Source of the DNA: Ignavibacterium sp. | GTDB lineage: Bacteria > Bacteroidota > Ignavibacteria > Ignavibacteriales > Ignavibacteriaceae | Length of the DNA stretch: 48,573 nucleotides | Reading direction: 5' to 3' | NCBI GenBank assembly: GCA_025056745.1 | Contig: JANWVQ010000027.1 | Coordinates: 1-48,573, forward strand | In this document: in pieces, positions 1 to 48,573 of the stretch | Numbering within the stretch: position 1 is the first letter of the stretch | Layout: the number at the start of each line of letters is the position of its first letter | The notes under the pieces: generated by a model | The model's database searches: none | Seen by the model: only the letters and a program-made list of their open reading frames with translations | Told to the model about the DNA's origin: nothing | Position numbers and translations under genes: made by a program

Positions 1-700
1 GATTATTATATTTTTTAGTCAAAATAATTAATGCTAAAATTTCATCTTGAAAAAAACTTGGACTAATTATCAGATAATCTGAATTTAAGAGTTGATTTAA
101 TTGGTAAGAAAAATTTGAAATTTCATTTTTACTGATAAAAGAATCTTTATTTATTTTGAACCACTTGTTTAATGCTGGAAGAGAGGAGTTTATTATTTTT
201 TTTAATTCTAGTTCGAAGTTTTTATCAAATAATTCTTCATCAGAGATTACTACTTCAACATTATTATCTTGTATAGTTACTACAAAGGCTTTTTCTTGAT
301 GAAAAATTTGGTATAACAATCTTAAAAATTTTTTGCAGAAATTGTTAATATCTTTTTCAATATTCAGAATAGAAAAAATTTGATCTATAGCTATTAATTT
401 TTTTTCAAATTCAGGAATTAAAAACAAAAATCTATCACTATCTGATTTTAATTTGAAAATCAAAATTCTATGAAATTCATTTGTCTGGATTTCCTGAAAA
501 TCTTTTGTTTGGTCAACCTCGTTAAGATTTAATTTCAATATAGAATTAATTTGTAAACCTTGTAATTCTTTGTTGAAGACTATTTCAGAGGATTTATTAT
601 ACCAAATTATTAAACCGGCTGAATCTGTTAATAAAGCTGGTATTAAAGAATCTTGAAAATCATTTTTTGAAAATGAAATAATATGTTTTTCCGGTAACAT
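1..700 (-). CDS. PAS/GAF sensor protein, probable histidine kinase (partial, 3' end outside window)
   Basis: An open frame of 233 codons starts with ATG at 700 and has no stop before the left edge. The first ~90 residues look like a PAS domain (segments such as LLTDSAGLIIWYNKSSEIVF). Residues ~130-233 look like a GAF domain (KAFVVTIQDNNVEVVI, then DEILALIILTKK at the edge). The start overlaps the stop of the upstream response regulator by one base (TAATG), so translation is probably coupled. I infer that this is the cognate sensor kinase of that regulator. The kinase core would lie outside the window, so it could also be a non-kinase PAS/GAF protein. The start is well supported by the coupling; the product is inferred. 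Confidence 0.7.
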   Translation of the reverse strand, partial: MLPEKHIISFSKNDFQDSLIPALLTDSAGLIIWYNKSSEIVFNKELQGLQINSILKLNLNEVDQTKDFQEIQTNEFHRILIFKLKSDSDRFLFLIPEFEKKLIAIDQIFSILNIEKDINNFCKKFLRLLYQIFHQEKAFVVTIQDNNVEVVISDEELFDKNFELELKKIINSSLPALNKWFKINKDSFISKNEISNFSYQLNQLLNSDYLIISPSFFQDEILALIILTKKYNN

Positions 701-2064
701 TAAACTTCATCTAATAGATTATATGCTTTTATTTTATTATAAAGAGTTTTTACACTAATCCCGAGTTTATTAGCAGTTTTTGCACGATCAAGATTATTTT
801 GGTAAAGAATTTTCTTTATATACCATTTCTCTAAATCTTCCAATGTATTAACATTTTCTGGGACGACTCTTGAATCAGTATCAAAGATTTTATCTTTTAT
901 TTTTTGTGGAATGATAATCTCATTTGCTCTAATTATATTATTATCAGAAAATATTATTGCTCGTTCAATAATATGTTCGAGCTCGCGCACATTTCCCGGA
1001 TAATCATATTTCATCAATAGATCGAGTGCTTCATCTGATAATGTTTTTTTAACTCTGGTCTTAAGCTTTGTGTTGAGAAAGTGTTCAACCAAAAGAGGGA
1101 TGTCTTCTTTTCTTTCACGCAAAGGTGGAATGCTTAAGGTAATAACATTTAATCTAAACAAAAGATCTCTTCTGAAATTTTTTTTCTCTGCTTCTTCCAT
1201 AAGATTTCTATTTGTAGCACATATTATTCGAACATCTGATTTTAGGTTTACTATTCCACCAATTCTTCTATACTCTCCGTTTTCGAGAAATCTTAGTAGC
1301 TTTGGTTGAATAGTAAGACTTAATTCTCCGATTTCATCCAAGAAAAGAGTTCCTCTGTTTGATATTTCTACAAGTCCCCTTTTGGTAGTTTTTGCATCAG
1401 TAAAAGCACCTTTTTCATAACCGAATAATTCACTCTCTAAAAGTTGATCTGGAAGTGCTGCGCAATTTATTGTAACGTAAGAATAATTTTTTCTGTTGGA
1501 ATTTTTATGAATGAATTTTGCTAATAGTTCTTTTCCAGTGCCGGTTTCGCCTTCAATCAATATGTTACTATCAGATAGTGCAGCTTTTTGTGCAAGTGTA
1601 AGAAGTCTTTTTATAGAATCGCTTTTACCAACAATTTCAGCTGGACTAACTTTTTCGAGTTCTTTCTCAAGTAATTCAGTTTTTTGAATTAGATTTTTCT
1701 GATATAAAGCTCTATTTACAGTTGGAATTAGTTCTTCGGTATAATATTGTTTTTGTATAAAGTCGAAGGCCCCTTGTTTCAAGCATTGAACGGCTAATTT
1801 AAGTTCGGTCTCTGCGCTTAGAATTATAACTTCTATTGATTTATCATAATCCTTTACAAATTTTAGTACTTCTTCTCCTCGAGTGGTTTTAAGATTTAGA
1901 TCTAAAATTAATAGGTCGTAGTTCTTCTGTCTTATTGCAGATATTGCATCTTTACCATCATAGACAACATCTGCATTAAAGCCCTCCTCGGCAAGTAGTT
2001 CTTTGACTAAATAACAGATAATTTCATCGTCGTCACAAACTAAAATATTGAAATTTTTGTTCAT
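700..2064 (-). CDS. Sigma-54-dependent response regulator (NtrC family)
   Basis: This 454-residue protein has three domains in the usual NtrC order. The receiver domain (1-~120) has acidic residues DDD at 11-13 and phosphoacceptor Asp55 in LLILDLNL. The AAA+ domain has Walker A GETGTGKE at 172-179, Walker B GTLFLDEIGEL at 238-248 and a sigma-54 contact loop reading GAFTDA at 219-224 instead of GAFTGA. The C-terminal Fis-type helix-turn-helix (~410-450) contains AKTANKLGISVKTLYNKI. It should activate sigma-54 promoters when phosphorylated. The target genes cannot be read from this window. It lies upstream of, and is coupled to, a PAS/GAF sensor gene. A candidate promoter lies at 2095-2124. No Shine-Dalgarno sequence precedes the ATG. 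Confidence 0.95.
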   Translation of the reverse strand: MNKNFNILVCDDDEIICYLVKELLAEEGFNADVVYDGKDAISAIRQKNYDLLILDLNLKTTRGEEVLKFVKDYDKSIEVIILSAETELKLAVQCLKQGAFDFIQKQYYTEELIPTVNRALYQKNLIQKTELLEKELEKVSPAEIVGKSDSIKRLLTLAQKAALSDSNILIEGETGTGKELLAKFIHKNSNRKNYSYVTINCAALPDQLLESELFGYEKGAFTDAKTTKRGLVEISNRGTLFLDEIGELSLTIQPKLLRFLENGEYRRIGGIVNLKSDVRIICATNRNLMEEAEKKNFRRDLLFRLNVITLSIPPLRERKEDIPLLVEHFLNTKLKTRVKKTLSDEALDLLMKYDYPGNVRELEHIIERAIIFSDNNIIRANEIIIPQKIKDKIFDTDSRVVPENVNTLEDLEKWYIKKILYQNNLDRAKTANKLGISVKTLYNKIKAYNLLDEV

Positions 2065-2078
2065 CAGTATAATTAAAT

Positions 2079-2110
2079 TTTGTTAAAGCTATTACAAATT
2101 TATATATTTG
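2079..2110 (+). promoter_or_regulatory. Candidate Bacteroidota-type promoter for tRNA-Lys
   Basis: TTTG (2079-2082) and TATATTTG (2103-2110) are separated by 20 bases, an exact fit to the TTTG-N19-21-TAnnTTTG promoter form known for the Bacteroidota primary sigma factor. Transcription would start near 2117, giving a leader of about 95 bases before the tRNA at 2213. Confidence 0.5.
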
Positions 2111-2124
2111 CAAGCCAATTCAAA
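2095..2124 (-). promoter_or_regulatory. Candidate Bacteroidota-type promoter for the sigma-54 regulator gene
   Basis: Read on the minus strand, TTTG (2121-2124) is followed after 18 bases by TAAATTTG (2095-2102). This fits the known Bacteroidota form TTTG-N19-21-TAnnTTTG except for a spacer one base short. The start codon at 2064 would lie about 25 bases downstream of the expected transcription start. It interleaves with the oppositely directed promoter at 2079-2110. AT-rich DNA makes chance matches possible. Confidence 0.5.
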
Positions 2125-2212
2125 TTATTTGTTTGGATTGAACCTTAATTAAGTTTTGAATGTTTTCGAAGTAAAAAGTTCTTTAATTATTTAATAAAAT
2201 TCATAAAAAATT

Positions 2213-2284
2213 GGGCGCGTAGCTCAGGGGTAGAGCATTTGCCTTTTAAGCAAAGGGTCGGTGGTTCGAGCCCACCCGCGCTCA
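2213..2284 (+). tRNA. tRNA-Lys (anticodon UUU)
   Basis: The full cloverleaf can be folded by eye. The 7-bp acceptor stem pairs GGGCGCG with CGCGCTC with one G-T pair. The D arm starts GCTC. The anticodon stem pairs TTTGC (2238-2242) with GCAAA (2250-2254) around loop CTTTTAA, placing the UUU anticodon at 2245-2247. The T arm is GGTGG-TTCGAGC-CCACC and the discriminator base is A2284. The next bases are CAA, so the 3' CCA is not encoded and must be added by a nucleotidyltransferase. It stands alone between two protein genes. Confidence 0.97.
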
Positions 2285-2451
2285 CAAAAAATATCTTATT
2301 CCCCTTAACATCTTACCACTCTTTAAATCTTCAGAACCTTTCTTAAAATATTTTTTCAATAATATATACTGTTAACTGATTTGAATTTTCAATAATTAAT
2401 TAAGTATTTTATAAGCAAACAAATTTTTCAAATATTTTAATCTTAAATGCT

Positions 2452-2919
2452 ATGAAAGAGTTTAGAAAACTTTTAATAATATCTCTTATTTTTATTTTGT
2501 TTTCTATTGGTAATTCATTTCCACAAAGTAGAAATTTAGGAGTGGGTTTTATTGTCGGTTCACCTACAGGATTGAGTGCAAAATATTGGACTACAGGTAT
2601 AAATGCAATTGCCTTTGGATTAGGTTATTCTTTTGAAAAAAATACTAAGCTTCATTTGCATAGTGATTATCTATTTAATTTAAGTAGCGGTTTCAATACA
2701 TCAGAAAAAATTTCTATTTATTATGGTCCGGGAGTTAGATTAAAATTTCAGGAAAATGATAATTCCCGATTAGGGCTAAGGGGGGCTTTGGGTGGTTTTT
2801 GGATACCAAGAGGAACTATTATTGAAATTTTTATAGAGATTGCTCCAACAATTGATTTAATTCCATCTACTGATTTCTCATTTGATGGAGGTTTAGGTAT
2901 TCGTTTCTTTCTAAACTGA
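2452..2919 (+). CDS. Secreted small outer-membrane beta-barrel-like protein
   Basis: The 155-residue product begins with a clear signal peptide (about residues 1-25, ending near NSFPQ). The rest is a set of alternating hydrophobic, glycine- and aromatic-rich strands such as LGVGFIVGSPTGLSAKYW and a terminal strand GGLGIRFFLN. This suggests a small barrel inserted in or attached to the outer membrane. I recognise no named family and no enzymatic motif. It follows the tRNA gene by 167 bases but is probably transcribed separately. Its last 53 bases overlap the 3' end of the convergent O-antigen ligase-like gene. The final residue is Asn rather than the aromatic residue usual in barrels, so the fold assignment is moderate. 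Confidence 0.75.
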   Translation: MKEFRKLLIISLIFILFSIGNSFPQSRNLGVGFIVGSPTGLSAKYWTTGINAIAFGLGYSFEKNTKLHLHSDYLFNLSSGFNTSEKISIYYGPGVRLKFQENDNSRLGLRGALGGFWIPRGTIIEIFIEIAPTIDLIPSTDFSFDGGLGIRFFLN

Positions 2920-4066
2920 TTCTATCAATCAATGTAATTAAAAAAACAAATACAACGGAAATGTAAGTTGATGTAATAAAACCAGAGGTGAATGTTGTAA
3001 GTAATAAACTAAAAACAGAGAAAATAATAGAAATAGATATAGACTTATACTCCTCCACTATTTTAAGGTTTTTAATGTTCAATACTGATTCTCTAAAGAT
3101 CATATAAATAAGAAAAATAAACGATAATAATCCAATTATTCCACTTTCAAAATAAATCTGTAAAAAGTCATTGTGCCATCCACCAACTCCTTTATCATTA
3201 AATTTTTCTTTGTCAGGGAAGACCTCAGAAAATGTCCTCGGACCGAATCCTAAAACTGGTTTTTCAAAAGCAATCTTATATGCTCCTTGCCAAATAATAT
3301 CTCTATCTGAAAGTTGAGTTAAATTTGATACTCTTTGTTCAATTGTTTTTGTCGGATAAATTATATTAATACCTAATATAATTAGAAGCGATAATAAAAG
3401 AATAAAGAATTGAATAAACCTAATTTGTTTTAGGACAATTGCAAACAAAAATATTAAAATTGCTATTATTAGATTTGCTCTACCTAATGAAGTGAAAATT
3501 CCTGTAAAGATAATTACGTAAATAATTGCCCAAAATATTTGACTCCTAATTTTCGTGAGATTTTTATAAAAAAATAATGAAAAACTGAAAGCAACAAGTA
3601 AGTATGATGAAAAGACAGTGTAACTACCCGAATAACTTTGTGCCCGATGAACTTCCCCAGAATAAAATCTGAATATTCCAATTAATGATATTAAAGAAGC
3701 ACCAATAATAAATATTGTTAGTATTTTGATTATTTCTTCTTTTTCTAAAGCTTTGTAATAATAACTTAATGCAATAGCGGAAGTGTAAAATATCGCCTCC
3801 TTGTAAATTGATTGGTAACTTATAGATGGATATTCTGAAAACACAATTGATAACAACCTAATGATCCCAAAGATAAATATTGAATATAAAATCATTCCAG
3901 TTGTCTTTTTTTTCTCTTCGTTTCTTTCAAGTAGCCACATAAAAAATAATAAGCCAGCGATAACCTGCATTAATGCTAATGAAAGTAAAAAACTAATAGA
4001 AAAAATTGATAGAATTGAGACAATAACTTTTTTGTCAAACCTACTATTTGCCATCGAAGTTTTCAT
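2867..4066 (-). CDS. O-antigen ligase / Wzy-type polymerase family membrane protein
   Basis: This 399-residue protein is almost entirely membrane segments (about ten or eleven). It has one larger external loop containing LGFGPRTFSEVFPDKEKF and then WHNDFLQIYFESGIIGLLSF, the hallmark of the Wzy_C (O-antigen ligase/polymerase) family. Such proteins join or polymerise surface polysaccharide on the periplasmic face of the inner membrane. Sequence alone does not separate ligase from polymerase. Its ATG lies inside the end of the upstream MsbA-like exporter gene (23-base overlap). That pairing of lipid-linked export and polysaccharide attachment makes biological sense. It is the last gene of the minus-strand operon starting at 10876. 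Confidence 0.88.
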   Translation of the reverse strand: MKTSMANSRFDKKVIVSILSIFSISFLLSLALMQVIAGLLFFMWLLERNEEKKKTTGMILYSIFIFGIIRLLSIVFSEYPSISYQSIYKEAIFYTSAIALSYYYKALEKEEIIKILTIFIIGASLISLIGIFRFYSGEVHRAQSYSGSYTVFSSYLLVAFSFSLFFYKNLTKIRSQIFWAIIYVIIFTGIFTSLGRANLIIAILIFLFAIVLKQIRFIQFFILLLSLLIILGINIIYPTKTIEQRVSNLTQLSDRDIIWQGAYKIAFEKPVLGFGPRTFSEVFPDKEKFNDKGVGGWHNDFLQIYFESGIIGLLSFIFLIYMIFRESVLNIKNLKIVEEYKSISISIIFSVFSLLLTTFTSGFITSTYISVVFVFLITLIDRISLERNEYLNLHQMRNQ

Positions 4067-5921
4067 TTATATCTCTGAATTGCATTTCGTAAAGTTTTTT
4101 ATAGAGTTTCCCTTCCTGAGAGATTAATTCTTCGTGTTTGCCAGCTTGGACGATTTGACCTTTATCGATTACAATAATTTTTGTAGCATTTCGGATAGTG
4201 CTTAATCTGTGAGCAATAACAAAAGTAGTTCGATTTTTCATAAGCCTTTCAATTGCCTCTTGAACGAGAATTTCAGATTCATTATCCAAAGCAGAAGTAG
4301 CTTCATCAAATATCATAATTTCGGGATTTTTGAGGAGAGCTCTAGCAATAGCTAATCTTTGTCTTTGTCCTCCAGATAATTTTACACCTCTTTCACCAAT
4401 GATCGTGTCATATCCAAGTGGCAATTCTATAATAAAATTGTGAGCATTAGCTGTTTTCGCTGCCTCAATAATTTTCTCTTCTGAACAATCAGTAAGTCCG
4501 TATGCTATATTCTCACGAATTGTTGTATTGAACAAAAATGTTTCTTGAGTAACAATTCCCATTTTAGAACGAAGTGATTTTAAGGTGAAATTTCTTATAT
4601 CTTCCCCATCAATTAAAATGCTGCCAATATTTGGATCATAAAATCTTGGAATTAAGTCAACTAATGTGGATTTTCCTCCACCACTTGGACCTACAAAAGC
4701 AATGATCTCTCCCTTTTGAGCTTTGAATGATATATCTTTTAATATCCAATCCTCTGAGTCTTCATATTTGAAGGAAACATTCTTAAACTCAATCGAGTCA
4801 TTAAAATTTTTGAGTTCAATTGCATTGGTTGAATCTTTTATTGAAGGTTGAGTGTCTAAAATTTCGAAAATTCTATCTGCAGCAGCACTTGCTTCTTGTA
4901 TTCTATTATTAATACTGCTTAACTCTTTAATTGGCGGCATCATTTGAAATATTGCAAATAGAAATCCTAAAAATTGACTCGCTGAAATAGTATTATCTTC
5001 TAGAACTAATAATCCACCATAATAAATAATAAATGATCCTACAATTACACTGAGAAATTCCGTTAATGGTGAAGAAGCATTTCTGACTAAAACTATTTTT
5101 ATTACAAGTTTAAAGAACGACTTAGTCTCTTTCATAAATTTTTTGTTTTCATAATCCTCCATACCAAAAGCTTTTACTATTTTAACTCCGGAAATTGTCT
5201 CTTGAAGAACACTTGTGATATCCGCTTGCTTTGATTGAAGTTTTGAACTTTGTCTTCGCATCTTAAATCCTATCCAGGCAATAATCACCATTGAGAATGG
5301 TAAAATAATAAAAGCAAAAAGTGTTAACTGCCAGCTTATACTGATCGCAATGAAAAGAAAAACTAATATTGTTAAAGGTTCTTTAATCAAATTTGAAAAA
5401 GTTGCGGAGATACTTGATTGAATAACTCCAATGTCATTAGTAAACCTTGAGATCAAATTTCCGACTCTCTCCTTTTTGAAGTAACTCATAGGTAATTTGT
5501 GTAAGTGCATATAAGCTTGATCTCTCAAATCTTTCATAGCAGCAAATTCAACATAAGCCATCAAATTACCTTGAAGGTATCCGAACAAGTTTTTTAGAAA
5601 AAATGCTAAAACGATGACAATACAAATTTTTAGGAGAACATCTTTTTTCTGACCTTGAAGAATATAATCATTAAAATTTTTGCTAATATTTTCTTTTGTT
5701 TTTTCCACCCATTCAGGAAAAACAGATGGCTTAGTTTTTAATTCTTGGCTTTCAACCTTTGTGGTTTTATTGGTTTCTTGAAAAAGTGTATCTAAAAGAG
5801 GAATAGTTAGATAGACAGAGGTGCCATTCATTATTGCATAAAATATAGTGCAAATGAATGTAAGTAATATATATTTCCAATAAGGTATTGCGTATCTGAT
5901 TATTCTTAAATAAGTGTTCAA
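4044..5921 (-). CDS. ABC exporter with fused membrane and ATPase domains, MsbA-like
   Basis: The 625-residue half-transporter has six membrane segments over residues ~1-330, then a nucleotide-binding domain. Visible motifs are Walker A GPSGGGKST, the signature LSGGQRQRLAIARALL, Walker B EIMIFDEATSALD and the H-loop VIAHRLST. It would work as a homodimer in the inner membrane, exporting a lipid or amphipathic substrate at the cost of ATP. MsbA (lipid A flippase) is the likeliest model because the next gene is O-antigen ligase-like. A multidrug-type exporter cannot be excluded. A polar periplasmic loop near residues 50-90 between the first two helices is longer than in classical MsbA. The gene starts 7 bases after the preceding lipoprotein gene. 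Confidence 0.9.
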   Translation of the reverse strand: MNTYLRIIRYAIPYWKYILLTFICTIFYAIMNGTSVYLTIPLLDTLFQETNKTTKVESQELKTKPSVFPEWVEKTKENISKNFNDYILQGQKKDVLLKICIVIVLAFFLKNLFGYLQGNLMAYVEFAAMKDLRDQAYMHLHKLPMSYFKKERVGNLISRFTNDIGVIQSSISATFSNLIKEPLTILVFLFIAISISWQLTLFAFIILPFSMVIIAWIGFKMRRQSSKLQSKQADITSVLQETISGVKIVKAFGMEDYENKKFMKETKSFFKLVIKIVLVRNASSPLTEFLSVIVGSFIIYYGGLLVLEDNTISASQFLGFLFAIFQMMPPIKELSSINNRIQEASAAADRIFEILDTQPSIKDSTNAIELKNFNDSIEFKNVSFKYEDSEDWILKDISFKAQKGEIIAFVGPSGGGKSTLVDLIPRFYDPNIGSILIDGEDIRNFTLKSLRSKMGIVTQETFLFNTTIRENIAYGLTDCSEEKIIEAAKTANAHNFIIELPLGYDTIIGERGVKLSGGQRQRLAIARALLKNPEIMIFDEATSALDNESEILVQEAIERLMKNRTTFVIAHRLSTIRNATKIIVIDKGQIVQAGKHEELISQEGKLYKKLYEMQFRDINENFDGK

Positions 5922-5928
5922 ATCTATT

Positions 5929-6921
5929 CTACTTTAATTTTGCATTTTTAATGAAATTATTTTTCCCAATTGATAATTTCTTAATTGTCAGAAGTCTTTC
6001 TATGTGTAAGATTTCAATTATACTTGAATCATTTTCTTTGTAATCAAATATTAAATATTTGCCTTGTAAGATAAAATTTTTTATACCCTCCAAATTTATT
6101 TTTTTAGTTAGTTGATTATTGGTCTTTTCATAAATAACAATGTTTCTGTTATTTGATTCGGTATCTTCTAAAAAAAGAATCAGGTAATTATCATCATCCG
6201 TCCAAGCTATATCTAAAATATTTTTTTTATTAAATGTTGCTTCCACTTTTTGCGTTTTGTTATTAAAAATAAAAATAGAATCTACTCCAAATTTAATTTG
6301 AATTTTTTTATCGGATGACATTAGCTTAAAGTTGGCTTTTTCAATAACAGGGTAACCGCTTTTTATAATATCAAAAACTTCATTTTCTTCGAAAATTAGC
6401 TTCCCAAAAGGATTGTAAATGATCGAATGTTTGACCACATAAGAAGCAACAACCTCATCAAAAAATACTCTTATAAATTTGAATCTATTAATGTCAACCC
6501 AGAAAGAATAAACTTGAATTGATGAAGAAAAGTTGTTTATTAATTTGATGCTTTTACTAGTATTATCATAATGATAAAGTTTAATGCCCTCGAATTCAGG
6601 AATATCAAGATTTTTATTGAGCCGTTTAATCGTTATGAAAAAAACGGAATTATTTTGAGAATTATGTTCAACCTCGATAACTTTTTCGTTTTTATTATTG
6701 AAAATTGTAAGAATTGTATCATCTATAAAATTATAATAATTCAAAACAAGACTCGAAGAAGTTTCTGTAATAAAGTAAAAACCTTTAAATGAATTTCTAT
6801 TCAGATATTGATAATCATCAGTATTATCTTTTTCTTTTGGATTATTATCTGTGCAAGAGAAAATAATTAGTGCAATAAATAGAAAAATTAAAATTATTAT
6901 TTGTTTTGATTTAAAGATCAT
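5929..6921 (-). CDS. Lipoprotein of unknown function, probable beta-propeller
   Basis: The 330-residue product starts with a lipoprotein signal peptide (hydrophobic stretch to about residue 22, then the lipobox IIFSC with the lipidated Cys). The remainder consists of repeated beta-strand units. One is DIAWTDDDNYLILFLED, reminiscent of TolB/WD40-like propeller blades. I recognise no catalytic motif and no named family. It lies 9 bases after the XerD-like gene and 7 bases before the MsbA-like exporter, so it is co-transcribed with envelope genes. It may act in the periplasm or at the outer membrane; that role is a guess from context. Confidence 0.8.
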   Translation of the reverse strand: MIFKSKQIIILIFLFIALIIFSCTDNNPKEKDNTDDYQYLNRNSFKGFYFITETSSSLVLNYYNFIDDTILTIFNNKNEKVIEVEHNSQNNSVFFITIKRLNKNLDIPEFEGIKLYHYDNTSKSIKLINNFSSSIQVYSFWVDINRFKFIRVFFDEVVASYVVKHSIIYNPFGKLIFEENEVFDIIKSGYPVIEKANFKLMSSDKKIQIKFGVDSIFIFNNKTQKVEATFNKKNILDIAWTDDDNYLILFLEDTESNNRNIVIYEKTNNQLTKKINLEGIKNFILQGKYLIFDYKENDSSIIEILHIERLLTIKKLSIGKNNFIKNAKLK

Positions 6922-6930
6922 ATAATAATT

Positions 6931-7821
6931 TTAACCGCGCGGATGATACAATTTATGAACTTTTTTAATATACTCTCGATCAATATGAGTGTAAATTTGG
7001 GTAGTTGAGATATCAGCGTGTCCAAGCATTTCCTGAACTGATCTTAAATCTGCACCACCTTCAATTAAATGAGTAGCAAAAGAATGTCTGAATGTGTGTG
7101 GATGAATTTCTTTTTTCAAATTAGATAATTCAACATATTTTTTTACAATTTTCCAAACACCCATTCTTGAAAATTTTTTGCCACGATTGTTTAAGAAAAC
7201 ATAGTTTTCACTTTGGAGATTCTTTTTCAGAAAAGGCCTGCTTTCTATAAGGTATTTTTCAAGCCAAAAAATTGCTGATGAACCTATTGGAACGAGTCTT
7301 TCCTTCCTGCCTTTTCCAAAAACTTTAATTAGATTCTCTTTCAAAAAAAGATCAATTATTTTAAGATTAATTAATTCGGATACTCTTAATCCACAAGCAT
7401 AAAAAACTTCCAGCATAGCTTTATCTCTAATACCAAATTTATCATCAGTTTTGGGTGAAGATAATAACAAATTAATCTCCTCTACGGATAAAACAGAAGG
7501 AAGTTTCCTTGAAATTTTAGGAGCATTCATTTTATCAATTGGATTAGACTTTAAGTATTCATTAACAATCAAATACTTAAAAAAGCCTCGTAAAGAGGAA
7601 AAATATCTAGCGCTTGATTTTTCACTGAGACCTAAATTTTTTAAGATTTTAAAGAAGGAGCTAATATGTTCTTTTTTTATTTCAGATAAATCTTTAATTC
7701 CAACATCTTCTAGATAATTTAGGAAACTTTCTAAATCGCTTTTATAAGATGATATTGTGTTTGATGCTAAGTTTTTTTCAACCTTCAACTGCGCAAGATA
7801 ATCTTTCAAGAACGTCTTCAT
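6931..7821 (-). CDS. xerD: Tyrosine site-specific recombinase, XerC/XerD family
   Basis: The length (296 residues) matches XerC/XerD. The N-terminal SAM-like core-binding domain (1-~90) precedes the catalytic domain. All catalytic residues are visible: Arg146 in ACGLRVSEL, Lys170 in FGKGRKERL, His242 and Arg245 in HPHTFRHSF, His268 in MLGHADISTTQ and the nucleophile Tyr277 in IYTH. The expected role is resolution of chromosome dimers at dif sites. With only one Xer gene in the window, I cannot tell XerC from XerD or a single-recombinase system; xerD is the conventional label. It overlaps the PgpH gene by four bases (ATGA), so it is an operon member and not part of a mobile element. Confidence 0.93.
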   Translation of the reverse strand: MKTFLKDYLAQLKVEKNLASNTISSYKSDLESFLNYLEDVGIKDLSEIKKEHISSFFKILKNLGLSEKSSARYFSSLRGFFKYLIVNEYLKSNPIDKMNAPKISRKLPSVLSVEEINLLLSSPKTDDKFGIRDKAMLEVFYACGLRVSELINLKIIDLFLKENLIKVFGKGRKERLVPIGSSAIFWLEKYLIESRPFLKKNLQSENYVFLNNRGKKFSRMGVWKIVKKYVELSNLKKEIHPHTFRHSFATHLIEGGADLRSVQEMLGHADISTTQIYTHIDREYIKKVHKLYHPRG

Positions 7822-10007
7822 TTAACTTCTTTTTCTGGAATAATCCCTTTTTCTATTTCATCTTGTTTTGGGTATTTAATTCTTTTATGATTTTGAGTTA
7901 TTAGAATTGTCAAAAATGTTTCTTTGATTTTGTTTATATCAGAAAAATTTAACGGAGCCTCATCAAGCTGATGATCCTCTAATTTAGAATTAAAAATATT
8001 ATTAACTACATTTTTGATTTTCTCTTCTGTAGGTTCGGAAATTGATCTAACTGCAGATTCACATCCATCAGCGAGCATAACAATTGCTGTTTCCTTTGAA
8101 TTTGGTTTTGGCCCTTTATAGCGATAATCGTTAATGTTGACATTATTTTCACCGTATAGAACTTTTGCTTTCTCATAAAAATATGATAAAACAGATGTTC
8201 CGTGATGCATTGGGATGAAATCTATAATTTCAGGTGGAAGTTTGTTCAGTTTTGCTAATTCAATTCCTTCATCAATATGCTTTAAAATTATTTTTACGCT
8301 TTCCTCTGGTTTTAAGTTATCGTGGATATTTTCGCCTTTAATTTGATTTTCAATAAATGCTGAAGGATAAATTGTTTTTCCGATGTCGTGATATAATGCC
8401 CCAACTTTAGCCAGTAGTGAATTTCCTTCTACTTTTTCAGCAGCAGATTCAGAAAGTAAACTTACAGTTAAAGTGTGATTGAAAGTTCCAGGGGATTTAG
8501 CTGCTAATTCCCTTAATAATGGTCTTTCATAATTAGTTAGCTCAACTAAGGTTAATTCTGTAGTTATCTTAAAGATTTTTTCAATGAATATTAATAAACC
8601 ATAAGTTAAAGCAGGACTTACAATTGCATTTGAAGATGCAAAAGCTAATTCTATTAGAATAGTTTCTGCTTTTGCAAATCTTTCAAATCCAAAAGCAAGA
8701 ATTGTTGTTAAATATCCGATGAAAATAAAAATAAATGATCTGAAAATTTGAGTTCTATTTCTTATATCTCTAACCGTATATACGGACAAAGCTCCAGCTA
8801 CAAAATTTATAATCATAAAATTATAGTCGTTTCCACGAAGAGCTCCTACTATCATAGTTAAAATGGCTGTGGAATAAAATCCAACTCTTGAATCGAAGGT
8901 AATGGTAAGAATCATTGAGACAACAGGTATGAATATCAAATACTGAATCGGTGCTTTAATCGGAGCAGAGTTGATCAAAAATGTAATGAATGAAACGAAC
9001 ATATAAAACAAAGCAATTAATAATAATTTACTATTGTCGTAAAAAATTTTTTTCCTAAAGAGATATAGATAAATTCCAAGTATTGAAATTAAAGCACTGA
9101 TATGCAAGAATTTTCCAATGAATTGAAGAACATTTTCCCAAATTGTAATATCAAAATTCTTTGCTTCTTTATATGAGTCAATTTTTAGTTTGATTTGTTT
9201 GGTAATTCTATCGTGTTTAGCAACAATTCTTTCATTCTCGTTGACAATTCCAGAATATCTTGGTACGCTATTCCTCGCTTGTTCTATTTCAAGTTTGGTA
9301 GCTTCTTGATCAAATATTATGTTGGCTATTAAAAATTTATTTACAAATTCTTTCAATATTTCTTTGTATTCATCTTTAAGTTCAAGATTAGAAATAGAAT
9401 TATTTGCAATTTCATAAGCATCATCGTAAAAAAGAAAATCTTTTGCTGATGTGATTATATCAATATTTCCAACACGAAGTGCAATAGTATCTTTTTTAAT
9501 TTCATTTCTCTTTACGTTAAGAATGCCTTTTTGATTTAATTTAAGAAGTATTGGGTTTAGATAATCAATCAAATTATCAACAGAGATATTCCCTTTTCGA
9601 AATATTTTTTTCTCACGATGAATTGAGACTAAAGTTGAAAATGATTTCGGGGATAGGAAAGTTGGATTGATAAAATCAGATGCTTCAACTTTTATACTTT
9701 CATCTAAAATTTCAATAAGCTTTTTCTTAAATGAATTGATAGAATCAGTTATTGAAAAATTTTTTTTAACAAAAACCGGAAAAACAGTTCTTTCTGCTTC
9801 TTGAAGTTCTTTTTCATAAATAGCAGCATCTTTAAGAATTGGGAAGCTAATTGTTGCAATTAAATCTTCTCTTGTCCAAATTGCCCCCTCCGACACTTGA
9901 AAATCAAGTGACTCACCTTTGGGAAACATAAAGACAATGAATAAAGTAGTAATTACGAAGATTAAAATTCTTCTTTTATAACCTTTTTTTACATTTTCAG
10001 ATTTCAT
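7818..10007 (-). CDS. HD-domain membrane phosphohydrolase, PgpH-like c-di-AMP phosphodiesterase
   Basis: The 729-residue protein has the layout of the 7TMR-HDED (YqfF/PgpH) family. It has an N-terminal membrane anchor, an extracytoplasmic region (~35-300), about seven membrane segments (~305-490) and a cytoplasmic HD domain. Metal-binding residues are visible in TFNHTLTVSLL, GALYHDIGKT, FIPMHHGTS and VMLADGCESA. Characterised members hydrolyse cyclic di-AMP, so this protein probably lowers that second messenger in response to an envelope signal. No diadenylate cyclase gene is present in the window. It lies 2 bases after the HAD phosphatase gene and overlaps the recombinase gene by four bases. 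Confidence 0.92.
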   Translation of the reverse strand: MKSENVKKGYKRRILIFVITTLFIVFMFPKGESLDFQVSEGAIWTREDLIATISFPILKDAAIYEKELQEAERTVFPVFVKKNFSITDSINSFKKKLIEILDESIKVEASDFINPTFLSPKSFSTLVSIHREKKIFRKGNISVDNLIDYLNPILLKLNQKGILNVKRNEIKKDTIALRVGNIDIITSAKDFLFYDDAYEIANNSISNLELKDEYKEILKEFVNKFLIANIIFDQEATKLEIEQARNSVPRYSGIVNENERIVAKHDRITKQIKLKIDSYKEAKNFDITIWENVLQFIGKFLHISALISILGIYLYLFRKKIFYDNSKLLLIALFYMFVSFITFLINSAPIKAPIQYLIFIPVVSMILTITFDSRVGFYSTAILTMIVGALRGNDYNFMIINFVAGALSVYTVRDIRNRTQIFRSFIFIFIGYLTTILAFGFERFAKAETILIELAFASSNAIVSPALTYGLLIFIEKIFKITTELTLVELTNYERPLLRELAAKSPGTFNHTLTVSLLSESAAEKVEGNSLLAKVGALYHDIGKTIYPSAFIENQIKGENIHDNLKPEESVKIILKHIDEGIELAKLNKLPPEIIDFIPMHHGTSVLSYFYEKAKVLYGENNVNINDYRYKGPKPNSKETAIVMLADGCESAVRSISEPTEEKIKNVVNNIFNSKLEDHQLDEAPLNFSDINKIKETFLTILITQNHKRIKYPKQDEIEKGIIPEKEVK

Positions 10008-10009
10008 TA

Positions 10010-10876
10010 TCAGCTTTTAAGGAAAATTATTTTTTCTAAAATCTCGTTTAATCCTTCTTCATCATTTGATTTTTTTAAGATGATGTCAGCTTTCAATTTA
10101 AGTTTTTGAATTGAGTTTTTTAAGGCAACTTTAATAGCATCTGTATTAAACATTGAAATGTCGTTATACCAATCACCAGCAACTAAAGCATTTTTTTCTT
10201 TAACTTTTAGATATTTTAATAACTTATACAATGCATTTCCTTTTGATGAACCAGCTTTTCTGCATTCCAGATAATGAATATTCGGATATAGCCTTGAACG
10301 AAATACATTAACTGTATTTCCGAAAGAAAATGGAAATTTAAGTCTTCGAGCCATTTGTTCAAGGCTCTTTTTATTATCGCTGGTGCAAACTATTTCTAAT
10401 GTATCCTTGATGTATTTTTCAAAACTATTGACTTCTGTGTATTTGGCTCCTGCTTTCTCTAAAATCATCGGAAGAGTTGCACTATCTTCATTATGGAAAA
10501 TCTCATCTTCGTGACAAAGCCCTATTTGAATTAGATTTGTCTCTGCATATTTGATAGCTTTTTTTACCACACTTGGTCTAATAACAGCTTTGTGAAGAAT
10601 TACGTTTCCAGATTTGTTTTTCACCAAAGCACCATCGAGAGAAATAAGAGGAATATCAATATCAAATAAATTAGCATACTTAATAATCGATGAATGAACT
10701 CTTCCTGAAGCAAATGTTATATAAACTCCCATCTTTAACAAAGAATCAATTGAATTCTTTATGTTTATTGGGAGCTTCCCTTCACGATTTAATAGAGTTC
10801 CATCAAGGTCTAAAATCATCAATTGGACGTTTTTTAAGTCTGAATCAGATATTTTTCTCATTGTTTTTGCGAACAC
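10010..10876 (-). CDS. Cof-type HAD-superfamily phosphatase
   Basis: This 288-residue protein has the HAD motifs in order: motif I LMILDLDGTLL with nucleophile Asp23, motif II in FASGR, and motif III/IV GDWYNDISMF. The insertion between them is of the C2 cap type found in Cof/YbiV sugar-phosphate or flavin-phosphate phosphatases. The substrate is unknown. Two in-frame starts are possible: ATG at 10876, and an internal ATG five codons later that would give MRKISDSD. The longer one is kept without strong evidence. It is the first gene of the six-gene minus-strand operon. Confidence 0.9.
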   Translation of the reverse strand: MFAKTMRKISDSDLKNVQLMILDLDGTLLNREGKLPINIKNSIDSLLKMGVYITFASGRVHSSIIKYANLFDIDIPLISLDGALVKNKSGNVILHKAVIRPSVVKKAIKYAETNLIQIGLCHEDEIFHNEDSATLPMILEKAGAKYTEVNSFEKYIKDTLEIVCTSDNKKSLEQMARRLKFPFSFGNTVNVFRSRLYPNIHYLECRKAGSSKGNALYKLLKYLKVKEKNALVAGDWYNDISMFNTDAIKVALKNSIQKLKLKADIILKKSNDEEGLNEILEKIIFLKS

Positions 10877-10932
10877 TATTTTCTTTAAATTAATGTATCA
10901 AAATATTTTAATTATTTGAAGAAAACAATTAA

Positions 10933-11739
10933 ATGGATTTTTCAGTTATATACATAATAATTGCAATTTTAGTAGTGATATTTTTTATATATAAGATTTC
11001 ACAAGGTAAAAAACAAAAAATACCATACCGCACTCGTAAAATACTCGAGCATAGCATTGAAATTGAAATGGATAAAGGGGATGAAGAGGATTTTGCTCAA
11101 AGAGCAAAGGAAAGAGAAAAATTAAAAGACTACAAAGGTGCTTTAGAAGACTATGATAAAGCTCTAACTATTTCTGCTCCTGATTACGAAATTCTTTTCA
11201 GAAGGGGAATCGCTAAAACAAAACTTAATGATTTTAACGGAGCAATACAGGATTTTACTTTTGCAATAAACCTTAATCAACAAGAAGCATCAGCTTACTA
11301 TGCAAGAGGCTTATGCTATAGCCATCAAAAATTGTATAATGAGGCAATTTCAGATTACTCAAAGGCATTAGAAAGGGGGCTTAAGGAATCCTTGGCGTTT
11401 TATCATAGAGGGAAAGCTTATGTTGAACTTAATATGTTTGTCGAAGCAAAACGAGATTTTCAGAACTATTTGAATCATAAACAAGATAGTGCTGAGGCAA
11501 ATTATTACATCGGTTTTTGTGATTACAACTTAGGTAACTATCAGGAAAGCTTAAAAAAATTAGATAAATGTATTGAATTAAACCCTAATCACGAGTCTGC
11601 ATATTTTTATAGAGCTATGTGTAAAAAAGAGCAGAATGACTTAGAAGGATGTTGTAAGGATCTTGATTTGGCATTAAAAAAGGGTTATTTGTTAGCTTAT
11701 CATTACATCAAACAATATTGCAAAGAATCTAAAAATTAA
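10933..11739 (+). CDS. Membrane-anchored tetratricopeptide-repeat protein
   Basis: The 268-residue product has one N-terminal membrane helix (about residues 4-24, ending before QGKKQK). A basic linker follows, then about six consecutive TPR units from residue ~48 to ~255. Typical units read YKGALEDYDKALTI, FNGAIQDFTFAINL and YQESLKKLDKCIEL. It would present a protein-binding superhelix, probably in the cytoplasm given the positive residues after the helix, although orientation is not certain. No catalytic domain is present. It is a single gene between a divergent operon upstream and a convergent one downstream. No promoter motif was found in the 56 bases before it. Confidence 0.88.
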   Translation: MDFSVIYIIIAILVVIFFIYKISQGKKQKIPYRTRKILEHSIEIEMDKGDEEDFAQRAKEREKLKDYKGALEDYDKALTISAPDYEILFRRGIAKTKLNDFNGAIQDFTFAINLNQQEASAYYARGLCYSHQKLYNEAISDYSKALERGLKESLAFYHRGKAYVELNMFVEAKRDFQNYLNHKQDSAEANYYIGFCDYNLGNYQESLKKLDKCIELNPNHESAYFYRAMCKKEQNDLEGCCKDLDLALKKGYLLAYHYIKQYCKESKN

Positions 11740-11857
11740 TATTCTCTAATTAAATTCTTGATTATTCGTTTAACTTCATTCTGTTGATTTAATAGTAATT
11801 CAATAGATGAATAGAAAAGTTTAAATATCCGATTAAAGTTTTGTATAAAAATTAGTT

Positions 11858-15261
<3,404 letters not shown>

Positions 15262-15266
15262 ATTTC

Positions 15267-16715
15267 CTAATTTACTTTAACTAATTTGGCTGCAAAGACT
15301 CCATCCATTTGATGTTTATGAGGAAAAGTTTGAACACATCCTTGATCATCAATTACATCATCAGGTAGTAAACCATTAGCAGGTTTTAATTGAAAGTCTG
15401 GATTTGATTCAAGAAATTTCTTAACAACCTGAAAATTTTCTTCTTCTTCAATTGAGCAAGTACTATAAACTATAATTCCTCCTGGTTTAACTAATGTAGC
15501 TGCTTTTTGTAATAGTTTTAATTGATGCTCAGACATTTTTTTGACATCAAAAATATCCTTTTTCCATTTAATGTCAGGTTTTTTTGATAATGTACCTGTC
15601 CCTGTGCAAGGTGCATCTAATAAAATTCTATCAAATGGAGCATCTTTGAATTCTAATGCATCGGCAACTACAGGAGTAATTGATTTTATTCCTAAACGTT
15701 CATTGTTCTTTTCTAACAACTTCAATCTCGATTCAAATTTATCCAGAGCAATAATCTCACCTTTATCTTTCATTAAATCAGCAATGTAGGCTGATTTACC
15801 TCCCGGAGCAGCACACATATCTAAAACTCTCATTCCTGGAATTACATCAAGAAGTTTGCAGGAAAATCCCGTGCTTTCATCTTGAATGCTAAAATAGCCT
15901 TTAGAGAAATATTCCCAAGCAGTTATGTTTGTAAGATTCAAAAGTTTGACGAAATCAGGGTTGTATTTGCCAACTCGATATTTCAAATTTACAGAATCAA
16001 GCAATCTTAAAAATTCTTCTTGATTTGTTTTCAGAGAATTTATTCTTAATGTCAAGGAAGGTTTTTCGTTATTTGCTAATAATAATTTTTCAGTTTCTTC
16101 TCTTCCAAATCTCTCGAGATATCTTTTAATCATCCAACTAGGATGAGAATAATAAGCTGATAAATAACCAATTAAATCCTCATCTGGATTTGGATATCTA
16201 ATTCCATCTTTTGCTTTGAGTATATTTCGAAGGATTGCATTACTGATGTTAGCTACTTTCTGACCTTGAAGTTTTTTTACAAATTCAACAGCCTCATTAA
16301 CTGCCGCATAATCAGGAATTTTATCTAAAAAAAACACTTGGTAAAGTGCTACTCTCAAGCCATTCTTTAAATCGGGAATTCCTTTTGCAAATTGTCCTTT
16401 GTAAAATCCATTCAAAATCCAATCTAATCTTCCCATCCATCGAACAACGCCGTGAACTATTTCAAAAAGTAATGCTTTATCTTGACCCGATAATTCCGAA
16501 TTTTTCAACTCAAAATCTATTAGCTTGTCTAAATATGCATCTGTTTTTTCAATACGGTTTAGAATCTTAACAGCTAAACCACGAACACCAGTGTATAAAT
16601 CAACAACTCTATGTTCTTCTAATGGAAGTTTAATCCCAGCCGTAATATCAGAAGGAATTATTTCTTCATCATCAACAGGTTTTTCTACTAAATTATTATT
16701 TTCATTTATATCCAT
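15267..16715 (-). CDS. rsmB: 16S rRNA (cytosine-967-C5) methyltransferase RsmB
   Basis: The 482-residue enzyme has a NusB-like RNA-binding domain (~45-180) followed by an SAM-dependent m5C methyltransferase domain. Visible motifs are the SAM-binding VLDMCAAPGGKSAYIADLM, the proton-shuttle cysteine in LDAPCTGTGTLSKKP and the catalytic cysteine in VYSTCSIEEEEN. It methylates C967 of 16S rRNA in characterised relatives. A charged extension of about 40 residues (MDINENNNLVEKP...) precedes the NusB domain. No internal Met offers a shorter start, so the extension appears real. It overlaps the end of the GlmU-like gene by 14 bases. Confidence 0.94.
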   Translation of the reverse strand: MDINENNNLVEKPVDDEEIIPSDITAGIKLPLEEHRVVDLYTGVRGLAVKILNRIEKTDAYLDKLIDFELKNSELSGQDKALLFEIVHGVVRWMGRLDWILNGFYKGQFAKGIPDLKNGLRVALYQVFFLDKIPDYAAVNEAVEFVKKLQGQKVANISNAILRNILKAKDGIRYPNPDEDLIGYLSAYYSHPSWMIKRYLERFGREETEKLLLANNEKPSLTLRINSLKTNQEEFLRLLDSVNLKYRVGKYNPDFVKLLNLTNITAWEYFSKGYFSIQDESTGFSCKLLDVIPGMRVLDMCAAPGGKSAYIADLMKDKGEIIALDKFESRLKLLEKNNERLGIKSITPVVADALEFKDAPFDRILLDAPCTGTGTLSKKPDIKWKKDIFDVKKMSEHQLKLLQKAATLVKPGGIIVYSTCSIEEEENFQVVKKFLESNPDFQLKPANGLLPDDVIDDQGCVQTFPHKHQMDGVFAAKLVKVN

Positions 16716-17949
16716 ACTTTTCTCTAATTAGTTTCGTATCATTAAAAATTTTTTCAAATAAAATAAAATCATTTTCGTTAAATTCTTTGCCTCTTCTTGC
16801 ATAAACGATTTTTGCTACTTCAATAGCTTTATCTAATTCAAAAGTGTTTTTATTTGAAATACTTCCCCAAGAAAATGATGGAATAAATTTATTGGTTAAT
16901 CCTTCTCCAAAAACATTACAACAAAAACCTACAACAGTTGAAGTATTAAATCGTGTCCCAATAGCAGATTTCAGATGATCGCCAGCTAATAATCCTAAGA
17001 ACTGGATATCAGTTTTGATTTTGTCAAAAGATAATTCAACCTGAATTTTAGAATAATTGTTTTTAAGATTACTTGTTATTGTTCCAGCTCCTAAATTGAC
17101 CCAACTTCCGAGATATGAATGACCTAAAAATCCATCGTGTTGCTTATTTGAATAATCCAATATAATCGAATTTGAAATCTCTCCTGCTACCTTACAAAAA
17201 TCTCCTATTGATGTCCCACTATAAATTTGTGAGTTGCTTTTAACTAATGAATTTTTCCCAATGTAGCAAGGACCAGATACTACAGAATTGTGCATAACTT
17301 GAGCATTATCGTCAATTATTATTGGTCCTTTTGAAGCATCTAAAATCACATTGAACCCAATTTTAGCAGTATCTGAGATAAAAATTGATTTCTCGTTTAT
17401 TAATTTAACCGAAATATCTAACACTGGAATATGATTCTTCTTGAAGAAAATATTAAAATCTTGTTCAATAAACAGTTCATTTTTATATAGAATTTCCCAA
17501 ATGTATGTAAAATACTTTAAATCTATTGAATATTGATTTAATCCTGAAAATAATTTCTTATCGAAAGATGGTTTTTGATCGATAAAAAATTTTCTTATTA
17601 AATTTTTTTCTAAAAAAGATGCAATTAAAATATCACCATTTTTTAGTACGTAATTTCCTTCAAAGCTTTTTGATAAAATATTTCTAATCTCTAAATCTGG
17701 AATTATTCTTCCATTGATAAATAGATAGTCATCTTCAACAAATTCATTTTTTAATATTTTATCATCTTGATACTCAAGAGAGTCTTTCAAATAATCTCTA
17801 AAAAGAAGAGTGTAAGAATCAAATTTCAAAATTTTTGAAATTTTTTCTCTGATTGTTGTTGACCCAATTTTCAAATCGAAAACTGGTCTGCTAAAAATCA
17901 GTGGCTCAAATTTATAATATTCATCGTCTTCAAAAATGCATAGTTGCAT
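16702..17949 (-). CDS. GlmU-family sugar nucleotidyltransferase with left-handed beta-helix
   Basis: The 415-residue protein begins LCIFEDDEYYKFEPLIFSRP followed by FDLKIGSTTIREKI. This is the start seen in the alternative GlmU family of Bacteroidota (UDP-GlcNAc diphosphorylase / GlcN-1-P acetyltransferase-like, TIGR03991 type). The C-terminal half is a hexapeptide-repeat helix (SGPCYIGKNSLVKSNSQIYS, GAGTITSN, LGLLAGDHLKSAIGTRFNTS). It probably supplies UDP-GlcNAc or a related nucleotide sugar for peptidoglycan or LPS. The classical N-terminal nucleotide loop of E. coli GlmU is not recognisable, so the exact substrates are uncertain. It is the first gene of its operon, with 185 bases separating it from divergent purC. 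Confidence 0.85.
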   Translation of the reverse strand: MQLCIFEDDEYYKFEPLIFSRPVFDLKIGSTTIREKISKILKFDSYTLLFRDYLKDSLEYQDDKILKNEFVEDDYLFINGRIIPDLEIRNILSKSFEGNYVLKNGDILIASFLEKNLIRKFFIDQKPSFDKKLFSGLNQYSIDLKYFTYIWEILYKNELFIEQDFNIFFKKNHIPVLDISVKLINEKSIFISDTAKIGFNVILDASKGPIIIDDNAQVMHNSVVSGPCYIGKNSLVKSNSQIYSGTSIGDFCKVAGEISNSIILDYSNKQHDGFLGHSYLGSWVNLGAGTITSNLKNNYSKIQVELSFDKIKTDIQFLGLLAGDHLKSAIGTRFNTSTVVGFCCNVFGEGLTNKFIPSFSWGSISNKNTFELDKAIEVAKIVYARRGKEFNENDFILFEKIFNDTKLIREKYGYK

Positions 17950-18106
17950 AATAAACTCTTTATTTTTGAATGAAAAAAATAATCATTTAATTCAAATAAT
18001 TCATTGTAAAAATGTGGCTTAATTTGTTTTTGTCTTTTTTATAGTTATCGTTTTATTAGAGATTCTCAGTTAAATAATTCTATCATAAGATTCAGATATT
18101 ATAAAT

Positions 18107-18114
18107 TATATTTG
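18107..18114 (+). promoter_or_regulatory. Candidate -7 element (TATATTTG) for the purC operon
   Basis: TATATTTG matches the Bacteroidota TAnnTTTG element and lies 20 bases before the purC ATG. No TTTG or TTG is found at the expected distance upstream, so this is only a half-match. The rest of the divergent spacer (17950-18106) shows no further motif I can support. Confidence 0.35.
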
Positions 18115-18134
18115 CTAATAAATTAATCTTAAAT

Positions 18135-19043
18135 ATGAAACCTCAAGTAATTATTGAGACAAACTTCCCGAAATTAAATTTATTAAAACGTGGTAAAGTT
18201 CGAGACATCTATGATTTAGGTGAAAGTCTTTTGATAGTATCCACTGACAGAATCTCTGCTTATGATGTTATTATGGAGCAAGGTATTCCATTCAAGGGAT
18301 TTATTCTAACGAAGATTTCAGAATTTTGGTTTAATCTATTGAGTGATGTTGTTGAAAATCATCTTATCTCAACAGATGTCAATGACTTTCCAGATATATG
18401 CTCAGACTATCTTGATGAATTAAAAAACAGAAGTATGCTCGTCAAAAAGACTAAAGTGATTCCGATTGAGTGTGTTGTAAGAGGATTTATCTCAGGTTCT
18501 GCCTGGAATGATTATCTAAAAATTGGTGAAGTCTGTGGAATTAAATTACCTTTAGGATTAAAAGAGTCCCAAAAACTTGAAGAGCCAATTTTTACCCCAG
18601 CAACCAAAGAAGAAATTGGAAGACACGATGAAAATATTTCAGAGAATAGAGCAGCTGAGCTTGTTGGAGAGGATGTAATTGTTTTTTTGAAAAATATTTC
18701 TTTAAATATTTATAAAAAAGCCTATGAATTTGCTTTGAGTAGAGGAATTATTATTGCTGATACAAAAATGGAATTCGGTTTTTATGATAACAAAATAATT
18801 TTAATTGATGAACTTCTTACTCCAGACTCAAGCAGATTTTGGGATGTAAGAAAGTATCAGATTGGTAAATCTCAGGAAAGTTTTGATAAGCAATATCTAA
18901 GAGATTATCTGAATTCAATAAATTTTAACCGAAAACCACCCGCACCTAAATTGCCGGATGAGATAATTAAAAATACAAGTCTAAAATATCAAGAAGCTTT
19001 GGAACGACTAACTGGGAAATCAATTTATGAGTTTATTTCCTAA
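18135..19043 (+). CDS. purC: SAICAR synthetase PurC
   Basis: The 302-residue enzyme catalyses ATP-dependent condensation of CAIR with aspartate in purine synthesis. Family motifs are clear: RGKVRDIYDLGESLLIVSTD near the N terminus, STDRISAYDVIM, IECVVRGFISGSAW, FTPATKEEIGRHDENIS and LIDELLTPDSSRFW. The length suits the ~300-residue form of the family. It opens the eight-gene plus-strand cluster that extends to recX. Other purine genes are not linked here. The downstream DUF971 gene starts inside its last 17 bases. Confidence 0.97.
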   Translation: MKPQVIIETNFPKLNLLKRGKVRDIYDLGESLLIVSTDRISAYDVIMEQGIPFKGFILTKISEFWFNLLSDVVENHLISTDVNDFPDICSDYLDELKNRSMLVKKTKVIPIECVVRGFISGSAWNDYLKIGEVCGIKLPLGLKESQKLEEPIFTPATKEEIGRHDENISENRAAELVGEDVIVFLKNISLNIYKKAYEFALSRGIIIADTKMEFGFYDNKIILIDELLTPDSSRFWDVRKYQIGKSQESFDKQYLRDYLNSINFNRKPPAPKLPDEIIKNTSLKYQEALERLTGKSIYEFIS

Positions 19044-19335
19044 ACAAATTAAGTTATCAGAAAGTAAAGATAGGTTATTTATAAGTTGGAATGATAATAC
19101 TAACCAGGTGATTACATTATTGAAATTAAGGAAACTTTGCCCGTGTGCAACTTGCTTAGCAGAAAAAGAAAATCAGAGTCCTACTTATATTCCTCTTTAT
19201 TCAGAAAATCAAATAAAAATTAGTTCCATAAATCAGGTAGGGAGTTATGCGATTACAATTGTTTGGCAAGATGGTCATAATACAGGCATATATGAATTTC
19301 CCTATTTGAGAATGATTGCTGATAAAATGGAATAG
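19027..19335 (+). CDS. DUF971 (GBBH-like N-terminal domain) protein
   Basis: The 102-residue protein matches the small DUF971 fold: FISWNDNTNQVITLLKLRKLC, then a cysteine pair in CPCATC, and a terminal VWQDGHNTGIYEFPYLRM. This domain is related to the N-terminal zinc-binding domain of gamma-butyrobetaine hydroxylase. Stand-alone members are often linked to iron-sulfur cluster handling, but no function is proven. It starts inside purC (17-base overlap) and ends 2 bases before pgsA, so it is co-transcribed with both. Confidence 0.88.
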   Translation: MSLFPKQIKLSESKDRLFISWNDNTNQVITLLKLRKLCPCATCLAEKENQSPTYIPLYSENQIKISSINQVGSYAITIVWQDGHNTGIYEFPYLRMIADKME

Positions 19336-19337
19336 AT

Positions 19338-19943
19338 ATGATATTACCAAATCAATTAACTATTTTACGAATTATTCTCACTCCTATTTTCCTGATTTTA
19401 TTTTTGTCAAAAAATTCTACAATGATTCAAATATCTTTTATTGTTTATCTCATCGCTGCAATCACTGATTGGTATGATGGTTGGCTTGCGAGAAAATTTA
19501 ATTATATAACTGCTTGGGGAAAATTTTGGGATCCATTGGCTGATAAAATTTTAACTTCAACTGTTTTTATTGGATTTGTTGTAGTTGGAATTTTAGAACT
19601 TTGGATGGTGAGTTTAGTTATTTTAAGAGATTTAATTGTTACATTACTCCGTTTGCTTGCTGATAGTAGAGGCATTCCTTTTAAGACAACTTACTATGCA
19701 AAATGGAAAACTTTTTTGCAAATGTTTTTTTTATATTATTTACTTGTTGGTTATGTTCTACAACATACAAATTATTTTGTTATAAACTATGGTGATTATA
19801 TAAGAATGATGATGAATAAAGATTTGATTTACTTTGTTATGCTGATCATTACTTTAATAACTGTTCATTCAGGAATTTCATACATCGCTGTCAATTCACA
19901 ATTAATAAAAAAAATATTAAATGAAACAAATAAATTGGTTTGA
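19338..19943 (+). CDS. pgsA: CDP-diacylglycerol-glycerol-3-phosphate 3-phosphatidyltransferase PgsA
   Basis: The 201-residue integral membrane protein carries the CDP-alcohol phosphotransferase signature D-(x)2-DG-(x)2-AR-(x)8-G-(x)3-D-(x)3-D, seen here in ITDWYDGWLARKF and WGKFWDPLADKIL. Several membrane helices follow. It makes phosphatidylglycerophosphate from CDP-diacylglycerol and glycerol-3-phosphate. The next gene, overlapping by 23 bases, encodes a PgpA-type phosphatase for the following step, which supports PgsA over other members of this family such as phosphatidylserine synthase. Confidence 0.93.
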   Translation: MILPNQLTILRIILTPIFLILFLSKNSTMIQISFIVYLIAAITDWYDGWLARKFNYITAWGKFWDPLADKILTSTVFIGFVVVGILELWMVSLVILRDLIVTLLRLLADSRGIPFKTTYYAKWKTFLQMFFLYYLLVGYVLQHTNYFVINYGDYIRMMMNKDLIYFVMLIITLITVHSGISYIAVNSQLIKKILNETNKLV

Positions 19944-20379
19944 AAAAATTATTGGATCAGGTTTATATACTGGTTACATACCATTTGCATCAGGGACTTT
20001 TGGAAGCTTAGTCGCTTTGATAATCTATTTGATAATTCCAAAATCAGAAGATATTAGAGCTTTAATTTTTTTAATAATTCTTTTTACAATCGTAGGAGTA
20101 ATTGTCTCAGCAAAATTTGAAAAAATATATGGCAAAGACCCAGCTGAATGCACAATTGATGAATGGGTTGGAACTTGGATTTCATTCATAAATCTTCCAA
20201 AAGATCTTTTATGGATTTCAACATCATTCTTAATTTGGAGATTTTTAGATGTTGTAAAACCTTTTCCAGCTCGACATTCTGAAAAATTACCTAGTGGTTT
20301 TGGAATAATGGCTGACGATATAATCTCTGGTTTTTATACATTTTTAATAATGCAAATAATTTATTATCTATCTAACTGA
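19921..20379 (+). CDS. pgpA: Phosphatidylglycerophosphatase A PgpA
   Basis: The 152-residue membrane protein matches PgpA along its length: SGLYTGYIPFASGTFGSL near the N terminus, CTIDEWVGTWISF in the middle, and FLDVVKPFPARHSEKLPSGF followed by GIMADDIISGFYTF. It removes the phosphate from phosphatidylglycerophosphate to give phosphatidylglycerol at the inner membrane. It starts within the end of pgsA, so the two consecutive steps of phosphatidylglycerol synthesis are translationally linked. It ends 7 bases before cinA. Confidence 0.94.
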   Translation: MKQINWFEKIIGSGLYTGYIPFASGTFGSLVALIIYLIIPKSEDIRALIFLIILFTIVGVIVSAKFEKIYGKDPAECTIDEWVGTWISFINLPKDLLWISTSFLIWRFLDVVKPFPARHSEKLPSGFGIMADDIISGFYTFLIMQIIYYLSN

Positions 20380-20386
20380 AAAACTT

Positions 20387-21640
20387 ATGAAAGCATATTT
20401 AATTTCAATTGGAGATGAACTCCTGATTGGTCAAACGGTCAATACGAATGCTGCATTTATTGGATCAGCATTAAGTGATATCAATATTGATGTAATAAAA
20501 TCATCTGTTGTTGCTGATAGTTTAGAAGAAATCTTAAATGAATTTCATATTGCATTTCAGATGGCTGATGTAATTATAGCAACTGGTGGTTTAGGACCTA
20601 CGCACGATGATATAACAAGAACAGCTGTTATAAAATTTTTTGACACAGAGTTGGTCATGGATGAAAAAGTATTTGAAGATTTAAATGAATTCTTCAAATC
20701 ACGTGGACGAGAACTACTTGAAATAAATAAAAAGCAAGCATTGATTCCTAAGAATTCTATACCAATAAGAAACACAAAAGGTACCTCTCCCGGATTTTGG
20801 ATTGAGGAAAAAAACAAATTTTTTATTGTACTTCCTGGTGTTCCAATTGAAATGAAAGAAATGATGAGCAATTTTGTAATTCCGGAACTTAAACGAAAAA
20901 ACAAATCACAGATAATAACTCAAAGGTTAATCTTACAAACCACAGGAATTCCAGAGTCTGTTTTATATGAACGTCTTGGTAATCTTGAAGAATTGCTCGA
21001 TGGAGGAAAATTAGCATTTCTTCCAAATCAATACGGAGTAAAAATCAGGATTACGGTTCAGGCTGAAAATGAGAATGAATGTTCAAATAAATTGGTTGAA
21101 ATAGAACAGAGAATCAGAGGAAAAGTAGGTAGATATATTTATGCACGTGGAGAAGAATTATTAGAAGAAACGATTGGAAAAATTTTAACTGAAAGAAATT
21201 TAACTCTCGCTGTTGCTGAATCTTGTACAGGCGGATTCATTGCAAGCAGAATAACAGATATCTCCGGCAGTAGCAACTATTTTGAAAGAGGTGTTGTTGC
21301 CTATAGTAACGCTGCAAAGGTTGAAATTTTGAAAGTTAATGAAGATACAATTCAAAAATTCGGTGCAGTTTCTCCTGAAGTGGCAATGCAAATGGCAGAA
21401 GGAATTAGAGCAATTAGTGGCGCTGATATTGGATTATCTACAACAGGAATTATGGGACCAACTGGAGCAACCTATAACAAACCTTTGGGATTGGTTTATA
21501 TCGGTTATTGTGATGAGAAAGTCTGTTATGCAAAGAAATTTTTATTTGGTAATGACAGAATTATAAACAAACAAAGAACCTCCCAAGCTGCACTTGAAAT
21601 GCTTCGAAGAAATTTATTAAGAATTCCAGATGAAGATTAG
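20387..21640 (+). CDS. cinA: CinA-like protein (competence/damage-inducible; NMN deamidase)
   Basis: The 417-residue protein has both CinA domains. The N-terminal molybdopterin-binding-like domain (~1-170) has ISIGDELLIGQTVNTNAAFI and ATGGLGPTHDDITR. The C-terminal domain (~255-415) has AVAESCTGGFIASRITDISG and TTGIMGPTGATYNKPLGLVY. The C-terminal domain of characterised members deamidates nicotinamide mononucleotide; the N-terminal domain can act on ADP-ribose. It precedes recA with only thpR between, an arrangement related to the cinA-recA linkage known in other bacteria. Its 3' end overlaps thpR by 11 bases. Confidence 0.95.
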   Translation: MKAYLISIGDELLIGQTVNTNAAFIGSALSDINIDVIKSSVVADSLEEILNEFHIAFQMADVIIATGGLGPTHDDITRTAVIKFFDTELVMDEKVFEDLNEFFKSRGRELLEINKKQALIPKNSIPIRNTKGTSPGFWIEEKNKFFIVLPGVPIEMKEMMSNFVIPELKRKNKSQIITQRLILQTTGIPESVLYERLGNLEELLDGGKLAFLPNQYGVKIRITVQAENENECSNKLVEIEQRIRGKVGRYIYARGEELLEETIGKILTERNLTLAVAESCTGGFIASRITDISGSSNYFERGVVAYSNAAKVEILKVNEDTIQKFGAVSPEVAMQMAEGIRAISGADIGLSTTGIMGPTGATYNKPLGLVYIGYCDEKVCYAKKFLFGNDRIINKQRTSQAALEMLRRNLLRIPDED

Positions 21641-22190
21641 AACTTTCATAGCTTTAGATATTCCAGACTTTGTCAAAGAAAAAATTTTTAATCTTATTTA
21701 CAATTACTCAGAAGCTAAACTTTTTAGGTGGGAGCCAAAAGAAAAAATTCATTTAACCTTAAAATTTATCGGTGATATTGAGAGTGATATCGTTCCAGAA
21801 ATATTAAAGAGTTTAAATTTCTTGAATGAAATAAATTCTCAAATGCTTATCTTGAAAAATTTTGGTATGTTTTACCATAAAAATGAACCCAAAATATTTT
21901 GGGCCGGATTGAATGTCTCAGATGAATTAATAGAGATAGTAAAAAAAATTGAAGATGTTCTTTTTGATTTTGGAATTGAAAAAGAAAAAAGATCTTTCAA
22001 ACCTCATCTTACTTTATTAAGAGTAAAAAATAAACGAAACACTGACTTTTTAGAAAAACTCAAAGAACTTAATTTTGAATCAATAGATTTTGAATCTGAT
22101 AAAATAATTTTTTATCAAAGCGAACTGTTACCAGCCGGTTCGGTGTATAAAAAAATTCATAAATTTCAATTGAAAAAACGGAGCAAATAA
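21630..22190 (+). CDS. thpR: RNA 2',3'-cyclic phosphodiesterase ThpR (2'-5' RNA ligase family)
   Basis: The 186-residue protein is a 2H phosphoesterase with both catalytic motifs: [10 protein letters not shown] near residue 47 and [10 protein letters not shown] near residue 126. The N-terminal start [17 protein letters not shown] is typical of the ThpR/LigT group. Members hydrolyse 2',3'-cyclic phosphate ends of RNA; the cellular role is unclear. The start lies inside cinA, and the stop overlaps the recA ATG by one base (TAATG). Confidence 0.93.
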
Positions 22191-23251
22191 TGAGTACAGA
22201 CAGAGAGCAAAAATTAAAAATAATCGAAGATGCCATCTCAAGTATTGAAAAAACCTATGGCAAAGGCACAATAATGAAACTTGGAGATGGAATAATTAAT
22301 GATATTGAGGCAATTCCAACAGGTGCACTTTCATTAGATATTGCGTTAGGGATTGGTGGAATTCCAAGAGGAAGGATAACAGAAATTTTCGGCCCTGAGT
22401 CAAGTGGTAAAACAACACTTTGCCTTCATATTATAGCAGAAGCACAGAAAATGGGAGGCCTCGCAGCATTCATCGATGCAGAGCACGCATTGGATGTTAA
22501 TTATGCTAAAATGCTCGGTGTTGACACTTCCAATCTGCTGATTTCTCAACCTGATTATGGCGAACAAGCTCTTGAAATAACAGACACTTTAGTAAGAAGC
22601 AATGCACTTGATGTAATTGTGATTGACTCAGTAGCAGCCTTAGTCCCTCGCTCTGAAATTGAGGGTGAGATGGGTGATGCAACTATGGCCGTTCAAGCAC
22701 GTTTGATGTCTCAGGCATTAAGAAAACTTACTGCAGCAATTTCTAAATCTAAAACCGCAGTAATTTTCATCAATCAGTTAAGAAGCAAAATTGGAGTGAT
22801 GTTTGGAAGTCCCGAAACAACAACGGGCGGTAATGCATTAAAGTTTTATGCCTCCGTGAGAATTGATATTCGTAAGGTTGCTGCAATAAAAGAAGGTGAA
22901 GATGTTATCGGCAATAGAACAAAAGTTAAAATAGTTAAAAGCAAGGTTGCTCCACCCTTCAAACAAGTTGAATTTGATATTCTCTATAACGAAGGAATTT
23001 CTAAAACAGGTGATTTAATTGATCTCGGTACAGAAATCGGAATAATCAAAAAAAGTGGTGCGTGGTTTACTTATGGAGAAGATAGAATTCAAGGTCGAGA
23101 GCAATTCAAACAAAAGTTGATTGAGATGCCAGCTCTTTATAAAAAACTTGAAGAAGATATTAAAATGAAATTAGGTTTAATAAAACCAAAGCCAAGTAGT
23201 CAAGAAGATATTCAAGAAGAAAAAGGTAAGTCAAAAAAGACTTCAAAATAA
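22190..23251 (+). CDS. recA: Recombinase RecA
   Basis: The 353-residue protein is a full RecA. Walker A is GPESSGKTT, followed by [20 protein letters not shown], the Walker B region [20 protein letters not shown], loop L1 in [20 protein letters not shown] and [20 protein letters not shown] for loop L2. It forms the strand-exchange filament on single-stranded DNA and promotes SOS repressor cleavage where present. GGAG lies 8 bases before the ATG (CGGAGCAAATA), and the start overlaps the thpR stop. recX follows at once. No LexA-type operator was recognised. Confidence 0.98.
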
Positions 23252-23254
23252 TTG

Positions 23255-23887
23255 ATGAAAATTCATCAGATAGTAAAAAGAGATGATAAAAAAGTTTTAA
23301 TAACCTTTGAAAATCAACAAGAGATTTTATTAAATAAAGATATTGTCTATCAATATGGATTAAGAAAATTTGATGATTTATCTGATGAACAAATAGAACA
23401 ACTTCTCAAGGAAGAAAAAAAATACAACATCAAATTAAAAGCACTTTCTCTTCTTAAAAGAAGAACTCACTCACGCAAAGAATTGTTAATTAAACTCAAA
23501 AGGCATTTTTCAGAGGTTGAACTTATCGAAGAGTGCCTATCTGATTTAGAGCAAAAGAAAATTATAGATGATAGAAATTTCACAGAACTTTTTATTCAAG
23601 AAAAAATTCGCTTTAAAAAATGGAGCAAGTCTAAACTAAAATCTGAACTTTATCAGCGTGGAATTAAAAAAGAAATAATCGAGGATTGTCTTAGTAATCT
23701 TTTCGATTCAAATTTAGAAAAACAGAAAGCTATTGAATTGGCGAACAAAAAACTCAAACAAATTCAATCAAAGACTACTGATAAAAAAGCGATTTATGCC
23801 AAGCTTATGATGTTTTTACAATCCAAAGGTTATGACTACGAGCTAATTTCTGAAATATTGAACCATCTATTGAAAACCGAAGAATAA
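23255..23887 (+). CDS. recX: Regulatory protein RecX
   Basis: The 210-residue protein has the three-helix RecX repeats: ALSLLKRRTHSRKELLIKLK, then LIEECLSDLEQKKIIDDRNF and FKKWSKSKLKSELYQRGI. A further C-terminal repeat ends MFLQSKGYDYELISEIL. RecX binds in the groove of RecA filaments and moderates RecA activity, which fits its position right after recA. A TTG codon at 23252 directly precedes the ATG at 23255 and would add one Met; the ATG is chosen as the likelier start. Confidence 0.92.
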   Translation: MKIHQIVKRDDKKVLITFENQQEILLNKDIVYQYGLRKFDDLSDEQIEQLLKEEKKYNIKLKALSLLKRRTHSRKELLIKLKRHFSEVELIEECLSDLEQKKIIDDRNFTELFIQEKIRFKKWSKSKLKSELYQRGIKKEIIEDCLSNLFDSNLEKQKAIELANKKLKQIQSKTTDKKAIYAKLMMFLQSKGYDYELISEILNHLLKTEE

Positions 23888-23949
23888 TTTTTTCTATAAT
23901 TACTCCTTTGCGTTACTGCGTGAAATTATTTAATCAAGATAAAAAGCTC

Positions 23950-24366
23950 TTACTGATTATATGTATTAAATCGGACTTTCAGTTTAAGTAATATATTTTT
24001 TATTGATTCATTTTCAACTATTTCAATTGCATCATCAATCTTGAACCATTTTCTTTTTCTAAGATTTTTTTCAGGATAATCATCCATCTGATTTAAAACT
24101 TTCATTAAGAAAACTTTTACAATTTTTGAATTATCATTTTTTCCTGCAATAAACTCGCCAATTTCTTCGGTTTCGTTAGAACCAATTACTCCAGCTTCTT
24201 CATAAGCTTCTTTTTTAGCTGATTCAAATGGTGTTAAACCGAATTCTACATAGCCTTTAGGAATTATCCATTTCTTTTTCTTTATTGATGTAATAAGTAA
24301 GATTTCTAAATCATTTCCATTTAATCTGAATGGAAGAACTGCAGATTGAATTGATTCAGTTATCAT
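23950..24366 (-). CDS. Nudix hydrolase, DIPP/Ap4A-type
   Basis: The 138-residue single-domain protein carries a Nudix box in GYVEFGLTPFESAK plus KEAYEEAGVIG. The metal-binding EE of REUXEEXGU is kept. The first Glu of the box is Leu, a variation shared with diphosphoinositol/diadenosine polyphosphate-type Nudix proteins as I remember them. Preceding residues KKKWIIPKG fit that group. The substrate is probably a nucleoside di- or polyphosphate. It is a lone gene, convergent with recX (62-base spacer with no clear hairpin) and divergent from murB. Confidence 0.87.
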   Translation of the reverse strand: MITESIQSAVLPFRLNGNDLEILLITSIKKKKWIIPKGYVEFGLTPFESAKKEAYEEAGVIGSNETEEIGEFIAGKNDNSKIVKVFLMKVLNQMDDYPEKNLRKRKWFKIDDAIEIVENESIKNILLKLKVRFNTYNQ

Positions 24367-24406
24367 AATTTTTAATTAACTTTATGTGTAGAAAAAATAT
24401 TGACAA

Positions 24407-24414
24407 CAAAAATA
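24407..24414 (-). promoter_or_regulatory. Candidate -7 element (TATTTTTG) for the Nudix gene
   Basis: On the minus strand TATTTTTG fits TAnnTTTG and lies 40 bases before the ATG at 24366. No matching -33 TTTG was found, so support is weak. The divergent murB side of this spacer shows no such element. Confidence 0.3.
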
Positions 24415-24432
24415 TTCGTTTAAAAAATAAAG

Positions 24433-25449
24433 ATGAAAGTATATAACAATTTTTCTCTAAAATATTTTAACACTTTCGGATTAAACTACACTTGTGAAAC
24501 TTTTATTGAAGTTGAATATGCTGAGGAAATTTATTCTATAAATAAAAAGTATAACCTTTCACAAAAAAAATTTTTAGTATTAGGAGAGGGTAGTAATATT
24601 TTATTTACAAAAGATTTTGATGGAATAGTTCTTCATCCTTCATTTAATAACTTTACTGTTGAACAAGAAGACTCAGAGCATATATATATTAAAATTGAAG
24701 CAGGAAAGAATTGGGATGAATTTGTAAGATATACAGTCGAAAAAAATATTGGTGGAATAGAAAATTTAATTTCAATTCCGGGTTTAGTAGGTGCAGCACC
24801 AATTCAAAACATTGGAGCTTATGGGCAAGAAATTAAAGATACTATTTCATTTGTCCATTTTTTTGATTTCGAAAAAAATGTTTTCAGAGTTTATGATAAT
24901 CGGCAGTGTAGCTTCGGTTATAGAGATTCTATTTTCAAAAATCGATTGAAAAATAAAATTTTTATTACCTCCATTGAATTAAAATTAGATAAAAATCCAA
25001 AACCTGTTTTGGATTATTACGATGTTAAGAATGAGTTGATGAAAAATGGAATCAAAAACCCAACAATAAAAGATATAAGCAATATAATTTCTAAAATTAG
25101 AGAAAATAAACTTCCATCTCCCAGAATGATTGGTAATGCTGGAAGTTTTTTTAAGAATCCGATTATTGATAAAAATAAATTTGAAGCACTTAAAAGAATT
25201 TATTCAAACATTCCATTTTTTTATTTAAATGAAAATAAAGTAAAAATTCCTGCTGCGTGGTTAATTGAAAAAATTGGATACAAAGGAAAGGTCAATGGGA
25301 ATGTCGCTACTTACCACAAGCAACCTTTAGTGTTAATAAATCTTGGTAATGCCTCGGGAAATGAAATTTTAGACTTTGCTAATGAAATTAAAAATGAGAT
25401 ATTAAATCAGTTTGACATAGATTTAGAATTAGAAGTTAATGTTGTATGA
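24433..25449 (+). CDS. murB: UDP-N-acetylenolpyruvoylglucosamine reductase MurB
   Basis: The 338-residue flavoenzyme reduces UDP-GlcNAc-enolpyruvate to UDP-MurNAc in peptidoglycan synthesis. FAD-binding motifs LGEGSNILFT and IPGLVGAAPIQNIGAYGQEI are clear. The tyrosine loop has GYRDSIFK, the catalytic serine is in NAGSFFKNPII, and the C terminus LELEV holds the conserved Glu. The length and the extra tyrosine loop match the E. coli (type I) form. It overlaps aroK by four bases (ATGA) and starts a four-gene plus-strand operon. Confidence 0.96.
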   Translation: MKVYNNFSLKYFNTFGLNYTCETFIEVEYAEEIYSINKKYNLSQKKFLVLGEGSNILFTKDFDGIVLHPSFNNFTVEQEDSEHIYIKIEAGKNWDEFVRYTVEKNIGGIENLISIPGLVGAAPIQNIGAYGQEIKDTISFVHFFDFEKNVFRVYDNRQCSFGYRDSIFKNRLKNKIFITSIELKLDKNPKPVLDYYDVKNELMKNGIKNPTIKDISNIISKIRENKLPSPRMIGNAGSFFKNPIIDKNKFEALKRIYSNIPFFYLNENKVKIPAAWLIEKIGYKGKVNGNVATYHKQPLVLINLGNASGNEILDFANEIKNEILNQFDIDLELEVNVV

Positions 25450-25994
25450 AAAAAGAACTTATTTTTCTCATAGGATTTATGACAGCAGGTAAAAGTACTA
25501 TTGGAAAAATTCTTGCAAATACCTTAGGATGGAATTTTATTGATCTCGATCAGGAGATTGAAAAAGTTGAAGGAAAATCAATTGATAAAATATTCAGAGA
25601 TAATGGCGAAGAGTATTTTAGAAATTTAGAGAGCATGGTATTGAATAAAATATCATCAAAGAAAAAATATGTTATTGCATTAGGCGGTGGAACAGTTGAG
25701 AGACCGGAAAACTTTAATCTTATTAAAAAAAAGGGAATTGTAATCTATTTAGAAATCTCAACTCAAGAGGCTCTGAGAAGACTAAGATTCAAACGAAATC
25801 GACCAGTCTTGTTTATTGATTCAACAGAGAAAATCACTGATGAAGAATTGCTAAAAAGAATTAATAACATATTCGAAAAAAGGTTAAGTATTTATGAAAA
25901 AGCTGATGTGAAAATTAATACTGATAAAATGAAGGTTGGGAATACTGTTGATAGGTTAGTAAAAATACTTTATAAGGACTTTGGAATTGAATAA
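25446..25994 (+). CDS. aroK: Shikimate kinase AroK
   Basis: The 182-residue enzyme phosphorylates shikimate in the aromatic amino-acid pathway. Visible motifs are the P-loop GFMTAGKSTIGKILA, the shikimate-binding Asp in FIDLDQEIE, ALGGGTVERPE and the lid arginine region FKRNRPVLF. Length is standard. It overlaps murB by four bases and is followed by aroB, whose TTG start lies inside aroK. Pairing of aroK and aroB is common in bacteria. Confidence 0.96.
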   Translation: MKKELIFLIGFMTAGKSTIGKILANTLGWNFIDLDQEIEKVEGKSIDKIFRDNGEEYFRNLESMVLNKISSKKKYVIALGGGTVERPENFNLIKKKGIVIYLEISTQEALRRLRFKRNRPVLFIDSTEKITDEELLKRINNIFEKRLSIYEKADVKINTDKMKVGNTVDRLVKILYKDFGIE

Positions 25995-27078
25995 AATTCA
26001 AATAAAAACCAAAACAAAAAATTATTACGTTTTCATCGGTAAAGATGTCTTTGAATCTTTTGAAGACTTTATTCCAGAATCAGTAAGCAAAATTTTATTT
26101 CTGATAGATAGAAATGTAAATGAAAAATGTTCTGTTTTATTGAAAAAAATAAAATTGTTAAATAAAAGCAAATACAATCTTGTTATTCATTCTTCTGAAA
26201 AGAAAAAAAACTTAATAACAACTCAACACATTCTTAAATATCTTATTGAAAATAATTTCGATAGAAGAAGCTTAATTGTTTCTATTGGAGGGGGATTATT
26301 AGGAGATATAGCTGGTTTCTCAGCTTCGATTTATATGAGAGGAATAAAACATATTCAAATACCAACTACAATTCTGTCAGCAGTTGATAGCTCTATTGGA
26401 GGTAAAACAGGTGTTAACTTTTACGGAATAAAAAATATTATCGGTACATTTTATCAACCAGAATCTGTTTTCATTAATCCAGCATTTTTTTACTCTTTAC
26501 CTAAAATTGAAGTTATATCAGGCTTAGGCGAATTAATTAAATACGCAATCATAAATCCAAAGCTGTACGATTTTTATAAAAATGAAACCACAAAAATATT
26601 TTTTACTAAAGAAGTTTCTGATGAAGTAATTCTGAAGTCTATAAAAATAAAGGCTGACATAGTTAAAGAAGATGAAAAAGAAGAAAAAGGAATTAGAAAA
26701 ATCTTAAATCTTGGTCATACATTTGCTCACGGAATTGAATCTGCTTCTAACTTTAAATTAAAACACGGTGAAGCTGTTTTTATAGGAATTATTTTAGCTT
26801 TAATAGTTTCAAGAAAATTTAATTTAATTGAAGAAGAAAGAATATTAAATTTTATTAACGATTTTAGATTTATTACGGTTAATAAATCTTTTGCAAATTT
26901 AGATATTTCAAAAGTTGTTGATTTTATGAGATCGGATAAAAAAAATTTGAATGGGAAAATAAATTTAGTTATTCCATCAAAAGAAAAAATATTAATTGAT
27001 TTTCCTGTTGAAGAAAAAGTTATTTACAACGTTTTTGAAGAGTTAAGTAAATATTTAAAGAAATATGCTATTCAATAG
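25981..27078 (+). CDS. aroB: 3-dehydroquinate synthase AroB
   Basis: The 365-residue NAD- and metal-dependent enzyme converts DAHP to 3-dehydroquinate. Motifs include [40 protein letters not shown] and the metal-binding His region [11 protein letters not shown] with KHGEAVFIG. The family-typical N terminus needs a start at TTG 25981 or TTG 25987. No ATG is available in frame, and both choices overlap aroK (14 or 8 bases). The first is listed. It overlaps nadA by 14 bases. Confidence 0.95.
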
Positions 27079-28012
27079 AACAGAAGTAGAAATAGATTTT
27101 CAAACTGAAATTTCAAAATTGAAGAAAGAGCTAAATGCAGTTATTCTTGCACATTATTATCAACAGCCAGAAATTCAAGATATAGCAGATTTTGTGGGAG
27201 ATAGTTTAGAATTGTCAAGAAAGGCTAAGTCAACAAATGCAGATGTAATTGTCTTTGCAGGAGTTCATTTTATGGCTGAGACAGCTAAAATTCTTAATCC
27301 AGAAAAAACTGTTTTACTTCCAGATTTAGAGGCTGGATGTTCTCTGGCAGAGGGATGTAAAAAAGAAGATTTTGAACCTTTTGTTAAAAGTCATCCTGAC
27401 CATATTGTTATTACTTACATTAATTCAACAGCTGAAGTGAAAGCATTAAGCGATATAATTTGCACATCGAGCAATGCAGAGAAAATTATTAGACAAATTC
27501 CAGAAAATCAAAAAATAATTTTCGCTCCAGATAAAAATCTTGGTAAATATTTAATCAAGAAAACAGGAAGAGATATGCTGCTTTGGGAAGGTAGCTGCAT
27601 TGTTCACGAAACTTTCAGTGAAAGAAAAATTATCGATCTAAAGGTTCGCTATCCAAAAGCAAAAATTATTGCTCATCCAGAGTGCGAAGAAAATATTTTA
27701 TTACTTGCAGATTTTATTGGCTCAACAAGTAAACTATTACAATTCGTCAAAGAAGATAATAATGATAGTTACATAGTATTGACTGAAACCGGAATTCTTC
27801 ATCAGATGAAAAAAGCAGCACCAAATAAGACTTTTATTCCGGCGCCTGTGACGGATGAAACTTGCTCTTGTAATGAATGTCCATATATGAAATTAAATAC
27901 GATGGAGAAACTTTATTTATGTATGAAAAATAAATTCCCTGAAATAATAATTGACGAACAACTTCGTCTTAGAGCTTTGAAGCCGATTGAAAAGATGTTG
28001 GAAATGAGTTAA
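27065..28012 (+). CDS. nadA: Quinolinate synthase NadA
   Basis: The 315-residue [4Fe-4S] enzyme makes quinolinate from iminoaspartate and dihydroxyacetone phosphate for NAD synthesis. Motifs include [20 protein letters not shown] and [14 protein letters not shown]. The three cluster cysteines lie in [24 protein letters not shown] and the C-terminal [17 protein letters not shown]. The start lies inside aroB. nadB and nadC are not in the window. The convergent lipoprotein gene ends only 5 bases beyond its stop. Confidence 0.96.
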
Positions 28013-28017
28013 TCTTT

Positions 28018-29595
28018 TTATGTCTTCGCTTTAAATCTCGTACTGACTTTGAAAATAATTTTATCTCTTGCACTTAACTTAACCTTCCTACCATCGCTTG
28101 AATAGAACACGACATTTACAATAGCCTTTTTAGCGAATTTTAGTTTACTAAACTCATTATTTGAAAGTAAAATTCTTTTTGTCTGTCTTGCTGGTTCAGA
28201 GGTCAATCCTTCATTATTTACTTTAGAACTAAGAATTGAAAAGATGGTATCAGAACTGCTCCCATCTCCTCTCTCTCTTGTGAAGTAAAATAGTGTGTTG
28301 TTTGAAGCATCGATGAAACGTCCAGTTACTTTAAAGCCGATAGGTAGATAATTATCATAACTAATGTTTAATTCTGAAAAATCAATCTTATCAAAATTTT
28401 TTGTTTCTTGTTCTTTAAATTCAACTTCCATTGTATCAGTCCTGCTCGCATTATCAATTTTGAAAATTGAATAAACAATTAATTGATTTGAAAATTTTAT
28501 AGTGTCGGGAAATAATGCTTCAATTGATTTATAGTTTGGGTTTATTATAATATCCCCTTTGTATGACACCGAATCAGGAATTTGTGGAGATATAAATTCA
28601 TTTATTGAAACATCATCTAAATTAAATTCAATTTTTCCTCTACTTAGATTAATAACTGTATCTAATGTTGTTCGGTTGTTAATCTTTAGATATTTAGGGG
28701 AAATTGAAGGGTTATTAAATTTACCAATTATTTGAAAGTTCTTTAATCTCACTTCTATGTTTTGGGAAACAAATCCTGGATCAAATATAAATTTTGCACC
28801 ATAGATATTGATTTTAGGTAAAATGTCTCTCAAATCGTTGTCAACATCTAATTTATTTGTTTTTGGTTTAATATCTGTTTCATAAGGTTTGAATCTACCT
28901 TTAACATATTTGAATCCAAGATTTTGTAATTTCATATTTACAGATATTGAATCTCCTGAGTATCCGGGAGTTAATTTAGCTATTCCATATATATAAATTC
29001 CATTCCCTGGTAATCCAGTTATTGGATTTACTGAAAGTTTTGAGAATTCATAACCAGCTAGATCAATACTCTTCGTAGAAGTTGATCTTGGATTTATTCT
29101 CATATCAAACTTTAATGTGTCTCTTCTGTTTTGATTCAGTTTACTGAAGTTTGTAACTGTGAAATTTATATCTGCAGGTTTATCCAAGTGGTTAGTAACC
29201 TTAAATTCAACTATTCCTTTGTAAAGATTCATTTGCTCGACATAAACTGAATCATCTACTATATAAGATTCAAAATTGACTGTATCAACTTGGTTTGCTC
29301 TTATTGTAAAATCTTCATCGAAAGAAATATTATCTGAGAAAAACTTTTCGAGTGTTTGAGATTTAACTTCTGTTGAATCTAATTTGAGTAGTAATTCATT
29401 TGTAGTTGAATCTATGAAAATTCCTTTTGAGCCTTTAATTCTGTCTTTAACTATTTCTGCTCTATTTATTATTGGTATTGAATATTCGACATCCCAACTT
29501 GGAAAGATTGGTGATTTGATTTCATCGAAACAAGAGTTTAAAGTTGTTGTCAATAAAATTAAGATAAGAGTAACAATAGATTTTTTGTTCTTCAT
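28018..29595 (-). CDS. Large lipoprotein of unknown function, paralogue of the upstream gene
   Basis: The 525-residue product has a lipoprotein signal peptide (TLILILLTTTLNSC, lipidated Cys at ~22). The rest is beta-strand-rich with repeated short motifs such as YVKGRFKPYETDI, VRLKNFQIIGKF and PDSVSYKGDIIINPNYKS. The upstream protein has matching KGKFKPF, VKLKNFSIKGIF and PDSIKITSEMIINPTYES in the same order, so the two are paralogues. I know no named family. The ATG overlaps the upstream stop (TGATG), so the products are coupled. Likely an outer-membrane-anchored lipoprotein acting with the barrel protein encoded first in this operon. No enzyme motif is seen. Confidence 0.85.
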   Translation of the reverse strand: MKNKKSIVTLILILLTTTLNSCFDEIKSPIFPSWDVEYSIPIINRAEIVKDRIKGSKGIFIDSTTNELLLKLDSTEVKSQTLEKFFSDNISFDEDFTIRANQVDTVNFESYIVDDSVYVEQMNLYKGIVEFKVTNHLDKPADINFTVTNFSKLNQNRRDTLKFDMRINPRSTSTKSIDLAGYEFSKLSVNPITGLPGNGIYIYGIAKLTPGYSGDSISVNMKLQNLGFKYVKGRFKPYETDIKPKTNKLDVDNDLRDILPKINIYGAKFIFDPGFVSQNIEVRLKNFQIIGKFNNPSISPKYLKINNRTTLDTVINLSRGKIEFNLDDVSINEFISPQIPDSVSYKGDIIINPNYKSIEALFPDTIKFSNQLIVYSIFKIDNASRTDTMEVEFKEQETKNFDKIDFSELNISYDNYLPIGFKVTGRFIDASNNTLFYFTRERGDGSSSDTIFSILSSKVNNEGLTSEPARQTKRILLSNNEFSKLKFAKKAIVNVVFYSSDGRKVKLSARDKIIFKVSTRFKAKT

Positions 29596-31166
29596 CAGAA
29601 ATCATCTCCTGTAAGTGAAATAACAGCCTGACCGGTAATCCGGATTTTAACATTGTCCTTTGCGTGAATTTCTGCTAATCTTCTTTCGGTTGTTGAAAGC
29701 GAAAATTTTTGAATTAAATAATATGCTCTACTAAGTTTCTCTAGTTCAGAGCTATTAAGTGGAATTCTAATAGTTTGAAATCTTGGAGCAATTACATTTC
29801 CAGATAAATCAGTGATGGCTCCATTTAATAGTAGAGTTGAATCATTTTGTCTTATTAAGTCCTTTGTCAAATAAAATAGTGGTCTATATAGTGAATCAAC
29901 CAACAAACCCGTAAGCAAACTCTCAAAAGCAATTTTATTTTCTGTGTAAATTGAAAATGAAGCATTCTTAGCTTTTTTTATTTTCTCTCTTGAATCTGTG
30001 CTAATTTTTACCTCAAGTGTATCAGTCCATTCTGCATCTGTAACTGTAAATCTTGACCAAGCATTTATAATCGAAGAGAAATGAATTGTATCATTGGAAT
30101 AAATTTCCCCAGATTCATAAGTTGGGTTTATAATCATTTCAGAAGTAATCTTAATAGAGTCAGGCACTTTAGAAAGGAAAAAATTGATATTAGAATTAGT
30201 ATTATCAAATTTTAATGTAGTTGAACCATTTTTAGGTAAAACAGTATCAATACTAATTCTGTTTCCGAACATTAGATTAATTGGAGTTCGACCATCTTTG
30301 AAAATACCTTTAATAGAAAAGTTTTTTAGTTTAACAGGAAATTTTACTGATGTTGAACCTTTTATTAGAACGAGCACGGAATCAAATGTAACATTTTGTA
30401 TAAATTCCGAAATGTCTCGACTTAAAGCGTTTTCAAGAATTTGATTTTTCACACCTAAATTGAACGGCTTAAATTTTCCTTTCATTCTGCTGAGCTTTAA
30501 ATCTTCAACCTTGGATAGAACGCCAACGCTATCGCCAAATGTTCCGTTTTGAATAGCTATTATTAATCTAATCCAAAACCCGGGAGAAGGATAACCAGGT
30601 TGACTTGGTGATATTCTATATGTGTAATTAGATAAATCAGTTTGATAAACTAAATTTTGATTAGGAAGGAGAGCTCCACCTGCTTTCAGAGTGTCAATAC
30701 CACTTCCTGTTTGTCTTACAAATGATGGAAAAATAATTCTGAAAAATGCATTTTTATTTGTGTAATTTCGAAATCTAAAGACCATTAACCCAGATGAAAT
30801 TTCTGCTTCTTGAATTGCAACAGAATCTCTGCTTACTATTAAGTCACCAACTATGGTATCTCCGACTATTACTTGAAAAGTTGTATCAAGACTCATTTCA
30901 AAAAAGTCCGCAGTAAAAGTTTCAATAACAGTATCTTTTTTTATTTCTTCTGTAGTAAACCTTAGCAAATATCTTCCACTATCAACTTGTATCTGGCTTT
31001 GACGCTTTATTATATCTTCCATCAAGTAATTTTTTTCAGAAAGACTGAATTGAATTTTATTGTCGAAAGTGGGATCAAAAATATTTTTTGACTTCTCCGA
31101 GCAAGCAAGAAAAATTATCGAGAGAATTATAATAAATAAAAACTTTGAGCGTATTAAAATTTCCAT
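29595..31166 (-). CDS. Large lipoprotein of unknown function, paralogue of the downstream gene
   Basis: The 523-residue product starts with a lipoprotein signal (FLFIIILSIIFLAC, lipidated Cys at ~22). Most of the protein is predicted beta-strands. Conserved blocks shared in order with the next protein are MKGKFKPFNLGV, FPVKLKNFSIKGIF, VPDSIKITSEMIINPTYES and SNDTIHFSSIINAWSRF. A C-terminal part resembling an Ig-like sandwich ends ISLTGDDF. The start lies 13 bases inside the barrel gene and the stop overlaps the next ATG. Function is unknown; conservation of two copies next to a barrel gene suggests a fixed complex. Confidence 0.85.
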   Translation of the reverse strand: MEILIRSKFLFIIILSIIFLACSEKSKNIFDPTFDNKIQFSLSEKNYLMEDIIKRQSQIQVDSGRYLLRFTTEEIKKDTVIETFTADFFEMSLDTTFQVIVGDTIVGDLIVSRDSVAIQEAEISSGLMVFRFRNYTNKNAFFRIIFPSFVRQTGSGIDTLKAGGALLPNQNLVYQTDLSNYTYRISPSQPGYPSPGFWIRLIIAIQNGTFGDSVGVLSKVEDLKLSRMKGKFKPFNLGVKNQILENALSRDISEFIQNVTFDSVLVLIKGSTSVKFPVKLKNFSIKGIFKDGRTPINLMFGNRISIDTVLPKNGSTTLKFDNTNSNINFFLSKVPDSIKITSEMIINPTYESGEIYSNDTIHFSSIINAWSRFTVTDAEWTDTLEVKISTDSREKIKKAKNASFSIYTENKIAFESLLTGLLVDSLYRPLFYLTKDLIRQNDSTLLLNGAITDLSGNVIAPRFQTIRIPLNSSELEKLSRAYYLIQKFSLSTTERRLAEIHAKDNVKIRITGQAVISLTGDDF

Positions 31167-32593
31167 TTGCTATCCATCGCAAAATTTAACTTTCTTGTTG
31201 AATTAGGGCTTAATAAAGCTGCAAAATTTGAAGAAGCGAAGTTGAATTCCAAAGGACCTGCATTAAATCCTATTCCAAAGCTCCAAGTAAATCCAACTAT
31301 TCCACCAAAAGAAAAACCTGTTCGAATAAATGGCAATTTCAAATAATCCCATTCAAATCCCAAAGAGAAACGGGGTATTGTTGAATTTCCAATTTCATTA
31401 TTAAATCCTTGATTATAGTCAAAAGCAACTAACAGACTTCCCGGAAATGATTTTATAAATGGTGCTTTATCAACCTGAAAAGAAATTCCTAAACGCAATG
31501 TTGTTGGTAAACCTGAAGAAAAGGGAGTTGTAATATCACTTGTGGCTTTATTGAATTTATTTTTCAAAGAATCGAGCTCTTCTTTTGTTGAATATCCTTC
31601 AAAAGTAAATTCACTGTTGTTTTTTATTGTTGCTTGATTGTTGTCCCACTTGATTGAGCCTATATCTGTAATTGCAATTGCAGCTTTAAGATAATCATTT
31701 ATATCGCCAGAAAATCCAATATCAAATCCAAAACCACTTCCCGCTGCTGTTGGTGAGAAAGAAAATCTAAAATCTTTTATTGATACAATGCTGTCTTTAC
31801 CATAATTTTTTGCAAAATCAGGTGATAATGCGTGTAGAATTGTATAATCAAATTTTCCTTTGATAATATTTTCGGCTTCGTTTTGAAAATATGAATCATT
31901 TTTCTCTGTACTTAGATAATAATAGCCACTTATAAATTTAAATGTAATTCCTGCCAATAAATTCTTTAAATAATTACTTTCTATATCAGTTATTTTTCTT
32001 GCATAAGAAAAAGAAACTTCTCTCCAAATTGATACTTTTGCAATAAGGTCGCTAAATGCATAAACTTGATTTGGGTATAATCCACTGAAAACTAAATCAG
32101 TAAAACTTTTTGAAGGTTTAAATCTCATCCCTAATCTATCAACTATTCCAAATCCAAAAGCACCAATTTTTTCACTATGATAGTATGACATTGACAAATG
32201 ATTTATGTTTAGATTGAATATTAAATCTGTCTCACCAAGCATTTCTTTAAGTTCTTCCTTTTCATCATTATTTAAGTATCTTCCGACTAATTTTCCGCTT
32301 CCATCATCAACACCACCAAAGAAATAGTTATACTTATCAATGCTTATTGGAGTTCTGAAGTAAAAGTTGAGTTCTGGAACAGGCAAGTAGCTTTTAATAT
32401 TGAATCTTTTCTTACCTTGCAGAGCTAAGTTAGCAGGATTAACTCCAATCGCATCTACTCCTCTACTGTTAGACACATAAGTAAATGCCATTGAAATACT
32501 TTTAGCATCTGAAAATCCAAAAGACCCTGATGATTGAGAATATGTTGGTGAAAGAAGTGAGAAGATGAGTATGATTAAAATTAGAAATATCAT
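31154..32593 (-). CDS. Outer-membrane beta-barrel protein, PorV/FadL or DUF5723-like
   Basis: The 479-residue product has a signal peptide (to about residue 20, ending SPTYSQ). An N-terminal segment GVDAIGVNPANLAL is typical of PorV/FadL-like and DUF5723-like barrels of the FCB group. Many amphipathic strands follow and the protein ends KWKF, with the terminal Phe expected by the BAM machinery. It is the first gene of a three-gene operon with two paralogous lipoproteins (13-base overlap). FadL relatives pass hydrophobic molecules and PorV serves type IX secretion, but neither role can be assigned here. A histidine kinase gene ends 84 bases upstream; I found no clear promoter in that spacer. 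Confidence 0.82.
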   Translation of the reverse strand: MIFLILIILIFSLLSPTYSQSSGSFGFSDAKSISMAFTYVSNSRGVDAIGVNPANLALQGKKRFNIKSYLPVPELNFYFRTPISIDKYNYFFGGVDDGSGKLVGRYLNNDEKEELKEMLGETDLIFNLNINHLSMSYYHSEKIGAFGFGIVDRLGMRFKPSKSFTDLVFSGLYPNQVYAFSDLIAKVSIWREVSFSYARKITDIESNYLKNLLAGITFKFISGYYYLSTEKNDSYFQNEAENIIKGKFDYTILHALSPDFAKNYGKDSIVSIKDFRFSFSPTAAGSGFGFDIGFSGDINDYLKAAIAITDIGSIKWDNNQATIKNNSEFTFEGYSTKEELDSLKNKFNKATSDITTPFSSGLPTTLRLGISFQVDKAPFIKSFPGSLLVAFDYNQGFNNEIGNSTIPRFSLGFEWDYLKLPFIRTGFSFGGIVGFTWSFGIGFNAGPLEFNFASSNFAALLSPNSTRKLNFAMDSKWKF

Positions 32594-32677
32594 TATTATC
32601 TCAAAAATTTAAAATCTTCATTACTAAAATACGAATTTATTTTAGACAAAGTATTATTTTATTAAACTTAATCTTTA

Positions 32678-33886
32678 CTAAAGTTTTCTTAATAAAATTT
32701 TGAAAGTTGTTCCCTGTCCAATCACTGATGATTTCAAAAAGATTTTACCATTATGATAGTTTTCAATAATCCTTTTTGAAAGACTAAGTCCTAATCCCCA
32801 ACCTCTTTTCTTTGTGCTAAATCCAGGTCTAAAGATTTCTTTTCTATTCTTTAAGTCTATTCCTTTACCATTATCAGTTACTTCTATTTCTGCATATTTT
32901 TTCGATTGTGAAATGCTAATGGTTATAATTCCATTTTTATTTTCAATTGCATCTAAAGAATTTTTTATGAGATTTTCAATTACCCAATCGAATAATTCAG
33001 CATTGATTTTCACGGAAAGGTTCTTATCACCTTCGACATTTAGTTGAACTGATTTGCCTGTTTGTGGTAATCTTCGGTTGAAATAGTCAATCACTTTAAC
33101 AATTTCCTGATAAATATTTTCTTCTTTCAACTCCGGTTTGGAACCAATTTTTGAAAAACGATTAGTAATCTTATTAAGCCTTTCAACGTCATTTTGAATT
33201 TCCTCTGTTATATCTAAAACTTTATTAGGGTCATTATAGTTAATTTTTAACATTTCAAGCCATCCCATCAAACTTGAAATCGGAGTTCCAAATTGATGGG
33301 CAGTTTCTTTAGCCATTCCAACCCATATATTTTTTTGTTCAGATTTTTTAACGTAGCTAAATCCTAAATATGCTAATAGAATAAAAGCTGCAGCAACACC
33401 TATTTGAAAGTAAGGATAATATTTAATTTGATTTATGAGTTGCGAATCGCCATAATGAATTCTTGTTAGAATAATTGTGTCCTGATAGACTACATTTATT
33501 GGAGTATGAGACTCATCAAATTCTTTTATGAGTTCTCTTAAGAACCTTTCTATTTGTTTTTCAGATAATGTAGAATCGATTTCAATATTTCTAATCGAGC
33601 TTTTATCAGCAAGGTTTGGATTGTCCTGACTATCGGTAAGAATCATTGGAAAATCTATTGGTTGAATTATATTCTCAAATAGAAATGTTATATCAGCATC
33701 TGGATTATTATTGTTTGCAATGTATTCAATACCTTTGGCATATAATTCAACTATTTCTTTTTCCTTTTTCTGAAGTTTTTTAACAAGCTGATTAGTGTAA
33801 TAAAGAGTTCCAAATGCTATTAATAATGCAATTATCAATAAAAGAAATTTGAAATTAATTGAAGTTGGGGAGTAAGAGAATTTCAT
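32678..33886 (-). CDS. Sensor histidine kinase, membrane-bound, orphan
   Basis: The 402-residue protein has an N-terminal membrane helix (~12-32) and a periplasmic sensor region (~35-150). A second helix (~153-172) is followed by a dimerisation/phosphoacceptor region with the His in AKETAHQFGTPISSLMGWLE. The ATPase core has N box IENLIKNSLDAIENKNG, G1 box VTDNGKGIDLKN and G2 box GWGLGLSLSKRIIE. The phosphoacceptor box has HQ where HE is usual. No response regulator gene is adjacent, so it is an orphan kinase here. It lies upstream of the barrel/lipoprotein operon on the same strand and could be co-transcribed. The 149 bases upstream hold no motif I can support. Confidence 0.92.
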   Translation of the reverse strand: MKFSYSPTSINFKFLLLIIALLIAFGTLYYTNQLVKKLQKKEKEIVELYAKGIEYIANNNNPDADITFLFENIIQPIDFPMILTDSQDNPNLADKSSIRNIEIDSTLSEKQIERFLRELIKEFDESHTPINVVYQDTIILTRIHYGDSQLINQIKYYPYFQIGVAAAFILLAYLGFSYVKKSEQKNIWVGMAKETAHQFGTPISSLMGWLEMLKINYNDPNKVLDITEEIQNDVERLNKITNRFSKIGSKPELKEENIYQEIVKVIDYFNRRLPQTGKSVQLNVEGDKNLSVKINAELFDWVIENLIKNSLDAIENKNGIITISISQSKKYAEIEVTDNGKGIDLKNRKEIFRPGFSTKKRGWGLGLSLSKRIIENYHNGKIFLKSSVIGQGTTFKILLRKL

Positions 33887-34035
33887 AGATAACCTAAATT
33901 TTAATCTTTTGTTTGAAAAATAAATATGCTTTATTTAAGAAAATATATATAAATGAAGCTATGAATAGAGATTTAATAAGAGTGTTAAACAAAAAATAAT
34001 TTTTTGGAAAGGTAGTGATTGATTATAATTTAATT

Positions 34036-34758
34036 TCAATGCGGGTGACATTCCATCTCTGTTTGATTTATAGTTTGTGCAGAAATTTCAGGAGATAAAT
34101 ATGGAATACCTAGTGCAAGTCCACGAATAATAAAAAGAATTGCTAATAAAACTGCTAAAGCAGGAATTGCTCGATTTATTTTTTTTCTGATATTTAAGTT
34201 TATAAACTTTCCAAAAATGGTTGCAGAGATCATAGTGGGGAAAGTTCCTAAACCGAATAAAGTCATATACACCATTCCAGAAATTGCATCACCTGATGAA
34301 ATAGCTCCTGCGATTGCCACATAAACTAAACCACAAGGCAATAAGCCATTTAATATTCCAATCAAAAACATAGCAGAGAATGATCCCTGCTTAAACAATT
34401 CTGAAATTCCGTATTTTATTGGTGAGGAAATTTTTACAACAAATCTATTTTGATAGAATTTTGATTTATACTTCATTGGAGTTAAAATGATCAATAGAAT
34501 TATTACACCGATGGTGATTGTAATTGATTGTTGAAATCCTGCAATTACAAGCCTTGATCCTAACAATCCGAAAACAGCTCCTAAAAATGAATATGTGGCT
34601 AATCTGCCGAGATTGTAGAATATTCTACCTAAAATAAAATAAGAAACTTTTGATTGAGGATAAGGCAAAGCAATTGCAATTGGACCGCACATCCCTATGC
34701 AATGTAATGAACCAAAAAATCCAATCGCAAGTGCTGAGATAATTTCTGGTGTAATCAT
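34036..34758 (-). CDS. TauE/SafE (UreH_2/DsbD_2-like) membrane protein linked to cbb3 oxidase genes
   Basis: The 240-residue protein has about six membrane helices in two related halves. The motifs are GFFGSLHCIGMCGPIAIAL in the first half and GILNGLLPCGLVYVAIAGAI in the second. This is the UreH_2/DsbD_2-like family often found after ccoGH in FCB bacteria and proposed to handle copper or reductant for oxidase assembly. The C terminus ends MECHPH, which offers Cys and His as possible metal ligands. It starts 1 base after the ccoH gene and ends the locus. A direct transport function has not been shown for close relatives that I know. Confidence 0.85.
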   Translation of the reverse strand: MITPEIISALAIGFFGSLHCIGMCGPIAIALPYPQSKVSYFILGRIFYNLGRLATYSFLGAVFGLLGSRLVIAGFQQSITITIGVIILLIILTPMKYKSKFYQNRFVVKISSPIKYGISELFKQGSFSAMFLIGILNGLLPCGLVYVAIAGAISSGDAISGMVYMTLFGLGTFPTMISATIFGKFINLNIRKKINRAIPALAVLLAILFIIRGLALGIPYLSPEISAQTINQTEMECHPH

Positions 34759-34759
34759 T

Positions 34760-35200
34760 TTATAAAGTTATTATGCTTTCTTTGTAATAATTGTTGTTAT
34801 TATAATTCCAATTGATCTTTATTCTCCAAAAGCCTTTCTTTAATGTTGATACAGGAATAATTTGCTTTTGATTTTCTAATTTGATTGGTATTGTGATATC
34901 TAAATTTGAGTCCGATGGTCTATAAAATAAAATCTCACCATTTACTAAATTACTTTTTAGTGTTTCAGGGAAACTAATTATAACAAATTGTCCATCGTAG
35001 TCTATTAGAATTTTGTCTGAAAAATCAGTACTTCTTTTTTCGATATCTATTTGTTTCTGATAATCAAGTCCCTTCAAATAATAGTCTTCAGTTACTAAAT
35101 CGACTTTCTGGTTCATTAAATATATAGTTGTGCTTATTGTCAGAATCATAAAAATTATGATTGAAATTAAAATACCAGTTCCCCAACTAATTTTTTTCAT
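34760..35200 (-). CDS. ccoH: FixH/CcoH family protein
   Basis: The 146-residue protein has one N-terminal membrane helix (ISWGTGILISIIIFMILTIS) followed by the family motif LVTEDYYLKGLDYQKQID. A short periplasmic beta-rich domain follows, ending in strands like KKGFWRIKINWNY. FixH/CcoH aids assembly of the cbb3 oxidase and copper loading in known systems. Its ATG overlaps the ccoG stop by one base (TAATG), and the TauE/SafE-like gene follows after one base. Confidence 0.9.
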   Translation of the reverse strand: MKKISWGTGILISIIIFMILTISTTIYLMNQKVDLVTEDYYLKGLDYQKQIDIEKRSTDFSDKILIDYDGQFVIISFPETLKSNLVNGEILFYRPSDSNLDITIPIKLENQKQIIPVSTLKKGFWRIKINWNYNNNNYYKESIITL

Positions 35201-36615
35201 TATTTAACCTCCACTGGACCTAAAAAACTTGTTGTTATGGTTTTGATTATTTTGTTGTGATTATCCAAAATATCAATTTTAACAGGAGTGTTCATTTTTT
35301 TTATCTTATCTTTTTCTGTAAGTATCATAAACTTCATTTCTTTGATTTCCTGTGGTTTGAAATTAAGGTCATTTCCAATTAATCTTATTTCACCATCAAA
35401 ATTGTTTAATCTTAAATTCAGTCTAACGTTATCAAAAGTTTTATTGACAATGTTTAAATCATAAAGATTGCTAATTTTATTATCTGGTTGTTCTTGAAAT
35501 ATAGTTCCTCTAGTTCTAAGAATTGTAATTGCATAATTCGAACGATTCAAAAGAAGTACTGTTAAAACTGTCAATAAAATTACTAGAACAACCGAATAAA
35601 GAGTCATTCTCGGGGTGAATTTGAATTTAGCTTTGTTTTCAATGTTTTTAAGCGAAGCATATCTAATCAATCCCCGCGGACGATTAATTTTATCCATAAT
35701 ACTATCGCAAGCATCTATGCACGCTGTGCAGTTGACACATTCAAGTTGAATTCCGTTTCTAATATCAATACCGGTTGGGCAAACATCAACACAAAGATGA
35801 CAATCAATACAATCTCCTCGATTTGTGAAATCTTCTCCTTTTCTTAACTTTCCTCTTGGTTCACCTCTTTTATAGTCATACGCAATTACAATTGAATCTT
35901 GATCTAATAAAACTCCTTGTAATCTTCCATAAGGACATACAATCGTACAAACTTGTTCACGGAAGTAAGAAAATATAAAATAGAATATTCCTGAGAAGAT
36001 CGTTATTGCAATTAAGCCACTTAAATGTTTAGATGGAGGATCCGTTATTATATCAATTAACTTATCCATTCCAATCAGATATGAAAGAAAGATATTAGAT
36101 ATAAAAAATGAAATCGCGAAAAAGATTGAATGTTTTGAGAGCTTTTTGAAAATTTTTTCTGCTGTCCAGGGAGCGTTTTTAAGTTTTATTTGATCTCTTG
36201 CATCACCTTCAATCCAATATTCAATTTTTCTAAAAACCATTTCCATAAAGACAGTTTGAGGACAAGCCCATCCACAGAAAATTCTACCGAATATAACAGT
36301 AAATAATATTATAAAAACTACAAATGTTATCAAAGTCAGTGCAAATATTATAAAATCGTGAGGACCAAAAGGAATACTAAAAAGAATAAATCTACGATTT
36401 AAAAAATCCATTAAAATTAAGGGTTGGCCATTAACTTTTATGAATGGAGCAAAAATCAGAAATGCGAGAAGAATAATACTAACGATTACTCTTGCATTAT
36501 GAAATCTACCCGATGGTTTCTTTGGAAAAATCCATTTTCTTTTACCTTCTTTCGTTACAGTGGCAAGATGATCTCTAAATTCCTGATGCTCTTCATTTAT
36601 TGTATTTATATCCAT
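35200..36615 (-). CDS. ccoG: Cytochrome c oxidase accessory protein CcoG (FixG/RdxA)
   Basis: The 471-residue membrane protein has the CcoG plan. Membrane helices carry the FixG motifs CGWACPQTVFMEMVFRKIE and CTIVCPYGRLQGVLLD. Two [4Fe-4S] clusters follow with CIDCHLCVDVCPTGID and CVNCTACIDACDSIM, then a further helix and a C-terminal Ig-like periplasmic domain. In known systems CcoG reduces Cu(II) for delivery to the oxidase. It starts after a palindrome that separates it from ccoP, so it may be expressed at a different level from the structural genes. Confidence 0.95.
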   Translation of the reverse strand: MDINTINEEHQEFRDHLATVTKEGKRKWIFPKKPSGRFHNARVIVSIILLAFLIFAPFIKVNGQPLILMDFLNRRFILFSIPFGPHDFIIFALTLITFVVFIILFTVIFGRIFCGWACPQTVFMEMVFRKIEYWIEGDARDQIKLKNAPWTAEKIFKKLSKHSIFFAISFFISNIFLSYLIGMDKLIDIITDPPSKHLSGLIAITIFSGIFYFIFSYFREQVCTIVCPYGRLQGVLLDQDSIVIAYDYKRGEPRGKLRKGEDFTNRGDCIDCHLCVDVCPTGIDIRNGIQLECVNCTACIDACDSIMDKINRPRGLIRYASLKNIENKAKFKFTPRMTLYSVVLVILLTVLTVLLLNRSNYAITILRTRGTIFQEQPDNKISNLYDLNIVNKTFDNVRLNLRLNNFDGEIRLIGNDLNFKPQEIKEMKFMILTEKDKIKKMNTPVKIDILDNHNKIIKTITTSFLGPVEVK

Positions 36616-36655
36616 AACAGCAAATAAATATTTTTATTAAAATTTATCTTAAGAA

Positions 36656-36698
36656 TTATTAAAATGTCATCCCAAGATTTTAATCTCAGGATGACATT
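36656..36698 (-). terminator. Long palindromic hairpin between ccoP and ccoG, possible terminator or REP-like element
   Basis: Perfect 10-base arms AATGTCATCC (36663-36672) and GGATGACATT (36689-36698) enclose a second 5-base inverted pair AGATT/AATCT (36675-36679 and 36682-36686), with CA/CA mismatches between. On the minus strand the stem is followed by TTTTAATAA, so it could end or attenuate ccoP transcription before ccoG. ATGTCATCC palindromes are also reminiscent of dispersed intergenic repeats. Confidence 0.6.
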
Positions 36699-36731
36699 AA
36701 CTGTTTGAACATTAATTAAAAAATTTTCTTG

Positions 36732-37556
36732 TCATTGTTCTTTCCAAATTTCTCCTTCAGGAGCTTTAGGTTTTGCAGGTTTAGTCCCTTGCAAAGAAAT
36801 CACATAGCTAGCAACTTCCTGAATTTGACGAGGATTCAACATATTTTGCCAAGCAATCATTCCTTTATTCACAACGCCGTATTTAACAACTTTAAACACA
36901 TTCTTTATTCCGCCCCCGTGAATCCAATATTCATCTGTCAAATTTGGTCCAACTAAACCACCGCCATCAGCAGCGTGGCAAGCTGCGCAATTTGCTATGA
37001 ATATCTGTTTACCAGATTCTAAGAAATTTGGTTCAGTTAACAAAGTTACATTTTCTTCATTAATCATAGCACCTGAGCGCATTAGTTCAGCTCTTTTAAT
37101 TTCAGCTAGCTTAACCTCTTGTTTATATTCCTCTTCCATCGAGGGACCTGTTCCCAATACGTGATAATGTAACATATAAATAACTGAGAAAATAATTGTT
37201 CCATAAAATAACCATAAAAACCAAGGTGGGATACGGCTATCTAATTCTTTTATGCCATCATAATTGTGATCAACTAAAATTAACTCGTGCTCTCTTTCAA
37301 CTGGGACAGATCGAGTTAAAATATGACGAAGCTTTTGCCAAAATAATGATGGTTCTTTCGCCTTAGCGATTTTAATTTTACTTTCGAAATAAATAAGTGA
37401 AAGAAATCCAACTATTATAACGAAAATTAAAAATAGTGCTACTTTATCATAATAGTTAGCAGGATAATCTGATTCACCTGCTGCAGATATAAATTGATTG
37501 AGAGTTATGATAAAAAATAGCACTTTCAACCAGATTGATTTTATTATTGTTTTCAT
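36732..37556 (-). CDS. ccoP: cbb3 oxidase subunit CcoP, single-haem type
   Basis: The 274-residue subunit has an N-terminal signal-like or membrane segment (~10-25) and a second helix (~40-57). A third helix has IPPWFLWLFYGTIIFSVIYM. One cytochrome c domain with haem motif CAACH at 190-194 has the Met ligand region NKGMIAWQNML. Proteobacterial CcoP has two haems; this one has one, as in other FCB-group oxidases. It passes electrons to the catalytic subunit. AGGTGA lies 4 bases before the ATG, a good ribosome-binding site. It follows ccoQ by 14 bases and precedes the palindrome at 36663-36698. Confidence 0.93.
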   Translation of the reverse strand: MKTIIKSIWLKVLFFIITLNQFISAAGESDYPANYYDKVALFLIFVIIVGFLSLIYFESKIKIAKAKEPSLFWQKLRHILTRSVPVEREHELILVDHNYDGIKELDSRIPPWFLWLFYGTIIFSVIYMLHYHVLGTGPSMEEEYKQEVKLAEIKRAELMRSGAMINEENVTLLTEPNFLESGKQIFIANCAACHAADGGGLVGPNLTDEYWIHGGGIKNVFKVVKYGVVNKGMIAWQNMLNPRQIQEVASYVISLQGTKPAKPKAPEGEIWKEQ

Positions 37557-37570
37557 TATATCACCTGAAA

Positions 37571-37759
37571 TTATTTATTAAAATCGTTGTTATCGATTAT
37601 ATCTTCATCTAAAGGAATTTTATTGTATCTATCTGCTTTATTCTTATCCATTTTCACAACCCAAACAACAATTCCAATAAAGATTGAGAAGAAAATTATC
37701 AATGAAATTATTGGATAAATTTCAATACCTTCAATTGATTGTAATACTTCACGAATCAT
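37571..37759 (-). CDS. ccoQ: CcoQ (FixQ) small cbb3 oxidase subunit
   Basis: The 62-residue protein has one membrane helix (YPIISLIIFFSIFIGIVVWV) followed by a charged cytoplasmic tail MDKNKADRYNKIPLDED. This is the usual pattern of CcoQ, which stabilises the oxidase complex. It begins 1 base after the ccoNO stop and lies between ccoNO and ccoP, the standard position. Family similarity at this length is weak; context carries the call. Confidence 0.85.
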   Translation of the reverse strand: MIREVLQSIEGIEIYPIISLIIFFSIFIGIVVWVVKMDKNKADRYNKIPLDEDIIDNNDFNK

Positions 37760-37760
37760 C

Positions 37761-39890
37761 TTACTTACTTGCTGTTTGTTTATTAGCTTTAATATCAGTA
37801 CCTAATCTCTGTAAATAAGCAATAAGTGCTATTATTTCTTTTTGTGGTTCAGCAGGCACACCATTTTTTTGTAAGTCCAATGTTATTTGCTCTGCTTGTT
37901 TATTGAGTTCTGCTAAAGCGATTTTCTCATAACCTTCTGGATAAGGGACGCCGATTTTTCTTAAAGCATTAATTTTGGCCTCAAGGGTTGAATTGTCTAA
38001 ATCATTAGTTAACAACCAAGGATAAGGTGGCATTGTTGAGCCTGGCGACGTCGATCTTGGATTTTCCATATGCAGATAGTGCCACGAATTAGGATACTTA
38101 CCACCTATTCTATGAAGATCTGGTCCAGATCTTTTTGAACCCCATAGAAATGGATGATCATAAACATACTCTCCCGCTTTTGAATACTCACCATATCTCT
38201 CTGTCTCTGATCTGAATGGTCTTACAAGTTGTGAATGGCAGCTATTGCAAGCTTCTCTTATATAAATATCCCTACCTTGTAATTCTAATGGAGTGTATGG
38301 TTTAACAGATGCAATCGTAGGAACATTTGATTTTACCAGAAACATCGGTACAAATTCGATTATACCACCGATAAGAACAACAACCAAAGAAGCGATTGTA
38401 AAGTAAATTGGTTTTCCTTCAAGCCATCTGTGTCTCAAACCTTTTCTAAACTCATCTTTAAATGGTTTTAATGGAGGTGCTTCAGCAAATTCTTCTTCTA
38501 ACAATGAACCTTTTTTGATTGTCTTGATAAGATTATAAACCATCAGAATTACACCGGTAACATAAAAAGCACCAGCAATGCCTCTGATTATATACATTGG
38601 AATTATTTGAAGAACTGTTTCGAGGAAGTTTGGATATTGTAAAACTCCAAAGTTGTCAAATTGTTTCCACATCAAAGCTTGAGTTATACCTGAAAACCAC
38701 ATTGGAAGAGCGTAAAAAACAATTCCAAGAAAACCAATCCAGAAATGTACATTTGCCAGTTTTTTAGAATATAAATCAGTTCTCCAAAGTTTAGGAATTA
38801 GCCAATAAAGAATTCCAAATGTTAAAAAGCCGTTCCAGCCTAAAGCACCGATGTGAACGTGAGCAATAACCCAGTCAGTATAATGTGCAATTGCGTTGAC
38901 ATTTTTTAATGATAGAGTAGGACCTTCAAAGGTTGCCATACCGTAAGCTGTAACAGCAACAACCATAAACTTAAGAACAGGATCTTGTCTAACTCTATCC
39001 CAAGCTCCACGAAGTGTGAGCAATCCATTGATCATACCACCCCAAGATGGAGCTATTAACATTACAGAGAAAACAGTTCCCAAAGATTGAGCCCAGTCAG
39101 GTAATGCTGTATAAAGAAGATGATGAGGACCTGCCCAGATATAAATGAAAATTAATGTCCAGAAATGAAGAATAGATAATTTATAAGAATAGACAGGTCT
39201 ATTTGCTGCTTTTGGTAAATAATAATACATCAATCCGAGATAAGATGTAGTTAAAAAGAAAGCAACAGCATTATGTCCGTACCACCACTGAACAAGCGCA
39301 TCTTGAACACCAGCATATAAAGAATAACTTTTTAGAAATGTTACTGGTATTTCAAGTGAATTGACGATGTGTAAAATTGCAACTGTAACCCAAGTAGCAA
39401 TATAAAACCATATTGCAACAAATATATGACTCTCTCTTCTTTTAATGATCGTTCCAATCATATTTATACCGAAAGCAACCCATACTAAAGTTATTGCAAT
39501 ATCAATTGGCCATTCAAGTTCAGAATATTCTTTAGAAGTGGTTATACCTAAAGGCAATGTTATTGCTGCAGCGACGATAATTAACTGCCAGCCCCAAAAA
39601 TGAATTGAGCTAAGTGTTTTACTGAATATTTGAGTTTTCAGTAATCGAGGTAACGAATAGTAAACACCCATAAAAATTGCATTACCAACAAAGGCAAAGA
39701 TGACAGCATTTGTATGCAGCGGTCGGATTCTGCCGAATGTTAGATATGGGATAGAAAAACTTAACTCTGGAATAAATAGTTGAAATGCTATCAGTAATCC
39801 AACAACCATTCCAACTACGCCCCAGAGTATTGTCGCATAAGCGAAATTCCGGACGATTTTGTTGTCATAACTGAATCGTTCTAGTTCCAT
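37761..39890 (-). CDS. ccoNO: cbb3 oxidase fused subunits I and II (CcoN-CcoO)
   Basis: The 709-residue protein joins CcoN (~1-470) and CcoO (~490-709). The CcoN part has twelve or so helices with haem and copper ligand motifs PLHTNAVIFAFVGNA, WYGHNAVAFFLTTSY, WAGPHHLLYTALPDWAQ and YTDWVIAHVHIGALGW. The CcoO part has a membrane anchor and one haem c motif CNSCH at 548-552 with TMPPYPWLL holding the Met ligand. The complex reduces oxygen to water at low oxygen tension and conserves energy. AAGGAG lies 6 bases before the ATG, inside the end of ccoS. Fusions like this are known in Bacteroidota. Confidence 0.96.
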   Translation of the reverse strand: MELERFSYDNKIVRNFAYATILWGVVGMVVGLLIAFQLFIPELSFSIPYLTFGRIRPLHTNAVIFAFVGNAIFMGVYYSLPRLLKTQIFSKTLSSIHFWGWQLIIVAAAITLPLGITTSKEYSELEWPIDIAITLVWVAFGINMIGTIIKRRESHIFVAIWFYIATWVTVAILHIVNSLEIPVTFLKSYSLYAGVQDALVQWWYGHNAVAFFLTTSYLGLMYYYLPKAANRPVYSYKLSILHFWTLIFIYIWAGPHHLLYTALPDWAQSLGTVFSVMLIAPSWGGMINGLLTLRGAWDRVRQDPVLKFMVVAVTAYGMATFEGPTLSLKNVNAIAHYTDWVIAHVHIGALGWNGFLTFGILYWLIPKLWRTDLYSKKLANVHFWIGFLGIVFYALPMWFSGITQALMWKQFDNFGVLQYPNFLETVLQIIPMYIIRGIAGAFYVTGVILMVYNLIKTIKKGSLLEEEFAEAPPLKPFKDEFRKGLRHRWLEGKPIYFTIASLVVVLIGGIIEFVPMFLVKSNVPTIASVKPYTPLELQGRDIYIREACNSCHSQLVRPFRSETERYGEYSKAGEYVYDHPFLWGSKRSGPDLHRIGGKYPNSWHYLHMENPRSTSPGSTMPPYPWLLTNDLDNSTLEAKINALRKIGVPYPEGYEKIALAELNKQAEQITLDLQKNGVPAEPQKEIIALIAYLQRLGTDIKANKQTASK

Positions 39891-39893
39891 TGA

Positions 39894-40088
39894 TTACTCC
39901 TTATTTTTATTAGAGTTGTTTTCTTTGTTTATATCTTCATTCTCTTTTTTTACTTCATCAAATAAAATTCTTATTGAAGGTGTAAAAGTATCTTGAAACT
40001 GACCTGATTTTACACTCCAAATAAATGCAATCAAAAATCCACCTGAAATCAGTAAACTTACTATTATAAGAATTATAATAACTTCGAT
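39894..40088 (-). CDS. ccoS: CcoS-like cbb3 oxidase maturation protein
   Basis: The frame gives 64 residues with one membrane helix (VIIILIIVSLLISGGFLIAF) and then the CcoS hallmark IWSVKSGQFQDTFTPSIRIL, followed by FDEVKKENEDI. CcoS is needed for cofactor insertion in known cbb3 oxidases. No ATG, GTG or TTG lies in frame before the helix. A TAA stop is found 18 bases upstream, so initiation probably uses ATC at 40088 (or ATC at 40091, or another rare start), overlapping the ccoI end by 16 bases. The next gene, ccoNO, starts 3 bases after the stop. Confidence 0.82.
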   Translation of the reverse strand: MEVIIILIIVSLLISGGFLIAFIWSVKSGQFQDTFTPSIRILFDEVKKENEDINKENNSNKNKE

Positions 40089-42490
40089 GATAAACCTCTC
40101 TTTTTACTATAAAAATTTGTCATTAAAGTTGTAAAAGAAACGACAGAAATTGAACTTAATGGCATAAGTATGGCCGCAATAATTGGCGATAAAAGTCCTT
40201 GAACAGCTATGGTCGTTCCAATAACATTATAAAATAATGAGATCAGAAAACTCATTTTTATAACTCTCACACTGTCTTTTGAATAATCTATTATTTGAGG
40301 AATTTTAATAATTTCGTCTCCGGTCATAATTGCATCACAAGCTGGAGAAAAATTACTTATATCATCAGTTACTGCAATTCCAACATCACTTTGACTAAGT
40401 GCGCCAGCGTCATTTAAGCCATCACCAATCATTAAGATTTTTTTACCTTTTTCTTGAAGTTTTTTAATAAAGTTTAATTTATCTTCAGGCGTTTGATTAA
40501 AATTCAAATCTGAATTTTTACCAAAGAATTTTTCTAAATTTGTGCGCTCTCCTTTATTATCACCGGATAATAATGATAACGAGTAATTATTTTTTAGATT
40601 TTTGATAACTTTTTCAATGCCTTCTCTGTAAGAGTTTGAAAAGATAAATTCTCCTATGAAATAATCATCAATCGTGATGTAGATTTTAGTTTGCAAATTG
40701 TTTCCATTTTTCTTTTCAATTCCAACAAAATCAGCAGAGCCAATTTTTATCAGATGACCATAAACAATACCTGATATACCTTTACCAATTATTTCCTGAT
40801 AGTTAGTAACTGGAAAAATCGAATTTCCTTCAATTGAGTCATAAATTCTTTTGCTAAGTGGATGAGTAGAATTTCGAGTAAGTGATTTAATCATAATTTT
40901 TTCATTCTCTGTGAGCACTCTTCCTTTGTAAATAACATCCGCTTCACCAGTTTTAGTGATTGTTCCTGTTTTATCGAACACAATATGATTGACTTTTGCA
41001 AGTTCTTCGATTACATAAGAGTTCTTGAGATACAACTTGTTTCTTCCCAAAATTCTCATTGCATTACCAAGTGCAAAAGGAGTTGATAAAGCTAAAGCAC
41101 AAGGACAAGCAACTATCAATACAGAGGTGAATACGTGAACAGCAATTTTTGAATCATACAAAAACCAGTAAGTTGCTGATGAAAATGCTATTAATAAAAT
41201 TATAATTGTGAAATATTTGCTTGTTGTTGTTGAAAATCTTGTGAAAAAACTTTCACCTATTTTATTAAAAGTATCATTATTCCAAAGCTTTGTCAGGTAA
41301 CTTTGTGATAATTCTTTTATAACTTCAAGTTCAATGGCTCCACCAAGCTGTCTTCCTCCAGCATAAATTAGTTCACCACTAACTTTAGGAGTTGGATTTG
41401 ATTCTCCTGTTACGAAACTATAATCAATAATTCCTTCACCGTTAATTAAAATTGAATCTGCCGGAACAATTTCATTTTTTCTTATGACTATTCTATTTCC
41501 AATTCGGAGATTTGAAACTGGAATTGTTTTTTCTTGTTCGTTCTGTTTTATTGTGACAGATAGTGGGAAATATGATTTATAATCTCTTTCAAAATTCAAT
41601 GCCTCATAAGTTCTTTCTTGAAGAATTTTACCAACAAGTAAAAAGAAAACTAATCCAGCGAATGAGTCAAAATATCCAGGTCCTATTTGAAAAATAACCT
41701 CATAAGCACTTCTTAAGAAAAGAGTAAGTATTCCTAAAGCCAGAGGAAGATCAATATTAATTATCTTTTTCTTTAGACCTTTATACGCTGAAATGAAGTA
41801 TCCTGAAGAAGAAAAAATCAATACTGGAATGGAAAGAATTAAATTAAGATATGAGAAAAAGTTTTTTAATAATTTATCATTCAGATCAATAGAAAAATAT
41901 TCCGGAAAACTGAATAACATTATATTTCCAAAAGCAAAACCAGCAACTCCAACCTGAAAGTATAACTTCTTTTTTAATTCATCTATTTTTTTATTTGATT
42001 GATTTTCCAAAACGATTTGTGGTTCATATCCGATTGATGCAAGAAGCATTACAACTTCTTTTAATGAAACTTTGTCTTTTAAGAATTTTACTGATAATTC
42101 TTTTCTAACAAAATTTACTTTAGAATTTATAATTGCAGGATTTAATTTGAAGAGATTTTCAAGTAGCCAAATGCAGCTACTACAGTGCATTTGAGGGATG
42201 TAAAAAGTTGTAAGAAAATATTTATCATCCTTAAAATCAATCAACTTATCTATGACATCAGCTTCATCTAAGTATTCGAACTTTTTTTCGTAGATTGTTG
42301 AAGGTGAAATACCAGGATGCTCAGAATAGGAGTAATAGCTACAAAGTTGATTTTGATTTAAAATCTCATACACAGTTTTGCAACCATTGCAGCAAAAGTT
42401 TTTATTATCAAAAACAATACTTTCATCGAGGCAATCTTGCCCACAATGAAAGCAGACTAATTCTGTTTCGACTTTGTTCAAGTTTATCAT
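40073..42490 (-). CDS. ccoI: Copper-transporting P-type ATPase CcoI (FixI)
   Basis: The 805-residue P1B-type ATPase has an N-terminal cysteine-rich domain (CFHCGQDC and CCNGC, residues 13-37). A heavy-metal-associated domain follows with CSSC at 103-106. Eight helices follow with the metal-path motif VACPCALALSTP. Catalytic motifs are FDKTGTITKTG with the phosphorylated Asp, HPLSKRI, and IGDGLNDAGALSQSDVG. Such proteins export copper towards the periplasm for cbb3 oxidase metallation. It is the first gene of the locus, and a dyad lies 11 bases upstream (42501-42520). ccoS starts within its end. Confidence 0.95.
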   Translation of the reverse strand: MINLNKVETELVCFHCGQDCLDESIVFDNKNFCCNGCKTVYEILNQNQLCSYYSYSEHPGISPSTIYEKKFEYLDEADVIDKLIDFKDDKYFLTTFYIPQMHCSSCIWLLENLFKLNPAIINSKVNFVRKELSVKFLKDKVSLKEVVMLLASIGYEPQIVLENQSNKKIDELKKKLYFQVGVAGFAFGNIMLFSFPEYFSIDLNDKLLKNFFSYLNLILSIPVLIFSSSGYFISAYKGLKKKIINIDLPLALGILTLFLRSAYEVIFQIGPGYFDSFAGLVFFLLVGKILQERTYEALNFERDYKSYFPLSVTIKQNEQEKTIPVSNLRIGNRIVIRKNEIVPADSILINGEGIIDYSFVTGESNPTPKVSGELIYAGGRQLGGAIELEVIKELSQSYLTKLWNNDTFNKIGESFFTRFSTTTSKYFTIIILLIAFSSATYWFLYDSKIAVHVFTSVLIVACPCALALSTPFALGNAMRILGRNKLYLKNSYVIEELAKVNHIVFDKTGTITKTGEADVIYKGRVLTENEKIMIKSLTRNSTHPLSKRIYDSIEGNSIFPVTNYQEIIGKGISGIVYGHLIKIGSADFVGIEKKNGNNLQTKIYITIDDYFIGEFIFSNSYREGIEKVIKNLKNNYSLSLLSGDNKGERTNLEKFFGKNSDLNFNQTPEDKLNFIKKLQEKGKKILMIGDGLNDAGALSQSDVGIAVTDDISNFSPACDAIMTGDEIIKIPQIIDYSKDSVRVIKMSFLISLFYNVIGTTIAVQGLLSPIIAAILMPLSSISVVSFTTLMTNFYSKKRGLSSKLL

Positions 42491-42500
42491 TTATTACTAT

Positions 42501-42520
42501 TTGCTCGAATGTATGAGCAA
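42501..42520. promoter_or_regulatory. Candidate operator: inverted repeat TTGCTC-N8-GAGCAA upstream of ccoI
   Basis: Perfect 6-base arms TTGCTC (42501-42506) and GAGCAA (42515-42520) are separated by eight bases and lie 11 bases upstream of the ccoI start codon. It does not match the FNR box TTGAT-N4-ATCAA. Both position and symmetry would suit a repressor or activator dimer, but the arms are short. The remaining spacer to pgeF (42521-42709) shows no further motif I can support. Confidence 0.35.
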
Positions 42521-42709
42521 TGTTAATACCACAATTATGCCACGATTTTACTTAACAATTGACAATAAATTTTAGTTTTTTCGTTTATTTTCTAAATTTT
42601 AAGAAATAAAATTCTTGTTTATGGAAAAGAGAGAGAATTGAAATAATTTATAAATCACACAAACAGTCAGATTTATTTTTTATTTTAACTAAAAAGTCAG
42701 AGAAATATT

Positions 42710-43441
42710 TTGTTTATAATTAAACCATATATCTTTAGGCAATTTGATGATTTAATTTTTGGCTTTTCAACTAAGATAGGGTTGAATAGAGAATGGCCAT
42801 ATTTTTATAATATCTCCCTTTCTGTTGGTGATGATGAGGAGATTGTTAAAGAAAATCGTAAAAAATTATTTTCATATCTAAATTTAGAAGATTTTAAGAT
42901 ACATTTCCAAAAACAAACTCATTCTGATATTATTAGAGTGGTTGATTCCTCATCCTCTGTTGAAGAAAGTGATGCAATGATATGCTCAGAACCTCGAAAT
43001 GCTCTTGCTATAGTTGTGGCAGATTGTGTTTCTATATTTATTTTTGATATTAAAAGAAAAATAATAGCTGGAATTCATTCTGGTTGGAGAGGAACTTATA
43101 AAAGAATTCTTGAAAAAACTTTAATAAAACTATTTAATGATTTTGGTTCAAAAGCTGATGATTTATATTGTTATCTTGGACCTTCAATCTCGCAAGTAAA
43201 TTACGAAGTTGGTGAAGAGGTGGCTTGTCTTTTTGATGAAAAATATTTATTAAAAACTAATAACAAAATTTTCTTAGATGTTGCGGCAGTTAATTATGAT
43301 ATTTTAATAAACTATAATATTCCTGATATTCAGATACAAAAATCTTCTTTATGCACATACGAGATGAAAGAATTATTTCATTCTTTTCGAAGAGATGGAC
43401 AAAAATCAGGTAGATTAGTTGGATTAATTGGTTTAAAATGA
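42710..43441 (+). CDS. pgeF: PgeF/YfiH family purine nucleoside phosphorylase (multicopper-oxidase-like)
   Basis: The 243-residue protein matches the YfiH/PgeF family. Metal-site residues are visible in QKQTHSDIIRVVD, VVADCVSIFIFDI and AGIHSGWRGTYKRI, followed by YLGPSISQVNYEVGEEV. The family was first called laccase or polyphenol oxidase; later work supports zinc-dependent purine nucleoside phosphorolysis and peptidoglycan editing. The start is TTG at 42710: upstream there is a TAA stop in frame at 42686, and the next ATG in frame would remove conserved residues. It overlaps the EamA gene by four bases (ATGA). Confidence 0.92.
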   Translation: MFIIKPYIFRQFDDLIFGFSTKIGLNREWPYFYNISLSVGDDEEIVKENRKKLFSYLNLEDFKIHFQKQTHSDIIRVVDSSSSVEESDAMICSEPRNALAIVVADCVSIFIFDIKRKIIAGIHSGWRGTYKRILEKTLIKLFNDFGSKADDLYCYLGPSISQVNYEVGEEVACLFDEKYLLKTNNKIFLDVAAVNYDILINYNIPDIQIQKSSLCTYEMKELFHSFRRDGQKSGRLVGLIGLK

Positions 43442-44361
43442 GAGAAACAGCAACATATAAAATTGTAATAATTTATTTGATTTTGTGCTTTGTTTGGGGC
43501 TCAACTTGGCTTGCAATTAAGATGAGTCTTGAATCTTTCCCTCCATTTTTATCAGCAGGAATAAGATTTGTCATTGCATCTTTTACAATTTATTTTTTAA
43601 TGAACATAAGAGGCACAGAATTACAAACTGATAAAGAAGCACTTAAACTTTATTTTATGTTGGGATTTTTCTCTTTTGTTATTCCATTTGGTCTAGTTTA
43701 TTGGGCTGAACAATTTGTTGACTCAGGGTTAGCGTCAGTATTATTTGCAGTTTATCCATTCTTTGTCGCGATTTTCTCTTATTTCCTAATTCCAAACGAA
43801 GAAATTGGTATAGTAAGAATTGTGGGAATGATATTAGGGTTTAGCGGCATAGTTGTAATCTTTCACGATTCTTTTTCTTTGACAATTTCGGATTACATTT
43901 TAGGAATGTTTGCAATCGTTTTAAGCGCAATTATGCAAGCATTTATGGCAGTAACAATAAAAAAACGCGGTAAATATCTTAACCCTTTAACAATGAACTT
44001 GATACCAATGTTAATTGCTGGCTTCATAATGATGTTAATAGGTTTGTTTTATGAGGGGTGGGATAAAGTTAGATTAACAGAGAAAGGTATTATAGCAGTT
44101 ATCTATCTTGCTGTAATTGGAAGTGTTGTTACTTTTACTTCATTTTATTGGTTGCTCAAAAAGGTTAGTGTAATAATAATGTCGTTTATTGCCTTTATCA
44201 CTCCCATTGTTGCAATTTTTTTAGGCTGGATATTATATGATGAAACACTTAGTGAGAAGCATACTTTAGGTACTGCTCTTGTATTAATAGGAGTTTTTAT
44301 TGCAAACCTTCCCCAAAATTCTATAGAAAAGATAAAAAAAATGGCTGCCAGATATTTCTGA
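43438..44361 (+). CDS. EamA-family (DMT superfamily) membrane transporter
   Basis: The 307-residue protein has ten membrane helices as two repeated EamA units. Each unit starts with typical motifs: YLILCFVWGSTWLAIKMSLE in the first, and YILGMFAIVLSAIMQAFMAV in the second. Such proteins export amino acids, nucleosides or other metabolites; the substrate cannot be deduced. It is coupled to pgeF by a four-base overlap. The end of the gene contains a hairpin that also acts as the likely terminator for the convergent barrel gene. Confidence 0.9.
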   Translation: MRETATYKIVIIYLILCFVWGSTWLAIKMSLESFPPFLSAGIRFVIASFTIYFLMNIRGTELQTDKEALKLYFMLGFFSFVIPFGLVYWAEQFVDSGLASVLFAVYPFFVAIFSYFLIPNEEIGIVRIVGMILGFSGIVVIFHDSFSLTISDYILGMFAIVLSAIMQAFMAVTIKKRGKYLNPLTMNLIPMLIAGFIMMLIGLFYEGWDKVRLTEKGIIAVIYLAVIGSVVTFTSFYWLLKKVSVIIMSFIAFITPIVAIFLGWILYDETLSEKHTLGTALVLIGVFIANLPQNSIEKIKKMAARYF

Positions 44362-44368
44362 CAGCCAT
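44334..44368 (-). terminator. Intrinsic terminator of the convergent barrel gene, inside the eamA-like gene end
   Basis: 12-base arms ATGGCTGCCAGA (44341-44352) and TCTGACAGCCAT (44357-44368) pair with one mismatch around a TATT loop. On the minus strand the hairpin is followed by seven T residues (A run at 44334-44340), the standard intrinsic terminator for the gene ending at 44395. It lies within the last codons of the plus-strand transporter gene. On the plus strand the T tract is missing, although the hairpin may still act there. Confidence 0.8.
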
Positions 44369-44394
44369 ATCATAAATCCGACTTTATTAACTAA

Positions 44395-44946
44395 TTAGAA
44401 TCCAAATTTGTAAGCAACTCCAACATTAATTGCAGCAGTTGAGCTTGCATAGTTTTGATATTTAACTGAAAGATCTAATGCGTTTTTGCCCATCTGTAAA
44501 ATATATCCTGCACCAACTGCAAAACCGAATTCTGAAGTACTGGATGTTGAGCTTGCTCCAGGAATTGTAACAGTTCCTATTCTTCTGGCTGGAATATCAA
44601 CCTTTAATGAAATCATATTCATTCCGGTTTCTGCAGAGGTATAGAAATTTCCGAATAAGTATTTAGCACCAGCGTGAATTGGAATAATTGAATAAGAATA
44701 TTTTCCAAATCCAGATAATTCTTTTTCGCCAAACATTAAATATGTTGCAGAAACAGTTCCAACAATATTTGGAGCGAAACTATATTCAAACTGAGCTCCG
44801 CCTCCAAATCCCATTCCTGCTACATCACCAAATGATCCCATTGGGAGAGCTAAATTTCCTCCAACTCCAACTGCCATTTTGCTTTGTGCATTTGCAAATG
44901 TCAAAGCAAAAAGAACTAAAAAAAGGACTGAAAATAATTTTTTCAT
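44395..44946 (-). CDS. Outer-membrane beta-barrel protein (OmpA-like, OMP_b-brl family)
   Basis: The 183-residue product has a clear signal peptide (KKLFSVLFLVLFALTFANAQ). It is followed by about eight amphipathic strands with glycine-rich turns such as MGFGGGAQFEYSFAPNIVG, and the final strand INVGVAYKFGF ends in Phe. This suits a small 8-stranded outer-membrane barrel without a peptidoglycan-binding domain. Function is unknown; such proteins often serve structural roles. It is a single gene with a strong terminator at 44334-44368. The 166-base upstream spacer shows no well-supported promoter. Confidence 0.85.
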   Translation of the reverse strand: MKKLFSVLFLVLFALTFANAQSKMAVGVGGNLALPMGSFGDVAGMGFGGGAQFEYSFAPNIVGTVSATYLMFGEKELSGFGKYSYSIIPIHAGAKYLFGNFYTSAETGMNMISLKVDIPARRIGTVTIPGASSTSSTSEFGFAVGAGYILQMGKNALDLSVKYQNYASSTAAINVGVAYKFGF

Positions 44947-45112
44947 AGAGATACCCTTTATTATTGTTAATAAATTAGTTATTTAGTGCGTTTCTAAGAT
45001 AAGTATAAACTTTAATTTTATGCAAATTTTTGTCAATAAAATTTTATCTAACAAAATCTAAACCAAAATTATATATCATTTTGATATCCTTAAATACGTC
45101 AAATGCTCTATT

Positions 45113-46459
45113 TTAATGATAATTAAAAGAACTTCCACCTATAAACTCTCTTATAACAGAATTTGGTGGAATTGCTGACTCATCAGATACTGGAGTAATT
45201 GTCTTCAAAAGATTGTAGACTCTTACAGCTCTTTCATAAGCATCTGCTTTTAATACATTATCTTTATATTCATTAGACCATCTTTCGAAATGTTCTAACA
45301 TTCGATTGGCATAAATAGGTAATTCATAAGGCATAGCACTACTTATGATAAAATCAGCTGTGTTACAATATGGAATTATATTCCTTAACTCGCTTGAACG
45401 AACATAATGCCAATGTTCTAAAGTTTGTTGTGGATTGTATGCTCTGAAAACAGAATCTCGCAACATTCTTCTTATAAGTCTGATATCTGTCCATCTAACA
45501 TATTTACCATCATTACCTTTCATTTGCAAAAGTGGTTCTAAATAAAGTTTGAACTTTACCGATGCAGGAATGTCTTTACTAAAAGCTGGATATAAACCGT
45601 GGAGTGAATCAATCAGAAGAAGTTCATCTTGTTGAAGTTTCATAGGTGTTGCATTCAATGTTCTTTTACCGGTTTTGAAATCATAATAAGGAATTAAAAC
45701 TTCTTCACCTTTACTGAGTTTCACCAAATGTTCATTTATCAATTCTAAATCTAATGCTTGAGGGGTTTCAAAATCATAATCTCCGAATTCATCTTTTGGA
45801 TGAAGTTCCAAATCAAAGAAATAATTATCGACAATCAATGCTTTAAACTTATAACCTTTCTTGGTTAATTTTTCTTCTAACTTTAATGTTGTAGTTGTTT
45901 TTCCTGATGAGGAAGGTCCGCTAATCATTACCATTCTTAAACTATCTAATCTTTCAATAATAAGATTTGCTGCTAATTCAACATCATCTTCATAAAGACA
46001 CTCTGACTCGTGAACAATCTGCGGAAATTCTCCATTCTGAACTCTTTTGTTCAAGCTTTCAACAGTATGCAAATTATGAGAAACTGCCCAATCAAGATTT
46101 CTCCAGATTTTTTGCCAAGGAATATTTTCATTGATCTTTGAAGCATATCTTGTTTCAGCTTCTCTTGCACGTTTTCTTTCGTCTCTGTAAAGAATATATT
46201 CTTTTGCAACTTTAGCGTGTCCGTTTTCTATTAAAACTTTTTCAACAATATCTTGAATTTCTTCTATATGTGGTGTTGTTCCATCAGGAAATCTTTCATT
46301 CAATAGTTGAACCACTTTATCTGAAAGTTCTTTTGCTTTTTCTTTATCTCTTCCGCCCACAGCAACTGCTGCTCTATATATAGCATTCGTTATTCTATCT
46401 TGATTAAATGGAACAATTGTTCCCGTTCTTTTTATAACATATTTAATGTGTGTTTCCAT
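45113..46459 (-). CDS. ATP-cone domain fused to a uridine kinase-like nucleoside kinase
   Basis: The 448-residue protein has two parts. Residues ~6-95 form an ATP-cone: VIKRTGTIVPFNQDRITNAI, then AKEYILYRDERKRARE. Residues ~170-440 form a P-loop kinase with VMISGPSSSGKTTTTLKLEE, LIVDNYFFDLEL and EEVLIPYYDFKTGKR, as in uridine/cytidine kinases. ATP-cones sense ATP/dATP in ribonucleotide reductases and NrdR, so nucleoside phosphorylation may be under allosteric control here. The nucleoside is not predictable. AAGGTGAG lies 5 bases before the ATG, a good ribosome-binding site. Confidence 0.88.
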   Translation of the reverse strand: METHIKYVIKRTGTIVPFNQDRITNAIYRAAVAVGGRDKEKAKELSDKVVQLLNERFPDGTTPHIEEIQDIVEKVLIENGHAKVAKEYILYRDERKRAREAETRYASKINENIPWQKIWRNLDWAVSHNLHTVESLNKRVQNGEFPQIVHESECLYEDDVELAANLIIERLDSLRMVMISGPSSSGKTTTTLKLEEKLTKKGYKFKALIVDNYFFDLELHPKDEFGDYDFETPQALDLELINEHLVKLSKGEEVLIPYYDFKTGKRTLNATPMKLQQDELLLIDSLHGLYPAFSKDIPASVKFKLYLEPLLQMKGNDGKYVRWTDIRLIRRMLRDSVFRAYNPQQTLEHWHYVRSSELRNIIPYCNTADFIISSAMPYELPIYANRMLEHFERWSNEYKDNVLKADAYERAVRVYNLLKTITPVSDESAIPPNSVIREFIGGSSFNYH

Positions 46460-46488
46460 TTTTACTCACCTTGTTGATTTTCAAATGT

Positions 46489-46496
46489 CAAACATA
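46489..46496 (-). promoter_or_regulatory. Candidate -7 element (TATGTTTG) for the nucleoside kinase gene
   Basis: On the minus strand TATGTTTG fits TAnnTTTG and lies 29 bases before the start codon at 46459. No TTTG is found at the usual upstream distance, so support is partial. The remaining spacer to malQ (46497-46647) shows no further motif I can support. Confidence 0.4.
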
Positions 46497-46657
46497 TCAC
46501 TTTATTTTACTAAAATAAAAATATTGTATGAGATGAAATGAATTCGAATTATTGTATATCTAGTCTTCCAATATTCAATAAATTCCTTGAGACGTTTTGA
46601 ATTTATTAATAATATCAGCATTACTATTTTGCACATCAAAAAAATCGAAGGTGTAAA

Positions 46658-48205
46658 ATGAAAATAGAACGCTCAGCAGGAATATTATTACATCCAACCT
46701 CTCTTCCTTCAAAATATGGAATAGGTGACTTAGGTTATGATGCATATAAGTTTGTAGATTTTCTAGAAAAAGCCGGTCAGAAACTCTGGCAGGTTTTTCC
46801 TCTTGGCCCAACTGGTTATGGTGACTCACCGTATCAATGTTTTTCTGCTTTTGCCGGAAATCCAAATATCATATCTCCTGATAAACTTATTGATGATGAG
46901 TTATTAAGTCCAAAAGATGTACATCCAATTCCAGAGCATAATCCATATCAAATTGATTATGGAGAGGTTATAGAATATAAAAAGAAAATATTGAAAACAG
47001 CTTATTCAAACTTTAAGAAAAAGCTTAATCGATTTGAAGAAGAATTTAATTTATTCTGTCAGGAAAATTCCGATTGGTTGGAAGATTTTTCTTTATTTAT
47101 GGCTGCAAAAGAATTTCACAATGGGATTGTTTGGAAAGATTGGGATAAAGATTTAGTTCATCGTGAAGAAAATGCTTTGAAACAATGGAAAGAAAAACTA
47201 TCTGATGAAATTCAGTATCAAAAATTTGTTCAATTTATTTTCTTCAAACAGTGGAATGAGCTGAAATCTTATGTTCATTCAAAAGGAATAAAAATAATTG
47301 GTGATATGCCAATTTTTATTGCTTATGATAGTGCAGACCTTTGGGCAAACAAGAATCTATTTACTGTTGATGAGGATGGAAATTTAGAAACAGTGGCTGG
47401 AGTTCCTCCAGATTATTTTTCACCAACAGGTCAGTTATGGGGCAATCCGCTTTACCGATGGAAAGAAATGGAAAAAGATGATTTCCTTTGGTGGAGAAAA
47501 AGATTTACTTACTTGTTCAGATTAGTTGATATTGTTAGGATTGATCACTTCAGAGGATTTGAAGCTTATTGGGAAATTCCAGGTAATGCACCTACAGCTG
47601 AAACAGGTCGTTGGGTAAAAGCTCCGGGAGAAAAATTATTCAAATCAATCAAAAAACATTTAGGTGATGTCCCAATTCTCGCAGAAGATTTGGGTGTAAT
47701 TACTCCTGAAGTAGAAAAACTAAGAGATGATTTTGAATTTCCGGGAATGAAGATTTTACAATTTGCCTTTGGAACTGGAATGGAAACAAAATTCCTCCCA
47801 CATAATTATATTCCTAACTGTGTTGTTTATACTGGTTCTCACGATAATGACACCACAAGAGCTTATTTTGAAAAAGCAAAGAGAGATAAAAATACTGATA
47901 TATATGAACACGTTCAAAAATATTTGAATTATTTCGGTGATGATATTGTATATGAACTAATAAGATTAGCTTATGCATCAGTAGCTAATATTGTAATTAT
48001 TCCAATGCAAGATATCCTAAATCTTGGTGAAGAGGCAAGAATGAATTTCCCCGGACGACTCGGAGGAAATTGGGCTTGGCGATTTACTTGGAGTCAAGTA
48101 TCAGAAAATCTTCATCTCAGATATCTTGGATTGGCAAAACTTTATGAAAGACCACCTGCTCCCAAAAAAGTTGAAACAATTATAACAGAAGACCCTGATA
48201 AATAA
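46658..48205 (+). CDS. malQ: 4-alpha-glucanotransferase MalQ (GH77)
   Basis: The 515-residue enzyme transfers maltooligosaccharide segments in glycogen or maltodextrin metabolism. It has the GH77 order: SAGILLHPTSLPSKYGIGDL, GPTGYGDSPYQCFSAFAGN, VAGVPPDYFSPTGQLWGNP, the nucleophile Asp in VRIDHFRGFEAYW, the acid/base Glu in ILAEDLGVITPEV and the transition-state Asp in GSHDNDTTR. This is the short bacterial form without N-terminal carbohydrate-binding domains. AAGGTG lies 4 bases before the ATG. No other maltose or glycogen gene is nearby. Confidence 0.97.
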   Translation: MKIERSAGILLHPTSLPSKYGIGDLGYDAYKFVDFLEKAGQKLWQVFPLGPTGYGDSPYQCFSAFAGNPNIISPDKLIDDELLSPKDVHPIPEHNPYQIDYGEVIEYKKKILKTAYSNFKKKLNRFEEEFNLFCQENSDWLEDFSLFMAAKEFHNGIVWKDWDKDLVHREENALKQWKEKLSDEIQYQKFVQFIFFKQWNELKSYVHSKGIKIIGDMPIFIAYDSADLWANKNLFTVDEDGNLETVAGVPPDYFSPTGQLWGNPLYRWKEMEKDDFLWWRKRFTYLFRLVDIVRIDHFRGFEAYWEIPGNAPTAETGRWVKAPGEKLFKSIKKHLGDVPILAEDLGVITPEVEKLRDDFEFPGMKILQFAFGTGMETKFLPHNYIPNCVVYTGSHDNDTTRAYFEKAKRDKNTDIYEHVQKYLNYFGDDIVYELIRLAYASVANIVIIPMQDILNLGEEARMNFPGRLGGNWAWRFTWSQVSENLHLRYLGLAKLYERPPAPKKVETIITEDPDK

Positions 48206-48213
48206 AAATCATT

Positions 48214-48219
48214 AGGAGG
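48214..48219 (+). promoter_or_regulatory. Strong Shine-Dalgarno AGGAGG deciding a TTG start
   Basis: AGGAGG is a perfect match to the anti-Shine-Dalgarno and lies 4 bases before TTG at 48224. No ATG or GTG lies in frame near it. It is the strongest ribosome-binding site I found in the window. Confidence 0.75.
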
Positions 48220-48223
48220 TACC

Positions 48224-48573
48224 TTGAACTTAAAACTATTTATATCTCTCACAGTAATAACTTTATTTTTCATTTCTTGTAAAAGCCCCAGTACTGATAA
48301 TCTTAAGTGGGAAGAAAATTTGGAAATCGCATTAAAGAAAGCTCAGGATGAAAATAAATATGTCCTTATAAATTTTACTGGGAGTGATTGGTGTATTTGG
48401 TGTCAGAGATTGAGCAATGAAGTTTTTACACAAAAAGAATTTGAAAATTTTGCTGAAGATAATCTGATACTTGTAAAAATTGATTTTCCAAAAAACATAG
48501 AACAATCAGTTGAGACTAAATTTTATAACAATCGTTTAGCACAGGAATTTGGTGTTGAAGGATTTCCAACAAT
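48224..48573 (+). CDS. Thioredoxin-fold lipoprotein (partial, 3' end outside window)
   Basis: The open frame from TTG at 48224 gives 116 codons and runs off the right edge. A lipoprotein signal ends ITLFFISC with lipidated Cys at ~20. A thioredoxin-like domain follows: YVLINFTGSDWCIWCQRL with a CIWC redox pair, ILVKIDFPKN, and the cis-Pro segment FGVEGFPT at the edge. This resembles thioredoxin_7/DUF255-type proteins that act in the periplasm as disulfide reductants or isomerases. It follows malQ by 18 bases and may be co-transcribed. The start is set by the AGGAGG at 48214-48219. Confidence 0.85.
   Translation, partial: MNLKLFISLTVITLFFISCKSPSTDNLKWEENLEIALKKAQDENKYVLINFTGSDWCIWCQRLSNEVFTQKEFENFAEDNLILVKIDFPKNIEQSVETKFYNNRLAQEFGVEGFPT

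Follow-up and report, generated by a model that had tools for sequence, protein, structure and literature searches.

What do three overlapping genes for an outer-membrane barrel and two large lipoproteins encode together, and are they conserved as one unit? The question arises from contig JANWVQ010000027.1 of Ignavibacterium sp. (positions 1 to 48,573, forward strand), the whole stretch of 48,573 nucleotides that is called the window below. An earlier note, made from the letters of this DNA, had taken the three genes for a fixed surface or outer-membrane complex belonging to no described system. Here we describe the genes and their products, their conservation and history in related genomes, and the role that the module may play.

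Three overlapping genes and their products

The three open reading frames lie where the earlier note had placed them, and their frames overlap as it had described (Table 1), with transcription on the minus strand running from the barrel through lipoprotein A to lipoprotein B. The 13-nt overlap between the barrel and A has the same length in the three nearest relatives (loci L081, L082 and L083), and this conservation implies that translation of the two genes is probably coupled. Comparison with the L081 orthologues gave dN/dS ratios (NG86) of 0.08 for lipoprotein A, 0.10 for B and 0.11 for the barrel, with dS near saturation; this substitution pattern indicates that purifying selection acts on all three genes.

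Table 1. Features of the three-gene module in window coordinates.
Feature	Position	Strand	Remarks
DUF5723 outer-membrane barrel, FadL superfamily, 479 aa	31154..32593	-	PF18990 match; first gene of the module
Lipoprotein A, 523 aa	29595..31166	-	Paralogue of B; ortholog of the first downstream copy in L081-L084
Lipoprotein B, 525 aa	28018..29595	-	Ortholog of the second downstream copy in L081-L084; tree clade 100/100
Barrel/A overlap, 13 nt	31154..31166	-	ATG of A within the C-terminal W-K-F codons of the barrel
A/B stop/start overlap TGATG	29593..29597	-	Read from the sequence

Scans of the module for promoters and terminators returned nothing above the chance level. Some 85 bases separate the barrel from an upstream gene of the same strand (32678-33886, minus strand), which encodes a membrane histidine kinase; no response regulator adjoins this gene. 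We rejected this gene as a part of the module, as it is not adjacent to the barrel in L081-L084.

The product of the first gene matches Pfam DUF5723 (PF18990) over residues 94-452 with E 2e-39 and 136.8 bits, where the curated cut-off is 26.8 bits. Foldseek searches with its AlphaFold model (pLDDT 84.6, pTM 0.81) retrieved TbuX, TodX and FadL, followed by PorV and BamG of Bacteroides thetaiotaomicron, all with probability 1.0 (for TbuX, E 1.1e-8 and TM 0.55 by target). The PorV/FadL-like barrel recognised from the letters is therefore borne out by the DUF5723 match and by the predicted FadL-type fold, the model placing the protein in the FadL superfamily fold (FadL/PorV/BamG). A Pfam search gave no match to Toluene_X (PF03349) up to E 1, the match to NCBIfam PorV_fam (NF033709; 24.7 bits, E 1.5e-5) lies below the cut-off of 90 bits, and the sole match of the barrel profile among PDB sequences is a weak one to PorV (E 0.098). 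Among the papers searched, none was found on DUF5723 or BDI_1231.

Among the 51 members of the barrel family, N52 and P53 are invariant and A54 is nearly so. This NPA motif lies 33 residues past the mature N-terminal Q in the window barrel, and the distance in the DUF5723 family is 28-34 residues, with 32-33 residues in 44 of the 51 members. The FadL counterpart is P34 (by the names of the PDB mutants), and the DUF5723 hatch is of FadL length.

Lipoproteins A and B each carry a signal peptide and the invariant cysteine of their family (Cys22 in A). Their paralogy, first read from short blocks occurring in the same order, proved not to be a matter of chance blocks, with a single BLASTP alignment (E 2e-44, 26% identity) that extends over about 500 residues; their equal length, offered as a further argument, carries little weight, since lipoprotein length varies among relatives, from about 515 to 735 aa. 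The profile searches that had been suggested as a check returned no convincing Pfam or NCBIfam family match for the lipoproteins and no known binding domain. In the AlphaFold model (pLDDT 83, pTM 0.61), lipoprotein A is mostly beta and has several domains, and its best match among solved structures, 4h3w of Parabacteroides distasonis (E 5e-15, TM 0.23/0.36), is by this model local only, 4h3w being itself a protein of unknown function. Most of the lower Foldseek matches (viral capsids, TM < 0.2) were rejected as distant and spurious, and the match between the lipoprotein profile and designed 'Pizza' propellers in the PDB (E 1.7e-5, residues 410-452), in which no single stretch passes by itself, was attributed to chance on a short repeat-like motif.

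The best-conserved 20-residue segments of the lipoprotein all fall within residues 22-54, starting from the lipid cysteine (mean 0.58 vs 0.42 overall), and this conserved N-terminal part reads C-x-D-x-P ... P-x-W-D-V-x-L-N-x-P. The acidic mark of surface export can be recognised in the family sequences in an imperfect form: at least one D/E occurs in the six residues after the cysteine in 44 of 50 lipoproteins, and two occur in 24 of 50. Lipoprotein B has two acidic residues shortly past the lipid cysteine (C-F-D-E-I-K-S) and thus bears the mark; A has one.

A lipoprotein of about 185 aa precedes the DUF5723 barrel in family f29 (L168-L187), which probably represents Flavobacteriaceae. The hhalign alignment of this short protein (E 7.8e-6, probability 84%) falls on the C-terminal domain of the window's lipoprotein family, and since the protein is cut to such a length, an N-terminal tail and the C-terminal domain seem to be the minimum.

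Conservation of the pair and origin of the trio

Using the barrel profile, we fetched 65 named loci, in 60 of which a lipoprotein gene lies directly upstream of the barrel. The five exceptions comprise L129 and L143, which lie at a contig end, L081, which has the gene order of the window, and L128 and L130, which have no lipoprotein. The same association is seen in the whole genomes of 59 relatives, where both genes occur in 37, the barrel only in 2, the lipoprotein only in 0 and neither in 20 (Fisher p 8e-14; the table was read from two hit lists, a strong barrel being one clearly above the weak PorV-like background). Across the phylum, the lipoprotein is present in 110 of 345 genomes and lies directly upstream of a DUF5723 barrel at no fewer than 81 of 113 places. 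The rest of these places are the window's A, directly downstream of its barrel, the window's B, beyond A, 23 undecided cases, and seven places with the barrel elsewhere in the genome, among the barrels listed (the window's B left out).

These counts show that the conserved unit is the pair, lipoprotein then barrel, and not the trio. Conservation of all three genes together, which the earlier note had expected, does not extend beyond the window genome and four relatives (L081-L084). The barrel and one lipoprotein constitute an undescribed pair that is widespread across Bacteroidota. At L128 (4155-5570) and L130 (1581-2996), the DUF5723 barrel is kept at the ancestral site and the lipoprotein is gone from the whole genome, which suggests that the barrel can act alone.

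Only five related genomes, the window's among them, were found to have two or more lipoproteins at the module. At L082, L083 and L084 the order is U, barrel, A, B, where U is a further lipoprotein, and each whole genome gives three lipoprotein hits; the window genome and that of L081 have A and B only. The lipoprotein tree unites U, A and B in a single clade (100/99), in which U is placed beside A (98/95) and B outside; A of the window falls with the A copies of L081-L084, and B with the B copies (100/100 each). The five barrels likewise form a single clade in the barrel tree (100/100). The simplest history consistent with these sequences has the lipoprotein duplicated in tandem twice around the barrel, with U lost afterwards in the genus of the window.

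The module is flanked in most relatives by a TPR protein gene with a DUF3467 gene on one side and by LptF/LptG, which are convergent to it, on the other. Searches of the genome's contigs, by which all own-genome tests were made, located the TPR/DUF3467 and LptF/LptG neighbours on two other contigs of the window genome, both without the module, and we infer from this that the module moved in the window's genus. A functional link with LptF/LptG was considered and is not claimed, these genes being on another contig in the window genome.

The same-strand upstream gene codes for a homologous secreted protein, about 310 aa long where complete, in 22 of the 41 loci that have such a gene; it lies directly upstream of the lipoprotein at L088, L082, L083, L084 and 18 other loci, and Pfam identified the T9SS sorting domain Por_Secre_tail in the one member checked. 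When the window genome was searched for this protein, the sorting domain alone matched, in other proteins. The window genome (contigs of G000) gives 89 matches to the T9SS C-terminal sorting domain, and the many proteins that carry it point to a large set of T9SS cargo.

Relation to BamG-BamH and alternative roles

FadL-type barrels with a surface lipoprotein were first recognised in 2025, when the FadL-family barrel BamG and the surface lipoprotein BamH were described as essential core components of the BAM complex of Bacteroidota (PMC12578637, PMC12611786). In the solved pair, BamH inserts its lipidated N-terminus like a wedge into the barrel of BamG. The reported hallmark of BamG is some 10 more N-terminal residues than FadL has, an extension described for BamG2 too (PMC12578637, PMC12611786). 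BamG2-BamH2 of Bacteroides thetaiotaomicron (Bt1785-Bt1786) is a putative operon that lies outside the purified BAM complex and is dispensable (PMC12578637). The claim that the module resembles no described system holds, then, for the lipoproteins, which match no described family, but not for the layout, which has analogues in BamH/BamG and BamH2/BamG2.

Because the design of the module strikingly fits BamG-BamH (PDB 9hiv, 9n2d), we tested BAM membership. Both consist of a FadL-superfamily barrel and a large surface lipoprotein with a conserved N-terminal segment, and the gene order is the same, a BamH-like lipoprotein directly preceding BamG in nearly all Ignavibacteria loci examined. That the module is a part of BAM, namely a second BamG-BamH pair of the kind of BamG2-BamH2, is also consistent with BamG being among the fold matches and with a whole-length match between the DUF5723 and BamG profiles (E 1e-8), which indicates a remote relationship between the two barrel families from end to end; BamG2-BamH2, too, is a putative operon outside the known complex (PMC12578637). 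However, the window genome has a clear BamG of its own at C79:25452-26690 (L202:1498-2739, minus strand; hits to solved BamG chains with E 1.8e-28, for PDB 9n2d_B, and E 5.1e-26), with a BamH-like lipoprotein of 399 aa directly upstream (L200:7692-8891, minus strand). BamG occurs in 58 of the 59 relatives, whereas a strong DUF5723 barrel occurs in 39, short of near-universal presence. The distance from the mature Q to NPA is 42 residues in 26 of 26 BamG orthologues, as against mostly 32-33 in the DUF5723 family, so the window barrel has no BamG-type extension. With a separate BamG in the genome and no such extension, the identity of the barrel with BamG was rejected; that of the lipoproteins with BamH by sequence was rejected as well, since the profile-profile alignment with the BamH-like family, whose own identity is deduced from its position and length and from a single DUF4270 hit, covers the signal peptide only (28 columns). 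BamG2-BamH2, compared here by description, is like the module in that a FadL-type barrel and a surface lipoprotein are encoded by a putative operon of two genes, and differs by the BamG-type extension reported for BamG2. A role within BAM is thus quite improbable, and the module is likely a relative in design of BamG-BamH and not a member of that system. Ignavibacteria keep bamG paired with the gene for a BamH-like lipoprotein, and the locus tags given in the papers set bamG and bamH apart in Flavobacterium johnsoniae and Bacteroides thetaiotaomicron.

PorV and PorP/SprF, the shuttle barrels of T9SS, resemble the module in having a FadL-like fold and a dedicated surface partner, and PorV is both a close fold neighbour of the window barrel and its one sequence match in the PDB. 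The barrel might then collect T9SS cargo as these proteins do, with the lipoproteins retaining it, and the secreted neighbour with its Por_Secre_tail would fit such a shuttle or anchor, since PorP/SprF genes also follow their own cargo gene (PMC12618676). But the partner of PorV and PorP/SprF is T9SS cargo and that of the window barrel is a lipoprotein, the window barrel scores below the PorV family cut-off, and the window genome has lost the neighbour. Presence of the module does not track SprA, which occurs in 57 of 59 relatives with or without the module, and cargo of the Por_Secre_tail type would be expected to use PorV, on which type A CTDs all rely (PMC12618676). We consider this role distinctly improbable. 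Uptake of hydrophobic compounds, by a FadL/TodX-type channel for which the surface lipoproteins would capture the substrate as SusD does for SusC, draws on the toluene channels TbuX and TodX as the best solved-fold matches, on the likeness of the barrel to FadL, TodX and TbuX in the length of the N-terminal hatch, on the dispensability of a module that 20 of 59 relatives do without, as they might an uptake route, and on the retention of the barrel alone at L128 and L130. Unlike the Toluene_X proteins, however, the window barrel lacks a PF03349 match, has dedicated lipoproteins and has no catabolic neighbours; the lipoproteins have no recognisable binding domain, and the same genome encodes a separate canonical FadL at C12 (E 3e-75). 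Uptake therefore appears unlikely.

Predicted complex and its proposed role

We hold it to be probable that the barrel and the lipoprotein form a complex. Their tight pairing and co-occurrence, the coupled frames and the conserved lipidated N-terminus of the lipoprotein all support this prediction, and the fixed outer-membrane complex of the earlier note is in this respect likely. A DUF5723 barrel of a predicted 14 strands would sit in the outer membrane with a FadL-type hatch at its N-terminus as a plug, and its outer face would carry one or more lipoproteins dedicated to it. These would probably be exported to the cell surface and would probably dock via their lipidated, highly conserved N-terminal segment, as is suggested by the wedging of BamH into BamG. 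Their beta-rich body of several domains would project from the barrel, with the C-terminal domain as the phylum-wide core. In the lineage of the window, a tandem-duplicated lipoprotein would have given U-barrel-A-B, from which the genus lost U and took barrel-A-B to a new site; after this duplication, loss and relocation, two divergent lipoproteins may share one barrel or alternate on it.

Instead of passing solutes, such a complex would anchor surface proteins or act as their scaffold, outside BAM. We give about an even chance to the overall reading, a dedicated surface-lipoprotein/FadL-barrel complex acting as a scaffold in the manner of BamG-BamH or PorV. The scaffold role in itself is preferred over transport by analogy, and we propose it tentatively, with slightly less than even confidence. 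The secreted protein of about 310 aa encoded upstream fits surface assembly. On the other side stand the imperfect acidic mark, with its one acidic residue in lipoprotein A, the two loci that keep the barrel without a lipoprotein, the seven places with a listed barrel elsewhere, and the local character of the match to 4h3w, whose function is unknown. The FadL-length hatch, the toluene-channel fold matches and the two barrel-only genomes leave transport some probability.

A broader suggestion, which is speculative and rather less likely than the scaffold role taken alone, is that the DUF5723 barrel and its upstream lipoprotein may make up, across the Bacteroidota, another surface machine that runs in parallel with BamG-BamH and serves to handle or retain surface proteins; the two or three divergent lipoproteins in the lineage of the window would then share one barrel and diversify its clients.

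The module of the window is a lineage-specific expansion of an undescribed and widespread lipoprotein/FadL-barrel pair. This pair is separate from BamG-BamH and has the design and gene order of the latter, and the distance from the mature start to NPA tells DUF5723 barrels from BamG. Specific gene pairs are now open to direct functional testing, and the natural series of one, three or two lipoproteins per barrel, or none, may show how such complexes gain and lose parts.
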